Below, piece after piece: positions 1 to 27,845 of a stretch of 27,845 bases of DNA. The translations under genes were made by a program, and so were the position numbers. The notes beneath the pieces were generated by a model. The model was not told where the DNA came from, did not search any database, and saw only the letters and a list, made by a program, of their open reading frames with translations. How positions within the stretch are numbered: position 1 is the first letter of the stretch; each line of letters begins with the position of its first letter. Source of the DNA: a virus; the IMG/VR virus record IMGVR_UViG_3300021976_000062, positions 1 through 27,845 of that record; one strand, 5' to 3'.

Positions 1-93
1 TCTCTTGTTCGCGTACCACGAACGAACTTGGCCCTCGGAGCTGACGTCATACCAACCATTAGTCCACGGAACGGGCCGCCATTCCTCGCTCAT
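1..93 (-). CDS. NUMOD4-type HNH homing endonuclease, N-terminal part (cut by window edge)
   Basis: The minus strand reads from ATG at 93 off the left edge, giving 31 residues beginning MSEEWRPVPWTNGWYDVSSE and continuing GQVRSWYANKR. This is the classic NUMOD4 pattern (EEWRPI..GY..YEVSS.GRVRS) found at the N-terminus of free-standing phage HNH homing endonucleases. The catalytic HNH part would lie outside the window, so nuclease function is inferred from the family. A purine-rich ribosome binding site (GAGGTGGG) sits a few bases before the ATG. The gene appears to have its own promoter overlapping a palindromic operator (145-174), rather than being read only from the replication operon. Confidence 0.75.
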   Translation of the reverse strand, partial: MSEEWRPVPWTNGWYDVSSEGQVRSWYANKR

Positions 94-144
94 CCCACCC
101 ACCTCACCCTAGTCACAGTCGTAGGCTCATTTCCTACTGCGCTG

Positions 145-174
145 ATACTATCACCCTAGCGCTAGGGTTTACAA
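145..174 (-). promoter_or_regulatory. Leftward promoter with embedded palindromic operator (site A)
   Basis: Read on the minus strand: TTGTAA (174-169), 18 bases, TAGTAT (150-145). The spacer contains the perfect palindrome ACCCTAGCGCTAGGGT (153-168). The same palindrome recurs at the other control-region promoters. It would drive the NUMOD4 endonuclease gene starting at 93. The region 94-184 otherwise holds no gene. Confidence 0.5.
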
Positions 175-184
175 AGAGGACCCG

Positions 185-832
185 CTAAGAGACCAATGCC
201 TTGAACGCGTCGATCCCCTGAGTCACAAGGATCTTGTTGGTATCGCAGCCATTCGGCATGTGCACAGTCCTGACGCGCTCGACCTTGGAGCGGATCATCT
301 CTCCGAACCGGCGCCCAGAATCATCGCCGTCACACACGGCGATGACCTCCTCGAAGTCCTCAAGGTTCCGGCTCCAGTGCGGCTGCCACTTCGTGTCGCC
401 GCTGACTCCGACCGTGGGGAAACCCACGAGCGAAGCGCTGAACGCATCGATCTCACCGGACGTCACGTAGATGCGGTCCCCCGCATCCCTGAGCGCCTGC
501 ACGTTGTAGAGCCTGGAGGCCTGCCCCGGCAGGTCCAGGTACTTACCGTGCCCCTCACACTTCTCGTGGGCCATGCACCGGAACCGCAGAGCCACCACGC
601 CTGACGGCGTGATGTACGGGATGCTAAGACGTCCTACGTAGTCCTCGTGTCCCGGAATCGGGTCCCTTACCACGCCGAGACGGAAGGTACGAACGGCGTC
701 CAGTTGTGCCGCCGGGTCCAGGTCGGCCGGCATCCTGGTTTCGAGGTACTGGTAGGTAGGTTCGTCCAGGCTCTCGTGATACCGCTGAGCCGCTGCTGTC
801 AAGCTCTGCCTTTGCCCACTCGACAGCCTCAA
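185..832 (-). CDS. DNA primase, Toprim catalytic part
   Basis: Encodes 215 residues with the Toprim signature of bacterial/phage DnaG-type primases. The Glu motif is YVTSGEIDA (E127) and the metal-binding motif is AVCDGDDSGRR (D168, D170). It should synthesise RNA primers at the fork with the zinc-finger ORF just upstream. The frame opens at TTG (832), preceded by a plausible Shine-Dalgarno sequence GGGGAG nine bases away, so re-initiation is possible. It overlaps the CHC2 ORF by about 200 bases in another frame, and no ATG lies near the junction. Together the two ORFs make one ordinary phage primase. A +1 frameshift, a true two-polypeptide primase and a sequencing error all remain possible. 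This is the last gene of the leftward replication operon. Confidence 0.8.
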   Translation of the reverse strand: MRLSSGQRQSLTAAAQRYHESLDEPTYQYLETRMPADLDPAAQLDAVRTFRLGVVRDPIPGHEDYVGRLSIPYITPSGVVALRFRCMAHEKCEGHGKYLDLPGQASRLYNVQALRDAGDRIYVTSGEIDAFSASLVGFPTVGVSGDTKWQPHWSRNLEDFEEVIAVCDGDDSGRRFGEMIRSKVERVRTVHMPNGCDTNKILVTQGIDAFKALVS

Positions 833-1064
833 GGTAGCCCACTCCCCTATCTATCTTGATCAGCTCGTACACGTCGCCGGCCATCTCGCACCCAAAGCAT
901 CTGTAGACCGCTAGCTCCACGTTCACCGAGGCGCTGGGATTGCGGTCACCTTTCGGGTGACCTGCCTCGCTGAAGCATCGGATCTTCTGGTTCCCAAATT
1001 TCTCGGGATCTACGTCAATCCCTTTCGTAGCCAGGAACGCCACGAGCAGGGCGGACTTATCCAT
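624..1064 (-). CDS. DNA primase, CHC2 zinc-finger part
   Basis: Counting from MDKSALLVAF, C30-x5-H36 and C56-x2-C59 form a CHC2 zinc finger (KIRCFSEAGHPKGDRNPSAS, then YRCFGCEMAGDVYELIK), the DNA-recognition module at the N-terminus of DnaG-like primases. After about residue 88 (EAVEWAKAEL) the frame continues into Arg/Gly/Pro-rich sequence that looks non-coding, exactly where the Toprim frame opens at +1. The biologically meaningful part is therefore probably the first 90 residues, either joined to Toprim by frameshifting or acting as a separate subunit. Start choice is uncertain: ATG at 1064 overlaps the previous stop by eight bases, and ATG at 1073 is equally possible. Neither has a clear ribosome binding site. 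Confidence 0.75.
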   Translation of the reverse strand: MDKSALLVAFLATKGIDVDPEKFGNQKIRCFSEAGHPKGDRNPSASVNVELAVYRCFGCEMAGDVYELIKIDRGVGYLEAVEWAKAELDSSGSAVSREPGRTYLPVPRNQDAGRPGPGGTTGRRSYLPSRRGKGPDSGTRGLRRTS

Positions 1065-1428
1065 GGACACCATGACGCAATGCCCAGTCCGCCACGACTT
1101 CGTGGCGATCGTCATAGAGCCGGTCCATCAACTCCGTGCTGAGTTCCTCGACCATCTCCCGCGTGAGATACTCGTTCTCGGCGGTGAGCCAGACCGCCGT
1201 GCCATGGGGCCGAGTGTCGATTCGCATGACCCGAACGTCAATCTGGCCATGCAGCGCGCGAGCCGTGCCCGTGGTGCCGGGCTTGACCGGCTCGGGCGGA
1301 ACCTCAACGGAGACGCCGTTGTCGAGAAGCTCTCGCAACTGCCCGGAGGCGGCGGCGATGCCCGCCTCGTTGAAAAGCTCAACCAACCTACCGTGCTGCC
1401 GGGTCTTGTCGCTTGTCGTACCCATCAT
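1057..1428 (-). CDS. Hypothetical early protein
   Basis: Encodes 123 residues from MMGTTSDKTRQHGRLVELFN. The start was chosen at 1428 because AGGAG lies seven bases upstream. I do not recognise the family. The middle has a beta-rich look (ARALHGQIDVRVMRIDTRPHG), followed by acidic helical sequence (TREMVEELSTELMDRLYDD). No membrane segment or metal motif is visible. It overlaps the small gene before it by 41 bases and the primase zinc-finger gene after it by eight, so it is translated as part of the replication operon. Confidence 0.65.
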   Translation of the reverse strand: MMGTTSDKTRQHGRLVELFNEAGIAAASGQLRELLDNGVSVEVPPEPVKPGTTGTARALHGQIDVRVMRIDTRPHGTAVWLTAENEYLTREMVEELSTELMDRLYDDRHEVVADWALRHGVHG

Positions 1429-1561
1429 CAACCCACTCCTCTTCCGGCAAAGCTCTAACAAAGATCGGCTTCTCATTGCAGTAACCGCACCTACCCCAGC
1501 CAATGAAGGCGGGCACCTGCCAAATCCTGCAACAGCGCGCTTCGACTATCGGAAGCTTCAT
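1388..1561 (-). CDS. Small Cys-containing protein, unknown function
   Basis: Encodes 57 residues (MKLPIVEARCCRIWQVPAFI...) with Cys10-Cys11 and a CGYC pair (C25, C28) that could bind zinc. The start at 1561 has GGAGG eight bases upstream and forms an ATGA overlap with the stop of the nuclease gene before it. Tiny Cys-rich proteins of this kind are common in actinophage early operons. No function can be assigned from sequence alone. Confidence 0.6.
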   Translation of the reverse strand: MKLPIVEARCCRIWQVPAFIGWGRCGYCNEKPIFVRALPEEEWVDDGYDKRQDPAAR

Positions 1562-1968
1562 GCTGCGTCCTCCAGCGGAGTGCCGTATCCCTGGGCGCGT
1601 AGCCAGTAACAGATGTCCTCCAGGTACCAGCGCGTGGTGTAGTGCTGTTCTGCCAGGATGGCCCACCAGCGGTGGGCATTCGGAGCGCCAATCCCCTTGC
1701 GCTGCACAACCAGGACCCCGTACTCAGCGTTAGCGTTCAGGCGCTCGCGCTCGGTCTCCTCAAGCCACTTCTCGATCTGGCCATCGCTGGCGGACTTGGC
1801 GGCCTCGCCACCTTTCACTTCCCAGACAATGCCGACAGTCCCGACAATGTCTCCCAGGTCGTAGGTGCCGGCAAGGGCACGACGTTCCGCGTGAGGGAAT
1901 CCGTGTACACGTAGGGCCTTGACAACGGCGGTCTCTGCCGCCGTCCCAATGTCCTTAGGCCTGGCCAT
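1558..1968 (-). CDS. Holliday-junction-resolvase-like PD-(D/E)XK nuclease
   Basis: Encodes 136 residues from MARPKDIGTAAETAVVKALR. The GT..E opening followed by D-x2-D and WEVKGG (the E-x-K of PD-(D/E)XK) is the arrangement of archaeal Hjc-like and phage VRR/RusA-replacement endonucleases. These cut branched DNA during recombination or before packaging. A helical C-terminal half (GQIEKWLEETERERLNANAE, then a short strand YGVLVVQRKG) completes the fold. The start at 1968 makes an ATGA overlap with the MazG-like gene upstream, so the longer upstream extension of this frame is not used. Branched-DNA specificity is inference; a general restriction-like nuclease is the alternative. Confidence 0.65.
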   Translation of the reverse strand: MARPKDIGTAAETAVVKALRVHGFPHAERRALAGTYDLGDIVGTVGIVWEVKGGEAAKSASDGQIEKWLEETERERLNANAEYGVLVVQRKGIGAPNAHRWWAILAEQHYTTRWYLEDICYWLRAQGYGTPLEDAA

Positions 1969-2291
1969 CAGGCCACCGGAATCCGACGCTCGATGTTCGA
2001 CAGCTTGAGCGTCAGGACCGTCTCGGTGTCCCCAACGTCCTGCGTGAAGTGCTGAATGGCGCACAACGCAGTAATCGCCACGTCAGCCAGCTCGTTCAGA
2101 AGGTCTTCCTGAGTGTGCGTGAAGCCCTTTCTGGGGTTCTGGCCGGTGTAGCCGATGTACGCCTGGGCCACTTCACCAGCCTCCTCCGTGAGCTTGAGAA
2201 TGCGCATGGCATCGTCAGCATCACGCGAGAGGGCTCCGCCGTTAGCCTCGTCGATCCACCTGTTGATCCGGCCTATCTGTCGAAAAATCAT
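1968..2291 (-). CDS. MazG-like nucleotide pyrophosphohydrolase
   Basis: Encodes 107 residues with the all-alpha MazG/NTP-PPase metal motif. KLTEEAGEVAQA supplies the first E-x2-E and NELADVAITA the E-x2-D, spaced as in the family. Members hydrolyse (d)NTPs to monophosphates, and phage copies are thought to clean nucleotide pools or to lower (p)ppGpp-type starvation signalling. The protein is shorter than full MazG (single domain). It is coupled by ATGA overlap to the nuclease downstream and overlaps the preceding gene by 50 bases. Confidence 0.7.
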   Translation of the reverse strand: MIFRQIGRINRWIDEANGGALSRDADDAMRILKLTEEAGEVAQAYIGYTGQNPRKGFTHTQEDLLNELADVAITALCAIQHFTQDVGDTETVLTLKLSNIERRIPVA

Positions 2292-2493
2292 CGTCCCACC
2301 CGTTCTCTATCTCAGTCTTGGCGTCCCAGTAGCCCTGGTCATAGCCATGGCTGGTCCATTCCTGGCGATGCTCATTGAGGAACGCGAGGCAGTAGTTCAC
2401 CAGGGAGCCGCCCAGGTCTACGAGACTTCCCTCAGCATGCTTGAGGATCCGAGCCTCGACCTCCTTGCGGAGGTCACTCTTGTCAGTCTCCAC
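2242..2493 (-). CDS. Hypothetical protein
   Basis: Encodes 83 residues with a GTG start at 2493, METDKSDLRKEVEARILKHA. It is predominantly helical and acidic and contains WTSHGYDQGYWDAKTE. No recognised domain or membrane segment is seen. It overlaps the previous gene by 11 bases and the MazG-like gene by 50, in keeping with the compressed replication operon. The overlap and absence of gaps are the main support for translation. Confidence 0.55.
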   Translation of the reverse strand: METDKSDLRKEVEARILKHAEGSLVDLGGSLVNYCLAFLNEHRQEWTSHGYDQGYWDAKTEIENGWDDDFSTDRPDQQVDRRG

Positions 2494-2680
2494 GGTTCAG
2501 CGCCTCGTTGATGGGATTGGTTAGCAGCCCGGCCTGAGCCAACATCTCTGCCTGATGCTTGGCGTGGTCGCCGTCACCAGCCCAGCCGCAATCACAAGAG
2601 CCGAAGCCCTCGGGATCAGGCTTCTCCAACCACTCGTGCTCATAGATAATCTCAGCGGCCCGCTCCACAAAGTCGCTCAT
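2483..2680 (-). CDS. Small C/H-rich (putative zinc-binding) protein
   Basis: Encodes 65 residues (MSDFVERAAEIIYEHEWLEK...) with CDCGWAGDGDHAKHQAEML. The C-x-C-G-W...H-x2-H cluster recurs in many short actinophage proteins and may hold a metal. The start at 2680 forms an ATGA overlap with the stop of the helicase-like gene. Function unknown; a small accessory DNA-binding role is only a guess. Confidence 0.65.
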   Translation of the reverse strand: MSDFVERAAEIIYEHEWLEKPDPEGFGSCDCGWAGDGDHAKHQAEMLAQAGLLTNPINEALNRGD

Positions 2681-3486
2681 GCTGCCACTACTCCAAAGTC
2701 CTCGAATGCCAGGCTTTCGCGGTCTTGCTTGATGAACGTGGCGTTCTTTCCGGTCTTATCGCTGGAGCCGAAGCGGCTCTTCACGATCGCTATCGGCTTC
2801 TGTCCGCTAGGCCACGTCTCCGACGTGGTCAGCACCAGCGCCGGCTTCACGCTAATCTTCCCGTGAATGGCCCTGCGCGGTGGGCAAGGGTCATCCTTCT
2901 CGGACTCTGAGGTGTGGTGCAGGACCAGCACTGCCGCACTGGTGGTGCGGGCCAGGAATGTCAGGTCCCTCATAACTCTGCGCAGAGCACCGAACTCATC
3001 CCCGTCTGACTGCTCCACGTCCGTGGCATTGTCAATGATGATGAAGTCTGGGACTCGGCCCCACATCTCCTCGAAGGCAGCCAGCTCCAGGTCAATGCCG
3101 TCCAGCGTGATCTCGGGGTCGAAACACCACGAGATCCCAGAAGTGGAGGCGATCGCCTCCACTGCCTGCTGGTCATTCGCCTGGAGCTTCTGCTCCATCT
3201 CCTTGACCGGACGCCTCAGGACCATTGCCGCAGTCCTGGAGGCAGCCACCAGCTCACTGCTGTCGGCACTGAAGTAGATGCCGATCAAACCCAGCTTGGC
3301 CCAATGAACGCTGAGCCACAGTGCGATGGTGGACTTCCCTGCTCCCGGCTGGCCGGCCAGCATGCTCACCTCTCCCCTGCGGAAGTGAGCACCCTGAGCA
3401 GCCAGAGACGGGAACACGATGGGCAATGGTGCGCCGCCCGCCTCGCCCCCGCGAATTGCCCTTGCCAAGCTGCGCACCCTTACCAC
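2677..3486 (-). CDS. RecA/DnaB-fold ATPase (replicative helicase-like)
   Basis: Encodes 269 residues. Walker A is GQPGAGKST (45-53) and Walker B is VPDFIIIDN (145-153), with a following VLVLHH sensor-like segment (186-191). This matches the AAA_25/DnaB-C-like core used by phage replicative helicases and RepA-like ATPases, which unwind DNA at the fork using ATP. It lacks the N-terminal primase-interacting domain of full DnaB and is correspondingly short. It sits among primase, OB-fold and exonuclease genes. The start is GTG at 3486, overlapping the previous stop by seven bases; GTG at 3477 is an alternative. A helicase loader or recombinase (Sak4-like) role cannot be excluded. Confidence 0.75.
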   Translation of the reverse strand: MVRVRSLARAIRGGEAGGAPLPIVFPSLAAQGAHFRRGEVSMLAGQPGAGKSTIALWLSVHWAKLGLIGIYFSADSSELVAASRTAAMVLRRPVKEMEQKLQANDQQAVEAIASTSGISWCFDPEITLDGIDLELAAFEEMWGRVPDFIIIDNATDVEQSDGDEFGALRRVMRDLTFLARTTSAAVLVLHHTSESEKDDPCPPRRAIHGKISVKPALVLTTSETWPSGQKPIAIVKSRFGSSDKTGKNATFIKQDRESLAFEDFGVVAA

Positions 3487-4049
3487 CTCTCCAGAGTCTT
3501 CAGATTCGTTACCTTCAGGACTGGGCCACCGTCTCGTGACTCAACCACGCCGCGAACCGTGAGTACTGCACCGTCCACGATTCCCTCTGCGCTGTCTCCG
3601 AAGGCAATAGCGGGACAAGCACCCTGAAGGTCCTCCAGCCGAAACCGTGCCCAAGCAGTGCCACGGCGTGACATCTTGACTTCCGAGTCAGAAACCACCC
3701 CTGAGACCGAAAGCCACCGTCCACTTCCACTCTCACGAACATCAGTCGTGGAGTCGGACTTCGGAAGGTGAGTGTGGTCAAGCGGGTGGCTGGTGCTATA
3801 GAAACCCAGCTCTTCTCGTTCACCTATCAACACCTCGCGAATGTTGTCCGGGAGTTCGGGAGCCTTGAGCCAGGGAGGGGGCGCCGTGTAGGCGCCCCAC
3901 TCCGCTAGCTTCTTCCGCTTGCCGGCCAGGGCTTTGGCTTTCTCCGGACCTTCAGCCTCCAGCTTGGCGATCTCTTCCTTCAGCTTGTCCAGGTCTTGAC
4001 GACGCTCGACAATCAGGTCCGCGATGGCCAGGAGGCCCCTACGGCTCAC
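3480..4049 (-). CDS. DnaE C-terminal-like OB-fold protein
   Basis: Encodes 189 residues beginning with GTG at 4049 (MSRRGLLAIADLIVERRQDL), in GTGA overlap with the tiny gene before it. An N-terminal coiled coil (LDKLKEEIAKLEAEGPEKAK) is followed by EREELGFYSTSHPLDH. That resembles the E-x-LGFY-S-HPL signature at the start of the C-terminal OB-fold region of bacterial DNA polymerase III alpha, and an OB-fold-like beta domain follows (WLSVSGVVSDSEVKMSRRGT... VLTVRGVVESRDGG). The polymerase catalytic domains are absent. It may bind single-stranded DNA or dock host replisome parts; this is inference from fold and operon position. Confidence 0.65.
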   Translation of the reverse strand: MSRRGLLAIADLIVERRQDLDKLKEEIAKLEAEGPEKAKALAGKRKKLAEWGAYTAPPPWLKAPELPDNIREVLIGEREELGFYSTSHPLDHTHLPKSDSTTDVRESGSGRWLSVSGVVSDSEVKMSRRGTAWARFRLEDLQGACPAIAFGDSAEGIVDGAVLTVRGVVESRDGGPVLKVTNLKTLERW

Positions 4050-4150
4050 CGCTTGCCGAGGACCATGTAGTTCTTGATGACGGTGGCAATCCAACTAGCA
4101 ATGTGCTGGACCAGAACGATGAACAACGCCACCTCAACGTAGGTGCTCAT
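4046..4150 (-). CDS. Tiny membrane protein
   Basis: Encodes 34 residues, MSTYVEVALFIVLVQHIASW then IATVIKNYMVLGKR. The first two thirds form one hydrophobic helix long enough to span a membrane, ending in a basic tail, so an N-out/C-in topology is likely. The ATG at 4150 overlaps the TAA of the gene before it (TAATG), and its TGA overlaps the GTG of the OB-fold gene. It fills what would otherwise be a 100-base gap in a gap-free operon. Function unknown. Confidence 0.6.
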   Translation of the reverse strand: MSTYVEVALFIVLVQHIASWIATVIKNYMVLGKR

Positions 4151-4539
4151 TAGCCGAACGGCCCGGCGATCTTGGTCTCGACCTTGGCAGCACCAGCAGA
4201 CGCCAGCGCGAAGTCCTCGTCCGTGGGGTCCTCAAGGTTCCAGTACTTGTTCTTCACCTTGACCGCACGACCCAGAACCTTCAGGCCTTCCTTGTCCTTG
4301 AGGATGTTCACGAACGCGGTGTACTGAAGGTCCACGTTGTCGTAGGACTTGCCGGCGTTGGCACCGTCGAAGACGGTGACGTCCGCGAAGACCGTGTCCT
4401 TGATCTCCTTGAAGTTGTTCTCGTAGTCCTCCTGGAACCGGCGCACCTTGATGCCCAGGAGGGCACCCTCGTTGCTCTTCAGGTTGAAGAACTCCCGGTC
4501 ACCGCTGCCGCCGCTCTCGGGCTTGACCCAGTCGCTCAC
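4150..4539 (-). CDS. Conserved early protein, possible ssDNA-binding protein
   Basis: Encodes 129 residues from GTG at 4539 (MSDWVKPESGGSGDREFFNL), in GTGA overlap with the preceding stop. The body alternates beta strands and charged turns (FKEIKDTVFADVTVFDGANA, then VDLQYTAFVNILKDKEG... LGRAVKVKNKYWNLEDPT), like an OB-fold. The acidic/Gly termini and the place between exonuclease and helicase genes fit a phage single-strand binding protein. I do not recognise a specific family, so the role is inference. Confidence 0.55.
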   Translation of the reverse strand: MSDWVKPESGGSGDREFFNLKSNEGALLGIKVRRFQEDYENNFKEIKDTVFADVTVFDGANAGKSYDNVDLQYTAFVNILKDKEGLKVLGRAVKVKNKYWNLEDPTDEDFALASAGAAKVETKIAGPFG

Positions 4540-4994
4540 TTCGTGATCTCCTCTGCGCGTGCCTGACCCAGCGCGGTGAACTCCTCGGTCCACTGCGCTT
4601 CGTGCTTGTTGTAGATGTCGTTCAGTTCGTCAGTGCTCATCGCGTTGGCGATGAGGGATTCGATGCTGTCCGTCACCTGGTGGGGCTCGGTGGTCTCAGC
4701 CGCTGCCTTGGCCTGAGCCGCGAGGCCGCCCTTCGGAGCGGCCTTCTTCTTGGGCTCGGCGCCCTTGGCGGCCGGCGGCTCAGTCAGCTTCTCGGCTGCG
4801 GCGTACAGCCCCCGCGCCCAGCGACTGGCCTCGATGATCACCTGAGCCAGCGTCAAGTCCTTGGCGTACTCCGGGTCCAGGGCGGTGGCCTGAATGAGCT
4901 GCTCGCGGATCTGCTCAGGCGTGCCGTAGACCGTGTACCAGGGGGCGGCGTAGTCGCCGCCGAACTTCAGCGAGACGTTCGAACTGTCACTCAT
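4536..4994 (-). CDS. Conserved early protein with Ala/Lys-rich linker
   Basis: Encodes 152 residues. The N-terminal part (SLKFGGDYAAPWYTVYGTPE, then QIREQLIQAT) resembles small domains seen in phage replication accessory proteins. A low-complexity Ala/Pro/Lys linker (about 73-98) is followed by a helical C-terminus (IESLIANAMSTDELNDIYNK). It is translated in overlap with both neighbours (eight bases upstream, GTGA downstream), and its pairing with the following beta-rich protein suggests a two-protein unit. No catalytic motif is visible. Confidence 0.55.
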   Translation of the reverse strand: MSDSSNVSLKFGGDYAAPWYTVYGTPEQIREQLIQATALDPEYAKDLTLAQVIIEASRWARGLYAAAEKLTEPPAAKGAEPKKKAAPKGGLAAQAKAAAETTEPHQVTDSIESLIANAMSTDELNDIYNKHEAQWTEEFTALGQARAEEITK

Positions 4995-5103
4995 CCCAAT
5001 CCTCCTCGTCTTCCTGCACTCGCTCGATGAAGTCCACGTGCTCCATCGCTTCTTCTCGCGTCAGTGGCATGTACTCACGGAAGAACGGCGTGAGGTCAGG
5101 CAT
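4987..5103 (-). CDS. Small acidic protein
   Basis: Encodes 38 residues from MPDLTPFFREYMPLTREEAM and ends in a strongly acidic tail (ERVQEDEEDWDE). The ATG at 5103 lies within the end of the previous gene (eight-base overlap) and its own end overlaps the next start by eight bases. There is no strong ribosome binding site, so translation is probably coupled. No domain recognised. Confidence 0.5.
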   Translation of the reverse strand: MPDLTPFFREYMPLTREEAMEHVDFIERVQEDEEDWDE

Positions 5104-5248
5104 CCCACGTGATCCGATCTGTTCCAAAGCCAGCAGCGTGGAAGCCTTCGTGGTCCCAAGGGCGCCGGCACAGATAGAACGGGTTGTAGAGGTCTTTGCA
5201 GGAGTCGTCATACGTGGTGTACGCGAACTCCAGATCCAGGTCGACCAT
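5096..5248 (-). CDS. Small zinc-finger-like protein
   Basis: Encodes 50 residues (MVDLDLEFAYTTYDDSCKDL...). The LCRRPWDHEGFHAA segment gives C-x9-C-x5-H-x3-H when counted with C17, a pattern frequent in short actinophage proteins and suggestive of a single zinc site. The start at 5248 was chosen because it makes a TGATG overlap with the exonuclease stop, and GGGAAAGGGAAG precedes it. Function unknown. Confidence 0.6.
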   Translation of the reverse strand: MVDLDLEFAYTTYDDSCKDLYNPFYLCRRPWDHEGFHAAGFGTDRITWDA

Positions 5249-6063
5249 CACTTCCCTTTCCCAAGACATAGGTCTTTGCCGTAGAAGCTGCAATACTCTG
5301 AGCAGATCCGGCCCGAGTAGTCCGCAGGTGGGATCTCCCCGTTAAGTGCCTCTGCTTGCCTCTGGCGAAGCCAGTCCAGAGCCTTGACAGCAATGGCCTC
5401 GTCATACCGCTCAACGTGAGAGACGTTGTCCGTGAAGGCTCCGTCTTTCACGATGCCGATGATCTCGACCCACTCGACTTCGTAGCCGGCCTTAATGGCT
5501 AGGTACCCGTACACCTGGCCTTGCCAGCGATACTGCTCGCCCGGAAAGAACCTGAGGTTCTTCTTCTTTGGCGTCTTCCAGTCCACGATCTTCTTCTGGT
5601 CCTTGCGGTACAGGTCCGTGTGACCATCCGCTAGCAGCCCAGGGATTCCTGGGAGCGTGATCTCCGTGAAGAGGTTCTCGTCCTTGAGCTTGTTGATTGC
5701 TTGCTCTGCGTGATCGTGGACTGCCGTCCCGATCAGTGCGCCTTGCCGGTCCATTGGTTCGCCATCAACGAAGTTGATTGGCGACTGACCTACGAGCTTG
5801 AAGAAGGTCTGCCGGCGGCAGCCACCCAGTCCCGAGGGGCCGATCTCTGTCTGCTGGCTGCGGTCTCGGTCTTCGTCCAGCGCCACCCATGCCCGAGTCA
5901 GAAGGTCCAGAGTGGACTCGCCTGGGGCATCTTCCTTAGTCGGAATCTCGCGCTCGACTTTCCGAGCTTTGACCCGATCCTCAAGCCAATCGATGCCGCC
6001 CTTGGGTTTTGTGCCGCCTTGGCTGGGCTTAGTCCACTCGCTTGTATCGGCCGTCAACGCCAC
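5248..6063 (-). CDS. Cas4-like RecB-family exonuclease
   Basis: Encodes 271 residues with PD-(D/E)XK exonuclease motifs: H116 in IGTAVHDHAE, D150 in LADGHTDLYR, D161-W-K163 in KIVDWKT, and the QxxxY-type helix EQYRWQGQVYGYLAI. Four cysteines (C82 in GGCRRQ; C254, C258 and C266 in ICSEYCSFYGKDLC) match the Fe-S cluster ligands of Cas4/AddB-type nucleases. Phage Cas4-like proteins resect DNA ends for recombination and replication. There is no CRISPR array or other cas gene nearby, so a CRISPR role is not indicated. The frame starts with GTG at 6063 inside the preceding zinc-ribbon gene (35-base overlap); a later start is possible. Confidence 0.8.
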   Translation of the reverse strand: MALTADTSEWTKPSQGGTKPKGGIDWLEDRVKARKVEREIPTKEDAPGESTLDLLTRAWVALDEDRDRSQQTEIGPSGLGGCRRQTFFKLVGQSPINFVDGEPMDRQGALIGTAVHDHAEQAINKLKDENLFTEITLPGIPGLLADGHTDLYRKDQKKIVDWKTPKKKNLRFFPGEQYRWQGQVYGYLAIKAGYEVEWVEIIGIVKDGAFTDNVSHVERYDEAIAVKALDWLRQRQAEALNGEIPPADYSGRICSEYCSFYGKDLCLGKGK

Positions 6064-6208
6064 CTTCGCTCACCCGCCCAGTGCGCTGGTCCACTGTCGC
6101 TTCACACGAAGGGCAGTTCCACCAGTGGCATGTGGGCGACTCGCAGTGCACCTTGGCTTCACCTGAATGACAGCGCGGGCACTTGTCTGCTGCGGCCACT
6201 GCGCTCAT
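6029..6208 (-). CDS. Small zinc-ribbon protein
   Basis: Encodes 59 residues starting MSAVAAADKCPRCHSGEAKV. CPRCH, then C-x4-C-H and C-P-S-C pairs (HCESPTCHWWNCPSCEATVD), give two C-x2-C-type knuckles of a double zinc ribbon. The ATG at 6208 forms an ATGA overlap with the previous gene. Such ribbons commonly contact nucleic acid or protein partners; no specific function is assignable. Confidence 0.65.
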   Translation of the reverse strand: MSAVAAADKCPRCHSGEAKVHCESPTCHWWNCPSCEATVDQRTGRVSEGGVDGRYKRVD

Positions 6209-6495
6209 GCGACGTTGGCCTCAAGGTCCGTGCCTTCGTAGACCGCGTCATGGATGGACTCGATGTCCAGGTCCCACTCGCGGCGCTCGATGCGGAAGGG
6301 CAGTCCCAAGCCCTCTTCCTCCGCCGTGCCCAGGAAGTCGTTGCCCCACTCCCAGCCGCCGAACTCCCAGAGGATCAGGAGCTTGTTGTCAACCTCCACC
6401 ACGGAACCCTTGGTGACACCGACACCGTCGTCGCCAACGTGGATCACGTCGCCCAGCTCCAGGTCCCAGTACCCTGGCTCCGTCAGCTCTGCCAT
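6205..6495 (-). CDS. Hypothetical acidic beta-rich protein
   Basis: Encodes 96 residues, MAELTEPGYWDLELGDVIHV... The first half looks like a small beta barrel with a KOW/SH3-like feel (GDVIHVGDDGVGVTKGSVVE), followed by an acidic C-terminus. The start codon at 6495 sits inside a partial copy of the operator motif (CCATGGTTTAC on the plus strand), with GGAGGGG 12 bases upstream. Control of its translation or transcription by the operator-binding protein is conceivable. Family not recognised. Confidence 0.6.
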   Translation of the reverse strand: MAELTEPGYWDLELGDVIHVGDDGVGVTKGSVVEVDNKLLILWEFGGWEWGNDFLGTAEEEGLGLPFRIERREWDLDIESIHDAVYEGTDLEANVA

Positions 6496-6519
6496 GGTTT
6501 ACAATCCCCTCCGAAGAGA

Positions 6520-6537
6520 GGGCGGCTCACGCCGCCC
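6520..6537 (-). terminator. Hairpin between first two genes of the leftward operon
   Basis: On the minus strand GGGCGGC-GTGA-GCCGCCC is followed by TCTCTT. The 7-bp GC-rich stem with a pyrimidine-rich tail lies between the 37-residue gene and the next gene, so it may attenuate rather than end the operon transcript. A second hairpin just before it (6562-6584, stem GCTCTCGC/GCGAGAGC) holds the stop codon of the 37-residue gene in its loop. Confidence 0.35.
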
Positions 6538-6569
6538 CATCCACCAGCTCCAGGTTTGGCGGCTCTCGC

Positions 6570-6683
6570 TCACTCCGCGAGAGCGCCGGACCCCGTCAAG
6601 CGAAGCTTGTCGAGGTACTCCTGCCAGGAGATGATCCTGGCCTCGCCGTAGTCCTCGTCCGCCCAGTCCGGGTCTTCGTCCAT
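6570..6683 (-). CDS. Small acidic protein, first gene of the leftward operon
   Basis: Encodes 37 residues beginning MDEDPDWADEDYGEARIISW, with ten acidic residues in the first 15. A strong ribosome binding site (GGAGGGGG) lies just before the ATG at 6683. It is the first reading frame after the putative leftward promoter (6711-6739), with a leader of only about 20 bases. Short highly acidic early proteins can act as DNA mimics or host-takeover peptides, but nothing in the sequence decides this. The competing longer frame over the same bases (6499-6723) is Arg/Gly-rich and not supported by a ribosome binding site. Confidence 0.55.
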   Translation of the reverse strand: MDEDPDWADEDYGEARIISWQEYLDKLRLTGSGALAE

Positions 6684-6710
6684 CGCCCCCTCCAGCCCTG
6701 CAATGCCTCA

Positions 6711-6739
6711 ACCCTAGCGCCATGGTTTACGATCCGCAA
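6711..6739 (-). promoter_or_regulatory. Putative leftward early promoter with operator (site B)
   Basis: Minus strand: TTGCGG (6739-6734), 17 bases, TAGGGT (6716-6711). Transcription would begin about 6704 and reach the 37-residue gene at 6683. The spacer and -10 overlap operator copy B, a variant of the palindrome with one degenerate half (CCCTAGCGCCATGG on the plus strand). The -35 match is modest. The site is placed where a repressed early promoter for the replication operon would be expected. Confidence 0.45.
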
Positions 6740-6819
6740 CCGACACCACGGACGAAGATCAACATCGTCTCCCTAGCGGAAGAGCGCGGCGACCAGAAAA
6801 GGGATCAGGAGGGAGTCCC

Positions 6820-6849
6820 TTGACAACCCTAGCGCTAGGACTCTACAAT
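6820..6849 (+). promoter_or_regulatory. Strong rightward promoter with operator in its spacer (site C)
   Basis: TTGACA (6820-6825), 18 bases, TACAAT (6844-6849): a near-consensus housekeeping-sigma promoter. Its spacer is almost filled by CCCTAGCGCTAGGA, so a bound protein would block polymerase. No convincing rightward gene follows. A 56-codon frame (ATG 6851 to TAG 7021) spans CTAG-rich sequence with no ribosome binding site. Transcripts would run antisense to the leftward membrane-protein/regulator pair, or stop at the hairpin at 6933-6955 as a short RNA. Confidence 0.65.
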
Positions 6850-6885
6850 CATGGTGGCGGTGGGGACGGGGGCTAGATCCCTTAC

Positions 6886-7042
6886 CCTAGGTACCTTGTT
6901 CTTTGATCCTTGTCCTAGAGCTAGGAGCCTAAGCGTAAGCACTTCGTGCTTACGCAGTCCTAAGTACATAGAGCTTAGGTCCAAGATCCTTGACACTAGG
7001 TTCCTAGCGCTAGATGTCTAGGATCCTTGACCTAGCTCTAGG
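6886..7042. repeat. CTAG-rich cluster of short palindromes and GATCCTTG repeats
   Basis: This 157-base stretch has CTAG at many places, a tetramer otherwise infrequent here: CCTAGG (6886-6891), CCTAGAGCTAGG (6914-6925), CCTAGCGCTAG (7003-7013) and CCTAGCTCTAGG (7031-7042). Three copies of GATCCTTG (6905-6912, 6985-6992, 7022-7029) precede three of the palindromes. The last copy lies inside the 3' end of the membrane-protein gene. The sequences are variants of the operator core CTAG-NN-CTAG, so this may be a multi-site binding region for the phage repressor or a partition/origin-like element. The interval 6684-7017 contains no convincing gene. Confidence 0.55.
6933..6955. terminator. Perfect 10-bp hairpin, probable terminator
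   Basis: GCGTAAGCAC-TTC-GTGCTTACGC is a perfect inverted repeat with a three-base loop. It lies about 60 bases beyond the stop of the leftward membrane-protein gene and about 80 bases after the rightward promoter at 6820-6849, so it could end transcripts from both sides. There is no long U run in either direction, so factor-independent termination is uncertain. Confidence 0.4.
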
Positions 7043-7770
7043 AGACATAGCTCCAGCTCCAGGATGCTGAGATCAGCGTCAATGCACACCAGGTGCTCGA
7101 CGCCGCCAGGCGGCGGGCTCGGGGGCTCAGCCGTAGGGCTGGGCGAGGGACTCGGGCTAGGCGCCGGTGGCTCTGGCGTAGGCGTGGGCTCAGGAGGCCC
7201 CTGAGGGGGCTCTGTGGGGCCTGGAGGTGGCTCCGGGCTGGGGAGTGAGGGTGGCCCCGGTTCAGGCCCAGTAGGGGGCGCTGAGGGCTCCGAGCCAGGG
7301 CTCGCCTGAGGCGAGCTTTCCGAGGGGGTCGTCACAGCCACGGAGGCCGGCTCTGGCGTGGCCGTAGGCCCGAGGCCTACGGTTGGGGCGACAGTGGGGC
7401 CCAGCGTTGCCAGGGGGGCTGGAGCGTCAGGCCCCACTGTCGGTCTGTGGGTGGGTGACCCTATGACGCTCGGCACCTCGGGTTGGTTTACGTCATCGCC
7501 GAAGGGAATCATCAGGAGGATGGCGGCGGTGCCCGCCAGGGCGCCCGCTCCTGCGACGTAGGCGACTCTGTCCTTGGCCTTCGTGGCAACCCAGAGGGCG
7601 GCAGCAGCCGCCCCTCCCTTGAGGACGCGAGGGACCCAGCGCCGAGGGGGCGGCGGATAGAGGACTGCCTCGATCTCCGCCGCCTCGTCCTCGATCTTGG
7701 TCACTTCGTCAAGGTGAAAGTCGAGCTGCGCCCTCAGCTCGTGGAGCCTGCGCGTCAAGTGATCATTCAC
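7018..7770 (-). CDS. Membrane protein with long proline-rich domain
   Basis: Encodes 250 residues from the preferred GTG at 7770 (MNDHLTRRLHELRAQLDFHL). An N-terminal acidic coiled coil precedes a Pro/Arg segment (YPPPPRRWVPRVLKGG), then one or two hydrophobic segments (AAAAALWVATKAK; VAYVAGAGALAGTAAILLMI). About 140 residues of Pro/Ser/Thr/Glu-rich sequence follow (PTPTPEPPAPSPSPSPSPTA), then a short Leu-rich tail (LSILELELCLLELGQGS). This suggests a membrane anchor with a stiff domain, perhaps crossing the peptidoglycan. It lies directly downstream of the HTH regulator in the same leftward unit, a place where prophage-expressed exclusion or lysogenic-conversion genes are common. Function is otherwise unknown. 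The last codons overlap a CTAG palindrome. Confidence 0.6.
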   Translation of the reverse strand: MNDHLTRRLHELRAQLDFHLDEVTKIEDEAAEIEAVLYPPPPRRWVPRVLKGGAAAAALWVATKAKDRVAYVAGAGALAGTAAILLMIPFGDDVNQPEVPSVIGSPTHRPTVGPDAPAPLATLGPTVAPTVGLGPTATPEPASVAVTTPSESSPQASPGSEPSAPPTGPEPGPPSLPSPEPPPGPTEPPQGPPEPTPTPEPPAPSPSPSPSPTAEPPSPPPGGVEHLVCIDADLSILELELCLLELGQGS

Positions 7771-7822
7771 CCAGAGCAACGTACCCGCTACTCTAAGTGA
7801 CGTCTTGTCTGGTTCGGACCAG

Positions 7823-8401
7823 TTACTGCTGGCCCTCCTGGCGTTCGTCCGCCGCGAGTTGCCGCTCCAGCCGGCGGATCTCAGCTTCGATGCGTTCGCG
7901 GCCCATCCTGGCCTCGCCGCGGACCCTGATCTTGGTCGGGTCGTAGGTGCTGATGGGGTACTTCGGGTGCAGGTACTCCGGCGGAACCTCGGTCCGGTCG
8001 ACGAACGGGAAGACCTCTTCCACGGGCGCATCGTCCGCCGCCGCTGGGTTGTAGGCGATGACGAAGCCCAGTCTCTCCGACTCGCGCAGCAGCTTGGTGG
8101 CTCGTTTGGTGCGCATGTCGTCGAGGGGAAGGCCGCGATCCAGCTTCTCCAGGTCCCTTAGCTGCTGGAGCCTGTAGTGCCGGGAGTGCGCGTTGCGCAC
8201 CTTCCACGGCGCGGCCTCTGCGAAGCGAACGATCTCCTTCGTCAGGCCGGCCTGGTGCAGGCGCTGAGCGATCAGGTTGGCGTTCCACGGAACCCGGTAC
8301 TTCTCGGCGGCCCGATCAGCCATCTGCTGGTGGGTGAGACCCTCCTCCCTCCAGGCTCGCAGCTCTCCGTTGTCCGGTCCAGGCTTGCGCGGCGGTGCCA
8401 T
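7823..8401 (-). CDS. HTH DNA-binding protein, candidate immunity repressor
   Basis: Encodes 192 residues from ATG 8401 (MAPPRKPGPDNGELRAWREE), which has GGAGG eight bases upstream. Residues about 12-53 look like a helix-turn-helix (ELRAWREEGLTHQQMADRAA... NLIAQRLHQAGL). A second basic segment (APWKVRNAHSRHYRLQQLRD) resembles the WRVR.EH segment of HTH proteins common in actinophages. It is divergent from the rightward operon, and the interval between them (8402-8657) holds operator copies and promoters for both directions, the layout of a phage repressor. A leaderless GTG at 8449, exactly at the predicted start site, would give a 208-residue form. Repressor identity is inferred from context. 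Confidence 0.6.
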   Translation of the reverse strand: MAPPRKPGPDNGELRAWREEGLTHQQMADRAAEKYRVPWNANLIAQRLHQAGLTKEIVRFAEAAPWKVRNAHSRHYRLQQLRDLEKLDRGLPLDDMRTKRATKLLRESERLGFVIAYNPAAADDAPVEEVFPFVDRTEVPPEYLHPKYPISTYDPTKIRVRGEARMGRERIEAEIRRLERQLAADERQEGQQ

Positions 8402-8454
8402 CGTTCGTCCTCCAGGGTGTGTGGTTCGTTCGATCGACACACCATTCACGCTGA

Positions 8455-8483
8455 AGCCTACGCCTTGGTTTACACCAGACCAA
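8455..8483 (-). promoter_or_regulatory. Putative promoter of the regulator gene
   Basis: Minus strand: TTGGTC (8483-8478), 17 bases, TAGGCT (8460-8455). Its spacer carries GTAAACC, as does the leftward promoter at 6711-6739 at almost the same distance. Predicted transcription start is near 8449, where an in-frame GTG could be read without a leader. An inverted repeat CTTGGT...ACCAAG (8464-8484) overlaps the -35 region. Confidence 0.45.
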
Positions 8484-8561
8484 GAAAATTCTAGGATGTC
8501 TCATGTGCGCAGGTCGGAACCGGGCAAGTTGTTGTGGAAGAAGCCCTGATTTAGGCCCATC

Positions 8562-8576
8562 TAGGGTTTACGAAGG
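8562..8576 (+). promoter_or_regulatory. Half copy of the operator motif (site E)
   Basis: CTAGGGTTTACG keeps the right half of the CCCTAGCGCTAGGGTTTAC element without its left half. It lies between the regulator promoter and the rightward promoter and has the same orientation as the other copies. No good -35 box accompanies it, so it is more likely a weak binding site than a promoter. Confidence 0.35.
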
Positions 8577-8595
8577 TCAGGACCAGGGATGACGT

Positions 8596-8625
8596 TTGAC
8601 AGACCCTAGCGCTATGGTTTACGTT
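8596..8625 (+). promoter_or_regulatory. Rightward operon promoter with operator (site D)
   Basis: TTGACA (8596-8601), 18 bases, TACGTT (8620-8625). The spacer holds CCCTAGCGCTATGG, a copy of the palindromic operator. Transcription would start about 8632 and reach the ATG at 8658 after a 26-base leader with GAGGGG. This is the best candidate promoter for the rightward integrase operon. The same operator in it and in the leftward promoters implies common control. Confidence 0.65.
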
Positions 8626-8657
8626 AGGGCTCATCAAACGACGGAGCGAGGGGCGGC

Positions 8658-9086
8658 ATGGCTACCTGGTACACGCACGGCAACAAGTGCGACAAGCGAT
8701 GGAAGACGCACCGGGCAGAGCACTGCCCCGCGTGCCACGAGACCTTCTCCGGAACCAAGACCGGAGACGCCCACCGAGTGGGCGAGCACGGAGTCACCGA
8801 GGGACCTGACCGCAGGCGTTGCCTGCCGGTCTCCGAGGTCCTCATCAAGAGGGGCAAGCGAGGCGCGTTCGGCCTCAAGTGGAACGAAGACCGCCAGTAC
8901 TGGCAGGAGGACGACCCAGACAGTCGCTTCAGAGATGTAGCAACCCCCCTCGATTCGAGTACACGCGGGCTCACCGGAGGTGAGCTGCTCCTGCAGTCCT
9001 GGACGCCAGAAAAGGCGGCCCTGCTCCAACGGATGGTTGCCGAGGGCCGGATCAATACACGTCGCATCACCAAGGAGGAGCAGTGA
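8658..9086 (+). CDS. FDXHR-type zinc-binding protein
   Basis: Encodes 142 residues. C11, then AEHCPACHETFSGTKTGDAH and RVGEHG (H22, C23, C26, H27, D37, H39, R40), reproduces the motif of the FDXHR putative zinc-binding family common in actinophages. In this copy the F of FDxHR is replaced. The C-terminal half is charged, with a TPEKAALLQRMVAEGRINTR helix. GAGGGG precedes the ATG by a few bases, and it is first in the rightward operon. Molecular role unknown; nucleic-acid binding is likely from the zinc motif. Its 3' end (AAGGAGGAGCAGTGAG) creates a Shine-Dalgarno-like stretch immediately before the stem-loop array. Confidence 0.8.
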   Translation: MATWYTHGNKCDKRWKTHRAEHCPACHETFSGTKTGDAHRVGEHGVTEGPDRRRCLPVSEVLIKRGKRGAFGLKWNEDRQYWQEDDPDSRFRDVATPLDSSTRGLTGGELLLQSWTPEKAALLQRMVAEGRINTRRITKEEQ

Positions 9087-9100
9087 GCCTCCCCACAGAT

Positions 9101-9524
9101 TTGAGCGGGGCCAAAGAACATGCGGAGTCCAATCCGGCCCCGCCCCGCTCAACCACTCTTGCTCAGCGGCCAAAACTCTGGCGAGGCCATCAAGAAGCCG
9201 CCGCTGAGCAACTAACTTCCCGCACCGGCCAGGTTGGCGTCGGAATCCATCATCGGTACGTCGGTGCGGGAACCATTCTTGCCAGGGGCCACGCGAAGCT
9301 CGAAGCCCAACCGCCCCTCGCCCCTCGCAACATTCTTCCGCTCCGGCCAATTACGTTGCGAAACCCAAGGTTGCCGCGCCGGAGCGGAGCAAGGCCCGCG
9401 ACAGTGGCCATGCCCGAGGCGAAACCCACAAGTCCAGCGCCGCTGTCGCGCTAATCGTCGAGCACCCCGGCAAGGGGTTGGCGACCCGCCGGGCTTCCGT
9501 GCCCCCGGCGGCCGGGGTGCTCGA
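9101..9524 (+). ncRNA. Array of seven tandem stem-loops, probable structured RNA
   Basis: Units at 9101-9152, 9159-9211, 9217-9272, 9279-9330, 9337-9388, 9398-9449 and 9458-9524 each fold into one long hairpin. Stems: TTGAGCGGGGC, TTGCTCAGCGGC, TTCCCGCACCG, TTGCCAGGGGC (one mismatch), TCCGCTCCGGC, GCGACAGTGGC (one G-U) and TCGAGCACCCCGGC, each with its complement about 30 bases later (loops 29-30 nt in five units, 34 and 39 in the others). Stem sequences differ but pairing is kept. Six units have GGCCA at the stem exit, and a core like GCGAAACCCA lies about eight bases into the loop. Linkers are short (CCACTC, CTAAC, CCATTC, CATTC in the first four). The 57-62 base period is not a multiple of three, arguing against coding. 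Strand is taken from the flanking operon; a DNA-level role (origin, recombination sites) is the alternative. This fills the otherwise gene-free 9087-9561. Confidence 0.75.
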
Positions 9525-9561
9525 CTCATCTCCAACACCCGAAACCCAACAGGAGGAAAGC

Positions 9562-10068
9562 ATGTCCAAGGTCAGCGAACTGATCGAAGAGGCGTGGGAG
9601 TTCCACGCCGAGTCCTACGGCAGTGAAGAGTTCCTGGAGTTTGTCACCAACCGAGCCTTCAACAAGGCCACCAAGAGTGACCTCTACCCGCTCGTGGCCA
9701 ACGAGGTCGGCAAGCGGTACCGCAGTGGCGTCAAGGCCACCGAAGACGCAGCCTTCGGCCCTGAGCCCGAGTTCCACGAGAACGTGCGCAACCTCAACAC
9801 CACGCCGAAGTACGCGAACCTCAAGCCCGCAACCCCCCACCGGGACCGCCTGGAGGCGGAGCGTCAGCTCATGGACGAGGGGTTCAAGCTCGACGGGGAG
9901 TACGTCCCCTGGGGCGACGCGACCGCCGAACAGCATGACCGACGCGCCAGCCAGCTCCGCAGCAAGGCGGGTGGCCTGGTGGTCACGGCTGAGCGTCACG
10001 AGCAGGCCGCCGCCCTCATCCGCCAGAACGGCGCCACCTCCCTGCGTGGCGTGGAGCGTGCGGCATGA
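9562..10068 (+). CDS. Conserved actinophage-type protein, unknown function
   Basis: Encodes 168 residues from MSKVSELIEEAWEFHAESYG; AGGAGG six bases upstream fixes the start at 9562. It is mostly helical. A C-terminal segment, YVPWGDATAEQHDRRASQLR... TAERHEQAAALIRQNGATSL, resembles a helical-hairpin motif seen in proteins of many actinophage genomes, without known function. It begins 37 bases after the stem-loop array, and CGAAACCCA, the conserved array-loop core, lies directly upstream of its ribosome binding site. An autoregulatory or array-binding role is therefore worth testing but is not shown. ATGA overlap couples it to the next gene. Confidence 0.7.
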   Translation: MSKVSELIEEAWEFHAESYGSEEFLEFVTNRAFNKATKSDLYPLVANEVGKRYRSGVKATEDAAFGPEPEFHENVRNLNTTPKYANLKPATPHRDRLEAERQLMDEGFKLDGEYVPWGDATAEQHDRRASQLRSKAGGLVVTAERHEQAAALIRQNGATSLRGVERAA

Positions 10069-10850
10069 GCACCTGGACTGACCTCCGCCTGGCGGCGGAG
10101 GTATACGCGGACTTCGAGAGCGTGGTCGTCAAGCTGAAGCAGCGCATCAATCGGGCGATCGTCCTCGACAAGAGCGTCTACGAGATGCAGTTGGACGTTG
10201 CGCAGCGCCAACTGACTGGCCGCCTGCGCTACAAGAGCAAGGGCGCCGAGTCCAGCATGCTGGAGGACTTGGAGGTCATCTACAAGGCCGTTGCGCCCAA
10301 GGGCATCCAGGACTGGCAGAAGGCCCAGAAGGGCATCGGCATCCCGTCCTTGGCCCGCCTGCTGGGCGACACGGGGCACCCGGTCCGCGCCGTGCCTCAC
10401 ACGGCGCAGCCGAACCCGGACTACGACAAGGACGAGCCCGCCAGCGAGGACAACCAGAAGACGATCCTCTTCTACGGCGAGCCGTTCGACAGAACGGTCT
10501 CGCAGTGGTGGTCATACTGCGGGCACGGTGACGCGAACCGCAGGCGTCGCAAGGGGATGTCTGATGACGAGGCCCTGGCCCTTGGCCGGCCTAAGGCGAA
10601 GATGCGCGTCCACCTCATGGCCGCCGACTGCGTCAAGGTCGGCATTACCCGGTTGCCGGGCGTCGAGAAAGGCACCAAGTTTTCTCCGGACACGCGCAAG
10701 GCCACTTCGCATTACGGCGCCGTGTACCTCGACCGCCGAACCAAGACGTGGGACCGCGAGGACTGGACCGACAACCACAAGAACAACGATGCCATTCGCA
10801 TCACGGCCAAGGAGATCCTGCGGGATCTCTGGTTGGCCGCTCGTGCCTAG
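10065..10850 (+). CDS. Transposase_20 (IS110/IS116 C-terminal)-like protein without DEDD domain
   Basis: Encodes 261 residues. After an N-terminal helical region, QKAQKGIGIPSLARLLGDTG (87-106) is a helix-hairpin-helix like the IPGIG...LLAEIGD motif of the IS110 C-terminal domain. It is followed by SQWWSYCGHGDANRRRRKGM (146-165), LGRPKAKMRVHLMAADCVKV (173-192) and SHYGAVYLDRR (215-225), which parallel the R-S-x-x-G...G...N-x-x-R-x-x-L and Y..Y segments of those transposases. The N-terminal RuvC-like DEDD catalytic domain is absent, so it is unlikely to be an active transposase. No IS ends are seen. It sits between the array-adjacent gene (ATGA overlap) and the integrase (eight-base overlap). 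A structural or DNA/RNA-binding role is inference. Confidence 0.6.
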   Translation: MSTWTDLRLAAEVYADFESVVVKLKQRINRAIVLDKSVYEMQLDVAQRQLTGRLRYKSKGAESSMLEDLEVIYKAVAPKGIQDWQKAQKGIGIPSLARLLGDTGHPVRAVPHTAQPNPDYDKDEPASEDNQKTILFYGEPFDRTVSQWWSYCGHGDANRRRRKGMSDDEALALGRPKAKMRVHLMAADCVKVGITRLPGVEKGTKFSPDTRKATSHYGAVYLDRRTKTWDREDWTDNHKNNDAIRITAKEILRDLWLAARA

Positions 10851-11859
10851 CGCAGTCCGCCTGAGCGAGGCCATAGACGAGTACCTGGAGAGCCGGGAGA
10901 CGCACGACGTCTCCCCCAACACCATCAGGTCCGAGAAGTCCATGCTCGTGGGGTTCTTGACCACGATCGGAAATCTGTATCCGAGGAGTATCGAGCCCCG
11001 CCACGTGGACGCCTGGCTGGCGGAGAACCGTCACTGGGAGCCCAGCACCAGGGCTCAGCAGATAGCCCGGCTGAGCGGCTTCCAAAAGTGGCTCACGGTG
11101 CGCAAGTACGTGGGCCGAGGTGACGACTTCCTGGAGGGTGTGCGCAAGGCGAAGATCCCTCGTAAGCGCCGGCCACGCATCGCGCTGGAGCAGTTCGGCG
11201 AGACACTGGCCCGGGCCACGGTCCCTCGTGACCGCATCATCGTGGCCACGGGACTCTTCCTCTTGGTGCGCGCCAGTGAGCTGACACCGATCAGGTGGCG
11301 GGACGACCACGACGACCACGTCTCCGTCTACCGCACCAAGACCGGGGACTGGGACGACCTACCGGTCGGCCCGGACTACAGGGACGAGCTGAACCGCTGG
11401 AAGCGACACGTGTGCGTGGAAATGGGCGTCACGGTGCCAGACCCGAGCTGGTACATCCACTGCGCCATGATGCGCCCGGAGTCCAGGAACACCCGAGGGG
11501 TGTTCATCTCGGGGACCGGCGAGTACCCACTGCTTCCTGACCGCCCGCTCATGACGCCACGGGTCAGGGTCCAGGAGGTGCTGCGCCAGCTCGGCATCAA
11601 CGAGAGGGGTAGCGGCATGCACACGTTGCGCAGGAGCGGAGCGAGGGCCTACTTCGAGTCGCTCCTGGCTGACGAGAAGGGCAAGGACGAGGCGCTGGCT
11701 GTCGTCCAGTCCATGCTCGGCCACGCATCTCCTACTCAGACGCTGGTCTATATCGGATGGGAGACAAGCCGGGCAATGCGCGACAAGGTCATCCTCGGTC
11801 GGCGTATGATCACGCCCACGGTCGAGGGCAGGGTGATTGAGTTGAGACCGAGGGGATGA
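10843..11859 (+). CDS. int: Tyrosine integrase
   Basis: Encodes 338 residues from GTG at 10843 (MPSAVRLSEAIDEYLESRET). A SAM-like core-binding domain (about 8-105) precedes the catalytic domain. Catalytic residues are visible: R143 in FLLVRASELTPIRW, K166 in YRTKTGD, H260-x2-R263 in MHTLRRSGAR, H294 in MLGHASPTQT and Y303 in LVYIG. It would integrate phage DNA into the host chromosome by site-specific recombination. The start was chosen because the longer upstream frame only duplicates the previous gene out of frame; the overlap with the preceding stop is eight bases. A short N-terminus suggests limited arm-site binding. It is coupled by ATGA to a small zinc protein that could be its directionality factor. 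Confidence 0.9.
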   Translation: MPSAVRLSEAIDEYLESRETHDVSPNTIRSEKSMLVGFLTTIGNLYPRSIEPRHVDAWLAENRHWEPSTRAQQIARLSGFQKWLTVRKYVGRGDDFLEGVRKAKIPRKRRPRIALEQFGETLARATVPRDRIIVATGLFLLVRASELTPIRWRDDHDDHVSVYRTKTGDWDDLPVGPDYRDELNRWKRHVCVEMGVTVPDPSWYIHCAMMRPESRNTRGVFISGTGEYPLLPDRPLMTPRVRVQEVLRQLGINERGSGMHTLRRSGARAYFESLLADEKGKDEALAVVQSMLGHASPTQTLVYIGWETSRAMRDKVILGRRMITPTVEGRVIELRPRG

Positions 11860-12083
11860 GTACCGTGCGCAGATTGGTGCACGAGTGCGACTCATGCGGA
11901 GAGTCAGATGCCAAGGAGGTCACCGTCACGTATGACGGTGACACTATTCGGGTGGACCTTTGTCCCATATGCTCATGGGCAATCAGGGACTTGTTCCACC
12001 TGAAGAAACAGGTCCAAGTGGCCATGACCCCAGGACAGAAGTTGTCCTGGGAGGACTACAAGGCGAAGCTACGGGGGCAGTGA
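11856..12083 (+). CDS. Small zinc-ribbon protein next to integrase
   Basis: Encodes 75 residues with CDSCG (C11, C14) and CPIC (C36, C39) pairs that would fold a single zinc ribbon around VTVTYDGDTIRVDL. A basic helical tail follows (FHLKKQVQVAMTPGQKLSWE). ATGA overlap with int and TGATG overlap with the next gene show tight co-translation. Position makes an excisionase/directionality role possible, but no MerR-like or Xis fold is evident. Confidence 0.7.
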   Translation: MSTVRRLVHECDSCGESDAKEVTVTYDGDTIRVDLCPICSWAIRDLFHLKKQVQVAMTPGQKLSWEDYKAKLRGQ

Positions 12084-12280
12084 TGGAAGACGTGACGGCA
12101 GGAGAGTTCGTGAGCTGGTTCTTCAGCAGCTTCACGTTCGTGTACGTGGCGCTGGTCGGCCTCATCGTCGTGGGGCTACGCAAGATGCGAGCTGACGACA
12201 AGCGCACCCAGGAGAAGCTCCGGGCTGCCGGCCTGGACGCGCAGAGCCTCGCCGCCAGGCGCCAGCGCAACCAGCGGTAG
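12083..12280 (+). CDS. Single-span membrane protein
   Basis: Encodes 65 residues. A short acidic N-terminus is followed by one hydrophobic helix (SFTFVYVALVGLIVVGLRKM), then a highly charged, mostly basic helix (RADDKRTQEKLRAAGLDAQS... ARRQRNQR), so the tail should be cytoplasmic. The start at 12083 overlaps the previous stop as TGATG. Function unknown; it resembles small phage proteins proposed to act at the membrane during lysogeny. Confidence 0.65.
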   Translation: MEDVTAGEFVSWFFSSFTFVYVALVGLIVVGLRKMRADDKRTQEKLRAAGLDAQSLAARRQRNQR

Positions 12281-12290
12281 TATCTGCGCC

Positions 12291-12479
12291 ATGGTTCCTC
12301 GGTACCGTGGGCACTGCCCGACGTGCAGGTGGTCATCTCGGGACTACTCCCGGTACGGCACGGCGGAGGACGCAGCAGCGGACCACGCCGAGAAGAGGAA
12401 TAACATCACCTGGGTGATCGACCACTACGGACTCAGGGTCACGGGGTCCACGGTCAGGCCGGGCGAAGCCCGGCTGTAG
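12291..12479 (+). CDS. Small CxxC protein
   Basis: Encodes 62 residues (MVPRYRGHCPTCRWSSRDYS...). H8-C9-P-T-C12-R-W plus a downstream histidine (AADHAEKRN) gives a possible single zinc site, of the kind seen in short actinophage proteins. It is the last gene of the rightward operon and ends ten bases before the strong terminator hairpin. Function unknown. Confidence 0.6.
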   Translation: MVPRYRGHCPTCRWSSRDYSRYGTAEDAAADHAEKRNNITWVIDHYGLRVTGSTVRPGEARL

Positions 12480-12488
12480 ACGCAAAGA

Positions 12489-12527
12489 GAGCCCCGCCCG
12501 AAAGCCTTGACGGCTCGGGCGGGGCTC
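12489..12527. terminator. Strong bidirectional terminator
   Basis: GAGCCCCGCCCGA (12489-12501) and TCGGGCGGGGCTC (12515-12527) form a perfect 13-bp stem; the 13-base interior adds GCC/GGC. It stands between the ends of the convergent rightward (integrase) and leftward (lysis) operons, just where both transcripts should stop. No long T tract is visible. Confidence 0.75.
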
Positions 12528-12540
12528 AGTATGTTGCGGG

Positions 12541-12684
12541 TGAGGCGGAGGCACATCTTCAACGGGCCATACGCCTAGTAGGCCCCGGCGCGGAGACCTC
12601 CATTTGCGTGGCATGGTCCGTGCCGGGGTTCCTGCTGTGTGGATGATCGTACACTTGTATGAATGTGGACGATCTATCACATGG
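12541..12684. other. Gene-free convergent gap; candidate attachment-site region
   Basis: The 144 bases hold no supported gene. They contain a direct repeat TGTGGAYGATC (12638-12648 and 12664-12674) flanking GTACACTTGTATGAA. There is also a weak hairpin CCCCGGC/GCCGGGG (12583-12589, 12622-12628) with a 32-base loop beginning GCGGAGACC, reminiscent of the 9101-9524 units. Lying between integrase operon and lysis genes, this is a reasonable place for attP, with the direct repeats as possible integrase sites. Nothing in the sequence proves it. Confidence 0.25.
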
Positions 12685-12858
12685 CTACTCGACTTCGCCA
12701 AGCTCGATGTTGGGAACGGCGGCCGTGGCGACCGCAGTGGCGCCAACGGCGAGCAGCGTGACCCAGAGGGGAAGCTCGGCGGCGGCGACCAGCGCCGTGG
12801 CGGTGACGCCTACGAGCGAGGCGATGGCCTTGAGGTAGCGCAGGGCCTGAATGAACAT
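12685..12858 (-). CDS. Small two-helix membrane protein, holin-like
   Basis: Encodes 57 residues: MFIQALRYLKAIASLVGVTA followed by TALVAAAELPLWVTLLAVGATAV and a short acidic tail ending GEVE. Two hydrophobic helices joined by a short turn fit small class II/III-like holins. The ATG at 12858 shares a base with the TGA of the endolysin gene (TGATG), and it is the last gene of the leftward virion/lysis operon. Holin function is inferred from topology and location. Confidence 0.6.
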   Translation of the reverse strand: MFIQALRYLKAIASLVGVTATALVAAAELPLWVTLLAVGATAVATAAVPNIELGEVE

Positions 12859-13763
12859 CAGTTCTCTTCCTTCGCAGCACGGTCGGTGGCCTGTGCCACC
12901 TTCGGGACCAGGGTGTTGTACAGGGACTGGAGGGCCACGCCGATGCTCGGGCCAAGACGCCCGAGGCGCTGACCGTGAACGGCGGCGGCGCTAGCCGCCG
13001 GCACTGCCCGAGTCTCGTCCACGACGAGCTGGGCCACCGACTTCACCTGAGTCTGGACATAGACGATGTCCTCGGCGTTGGCCTTGTTCTGCTTCTCGAT
13101 GTAGGCGAGGCGCCCCATGATGTCTTCGTACTGTCCCACTGTGAACAACTCTCCCGTGTCAGGAAGGCCGGGGTCTCCAGCCAGGATTTGCTTGGCCCGG
13201 TCACGGACCTGGGGCATCTGCGAGATCTTCTCTCGACCGGGGCACGACTTGGCGTAGGCCGAAGACCACAGTTCGCCACCGTCGACCCGGTAGGGGTCGA
13301 CACCCTGGCGGTGCCAGCCCAGGCCAACGGAACTCCTCTTCGAGTTCGGCATCAGGATCAGCGGCACGCTCTTCTGCTTGGCGACCCATGCATCGATCCT
13401 GGCCAGGGACTCAACCTGCGCTGCGGTCCAAGGCTCCGTCTCGACGCCCCTTACGCCACCCTGAGTCTCAATAGAGACCAGCGAAGAGTTCCCGGCGCCA
13501 TTGGCCGGCGCCTGGTAGAAGATGCTGACGTACTGCTCGATCGTTCCGTCCTTGCGAACGTAGAAGTGCGAGCAGACCTTGGCGCCTGAGAAGTACCCGT
13601 AGAGCGAGGAGCCCTCGCTCACTGCCACGTGGTGGCAGACGCCACGCACAGAGCGCAGTGGCGTCTTGAACTTCTTGATCTCCTTCTTGACGGCTCCCGG
13701 CATCCAGCCACTCGCGGCTCTAGCCTGGACTTGAGCCCGCGCCAATCTTAGGCGCTTAAGCAT
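12858..13763 (-). CDS. N-acetylmuramoyl-L-alanine amidase endolysin
   Basis: Encodes 301 residues. An Amidase_2/PGRP catalytic domain spans about 36-180: zinc-ligand candidates are H44/H45 in GVCHHVAVSEGS, H151 in GLGWHRQGVDPYR and C174 in SCPGREKI, with the beta core SHFYVRKDGTIEQYVS between. It would cleave the amide bond between MurNAc and the stem peptide for host lysis. The C-terminal 100 residues are helical with coiled-coil character (YEDIMGRLAYIEKQNKANAE), not a familiar cell-wall-binding repeat; they may multimerise or bind wall. It lies between two small membrane proteins and overlaps both by ATGA/TGATG. Confidence 0.8.
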   Translation of the reverse strand: MLKRLRLARAQVQARAASGWMPGAVKKEIKKFKTPLRSVRGVCHHVAVSEGSSLYGYFSGAKVCSHFYVRKDGTIEQYVSIFYQAPANGAGNSSLVSIETQGGVRGVETEPWTAAQVESLARIDAWVAKQKSVPLILMPNSKRSSVGLGWHRQGVDPYRVDGGELWSSAYAKSCPGREKISQMPQVRDRAKQILAGDPGLPDTGELFTVGQYEDIMGRLAYIEKQNKANAEDIVYVQTQVKSVAQLVVDETRAVPAASAAAVHGQRLGRLGPSIGVALQSLYNTLVPKVAQATDRAAKEEN

Positions 13764-13990
13764 CAGATAACTCCAGTTCCCAGCACGTTGCCAATGACGC
13801 CGCCTAACACGGCGGCGGCACCAGTTGCGTAGTAGATGGTCTTTTCGAGCTTGCGAATCCTGGACTCATGATCGGTCGACTCTTTGGCGAGCGAATCAAT
13901 CTTGGTCTCGATGTTCACCAGCTTGCCGTCTATCCCTTCGAGCTTTACCAGGATCTGAGTTTCAAGCGGCAGGCTTTCCTTCTCCACCAT
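13763..13990 (-). CDS. XhlA-like coiled-coil membrane protein (lysis-associated)
   Basis: Encodes 75 residues. A heptad-rich coiled coil (VKLEGIDGKLVNIETKIDSL... ESRIRKLEKTI) is followed by one C-terminal membrane helix (YYATGAAAVLGGVIGNVLGT). This is the layout of hemolysin XhlA-type proteins that assist holin/endolysin release in Gram-positive phages. It starts directly after the preceding tail-protein stop and overlaps the amidase start by ATGA. Confidence 0.65.
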   Translation of the reverse strand: MVEKESLPLETQILVKLEGIDGKLVNIETKIDSLAKESTDHESRIRKLEKTIYYATGAAAVLGGVIGNVLGTGVI

Positions 13991-15868
13991 TCAGTCAACC
14001 GTCCGGATCGTTAATAACGCATGTCCGCCGAAGCCAGACTGATCTCGGTCGGGGCTTGAGGTGTTGACGAAGTGCAATTGCTCGATGACGACAGTCCGCG
14101 CCTCACCAGTGCGCAGGTCCTGGAAGACGACAGGAACTCCGGAATCCTCTACGGCCTCAAGGTCGAGAAGGCGGGCATAGGCGAAGCCGGGACCGCCATG
14201 CCCAGCGCCCCAGCGATTGTCTTCGCGGTCATAGCACTTAAGCGGAATGGCGAAGAGTCTCTGCCTCTTGTTGGGCGCAGGAAGCGCCCTCACCTGATAG
14301 CCATCGAACTTCGGGCCGGCCGTTAAGGTTGAGCTATCGCGGTGCAGGGTGAACTTTAATGACATCCGACCCCATGGAACGTTCGCGCCCGAGAGAGTGA
14401 GGGCGACCTCCTTGTCACCATCCCAGTTGGACAGAGAGGCGATCTCGGAATAGCTGGCGTCGGGCTTTATCGATGCGGCAAGGCTGACGGCACCATCAGT
14501 AACGTCTCCCGTGATCATCACCGAGGAGAAGTGCTTGGGCTCAAGGGTTCCGAAGCGAATGAAGCCCGTGCTGATATAGCCCGAGTCTACGAGATCGTCG
14601 GACTGCATGGTGCAGCCGACGTCATTCACCGCTACCGTTAGCAGGCCTTCTACGAAACCGATAGCAGTTACATCGCCACCATTGGGAACCTCAGCATCGT
14701 TGGCCCAGGCGAACAATAGTTCGTCAGGGCTTGTGGCAATGCCGAGGGCCACCCTTCGGGTGAGCCCTTCTCCGAGCCCCACCCAGGCGTAATCACCACG
14801 AGCGGAGACGGAGACGCCGGCCTGGTCATCCCAGATGAGGGGACCGAGCTGAGCCTGGCCACCATCAGTGATTGCCACCCTGAAGCCCAGGTTCGTGCAG
14901 ATGAGCAGGAAGTCCAGATAGGACTGCATCGCAGTCACGTACTCACCAGAAGGCAGCTTGACGGCTACCGAGGGGGTCGTGAACTCAGGCCCGGACTCAG
15001 CGTCCTCGATGGTGGTCGAGTAGATGGCGCTATAGGCGCCCTGCCGGCCAGACATCCAGACGGCGGAGCCGGTCTCCACGATCGAGGACCAGGACCAGGA
15101 GGTGGTCGGGTGCTCGAAGAAGATGTCTCCGGTGACCGGGGTCTCGTCAATGGCACCGCCAGCCAGAGTGAGCTGGTAGATCTGGTTGCCCTGAACGGCG
15201 AAGATCCGGTCCTTCGCCCAGTAGGGCCAGAGGGCGGCGGAGGCGCCAGTCACCAGGGCAGCAGCGACGCCGGTGGAGGTCATGGTGCCGATGCCAGTCG
15301 TATGACCGATCAGCCAGCCATGGCCGGGAACGCGGGCGATGCCCTTCGGCGTGGTGCCCGTGGGCGTGGCCGAGGTGGCGGACCCGTCGTCCTCGACGAC
15401 ATAGAAGCTGGCGCCAGTGCGGTAGAGGCCAGCGGCCTCTCCGATGCCCACGAACTCAAGGTCCGAGCCACCGGCCTGCACAAGCTCCTGCTCATGCAGG
15501 AGCTGCACCTCAGGGAAGTCGAAGACGTTGACGCCGCGGCTGTCGTGGAAGCGGGTCTCCGAACCTTCACCTTCGAGGGGCTCGTAGTACGTGATGCCGT
15601 CGCCACCGGAGAAGTCGTTCTGACTGCGAAGCCACCACTGACCGAGACTCTGCTCACCGGCAAGGCGGTTGCTGTCGAACTGGTCCTTGCGCACCTGAGC
15701 GGAAGACCGCTCGTACGGGTGCTCTTCGTTGATGTAGACGTTGAAAGGCAGATCACCGAGAGCCACATCGAATGCGTCTCGCTCCACCTGGAAGATGGCA
15801 GAGTGGGCGTTCGTGCGCCCACCAAGGCGAAACGGTAGGCCCTCGGTGATGTCAGGTGCAGCACTCAT
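13991..15868 (-). CDS. Large minor tail/appendage protein
   Basis: Encodes 625 residues, beta-rich throughout, without low-complexity or membrane segments. Repeated short strands with Trp/Gly turns (GIARVPGHGWLIGHTTGIGT; KDRIFAVQGNQIYQLTLAGG; VTAIGFVEGLLTVAVNDVGC) suggest a beta-propeller or similar tail-tube/adsorption structure. It is the last virion gene before lysis and is coupled by ATGA to the preceding fibre-like gene, which suggests a distal tail or adsorption component. Specific family not recognised; assigned from context and composition. Confidence 0.65.
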   Translation of the reverse strand: MSAAPDITEGLPFRLGGRTNAHSAIFQVERDAFDVALGDLPFNVYINEEHPYERSSAQVRKDQFDSNRLAGEQSLGQWWLRSQNDFSGGDGITYYEPLEGEGSETRFHDSRGVNVFDFPEVQLLHEQELVQAGGSDLEFVGIGEAAGLYRTGASFYVVEDDGSATSATPTGTTPKGIARVPGHGWLIGHTTGIGTMTSTGVAAALVTGASAALWPYWAKDRIFAVQGNQIYQLTLAGGAIDETPVTGDIFFEHPTTSWSWSSIVETGSAVWMSGRQGAYSAIYSTTIEDAESGPEFTTPSVAVKLPSGEYVTAMQSYLDFLLICTNLGFRVAITDGGQAQLGPLIWDDQAGVSVSARGDYAWVGLGEGLTRRVALGIATSPDELLFAWANDAEVPNGGDVTAIGFVEGLLTVAVNDVGCTMQSDDLVDSGYISTGFIRFGTLEPKHFSSVMITGDVTDGAVSLAASIKPDASYSEIASLSNWDGDKEVALTLSGANVPWGRMSLKFTLHRDSSTLTAGPKFDGYQVRALPAPNKRQRLFAIPLKCYDREDNRWGAGHGGPGFAYARLLDLEAVEDSGVPVVFQDLRTGEARTVVIEQLHFVNTSSPDRDQSGFGGHALLTIRTVD

Positions 15869-16932
15869 GTGGCCGGCCCGAGGTACTCGATGAGGACCCG
15901 CGTGTTCTCAAGTCCACCGCGCAGAACCCAGTTACCGACGTTGTGGTTGACGAAGAGTCCGATACCGCGCCCGCTGTTAACCACGGCAGTGGCGGACAGG
16001 TGGACCCAGAAGTCGCCGGGCTCGCGGGACTTGTCCATCCTCCCGAGCAGGGTCCCGGCGGAACCGCCGTCAAGGGGGATGTTGTAGACCCTCATGTTGA
16101 CCTCTGCACCGACCACCTCCGTCCCCGCCCACCCCGTGGTGTAGGTAACGCGGTAAAGGCCGGTCTTTGGTACCGCCCTGCGGGAGGTGTGTCCATCGCT
16201 CGCCCACGTGCCACGAGACGCGATGGTCGTCCAGGAGTTCCGGGCAAGGGTTCCGCCAGGAACATCGGTTTCCACTCCCTCCATGAGGAGGAAGTACCGG
16301 TCGCTTACGTCCGCATGTTCAACGGTGATGGTGTTGCTGGAAGTGTTGATCGTCTTGTTGGTCAGCGCCTGCGACTGCGTAGTGCCAACCATGACGCCGC
16401 TCGTCACGCCGTGCGCACTGGTGTCCGCCGCGTGAGCGGCGAGATCATCGCCGACACCGTCAAGCTCGGAGTTGATCGACGCCAGGTTCGTCGCCAGGTT
16501 GGTGACAGACGCCTGAGGAATGGCGGAGAAGGTATTGCTCGCACCGGACATCGTCTTGCCGGTCAGGGTCTGGGTCTTGGAGGTGCCGACAACGGCACCC
16601 TCACCACCAGAGAGACCGTGCACGCCAGTGCTGGCGTCGATGTGTTCCTGAGGCTCACGGAAGTCACGAGCAGTGCCCATGTGCCGAACCTTCGCGCCGG
16701 CCCCATGGGACAGGCCCACGGTGCCATCGACGGCACGGGTGATGGTCCAGTTGTCACCGCTGACGCCGGTGACATCTACGATCTCTTCGGAGGCGGTGTC
16801 CGGATCCAGGACAATGGTGAACGGCGTATTGGCCGGGTACCCCGTGGCGTCCTCAACGGTGATAGCCGTGTCACTGCCATTGATGCCGCTGGAGAGTGTC
16901 GCCTCGGAGGCGATGGAGCTGTAGAAGCGCAC
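15865..16932 (-). CDS. Tail fibre / receptor-binding protein candidate
   Basis: Encodes 355 residues. The N-terminal beta domain (TAITVEDATGYPANTPFTIV... WTITRAVDGT) is of the kind that attaches fibres to the virion. Two collagen-free repeat segments follow (GTSKTQTLTGKTM and GTTQSQALTNKTI), each preceded by HG(L/V)(S/T)-type sequence typical of phage fibre shafts. The C-terminal 130 residues look like a trimeric jelly-roll head (TGLYRVTYTTGWAGTEVVGA... FVNHNVGNWVLRGGLENTRV). Host receptor binding is inferred. Confidence 0.7.
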   Translation of the reverse strand: MRFYSSIASEATLSSGINGSDTAITVEDATGYPANTPFTIVLDPDTASEEIVDVTGVSGDNWTITRAVDGTVGLSHGAGAKVRHMGTARDFREPQEHIDASTGVHGLSGGEGAVVGTSKTQTLTGKTMSGASNTFSAIPQASVTNLATNLASINSELDGVGDDLAAHAADTSAHGVTSGVMVGTTQSQALTNKTINTSSNTITVEHADVSDRYFLLMEGVETDVPGGTLARNSWTTIASRGTWASDGHTSRRAVPKTGLYRVTYTTGWAGTEVVGAEVNMRVYNIPLDGGSAGTLLGRMDKSREPGDFWVHLSATAVVNSGRGIGLFVNHNVGNWVLRGGLENTRVLIEYLGPAT

Positions 16933-16935
16933 TTC

Positions 16936-17859
16936 TTACCTTCCGAAGGACAGGCGAATGGGGTTCTCCGCCTGGAGGCGGGTGCGTTCCTGCTCCAGAA
17001 ACTGGACATGCAGGGCGTAGTACTGCTGGGCGACTTCGACCGCATTCAGCGGTCGAACGCGGGAAAGCTCATTGGCACCAGGCGAGGCCACACCAAGCTG
17101 TCCGAGAGTGAGGGAGGCTGCCATTCTGTGCAGAGCGCCGTACATGATGGCCGGCCATGCGGAGACAGCTAGGCCCGAATCCTCGAAGGCCTGCTCCACG
17201 TCAATGGCAGAGGGCCGCTTCATGTAGCGCACCCTCACGGTGCGCCCCGGTGTCAGGCTGTCGCCCAGGTCGATCGAGCGGCCAGTCGGGAAGTCCGCGC
17301 TGGCGGCGTTGCGGTTGAACCTGTAGTGGTCGATCGTCACCCAGGAGTCCTGGGGACCCACCGGGTCCCACTCGACAGCCAGGACATCCACGGCGTCCGC
17401 GGGAAGCGGGAACGTGAAGACCGTGGGCTGGAAGGCGAAGGTGGTCTCACCCACGCCGTAGAGCTGCGGCCAGATGTTCTCGATGACATCGTTGATCGCC
17501 TGGAGGATCGCGTGCCGGGGGAAGCGCGGGCCGAAGGTGACCAGGGCGCCCCCTTCGTGCGTGGCTGCACTGGAGGAACCCCAGCCTCGACCGGTCGGCA
17601 GCACCGTGCACAGACCGTTGGAGGACCCAGCCACGTAGACCAGCTCGTAGTCGATCTCGACTACGCCCCTGGAGACCTGCCCAGGCTCAGCGATGTTGAA
17701 CTCGGACGCGGCCTCGTCGAGAGACTCGCTCAGTGACGTGACCTGGCCGACGTTCGTGGTGTAGCCAGAGAGGTGACCGAAGGTCTCCTCAACGAGTTCC
17801 CTCGTGGCATACCGCGAAGACGAGGACGAGCCGCCACCCCCTGGGATCAGGACGGGCAC
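16936..17859 (-). CDS. Head-tail connector/adaptor-like structural protein
   Basis: Encodes 307 residues. After a flexible Gly/Ser N-terminus (GGGGSSSSSRYATRELVEET), the protein mixes helical bundles (HAILQAINDVIENIWPQLYG) with beta sandwiches (VDVLAVEWDPVGPQDSWVTI) and ends in helices (AVEVAQQYYALHVQFLEQER). That general organisation is seen in gp4/gp11-type tail adaptors of short-tailed phages. No sequence signature clinches it; it could instead be a proximal fibre component. It begins nine bases after the repeat protein gene upstream. Confidence 0.5.
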   Translation of the reverse strand: MPVLIPGGGGSSSSSRYATRELVEETFGHLSGYTTNVGQVTSLSESLDEAASEFNIAEPGQVSRGVVEIDYELVYVAGSSNGLCTVLPTGRGWGSSSAATHEGGALVTFGPRFPRHAILQAINDVIENIWPQLYGVGETTFAFQPTVFTFPLPADAVDVLAVEWDPVGPQDSWVTIDHYRFNRNAASADFPTGRSIDLGDSLTPGRTVRVRYMKRPSAIDVEQAFEDSGLAVSAWPAIMYGALHRMAASLTLGQLGVASPGANELSRVRPLNAVEVAQQYYALHVQFLEQERTRLQAENPIRLSFGR

Positions 17860-17868
17860 AGTTTCTCC

Positions 17869-18216
17869 TTAGTCAAAGATCCACTCGGCGCCGTTCCAGA
17901 CGACGGTGCGGAACCAGTTCCGGGTGTAGGTAGAGCCGGTCCTGGTGGCGAGCCTCAGTGGGCTGTCATCGCCGTTGGCGGGGACGAGCGTCGCGTTGGC
18001 GACGCCGCGAGCAGACGGGAAGACGACCGCATCGGGCGGGGGGTCGAACAGGGTGACGTTCCGTGTCCCTCGTGCAGACGGGACGATCGGGATCGGGCCA
18101 CTGGGCTCGAAGAGCGTGACGTTCGCAGTGCCACGCTCGGAGGGCATGACCGGCGGAATCCCGCCACCCTCGAACAGCGTGACGTTGGCCGTACCCCGCT
18201 CGCTGGGGAGCGCCAT
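17869..18216 (-). CDS. Virion-region protein with four 21-residue tandem repeats
   Basis: Encodes 115 residues. PSERGTANVTLFE recurs as PSERGTANVTLFE, PSARGTRNVTLFD and PSARGVANATLVP at a period of about 21 residues, with variable Pro/Gly linkers. A C-terminal WNGAEWIFD-type segment (TGSTYTRNWFRTVVWNGAEW) resembles the small beta tail found at the end of many actinophage fibre-associated proteins. It is probably a decoration or fibre-associated protein; the number of repeats may vary between relatives. Confidence 0.6.
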   Translation of the reverse strand: MALPSERGTANVTLFEGGGIPPVMPSERGTANVTLFEPSGPIPIVPSARGTRNVTLFDPPPDAVVFPSARGVANATLVPANGDDSPLRLATRTGSTYTRNWFRTVVWNGAEWIFD

Positions 18217-18226
18217 TGGGTGCTCC

Positions 18227-19126
18227 TTATGCGGGCGGGATGGCGGTAATCGCTACCGTGTACTCGCCTGACGTCAGGCCGACGAAGACGTGAGGACTGG
18301 TGGCGGTGGCGTCGTCGACAGCGAAGCCTTCCGTGGCGTCGTGCCCGTCAGCGATCTCAGCCACGTAGGTGTCAGCACCGTCAACAGCGGGCCACGTCAC
18401 GGTGATGGAGCCGTCCGTCCCACCCTCAGTGGTGGGGTTCGACTGGGCGCTGACCGTGACGACCGGGGTGTCGAGGATCTCGATGGCGGCAGGCGCCACC
18501 CAGAAGGCGATGCGCGACTCGCCCGCAGATCCGCCGAGGCCCGTGCCGTCCACGAAGAACGACGTGAAGGCGATTGACGGGGTGGTTGTCGCGTCCCACG
18601 CCTCGGCGGCGTGCGTTGCAAGTCCAGCCCCATCATTGACGCCGCCAGCGAAGTACGCCTGGTAGTCGCGAGTGAAGCCGCCTGGCGTGTCAACGTAGGG
18701 GTTCGGGGACAGGCCGGGGGTGCCGGGGATGCCAAGGCCCTGAACGTAGAAGACCGTGGGGGTGCCGGTCAGGCCCGAGAGCGTCGGTCCAGGGTTGGAC
18801 GCCTCGTCCTGGTCGGCAGATCCGCCCCAGGCGGAACCTGGCAGGAACTCGTAGACGACGCCTTGGAGGGTCCAGTTCGAGTGGGAGAGCGTGATGGCCG
18901 CGCTGGCCTCGTCACCAGCGGCGATCTTCGTGTAGACCGAGGACCCGGAGTTCGTGCCGGCGGTGGCCCTGTGGGTCCACCCGGACGGAGTGCTTGCGGG
19001 CGGGGAGGGGGACGAAATGATGAGTACGAGCAGGGCACTGGCGGCCGGCGTGTCGAATGCGACGGTGTGCCCGGTCGTGCCATTCCGATCGCTCGACACC
19101 TCGGAGCGGTTGATCCAGGTTGCCAT
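18227..19126 (-). CDS. Appendage protein with fibronectin type III-like C-terminus
   Basis: Encodes 299 residues. The N-terminal 200 residues are Ser/Thr/Gly-rich beta sequence with the layout of virion-surface lectin-like proteins (AVTLSHSNWTL-type strands, WTHRATAGTNSGSSVYTKIA). Residues about 215-299 (LDTPVVTVSAQSNPTTEGGT, then GSITVTWPAVDGADTYVAEI and GLTSGEYTVAITAIPPA) form a fibronectin III-like domain. Such domains in phage tail and capsid proteins are thought to give weak adhesion to cells or matrix. Confidence 0.65.
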   Translation of the reverse strand: MATWINRSEVSSDRNGTTGHTVAFDTPAASALLVLIISSPSPPASTPSGWTHRATAGTNSGSSVYTKIAAGDEASAAITLSHSNWTLQGVVYEFLPGSAWGGSADQDEASNPGPTLSGLTGTPTVFYVQGLGIPGTPGLSPNPYVDTPGGFTRDYQAYFAGGVNDGAGLATHAAEAWDATTTPSIAFTSFFVDGTGLGGSAGESRIAFWVAPAAIEILDTPVVTVSAQSNPTTEGGTDGSITVTWPAVDGADTYVAEIADGHDATEGFAVDDATATSPHVFVGLTSGEYTVAITAIPPA

Positions 19127-19136
19127 TGACTATTCC

Positions 19137-20012
19137 TTAAGCCGGGTCTACCGGAGTGCCGTCGTCGTACAGGTTGTTTTCCCAGACATTCCCAGGGCGG
19201 TCGAAAGGCCAGGAAGTGACAGGACCAAGGCCGCCACAAACGCCAGAAGGACCACGCTCGAATGTGTTGTTACGGAACACGATGTTCGTGCCGTTCAGCG
19301 GGTGATCGTTGAAGTCCTTGCCGGGGTTCCAGCCGAGAGAGCAGCCATAAGCGCCATAAGTCCAGCGAATGAGGCAGTTCTCAATGGTGACGTTGTGGAC
19401 TGGAGCGAAGTCCGCGAAAAGGGAAAGGTTCGTGCTCACGCCACCACCGAACCCGTTATCGGGTATCGGTGCCCAGAAGGTGGAATGGCGGATGGTGAGG
19501 TTTCCGCCGCCACCGTGGAATAGCGGGTTGATGTGGTCAGCGGAGCCTGACGGAAGGAAGGGTGTGTGGATGTAGCAGTCTTCCATTGTTAGGTTCGCGC
19601 CGACGTTCACGCAGTTGTTGCCATTGGAGATGTTGCAACGACGTAGCGTGAGGTCACCGAAGCCGACACCGACAAAGCCACCACCGGCATCAACCGTGCA
19701 ATTCTCTAGAGTCAGAGAGCGGTCCGGGCCGTCACAGTCAATGCGCCTATTGAAGTACGAGCGCGTGGCAGTGAAATGCCCACCCTCGTCAATTCGGACG
19801 TATTCATTGGCCATGTTCTCGGCAAGGAAGTCCGTGCGGTCGAACTCGACCTCGGTCTCGAAAGAGCCGAAGCCGAGGAACGGAGTTCGCGGCACGTCAC
19901 CGAACTGCGCTATCCCGGTGTTGTTCTCGTTCGGGAAGTCAGTGAGGGGCGGGGGTTGCCCGCCCGCAAGGAACCAGCGGTCCGTGATCCACTCTGCGAT
20001 CTGGGCTGGCAT
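19137..20012 (-). CDS. Parallel beta-helix tailspike-like protein
   Basis: Encodes 291 residues. Successive coils such as RSLTLENCTVDAGGGFVGVG, DLTLRRCNISNGNNCVNVGA, NLTMEDCYIHTP, GNLTIRHSTFWAP, NVTIENCLIRW and NIVFRNNTFERG repeat the (N/D)-L-T-L-x-x-C/S pattern of right-handed parallel beta-helices (pectate-lyase fold). It is probably a tailspike or spike-like adhesin, perhaps cleaving or binding surface glycan. Catalytic acids cannot be identified by eye. The many helix-stacked Asn and Cys residues are typical. Confidence 0.7.
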   Translation of the reverse strand: MPAQIAEWITDRWFLAGGQPPPLTDFPNENNTGIAQFGDVPRTPFLGFGSFETEVEFDRTDFLAENMANEYVRIDEGGHFTATRSYFNRRIDCDGPDRSLTLENCTVDAGGGFVGVGFGDLTLRRCNISNGNNCVNVGANLTMEDCYIHTPFLPSGSADHINPLFHGGGGNLTIRHSTFWAPIPDNGFGGGVSTNLSLFADFAPVHNVTIENCLIRWTYGAYGCSLGWNPGKDFNDHPLNGTNIVFRNNTFERGPSGVCGGLGPVTSWPFDRPGNVWENNLYDDGTPVDPA

Positions 20013-20015
20013 CGA

Positions 20016-20486
20016 CTACTCCACAATGACGATGGCGAAGTCGTTGTCATCGACGCCATCCTCGACGGTGGGCAGGGACTCGAAGTTGGGGTAGCGACCC
20101 CAGAACCGGCCGACTCCGCCGGCCGTCTCGCCGGGGATGACGGCGATGCCGTCCACCGCCTCTTCAACTGCAGCTACGTCTTCGTCAAGGTCCGTGGCCA
20201 TTAGGAGCGTTCGAGCGCCGCCTTCGGCTGCGCCCAGCCAGATCTGAGTGTCACCAGTGCGAGCTTGGAACCTGGGAATGTTTCCCGACGCGTCGGTGAT
20301 GAGTTCGTCGATCCCGACCAGGGACTCGTTCAGAAGATCCGTAATGCGGACACCGTCTTCGGCGGTGGTCCACGCCCAGAGCCTGGCGTCGGGCCTCGCA
20401 ACAACGGTGAGATTCGAGCCCGACAGCGAGGCGGCATAGTCGTTGGCGGAACCACCGAACCAGTGGCGCCTCGTAGTGCTGCTCAT
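20016..20486 (-). CDS. Minor tail/spike base-like protein
   Basis: Encodes 156 residues. The segment LTVVARPDARLWAWTTAEDG... ITDLLNE... ITDASGNIPRFQARTGDTQI resembles the compact beta domain that begins many actinophage fibre proteins (insertion of 'G.IP.F' after a T-D-x-x-G turn). The C-terminus is acidic (DLDEDVAAVEEAVDGIAVIP). It precedes the beta-helix protein by three bases and may form its base. Confidence 0.55.
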   Translation of the reverse strand: MSSTTRRHWFGGSANDYAASLSGSNLTVVARPDARLWAWTTAEDGVRITDLLNESLVGIDELITDASGNIPRFQARTGDTQIWLGAAEGGARTLLMATDLDEDVAAVEEAVDGIAVIPGETAGGVGRFWGRYPNFESLPTVEDGVDDNDFAIVIVE

Positions 20487-20496
20487 TCAGTGGTCC

Positions 20497-20730
20497 TTAG
20501 GGGAGGCTGTCGGCATAGACGTTCAGCGCGTGCGTGAGAGTGAGGCGCGTAGTGCCAGCAAGCTCATTGGCGGCGAGAGTCGCCGGCAGGCGAACCGTCC
20601 CGGCTAGCACATTGAGGGCAGCGCCGAGCGTCAGGCCCTTGGTGCCGGCCAGTACGTTGGCGGCGCCCGTGGCCGTGAGGCCCTTGGTGTCGGCCGCCTT
20701 GTTCAGGGCGCCGGTCATCGTCAGGTTCAT
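20497..20730 (-). CDS. Five-repeat virion-region protein
   Basis: Encodes 77 residues made of five roughly 15-residue repeats: LTMTGALNKAADTKG, LTATGAANVLAGTKG, LTLGAALNVLAGTVR, LPATLAANELAGTTR and LTLTHALNVYADSLP. The ALN-x-LAGT-x-x-L motif occurs as short repeats in actinophage minor tail proteins. It is likely a helical-repeat linker or stalk component. It shares an ATGA overlap with the gene upstream. Confidence 0.6.
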   Translation of the reverse strand: MNLTMTGALNKAADTKGLTATGAANVLAGTKGLTLGAALNVLAGTVRLPATLAANELAGTTRLTLTHALNVYADSLP

Positions 20731-20990
20731 GTGCTGCTCACGTAGGGCTTGCCGTGCTTCTCGGACCAGTCCACGGCACGGCGCACGTCCTGAAGGCGCG
20801 TGGTGTCAGGCTTGATGCCCACCTTGAGAGCAGCGCGGGCTTCCTTGATGGCATTCGCCTTGTACTTCTCGTTGGTGCGGTCCAGCCCTGCGGCGGACTG
20901 AGCCCAGGCGACTCCGAGCGACTTGGCTCGGAGGCAGGCACCCCAGTTCTCATGAGCGCCGGGAGTGGGGCAACCGCTAGTGCAGTTCAT
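20727..20990 (-). CDS. Small Cys-containing head-region protein
   Basis: Encodes 87 residues: MNCTSGCPTPGAHENWGACL then RAKSLGV, followed by a basic helical body (YKANAIKEARAALKVGIKPD... RRAVDWSEKHGKPY). Three cysteines and a His near the N-terminus could hold a metal. Similar short proteins accompany capsid genes in actinophages. Coupled by ATGA overlaps on both sides. Precise role unknown. Confidence 0.6.
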   Translation of the reverse strand: MNCTSGCPTPGAHENWGACLRAKSLGVAWAQSAAGLDRTNEKYKANAIKEARAALKVGIKPDTTRLQDVRRAVDWSEKHGKPYVSST

Positions 20991-21271
20991 TCTTCGGTAA
21001 GCCCTTCTCCAAAGCCGGAAGCAACAAGGACGTCTGCGACGTCCTGAGCAATGCCCGAATAGACGTAGCCGCCGAGGAAGTACTCGATACCGACCTCAAG
21101 CTGATTCAGCTCATCGCCAGTAGGCCAGCGTTGCTGAACGAATGCGCCATTGCGCTTGATGAGTGAGGGGCAGGCGGGCCAGGGAATGCCGCGCAGAATG
21201 TGCGGAACATCGCGGCCGGAAAGCATCGGCCCCTCCTGAATGGTGGGGCACTCGAACCTGTATGTGGCCAT
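20987..21271 (-). CDS. Head-completion-like protein
   Basis: Encodes 94 residues with no recognised motif (MATYRFECPTIQEGPMLSGR... YFLGGYVYSGIAQDVADVLV). Placed right after the capsid genes and a terminator-like hairpin, as expected of a small capsid-accessory or connector protein. The start at 21271 begins the transcription segment downstream of that hairpin. Confidence 0.55.
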   Translation of the reverse strand: MATYRFECPTIQEGPMLSGRDVPHILRGIPWPACPSLIKRNGAFVQQRWPTGDELNQLEVGIEYFLGGYVYSGIAQDVADVLVASGFGEGLTEE

Positions 21272-21284
21272 GGTTCTCCAAGCA

Positions 21285-21312
21285 GAGAGGGCGCCCCGAA
21301 AGGCGCCCTCTC
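21285..21312 (-). terminator. Hairpin after capsid genes
   Basis: On the minus strand GAGAGGGCGCC-TTTCGG-GGCGCCCTCTC forms a perfect 11-bp stem followed by TGCTTGG. It lies 10 bases beyond the stop of the 58-residue gene and 13 bases before the next start. It could be a partial terminator that keeps capsid mRNA more abundant than downstream tail mRNA, or a stabilising 3' end. Confidence 0.6.
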
Positions 21313-21322
21313 CTTGGTTGCG

Positions 21323-21499
21323 TTACGGCGTGATGTTGGTCTCGTCGACCGAGAGCACCTTGACCCGGCCCGTGCCCCTGTTGCCCCGAAGGGCGTCCTT
21401 GAGGACGCCTCGGTTGGCAGCGGCGCGAACGTAGGTGTTGGCAGCAGCAGCGTCGTCGAAGAGGACGACTCCAGCGGTAGTCACAACGGCGACAGCCAT
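21323..21499 (-). CDS. Small protein paired with major capsid gene
   Basis: Encodes 58 residues: MAVAVVTTAGVVLFDDAAAA, then NTYVRAAANRGVLKDALRGNRGTGRVKVLSVDETNITP. It begins two bases after the capsid stop, has GAGG upstream, and is followed by a strong hairpin, so it should be co-expressed at capsid level. A capsid decoration or cement role is suggested only by position. Confidence 0.6.
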   Translation of the reverse strand: MAVAVVTTAGVVLFDDAAAANTYVRAAANRGVLKDALRGNRGTGRVKVLSVDETNITP

Positions 21500-21501
21500 G
21501 A

Positions 21502-22503
21502 TCAGACCTCGTTCGAGCTGACGCCGTGCTCCAGGCGCTGGAGGGCTTCCTGGCGGTAGATGGCGTGACCGAGCGAGCCGTACCAGTAGATGCCCCGGTG
21601 ACGGTTCATCGGGTCGGTGACCGGCGAGACGCCAATGGCGGGCTCACGCTTGACGGCCTCGACGACCGCCTCGCGACCGAAGAACACGGTGCGGTGCACC
21701 GCGGCGCTCGAAGCGCCGGAGGCGCTGGCGAGCGCACGGTTCGACTCGATGAAGACCGCGCCCGCGAACTTGCCGACGTAGCCGTTGTAGATGGCGTCGG
21801 TGTCCACGCGGATGTGCGGGTCCTGCCAGTTGACGGGGCTGTCCGCACCCTCCTGGATGTCCAGGGAGGTCTCGTGCGAGATGACCGCCATGTAGTGGTC
21901 GCCCATCCACGGGGTCACGTTCCGCTTGCGCAGAGCCTTGACCTGACGCCGGATGGCCGCAGCCGAGATGACGTCAGCGGGGGTCAGCGTGTTGATGTTG
22001 ACCGGGGTGACGTCAAGGCCAGTGCCAGTGCCGGTGCCGATGGCAGCGCCATCGGCCGTAGCCCGGTTAGTGCCGGTGGTGAACTGGGCGCGAGCCAGGA
22101 GGTCCAGGCTCTTCGCAAGGTCCTCGGCGATCTGCTCGGCCAGGATCGGGTCCACCGGGACGTACGCGACGTCACCGAGGAACGTGGTCCGACCCATGGT
22201 GCGGCCGTACTCAGCCAGGGTGACCGAGATGTCAACCGGCTCGGGCGAGGCGGTGACGTCGGCGGGCAGAACCTCGGACAGCGCCACCGGCGCGGTCGTG
22301 GTGAGGTAGGCGTTCCGCTTGAGGTGCACGACGTTGCTGTTGTTGGTCGGGTCGACCGGGCGAACGTCGATGAACTGACGCCACAGAACCTTGTCGGTCA
22401 GCGCCCACTTGAGGAGCTTGTCATAAGCCGGGATGACCACACCCTCGCCGAGGGAATCGGCGGGGAGTGCAGTCTGGTTGAAGTCAGCTTGGGTGTAAGC
22501 CAC
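21502..22503 (-). CDS. Major capsid protein (N4-gp56-like family)
   Basis: Encodes 333 residues. The sequence has the character of the N4-gp56 capsid family (HK97 fold): an N-terminal arm and helix (IPAYDKLLKWALTDKVLWRQ), the strand/turn region LAEYGRTMGRTTFLGDVAYV, a spine helix (ILAEQIAEDLAKSLDLLARA), an A-domain segment (PWMGDHYMAVISHETSLDIQ) and the C-terminal IYWYGSLGHAIYRQEAL. It should assemble the icosahedral shell. The scaffold gene lies just upstream in transcription order, and a 58-residue gene plus terminator-like hairpin lie downstream. Confidence 0.8.
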   Translation of the reverse strand: MAYTQADFNQTALPADSLGEGVVIPAYDKLLKWALTDKVLWRQFIDVRPVDPTNNSNVVHLKRNAYLTTTAPVALSEVLPADVTASPEPVDISVTLAEYGRTMGRTTFLGDVAYVPVDPILAEQIAEDLAKSLDLLARAQFTTGTNRATADGAAIGTGTGTGLDVTPVNINTLTPADVISAAAIRRQVKALRKRNVTPWMGDHYMAVISHETSLDIQEGADSPVNWQDPHIRVDTDAIYNGYVGKFAGAVFIESNRALASASGASSAAVHRTVFFGREAVVEAVKREPAIGVSPVTDPMNRHRGIYWYGSLGHAIYRQEALQRLEHGVSSNEV

Positions 22504-22530
22504 TTGAGCTTTCCTTAGGAGTTATGCAGG

Positions 22531-23034
22531 TTAGCCGGCAAGGCGTCCCTGCTGAGCCAGAATCGCGATCAGCTCCTCCTTCGACCCGGCGTCGTTCACC
22601 TTCGAGTTGAGATGGTCAATGGAGCCGGGGTTGAAAGAACCCGGCTGCACACCGACAGCTCGCATCTGCTGGATCTGCTCAGGCGTAAGGGAGGGCTGAC
22701 CCACCGGAGCGGTGGGGTCGACGTTCTGGGTCTGGGATTCGCCGGCTCCTCCGAAGAGGCCACGGTTCTCCTCGATCCAGGCGTCAAGGTCTTCCGCACT
22801 GGCCGCGAACTTCGCGGCACCTTCGGGAAGACCGGCAGCAGCCAACTTCGTCTTGACCTCACCCTGGCGCAGCTCTCCGCGAAGCTTGTTCAGCTCCGCC
22901 TCGGCCGCCTCTCGTGCCCTCTTCTGCTCCTTGGCGTATTCACGCAGCGCCTTCGGCGATTGCGCTTCAGCCTGAGCTTCGGCGGCCTCGATGGTGTCGT
23001 CATCAAGAATGTCGGCGTACTGGTTCTCGCTCAT
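22531..23034 (-). CDS. Capsid scaffolding protein
   Basis: Encodes 167 residues from ATG 23034 (MSENQYADILDDDTIEAAEA). A highly charged, Ala/Glu/Lys/Gln-rich helical stretch (about 25-65) gives the usual scaffold coiled coil. A Pro/Gln linker (PTAPVGQPSLTPEQIQQMRA) and a short C-terminal helix (GSKEELIAILAQQGRLAG) that could bind capsid follow. It lies directly before the major capsid gene. AAAGGAG is present ten bases upstream. The longer frame running upstream of this ATG is out-of-frame noise over the tRNA-like element and hairpin. Confidence 0.8.
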   Translation of the reverse strand: MSENQYADILDDDTIEAAEAQAEAQSPKALREYAKEQKRAREAAEAELNKLRGELRQGEVKTKLAAAGLPEGAAKFAASAEDLDAWIEENRGLFGGAGESQTQNVDPTAPVGQPSLTPEQIQQMRAVGVQPGSFNPGSIDHLNSKVNDAGSKEELIAILAQQGRLAG

Positions 23035-23070
23035 GCGAGGCACTCCTTTAGAAATCTGCGCAGGCCAAAG

Positions 23071-23094
23071 GACACTCACGGAGGTGTGAGTGTC
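23071..23094 (-). promoter_or_regulatory. Leader hairpin with anti-Shine-Dalgarno-like loop
   Basis: Minus strand: GACACTCAC-ACCTCC-GTGAGTGTC, a perfect 9-bp stem. The six-base loop ACCTCC is the same as the anti-Shine-Dalgarno core of 16S rRNA and can pair through CTCC with GGAG of the scaffold ribosome binding site about 25 bases downstream. This could modulate scaffold translation, or the hairpin may simply stabilise or process mRNA. Confidence 0.45.
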
Positions 23095-23150
23095 TCGCTC
23101 CTGCTCCCGGACAAATACACGCGTCGGGGCCGGTGGATCCGAACGCGGAG

Positions 23151-23206
23151 TGGAACGGGCGAGAATCGAACTCGCCAGGGCTGATCGCCCCCTGCCATGC
23201 GTTCCG
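23151..23206 (-). ncRNA. Compact tRNA-like element (no full anticodon arm)
   Basis: On the minus strand GGAACG pairs with CGTTCC as an acceptor-like stem. GGCGAG-TTCGATT-CTCGCC is a perfect T-arm with the universal TTCRANY loop. Between them GGCAGGGGGCGATCAGCC can fold as a D-arm-like hairpin (GGC/GCC) or CAGGG/CCCTG. The whole is about 55 nt, shorter than any complete tRNA, and no encoded CCA follows. It lies between two virion genes in the 178-base gap 23035-23212. It may be a functional tRNA-like RNA, a processing signal, or a decayed/captured tRNA 3' end. The T-arm is clear; the rest is less sure. Confidence 0.5.
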
Positions 23207-23212
23207 GTATTG

Positions 23213-24049
23213 CTAGTTGAACCTTCGGTCACGCGAGAGCGTGCCCGATCCAGTGCCAGCGGCTCCACGCCCGCGTGCGCGCTCCTCAGAAGCGAGCTTG
23301 TTGCGTGTGCGCGTGGAGTCGGCGTTACCGCCGAACACCTCGGACTGAATGTCCTCAAGGCCGTAGTCCACGTTCGAGATCTCACCGAGGCGCTCGAATG
23401 TCGGGAGCTGCGTCTGAACGACGTTGTAGCCCTCGCGAGCCTGCTCTGACGTGATGCCCATGCCGAACAGTTCCTGAGCGAACTTGTCGTCATAGCCAAA
23501 GCCAGCGCGATTGCGCTCAGCGTTGAGCTTGGCCAGTTCGACGTTCTTCTCCAACGTGGGTAGAGCCTTCGTCGGGTTCAGGTAGTACGCGGCGATGTCT
23601 CCAGTGCTAAGCCCCATGCGGGCCAGCGCCTTCCTCTGCTCGTTGTCCACAGTGTCCGCGAGAGAGCGCGCCTTCATGGCGCGCTCTGCGATCTCCTGAG
23701 GACTGACATCCTTGACGAGGAAGTTCGTGAAGTCGTCGTTGGTGTCGTAGAAGCCGGCCGGTAGGCCGGCGGACTGAAGGGCCTGGCGGTAAGCTCGCTC
23801 CGTCTGGATGTACTCCTCAGGGCTGAGCACCGAAAGGCCCGCCTTCACACGGGCCTCGTTGGCTTTGAATCGCTGCTTCCAGACTTTGGTGTCCTGGAGG
23901 AGCGTGTAAATCGTGTCGGCCCCGTAGCCATCTTGGATGTAGCCAACAATGGTTGACGCCAAGCTGCCCAGGTCGTACTGCTCAAAGAGAGACACCAGGG
24001 CGGCAGCTGCGTCACGGTCTGGTCCACTCAGGTCGTCATACCAGGCCAT
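23213..24049 (-). CDS. Putative internal virion protein
   Basis: Encodes 278 residues, helical. The stretch TIYTLLQDTKVWKQRFKANE... LSPEEYIQTERAYRQALQSA, then GLPAGFYD, and a following NFLVKDVSPQEIAERAMKAR recur in actinophage proteins encoded near the large structural polypeptide. These are thought to be packaged or tail-inner components. It shares a general pattern (short helices ending in T-x-x-W/Y-K) with the protein at 24064-24951, suggesting a related pair. A Gly/Arg-rich C-terminus (EERARGRGAAGTGSGTLSRD) may be disordered. Function inferred from context. Confidence 0.55.
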   Translation of the reverse strand: MAWYDDLSGPDRDAAAALVSLFEQYDLGSLASTIVGYIQDGYGADTIYTLLQDTKVWKQRFKANEARVKAGLSVLSPEEYIQTERAYRQALQSAGLPAGFYDTNDDFTNFLVKDVSPQEIAERAMKARSLADTVDNEQRKALARMGLSTGDIAAYYLNPTKALPTLEKNVELAKLNAERNRAGFGYDDKFAQELFGMGITSEQAREGYNVVQTQLPTFERLGEISNVDYGLEDIQSEVFGGNADSTRTRNKLASEERARGRGAAGTGSGTLSRDRRFN

Positions 24050-24063
24050 CTATTGCACCACCC

Positions 24064-24951
24064 CTATGCCTTCAGGCCGAGCTTCTGGAGAATTCCAAGG
24101 CCGGTACTCATCATGCCTTCACGGGCATTGTTCGTGGCTAGCCATCGAGTGTCTTTGCGGAGGTCGTTCTCGAATTCCCAAACGGTCTTGGGCGAGATCT
24201 TTCCATCCTCATTCCGATGACTCAAAGCCTGGCGAATCCCAGGATCATCGAGATCGATCTCCTCAGGGTTCACCTCAAGGAGCTTCCCCATCGACTGAAT
24301 GTAGGGCTGGGCAATGTCCATGATGGTTTCGCCCGCGTCGATCCTGTCGGCAAGACCGGGGAAGCTGGACTTAGCCAGGTTCTTCAAGGTGTTCATGACG
24401 AACTCTTCGGACTGAACACCCTGCGCGATACCGCTCAGCCACGCACCCATGGCGTTATCAGTGACACGCCCCTTGAGGCCGTACGCCTGAATGGCTGCGC
24501 CGATGCGCTGCTGCGCAGCGCCCACCTCGCCACCGAGGGCATCCCCGCGAGCGCCCCGCTTGAAGACGCCACCCATGGAGCCAAGGCGCTGGCGGATCTG
24601 TTCGTCACTGAGGCCGCCCATGAGCGTCTCTGCGACCATCACGCTCATGGAGCGTGTGTCCATCGGAATGCCGACTGCGGCGGCGAGTGCGGAGATCCTG
24701 CTGCGCACCTCGCGAGACCGGCGAACGTACTCCGCCGGGTCCGAGGACTCCAGCAGCCACGCTTCGCGCTTCGTCTGCGGCGTGCTCTTGTACCAAGCTG
24801 TGTTACGGATGGCGGACTGAAGCCGTGCCGGCTCCCACATCTCGCTGAGCGCCTTGTTGAACAAGGCCTTCATCTCAGGCGTGACGTTGAAGTAGGCGGT
24901 GGTGTAGCCCGCTAGGGCTGCCATCTCGTCCTTGGTGGGCTCGTCAGCCAC
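24064..24951 (-). CDS. Putative internal virion protein
   Basis: Encodes 295 residues from GTG at 24951 (MADEPTKDEMAALAGYTTAY). It is alpha-helical. LQSAIRNTAWYKSTPQTKRE parallels the TLLQDTKVWKQRF segment of the following protein. Other blocks (IPMDTRSMSVMVAETLMGGL; DALGGEVGAAQQRIGAAIQA; VWEFENDLRKDTRWLATNNA) lack known signatures. TAGTG overlap couples it to the peptidoglycan hydrolase before it. The grouping hydrolase + helical proteins + scaffold is typical of ejection/internal proteins of short-tailed phages. Confidence 0.55.
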   Translation of the reverse strand: MADEPTKDEMAALAGYTTAYFNVTPEMKALFNKALSEMWEPARLQSAIRNTAWYKSTPQTKREAWLLESSDPAEYVRRSREVRSRISALAAAVGIPMDTRSMSVMVAETLMGGLSDEQIRQRLGSMGGVFKRGARGDALGGEVGAAQQRIGAAIQAYGLKGRVTDNAMGAWLSGIAQGVQSEEFVMNTLKNLAKSSFPGLADRIDAGETIMDIAQPYIQSMGKLLEVNPEEIDLDDPGIRQALSHRNEDGKISPKTVWEFENDLRKDTRWLATNNAREGMMSTGLGILQKLGLKA

Positions 24952-26102
24952 TACAGACCCGCCCTTCGGAGGATGTCCTGCACGTAGGAGTTCATCGACG
25001 GGTACTTGCCCTGCCCTCGGTTCCGGGACGACTCGCTGTACTTCAGAGCGCCCTCACCCGCGTACCAGGCGAGCGCCGCACCATCGGCCCCGTACTTGCG
25101 GAAGTACATGCCGAGACGGTGATTGGCGATTGCGTCCTGGAGCTTGGGGTTGGCGAGGAACTGAGAGGCGCTCACTGAGTACCCGAGCGCAGCCTTGGAC
25201 CAGGAGGCGATGTTGCCTGGCATGATCTGGTAGGCGCCCAGAGCGCCGGAGTCGCCGTTCCTGGCGCCGTAGTTGCCGCCAGACTCCTTGCCCCGGATTG
25301 CTCCGATGAGCTTGCCCAGGTCACCCGCTGCACCGCCGCCAGAGCTGTAGGAGCCCTGCGAATTTCCGGCTGGCGCCTGCTGCCCGGTGGCCTCCATGGC
25401 GGAGGTCTGATAGGCGGCCTGTTGCGCCTGCATCGCGCTGAGCATCTGGCTCTGCTGGATCATGGCCGCCTCGCGGCCCAGCGACTGCTCCAGGTCTGTG
25501 GACTCGGGCTGCCTACCTGAGGCTGCATCCAGGGCCGGCGTGGAGAACCCGCCGGCAGCCTTGCCGCCAGGCGAGGCCTGCATGCCCTGGGCTTCGAGCA
25601 TCGCCAGGGTGTCGTTCGGGTCGGTCATCTGGACGAGGTCCGGAAGCTGGCCAGCGAACGAGCCCGGCTGTTTGCCGTCCGCCAGAGAGCCGGCGGACTT
25701 ACCTTTGGACAGCGAGCCGGTGTTCTTGCCGCCCGCGTTCAGCCATCGCGTCGGGTCTGCGGGCTTGCCGTTCTGGCGTACCTCGAAGTGAAGGTGCGGG
25801 CCGGTGCTGTTGCCGGTGCTACCGACGAAGCCGATCAGGGAACCCTGCTCGACGCGCTGGCCCTTCTTGACTCCGTAGCGGGACAGGTGGGCGTAGTAGC
25901 CCACCGACCCATCATCGTGCTGGACCTTGACGAGGTTGCCGTAGGCGCCGCCCCAGGCGGTGCTGAGAACTCGCCCACCGACAGCGGCGTAGGCGCGGGA
26001 ACCTGAGGGCGCGGCGAAGTCGATACCGGAGTGGCCTCCGGTCGAACGGAAGCCACCCAGATACCTCGAACTAACGCGCGCCCCCTTGACGGGGGAGTAC
26101 AC
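24951..26102 (-). CDS. Virion peptidoglycan hydrolase: M23 peptidase plus lytic transglycosylase
   Basis: Encodes 383 residues. The N-terminal LytM/M23 domain (about 1-112) has H24-x3-D28 (GGHSGIDF), H72 (YYAHLSRYG) and H103-x-H105 (TGPHLHFEV), a complete zinc endopeptidase site. The middle (about 120-260) is Gly/Gln/Ser-rich linker. The C-terminal domain (about 268-383; AIRGKESGGNYGARNGDSGA... GAYQIMPGNI... ALAWYAGEG) carries the ES-GG-Y and AYQIMP motifs of a soluble lytic transglycosylase (catalytic Glu in GKESGG). Cutting both peptide and glycan bonds suits a local hole-puncher during DNA entry. The frame ends in TAG overlapped by the next GTG. Confidence 0.85.
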   Translation of the reverse strand: MYSPVKGARVSSRYLGGFRSTGGHSGIDFAAPSGSRAYAAVGGRVLSTAWGGAYGNLVKVQHDDGSVGYYAHLSRYGVKKGQRVEQGSLIGFVGSTGNSTGPHLHFEVRQNGKPADPTRWLNAGGKNTGSLSKGKSAGSLADGKQPGSFAGQLPDLVQMTDPNDTLAMLEAQGMQASPGGKAAGGFSTPALDAASGRQPESTDLEQSLGREAAMIQQSQMLSAMQAQQAAYQTSAMEATGQQAPAGNSQGSYSSGGGAAGDLGKLIGAIRGKESGGNYGARNGDSGALGAYQIMPGNIASWSKAALGYSVSASQFLANPKLQDAIANHRLGMYFRKYGADGAALAWYAGEGALKYSESSRNRGQGKYPSMNSYVQDILRRAGL

Positions 26103-27008
26103 CTACAGACCTCGCAGTGCCTCGTAGTAGGAAGCCGCGAGCATCGCTTTCTGCTCGCCCATCAGCTCGTCATCGGCGTACGCCTGAGCTGCGGTGCCCG
26201 GATCGGGCGCTCCCCCGGTTGTCGTGGAGGAGGAGTCCACCGACTGGTCCATGCCATCGGCGCTAGGCGTCGAGGTGGACGTCATGGTGGTGATCGTCGG
26301 GTTCGCCTGCTCGGTGGCCCGGAGCGTCGACATGAACTGCTCGCGCTCCTCATCGGAAGCGCGGCGACCCAGTAGGTTCCTCAGGGTCTGGTCGATGACG
26401 GCGCCAGCCGTCGTCGGGTCCGTGAGGTTGATGGTGCGCTGGGTCTGCGTCGTGGTGCTCGGGCCGTTCTTCTCGGCTAGGTCGGCTTCCTCTTGGGCGC
26501 GGCGCATGTCGAGCCAGTGCCAGGGGTCCTTGGGGTCAGAGCCCATGACCTCTGCGGCGTCGATCTGTTCAAGCGCCCAGCCCCACAGCTCACCAAGCTC
26601 CGAGGGACTGGCCGGCCTACCGAGGATCGCGTCAGCGATCCCCTGGAGTTTGGTGCGGTCACCAGTCAGGGTGTCGGTTCCCCGAAGGGAGCTGCCCTGC
26701 TTGCCGCCCTGCTGCCTGTTGACGATGAAGTCCGGAGACTGCTTCAGGCTGCGTGTGCCCTTGCCACCCGGAGACTGCTCACTCAGGACCCCGAAGCCCG
26801 GTGTGCCGGGGCTGCGGTAGCCGTAGCGCGGCGACATCATCGTGTACGGCTTCGGGGTCCAGTGGTTAGCCCACCGCTGGGCGGTGGGGCTCAACTGGTC
26901 CTGAGTCTGCTGGGGCATGACCTGGCCCTGAATGGCGGCCAGGCTCTGCTCAAGCGCAGGGTCCCCAGTGATGGAGAGACTCCCGCCCGGAGTGGGCATT
27001 GTCGCCAT
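26103..27008 (-). CDS. Putative internal virion protein
   Basis: Encodes 301 residues. The N-terminal half is Pro/Gly/Gln-rich and probably extended. The middle, SPSELGELWGWALEQIDAAE, is helical. The segment AGAVIDQTLRNLLGRRASDE, then EREQFMSTLRATEQANPTIT, matches a helical repeat (A...LLGR..(T/S)..E...F...L...E..NP) found in large structural proteins of actinophages. The C-terminus is Ser/Thr-rich then helical (MGEQKAMLAASYYEALRGL). TGATG overlap with the gene upstream. Role as internal/ejection protein is inferred. Confidence 0.55.
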   Translation of the reverse strand: MATMPTPGGSLSITGDPALEQSLAAIQGQVMPQQTQDQLSPTAQRWANHWTPKPYTMMSPRYGYRSPGTPGFGVLSEQSPGGKGTRSLKQSPDFIVNRQQGGKQGSSLRGTDTLTGDRTKLQGIADAILGRPASPSELGELWGWALEQIDAAEVMGSDPKDPWHWLDMRRAQEEADLAEKNGPSTTTQTQRTINLTDPTTAGAVIDQTLRNLLGRRASDEEREQFMSTLRATEQANPTITTMTSTSTPSADGMDQSVDSSSTTTGGAPDPGTAAQAYADDELMGEQKAMLAASYYEALRGL

Positions 27009-27845
27009 CAGACTCCCCCAGAACCGAGCGTGAGTTGGTGATTGTCGAGCACGCGGTCGAAGAGATCCGCGAACATGATGTTGCGCTGCTTCAACTCACC
27101 GACCGAGTAGTCGTAGGCGAGCGCCAGATCGGCGTTGCTGTCGGCCGTGATGTCCCTGGAGCCACCGACCATCGACCGGTTATCAAGCTCAGCACCGAAA
27201 GAACGGTGCAGCTCCAGGTACTCCTCGACGCCGTGCCAGTCGGGACGCTCGGGAGCGTCTCCGTCATCGATCAGCTTCTCCATCGACCGAACCATTTCGT
27301 AGGTCTTGTCGGTGTCGAAGCTGGTGTAGGCAGCGGCCCAACCAGGCAGTTCGGCCTGGAGGGAGTCAGCGAGCTGGCGCTTGAGAATCGCGAGATCCTC
27401 GGCGCCGGTCTGGCGTGTGGAGTAGAGGCCACGAGCAGACAGCTCGGCATCGATCTTCGTGTTCCACGCACCCCAGCGCCGCCAGCCTTCAGACTCTTCG
27501 GCTGCGGCTACGGTCCCTTCGGGACCGCGAGGCGCCCGCTGTGTGCGGGGGTCCACGTTCGAGACCTTGTTGCTCGTCTGCCACTCGTAGACCGAGTAGT
27601 TGAACTCGTCGGTCTCGGTGTCCAGGCCCACTAGCGCAAGGCCCAGCTCCGGGTTCTTCTCGATCTGTTCCCGGTACTTCTGCTGGCCCATGAAGCCTGC
27701 GGACGTGGCGGGCACGCCAGTGTTGCTCTGGCTCGTGGACTGCCACCAGAGCCAGGCATCGTCCCCGTACTCATCCAGGAACTTCTGGTACGACTCTGGG
27801 CCGTAGCCGTGCTCCGCTTGAATGCGGTTCGCGGCGTCAACGTAG
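27008..27845 (-). CDS. Large virion protein, C-terminal part (cut by window edge)
   Basis: The frame is open to the right edge, so the real gene extends beyond the window; 278 residues are seen. The visible part is helical and acidic with the conserved-looking block YQKFLDEYGDDAWLWWQSTS, then QSNTGVPATSAGFMGQQKYR and LGLALVGLDTETDEFNYSVY. Combinations like EYGD-A...W.....S.TG.P.T occur in large actinophage virion proteins. It precedes the other internal proteins and hydrolase and could be a tape-measure or internal core polypeptide. An internal GTG at 27715 looks like a start but upstream coding continues in frame without a stop. Confidence 0.6.
   Translation of the reverse strand, partial: YVDAANRIQAEHGYGPESYQKFLDEYGDDAWLWWQSTSQSNTGVPATSAGFMGQQKYREQIEKNPELGLALVGLDTETDEFNYSVYEWQTSNKVSNVDPRTQRAPRGPEGTVAAAEESEGWRRWGAWNTKIDAELSARGLYSTRQTGAEDLAILKRQLADSLQAELPGWAAAYTSFDTDKTYEMVRSMEKLIDDGDAPERPDWHGVEEYLELHRSFGAELDNRSMVGGSRDITADSNADLALAYDYSVGELKQRNIMFADLFDRVLDNHQLTLGSGGV

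Follow-up and report, generated by a model that had tools for sequence, protein, structure and literature searches.

Putative operators and stoperator-like sites of an L5/R4-type immunity repressor in an uncharacterised phage lineage

Background

A short element that combines a palindrome with GGTTTAC recurs in the IMG/VR record IMGVR_UViG_3300021976_000062, a genome fragment of 27,845 bases that was analysed over its whole length (hereafter the window). Which protein reads this element, and would it act on the initiation or on the elongation of transcription? Our analysis suggests that the sites are probably operators and stoperator-like sites of the phage's own L5/R4-type immunity repressor, encoded at 7823-8401. 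Most likely, then, the window carries a repressor operator/stoperator system that belongs to the known L5/R4 kind and whose site sequence is new.

Results and discussion

A repeated element concentrated in non-coding DNA

An initial annotation of this DNA had described a recurring palindrome linked to GGTTTAC, and counts over the whole window confirm that the element is real. The 19-mer CCCTAGCGCTAGGGTTTAC occurs in one exact copy and in three copies with one to three mismatches (none expected; 100 shuffles), and GGTTTAC occurs seven times against 0.86 expected, always on the plus strand (166, 6496, 6724, 7485, 8467, 8565 and 8616; Table 1). The sites listed earlier all exist, with ends that were off by 1 to 5 bases; the list lacked the GGTTTAC at 7485 and a looser CTAG-NN-CTAG form of the palindrome at 6914, 7003 and 7031. 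The motif is not equally frequent in coding DNA: non-coding sequence makes up 7.0% of the window yet contains six of the seven GGTTTAC copies (binomial P about 8e-7) and 18 of the 41 CTAG words (binomial P about 7e-11), both counts resting on an approximate, hand-made gene list and the copy at 6496 touching a start codon. The GGTTTAC at 7485, which is coding and has a poor flank fit, is probably a chance occurrence.

Two separable elements make up the repeat, namely the asymmetric GGTTTAC/GTAAACC and the palindrome ACCCTAGCGCTAGGGT. Three of the four promoter copies (154, 6712 and 8604) have the two fused in register. No GGTTTAC accompanies the palindrome at 6827 or, in its looser form, in the CTAG cluster; conversely, GGTTTAC occurs without the palindrome at 6496, 8467 and 8565, as well as within the coding region at 7485. 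Of the two, the asymmetric element is shared most widely; on the minus strand, which is the sense strand for leftward genes, five of six copies read GTAAACC[AC][AT][AG]GC. The palindrome is restricted to the promoter copies and the cluster at 6.8-7.05 kb. An operator set is still the best reading of the repeat, as first proposed, with the amendment that the palindrome is less widely shared than GGTTTAC/GTAAACC. A single orientation had also been claimed for all copies. This holds for GGTTTAC (seven of seven on the plus strand, in a region where all genes from 1 to 8401 run leftward), a small sample that includes two copies from a divergent gap. It does not hold for the copy at 6822-6840, which has its better arm on the minus strand (CTAGCGCTAGGGTTGTC) and, lacking GGTTTAC, has the palindrome alone in common with the others.

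Table 1. Repeated sites, predicted promoters and the repressor gene in the window
Feature	Position	Strand	Sequence, context or evidence
Full putative operator, exact	154-172	+	CCCTAGCGCTAGGGTTTAC; 19-mer search; 16-bp perfect palindrome ACCCTAGCGCTAGGGT at 153-168
Promoter-like sequence, rank 7	174-145	-	TTGTAA-18-TAGTAT; palindrome fills spacer; upstream of leftward frame starting at 93
Asymmetric copy, promoter-free, stoperator-like	6491-6502	+	GCCATGGTTTAC; over start codon of gene 6205-6495
Full putative operator, 2 mismatches	6712-6730	+	CCCTAGCGCCATGGTTTAC; 19-mer search
Promoter-like sequence, rank 6	6739-6711	-	TTGCGG-17-TAGGGT; -10 overlaps palindrome
Promoter-like sequence, rank 1	6820-6849	+	TTGACA-18-TACAAT; palindrome fills spacer; also found by generic sigma-70 scan
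Palindromic copy with degenerate right element, 3 mismatches	6822-6840	-	TCCTAGCGCTAGGGTTGTC; 19-mer search
CTAG palindrome cluster (6914, 7003, 7031)	6914-7043		Between repressor operon and early genes
Predicted L5/R4-type immunity repressor, 192 aa	7823-8401	-	PHROG, homologues, profile, model
Asymmetric copy, promoter-free	8462-8473	+	GTAAACCAAGGC on minus strand; repressor gene leader
Asymmetric copy	8560-8571	+	TCTAGGGTTTAC; repressor/8658 intergenic region
Promoter-like sequence, rank 2	8596-8625	+	TTGACA-18-TACGTT; operator fills spacer; upstream of 8658 and integrase-side genes
Full putative operator, 1 mismatch	8604-8622	+	CCCTAGCGCTATGGTTTAC; 19-mer search

Promoter-like sequences around the palindromes

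Promoters were predicted computationally with a simple scoring scheme, applied to the full window on either strand. Each of the four palindromes falls in the -35/-10 spacer of a promoter-like sequence, and these sequences rank 1, 2, 6 and 7 in the window. Three full copies had been placed in 18-base spacers, and the scan returns the same three (6820-6849, 8596-8625 and 174-145), together with a fourth (6739-6711) whose spacer is 17 bases long. The palindrome itself does not create this agreement, since three of the four promoter-like sequences have both hexamers beyond its ends. The predicted promoter at 8596 faces rightward genes, among them that of a tyrosine integrase (10843-11859); that at 6739, a candidate early promoter for leftward genes from about 6681, faces genes for an exonuclease, a DnaB-like helicase, a RusA-like resolvase and a primase. 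The one at 6820 is directed rightward toward the repressor operon, antisense to it, and no plus-strand gene was recognised downstream. An antisense or small RNA could arise from this last promoter (6820-6856 and onward).

It could be argued that the repeat serves no repressor and is just a promoter element that recurs, read by RNA polymerase or by an activating transcription factor of the phage. Part of the -10 of the 8596 promoter indeed comes from GGTTTAC, but the -10 hexamers at 6739, 174 and 6820 are not made of it, three copies of GGTTTAC lack a good in-register promoter, and sigma factors do not need a palindrome of 14-16 bp; we regard this explanation as highly improbable. Nor do the CTAG palindromes, at least those clustered at 6820-7045, read easily as sites of a replication origin or of partition, placed close to the replication genes and overlapping promoters only incidentally. 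Such a role would fit the dense clustering of CTAG palindromes with direct repeats and a cumulative GC skew minimum at about 7 kb, between two leftward-transcribed arms, but it does not fit the isolated copies at 154 and 8604 in promoter spacers, and no ParB-like or initiator gene was recognised when 29 window proteins were scanned against PHROGs. We consider it very unlikely, if slightly less so than a promoter element.

In addition to the four promoter-spacer copies, the computational analysis yields three promoter-free copies. One of these, at 6491-6502, sits between two genes of one operon and over a start codon, which, as far as the sequence can tell, is a typical stoperator position.

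The protein encoded at 7823-8401

The initial annotation had named the product of 7823-8401 as the protein to try for binding to the sites, and that product is homologous to immunity repressors. The protein matches PHROG 3929 'transcriptional repressor' (E=4.8e-12) and is about 30% identical to the annotated immunity repressors of phiHau3, BroPlease, RedBear and Omar, the phiHau3 record being annotated as similar to L5 gp71. A phmmer search with the single sequence matched no solved structure; only the family profile, built from 13 homologues, gave one, the TipsytheTRex immunity repressor (7r6r/7tz1, E=1.7e-9), which shares 98% identity with the L5 repressor. The AlphaFold model (mean pLDDT 89, pTM 0.63) has 7r6r as its top match in both Foldseek (prob 1.00, E=1.6e-3) and VIA-align (Z 8.4, 146 residues, rmsd 5.9 A, a value so large that the relative placement of the domains differs or is uncertain), and the remaining VIA-align rows cover the HTH only. 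These comparisons of sequence and predicted structure place the protein in the L5-type (L5 gp71/PHROG 3929) immunity repressor family, with an HTH (helices 11-50) followed by a stoperator-like domain (helices 76-111).

Contact residue R108, which is essential in the TipsytheTRex repressor, aligns by eye with R100 of the window protein. Recognition-helix R45 is not conserved, and a different operator sequence is therefore expected. The window repressor also has an extra C-terminal helix (166-191), with I/I/L/L at consecutive heptad a/d positions, that is absent from its 23 relatives in an alignment of 24 sequences. The closest named-phage matches of the repressor and the primase are actinophages, and the host is probably actinobacterial, as a candidate assignment only.

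Comparison with known repressor systems

The sites had been called comparable in logic to L5 stoperators. The likeness holds, in that promoter and promoter-free copies are both present, but mere analogy understates it, as the PHROG, profile and fold evidence favours L5/R4 homology. The repressor sites of phiC31 had been named alongside those of L5; the matches obtained for the window repressor are of the L5/R4 type. Mycobacteriophages L5 and TipsytheTRex (cluster A) share with the window phage the two-domain repressor fold and the combination of promoter operators with promoter-free gene-gap sites; the window phage differs from them in lacking R45 and in having symmetric promoter copies. Also, its consensus GGTTTAC/CTAGCGCTAG is distinct from the 13-bp L5 consensus, a difference in sequence that had been noted from the start.

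The R4-like (Arquatrovirinae) Streptomyces phages R4, phiHau3 and Omar have a homologous repressor and are reported to carry repeated, mostly intergenic repressor sites in one orientation (PMC10276819). Asymmetric sites were recovered de novo in phiHau3 (37) and Omar (44), and their orientation follows transcription in both, with 15+/4- in the rightward and 0+/16- in the leftward arm of phiHau3 and 18+/3- and 2+/14- in the corresponding arms of Omar; a further relative, L029, has eight non-coding sites in a single orientation. The R4-like phages differ from the window phage in site sequence (phiHau3 AGTGTGTTAGAC..GACA, Omar GTGTGTAAGTGT.CC) and in having a serine instead of a tyrosine integrase. 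The window phage, in turn, has far fewer sites (7-8 in total, against 20-44 in relatives), palindromic promoter copies and the additional repressor helix. Rhodococcus cluster CA phages, reported with stoperators in gene gaps and in one orientation (PMC13313380, PMC5721134), provide a system of this type outside mycobacteria; their consensus (TGTCTATTGTCAAG) differs from that of the window and is present in up to 20-25 copies.

No near relative with the same sites was found in scans of viral and genome contigs: the exact motif gave no match in the genome contigs and single matches only in the viral contigs, which we take as chance because those contigs have neither the repressor nor a repeated set. 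No nucleotide relatives were found in the phage collection, a search of the genome contigs with the repressor and one with the protein at 10065-10850 were empty, a search with DnaB returned distant contigs only, and L019 was rejected as a relative. Many short relatives yielded no clear site set. GTTTAC in L029 and L033 was dropped as a candidate site since it is mostly coding, and a GTAA-like core seen by eye in the sites of the window, Omar and L029 was set aside because two comparisons imply opposite polarity.

L029 and the overlapping contigs L033 and L034, all of which encode this repressor family, contain many copies of a perfect palindrome, GTTTAAAC (12 in the 17.8 kb of L033, six of them non-coding). 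This palindrome is perhaps another symmetric operator in the L5/R4-type repressor family.

A proposed mechanism

The operator/stoperator reading draws on the excess of copies over chance, the non-coding position of GGTTTAC, the palindromes in top-ranked promoter spacers and the assignment of the repressor by profile, PHROG and fold, together with the oriented sites in phiHau3, Omar and L029 and those reported in R4-like and Rhodococcus CA phages (PMC10276819, PMC13313380). In a prophage, the repressor would occupy the palindromes that fill the spacers of four promoters (rightward at 8596 and 6820, leftward at 6739 and 174) and block initiation. The promoter-free asymmetric copies in gene gaps (6491, 8462 and 8560) would be bound as roadblocks to elongating RNA polymerase or, alternatively, would serve the repressor in controlling its own gene. 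We infer repressor binding, promoter activity and the elongation stop at the promoter-free copies. Several points count against the repressor reading, namely the small number of sites, the missing near relative with the same sites and the structural arm (15 kb at 12.8-27.8 kb of an incomplete genome), where no convincing site was found.

The near-perfect palindromes of 14-16 bp at the promoter copies are unusual and count against the repressor reading as well, because the characterised family member binds asymmetric DNA as a monomer (PMC9283540), from which a palindrome is not expected. The main rival explanation builds on this and invokes two proteins, with GGTTTAC/GTAAACC as the repressor site and the CTAGNGCTAG palindrome as the operator of a second, dimeric regulator from the phage or its host. 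That the elements are separable, with the palindrome standing without GGTTTAC at 6827, 6914, 7003 and 7031, speaks for a second protein, as does the monomeric binding of the L5-type repressor; their fusion in register in three of the four promoter copies speaks against it, and a comparison of 29 window proteins (several small frames being left out) with PHROGs revealed no second Cro- or HTH-type regulator. We judge two proteins to be unlikely. Under the operator/stoperator reading, the palindromes might be accounted for if the repressor dimerised through its coiled-coil-like helix 166-191, binding head-to-head on symmetric promoter operators (ACCCTAGCGCTAGGGT) and as a monomer on the asymmetric sites where elongation is blocked, a doubtful idea to which we give only slightly more credence than to a second regulator. 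If true, a single protein would bind in one mode to act on initiation and in another to act on elongation. The operator/stoperator reading would add to the L5/R4 repressor-stoperator system a phage lineage that is uncharacterised and has a new site sequence, and the window offers a natural test of whether symmetric and asymmetric sites can divide initiation block and elongation block between them.

Other features of the window

Directly after the repressor gene, a minus-strand frame at 7018-7767 encodes a predicted coiled coil, a hydrophobic segment and a long Pro/Ser/Thr-rich tail; the protein has no match in PHROG or Pfam and is a candidate for a surface or exclusion protein that is co-expressed with the repressor. 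The neighbouring region at 6850-7045 contains, in addition to CTAG palindromes, GATCCTTGAC-type direct repeats and a perfect GCGTAAGCAC/GTGCTTACGC hairpin, and might serve as a terminator or an origin. The GC skew switches sign at about 7 kb, yet the genes of the early and late arms are both leftward.

A 475-base non-coding stretch at 9087-9561 (plus strand) folds as seven hairpins in succession, each about 45-70 nt long, whose loops have GGCCA or GAAACCCA-like words. Its MFE z-score is -4.8, none of 100 shuffles is as stable, and Rfam gives no match; the stretch looks like a tandem array of structured RNAs.

What the first reader, a model, noticed from the sequence alone, without database searches (positions are those of the whole stretch)
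9101..9524. Seven tandem stem-loops with different stems but conserved loop core
Seven units (about 52-67 nt, period 57-62) each have an 11-14 bp stem. The stem sequence differs in every unit yet pairs perfectly or with at most one mismatch or one G-U. The non-stem parts are conserved instead: GGCCA at the stem exit in six of seven, a GCGRARYCCA-like core starting about eight bases further, short linkers (CCATTC, CATTC, CCACTC), and GGC/GCC closing pairs in six of seven. This internal covariation is hard to obtain without selection for the fold. CRISPR arrays (constant repeat, variable spacer) and type III antitoxin repeats (near-identical repeats) do not match; attC cassettes have ORFs between sites. 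I know of no described element with this layout.
Basis: seen in the sequence. Interest (0 to 1): 0.85.

Follow-up and report, generated by a model that had tools for sequence, protein, structure and literature searches.

The report
Phage array of dual-guide RNA hairpins
The seven hairpins are a row of small guide-RNA units, each carrying two 9-letter address sequences for an RNA-guided DNA-binding protein (TasA) encoded just downstream: a phage example of the TIGR-Tas systems published in 2025, here with a second conserved partner gene that the published account does not mention.

Summary
The + strand holds seven tandem hairpins. The stems differ, and six of seven loops have a fixed layout: C|CA-N9-CG-N3/4-CCA-N9-C|G. 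Selected on the loop motif alone, 181 of 199 instances in this window and 65 tasA loci have the predicted stem; none does in a shifted register.

The interpretation "no described element" is wrong. This is a TIGR stem-loop array (Faure et al., Science 2025, PMC12045711): variable palindromic stems, two 9-nt spacers, boxes C (CCA) and D (here CG). The gene at 10065-10850 encodes the solo-Nop protein TasA. Its model's best PDB matches are TasR, TasH and IS110 recombinases, and it hits NCBIfam TIGR_Tas_endo at E 1e-14, below that model's cut-off.

Beyond the paper's main text:
- A partner gene (window 9562-10068; mostly phrog_4604, function unknown, no PDB fold match) sits directly upstream of tasA in 62 of 66 loci.
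- Guide units are embedded, mostly in frame, inside tasA or the partner ORF in many loci.
- M. smegmatis phages related to Rufus (Fromanvirus) carry arrays whose first-unit spacers share 38% identity while tasA shares 98%.

No self- or cross-target exceeded controls. Verdict: new member of a known kind, with testable extensions.

The parts
9101..9152 (+). TIGR stem-loop unit 1: 11-bp stem, spacer A AAGAACATG (9114-9122), box D/linker/box C CGGAGTCCA, spacer B ATCCGGCCC (9132-9140)
9159..9211 (+). Unit 2: 12-bp stem, spacer A AAACTCTGG, CGAGGCCA (linker one base shorter), spacer B TCAAGAAGC
9217..9272 (+). Unit 3: 13-bp stem (one G-U), spacer A GGTTGGCGT, CGGAATCCA, spacer B TCATCGGTA
9279..9330 (+). 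Unit 4: 11-bp stem with one mismatch, spacer A CGCGAAGCT, CGAAGCCCA, spacer B ACCGCCCCT
9333..9392 (+). Unit 5: spacer A ATTACGTTG, CGAAACCCA, spacer B AGGTTGCCG
9397..9450 (+). Unit 6: 12-bp stem, spacer A TGCCCGAGG, CGAAACCCA, spacer B CAAGTCCAG
9457..9525 (+). Unit 7: perfect 15-bp stem but a 39-nt loop that departs from the box C/D layout; probably degenerate or a variant
9540..9548 (+). Lone CGAAACCCA (box D/linker/box C) without a stem, directly before the Shine-Dalgarno of the next gene; probable truncated unit
9562..10068 (+). Partner gene ('gene A', 168 aa): homologues directly upstream of tasA in 62 of 66 loci; 32 of 43 aligned members hit phrog_4604 (unknown function), though the window member itself has no library hit; no PDB fold match
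10065..10850 (+). tasA: solo-Nop-domain TIGR-associated protein, 261 aa; model pLDDT 80.5; best PDB matches TIGR-TasR 9mty, TasH 9w04, ISCro4 9t56, IS621 8wt9; NCBIfam NF052498 TIGR_Tas_endo E 1e-14 (55 bits, below the 100-bit equivalog cut-off)

Best explanation
The region is a TIGR (tandem interspaced guide RNA) array of the stem-loop type, encoded by an unclassified phage and feeding the TasA protein encoded downstream. Inferred working: the array is transcribed with the + strand genes; host RNase cuts the linkers; each hairpin remains as one guide with two 9-nt spacers held open by box C (CCA) and box D (CG) on a symmetric TasA dimer. Spacer A pairs with one strand and spacer B with the other strand of an 18-bp DNA target (A9 followed by the reverse complement of B9). 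This TasA has no nuclease domain, so it would bind, unwind and bend rather than cut the target, probably silencing or blocking DNA of a competitor or host, or assisting DNA transactions. Shown here: array, unit anatomy, stem conservation with free sequence, TasA identity, spacer hypervariability in relatives, conserved partner gene. Shown by others in relatives: expression, processing, RNP binding and dual-strand targeting. Inferred: function and targets of this array.
For: The unit layout matches the published stem-loop arrays feature by feature. The spacers show no internal pairing, no consensus and fixed length. 181 of 199 motif hits chosen without looking at stems have the predicted stem, 0 in shifted registers; only 3 motif hits on the opposite strand, 0 with stems. 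tasA homologues found by protein alone carry >= 2 units on the same strand in 62 of 66 loci (window and Rufus included) and never on the other strand. The fold of 10065-10847 matches TasR, TasH and IS110 recombinases; NCBIfam TIGR_Tas_endo hits it at E 1e-14 and the Rufus homologue at 232 bits, above the cut-off of 100. In Mycobacterium phages related to Rufus, first-unit spacers are 38% identical while tasA is 97.7% identical.
Against: No target was found: window spacers do not match their own partial genome better than controls; 157 guide pairs in 21 records show no self-target excess; 170 pairs against 1.93 Mb of phage DNA show none. Box D is CG rather than the UG of TasR arrays, although it agrees between its two positions, as the family requires. 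Unit 7 departs from the layout. The window TasA is divergent (55 bits, below the NCBIfam equivalog cut-off). No expression data for this phage.
Confidence: 0.94

Rival explanations
1. A sponge or regulatory leader: tandem hairpins present the same loop motif (CGAAACCCA) to one RNA-binding protein, titrating it or regulating the downstream gene, as CsrB does for CsrA.
For: The conserved motif lies in hairpin loops and recurs next to the Shine-Dalgarno of gene 9562; arrays often precede genes.
Against: Does not explain two fixed-length 9-nt segments of free sequence, nor their fast change between near-identical phages while boxes and stems stay. The bound protein is identified as TasA, whose family uses the segments as guides.
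Confidence: 0.04
2. A bridge-RNA-like recombination or mobility module: an IS110-derived recombinase uses the loops to join DNA.
For: The protein is fold-related to IS110 recombinases, annotated 'transposase' in PHROGs and in phage records; a tyrosine integrase gene follows in the window.
Against: No DEDD or other nuclease domain found in the 261-aa protein; many single-loop units instead of one RNA with target and donor loops; no flanking transposon ends seen.
Confidence: 0.03
3. A protein-coding repeat region whose pairing is incidental.
For: An open frame (9083-9454) crosses the array, and in relatives some units are truly embedded in ORFs.
Against: In the window the linkers break any common frame (unit spacings 58-61), and the stems are conserved with free sequence.
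Confidence: 0.01

Closest known systems
TIGR stem-loop arrays with TasA (Faure et al. 2025, PMC12045711; Peromyscus gut contig)
   Same: Tandem hairpins with variable palindromic stems; [quoted passage not shown] TasA without nuclease; phage location
   Different: Here a partner gene lies between array and tasA, box D is CG, and the loop linker is conserved (mostly AAAC-like). The paper's main text mentions no such partner, no units inside ORFs and no mycobacteriophage arrays
TIGR dual-repeat arrays (TasR, TasH)
   Same: Two 9-nt spacers, CCA box C, G of box D pairing with C of box C, A-rich loop repeat; homologous Nop fold
   Different: Edge repeats are replaced by unit-specific stems; no nuclease domain
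IS110/IS1111 bridge RNA and recombinase
   Same: Nop-like RNA-binding fold; loops with two guide segments pairing opposite strands
   Different: No DEDD domain found, many independent units, no transposon
Box C/D snoRNA with Nop5
   Same: Box C/D-anchored dual guides on a Nop dimer
   Different: No K-turn or L7 protein known here, DNA rather than RNA targeting in the family, phage setting

Membership tests
TIGR-Tas (stem-loop type) | Tandem units with palindromic stems of differing sequence | tested here: met
TIGR-Tas (stem-loop type) | Two 8-12-nt spacers per unit, each between box C and box D, box motifs agreeing between the two positions | tested here: met
   9 + 9 nt in units 1-6; CCA/CG at both positions; unit 7 not met
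TIGR-Tas (stem-loop type) | Neighbouring Tas protein with a Nop domain | tested here: met
   (fold and NCBIfam hits; the window protein's NCBIfam score of 55 bits is below the 100-bit cut-off, the Rufus homologue's 232 bits is above it)
TIGR-Tas (stem-loop type) | Array expressed and processed into single hairpins bound by TasA | not testable with these tools
   shown for the Peromyscus locus, not for this phage
TIGR-Tas (stem-loop type) | Spacers direct dual-strand DNA binding | tested here: inconclusive
   no natural target found
CRISPR array | Near-identical direct repeats separated by unique spacers, cas genes | tested here: not met
   no direct-repeat family; no cas-like gene among the 10 neighbouring proteins scanned apart from an exonuclease-family hit partly labelled CRISPR-associated
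IS110 bridge RNA system | DEDD/RuvC-like plus Tnp recombinase, one two-loop RNA, transposon ends | tested here: not met
   261 aa, no Pfam nuclease domain, seven single-loop units
Type III toxin-antitoxin RNA repeats | Near-identical short repeats next to a ToxN-like endoRNase | tested here: not met
attC / integron cassettes | Conserved outer simple sites with cassette ORFs between | tested here: not met
   the outer parts are the variable parts, and no ORFs lie between units

The most novel reading that the evidence does not exclude
Stem-loop TIGR systems are two-protein systems: TasA works with an obligatory, so far undescribed partner (gene A), and guide units spread even into the flexible linkers of both genes, so that one sequence serves as guide RNA and as protein linker. 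The partner could be the effector, the processing factor or the diversifier of spacers.
Probability: 0.55. Interest if true: 0.72.

Novelty: new member of a known kind. Interest (0 to 1): 0.55.

Why it matters
The discoverers of TIGR-Tas state that natural targets, the role of nuclease-less TasA and the origin of spacers are unknown, partly because most systems come from metagenomes. The related arrays found here lie in cultured phages of the laboratory strain M. smegmatis mc2 155 (75 Mycobacterium phage records carry a TasA homologue). There spacers differ between nearly identical phages and units look shuffled between them, so targets, spacer turnover and TasA function become directly testable. 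The conserved partner gene gives a concrete candidate for the missing component.

Tried and rejected
Close protein relatives of gene A and of the integrase in viral contigs: none. DNA similarity to phages: none. Rfam: no family. Pairing between the two loop segments (pseudoknot): no covariation in 75 units. Self-targets in the window, in 21 records, cross-targets and exact 18-nt target scans of IMG/VR for four spacer pairs (only scattered hits at about chance level): none convincing. TasA by phmmer against PDB sequences: nothing. Gene A in Pfam, NCBIfam, PADLOC and PDB by sequence or fold: nothing convincing. A genome-contig scan found one distant MAG contig only.

Full report
Observation. The region 9101-9525 on the + strand holds seven consecutive hairpins. 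The fold of 9087-9560 is far more stable than shuffles (z -5.8, 0 of 100). Six strong hairpins by a strict count compare with a mean of 0.12 (maximum 2) in 300 dinucleotide shuffles. The opposite strand also folds better than its shuffles (z -3.4), as expected for inverted repeats, but the motif and its stems are confined to the + strand in relatives.

Anatomy. Units 1-6 share one layout, with a loop of 30 nt (29 in unit 2): stem...GGC | CA - spacer A (9 nt) - CG - linker (4 nt; 3 in unit 2) - CCA - spacer B (9 nt) - C | GCC...stem. The same layout turned up in viral contigs found with a DNA pattern. Over 75 units the two 9-nt segments have no consensus and no mutual pairing, yet constant length; the positions CA, CG and CCA are nearly invariant and the stem pairs change freely while staying paired. 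Those 75 units were chosen partly on pairing, so I repeated the test choosing only on the loop motif: 181 of 199 unique hits in the window and 65 tasA loci have the stem in the predicted register, 0 in any of six shifted registers, and the opposite strand has 3 motif hits, none with a stem. Unit 7 has a perfect stem but a non-conforming loop, and a lone CGAAACCCA precedes the start of the next gene.

Identity. The gene at 10065-10850 is related to phage 'transposase' phrog_4285. Its AlphaFold2 model (pLDDT 80.5) matches, as best hits in the PDB, TIGR-TasR (9mty, E 2.4e-5), several TasH structures and the IS110-family recombinases ISCro4 and IS621. NCBIfam TIGR_Tas_endo matches it at E 1e-14 (55 bits, below that model's 100-bit cut-off) and its mycobacteriophage homologue Rufus gp73 at 232 bits. 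It has no recognisable nuclease domain, so it is a TasA. The TIGR-Tas paper (PMC12045711) describes, beside the dual-repeat arrays, 'tandem stem-loop arrays' with two 8-12-nt spacers flanked by boxes C and D and variable but palindromic sequences in place of edge repeats, associated with TasA; box C is CCA, the G of box D pairs with the first C of box C, and the TasR loop repeat is A-rich. All of this is met here with box D = CG. The finding is therefore a TIGR stem-loop array.

How it most likely works. By the published rules, each hairpin would be cut out of the transcript, bind a TasA dimer and address an 18-bp DNA site made of spacer A followed by the reverse complement of spacer B, one spacer on each strand. 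I derived this order from the published C-5 rule and 8-nt 3' overhangs; it agrees with the IS110 bridge-RNA scheme as I know it. With no nuclease, binding, unwinding and bending are the expected outputs. Which DNA is addressed is unknown. The window's own genome fragment, 157 guide pairs in 21 records and 170 guide pairs against 1.93 Mb of phage DNA show no excess over partner-shuffled or wrong-orientation controls. Whole-collection scans for four guide pairs gave 0 to 6 scattered hits, about the chance level. Self-targeting is thus not the general rule.

Distribution and evolution. Starting from TasA proteins only, 64 loci were fetched from IMG/VR. Of 66 loci (these, the window and Rufus) 62 carry at least two units on the tasA strand, none on the other strand; several of the loci are near duplicates, so the number of independent cases is lower. 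Seventy-five Mycobacterium phage records encode a homologue. In relatives of phage Rufus (L079, L104-L115; Rufus and SarFire are classed as Fromanvirus; 'cluster A' in my notes is from memory) the array sits between the partner gene and tasA. Its stems and boxes are conserved between phages, while the first unit's spacers are on average 38% identical against 97.7% for tasA. Identical units recur in different combinations (for example L108 and L110 share unit 1 but not unit 3), which suggests exchange of units. This is what a guide under changing selection looks like.

Two things not in the main text of the paper. First, a gene directly upstream of tasA (window 9562-10068) belongs to one family in 62 of 66 loci. 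It corresponds mostly to phrog_4604 (32 of 43 members, unknown function) and has no Pfam, NCBIfam, PADLOC or PDB counterpart that convinces. Its profile was built iteratively on these same loci, so the weakest members (E near 1e-4) are less certain, but the strongest are unequivocal and always in the same place. [quoted passage not shown] Its stem-array locus has subarrays separated by about 450 nt called intergenic, the length of this gene; whether the gene is there I could not check, nor the paper's supplements. Second, in 15 loci units lie inside the tasA frame (27 of 32 in one reading phase) and in 5 loci inside the partner gene (6 units counted, all in the same phase), in flexible stretches. 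There the guide unit is also translated as a linker of about 20 residues. The window itself does not show this.

Confidence. Membership in TIGR stem-loop arrays is close to certain (0.94). The partner-gene linkage is well supported as a genomic fact; its meaning is open. The biological role and targets of this array are unknown.

Noticed in passing
window 9562-10068; L079 3199-3660 (Rufus gp74); 62 loci: A small partner-gene family (mostly phrog_4604, unknown function) lies directly upstream of tasA in nearly all stem-loop TIGR loci; it appears undescribed in the TIGR literature held here.
   Followed up: yes
L130, L136, L121, L142, L138, L102, L119, L099, L132, L118 (tasA); L081, L103, L127, L131, L135 (partner gene): TIGR units embedded, mostly in one reading phase, inside coding sequences, at flexible linkers.
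   Followed up: partly
L079 3660-4000, L104-L115 same region: Rufus-type mycobacteriophages carry arrays with conserved stems but hypervariable spacers; units look exchanged between phages.
   Followed up: partly
window 9457-9525 and 9540-9548: Seventh hairpin with perfect stem but non-conforming loop, and a lone box D/linker/box C motif at the ribosome-binding site of the partner gene.
   Followed up: partly
window 10801-11859: Tyrosine integrase gene overlapping the end of tasA in the same direction; the paper speculates that TasA might aid integrases.
   Followed up: no
window 8658-9086: Phage FDXHR zinc-binding protein (PF24071) as the first gene upstream of the array on the + strand.
   Followed up: no
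L046 490-778 and 1517-1678 (same contig as L103): Two sub-arrays in one phage share stem pairs in the same order (tccggcgggc, tccactgatc) but carry different spacers, suggesting duplication followed by spacer replacement.
   Followed up: no
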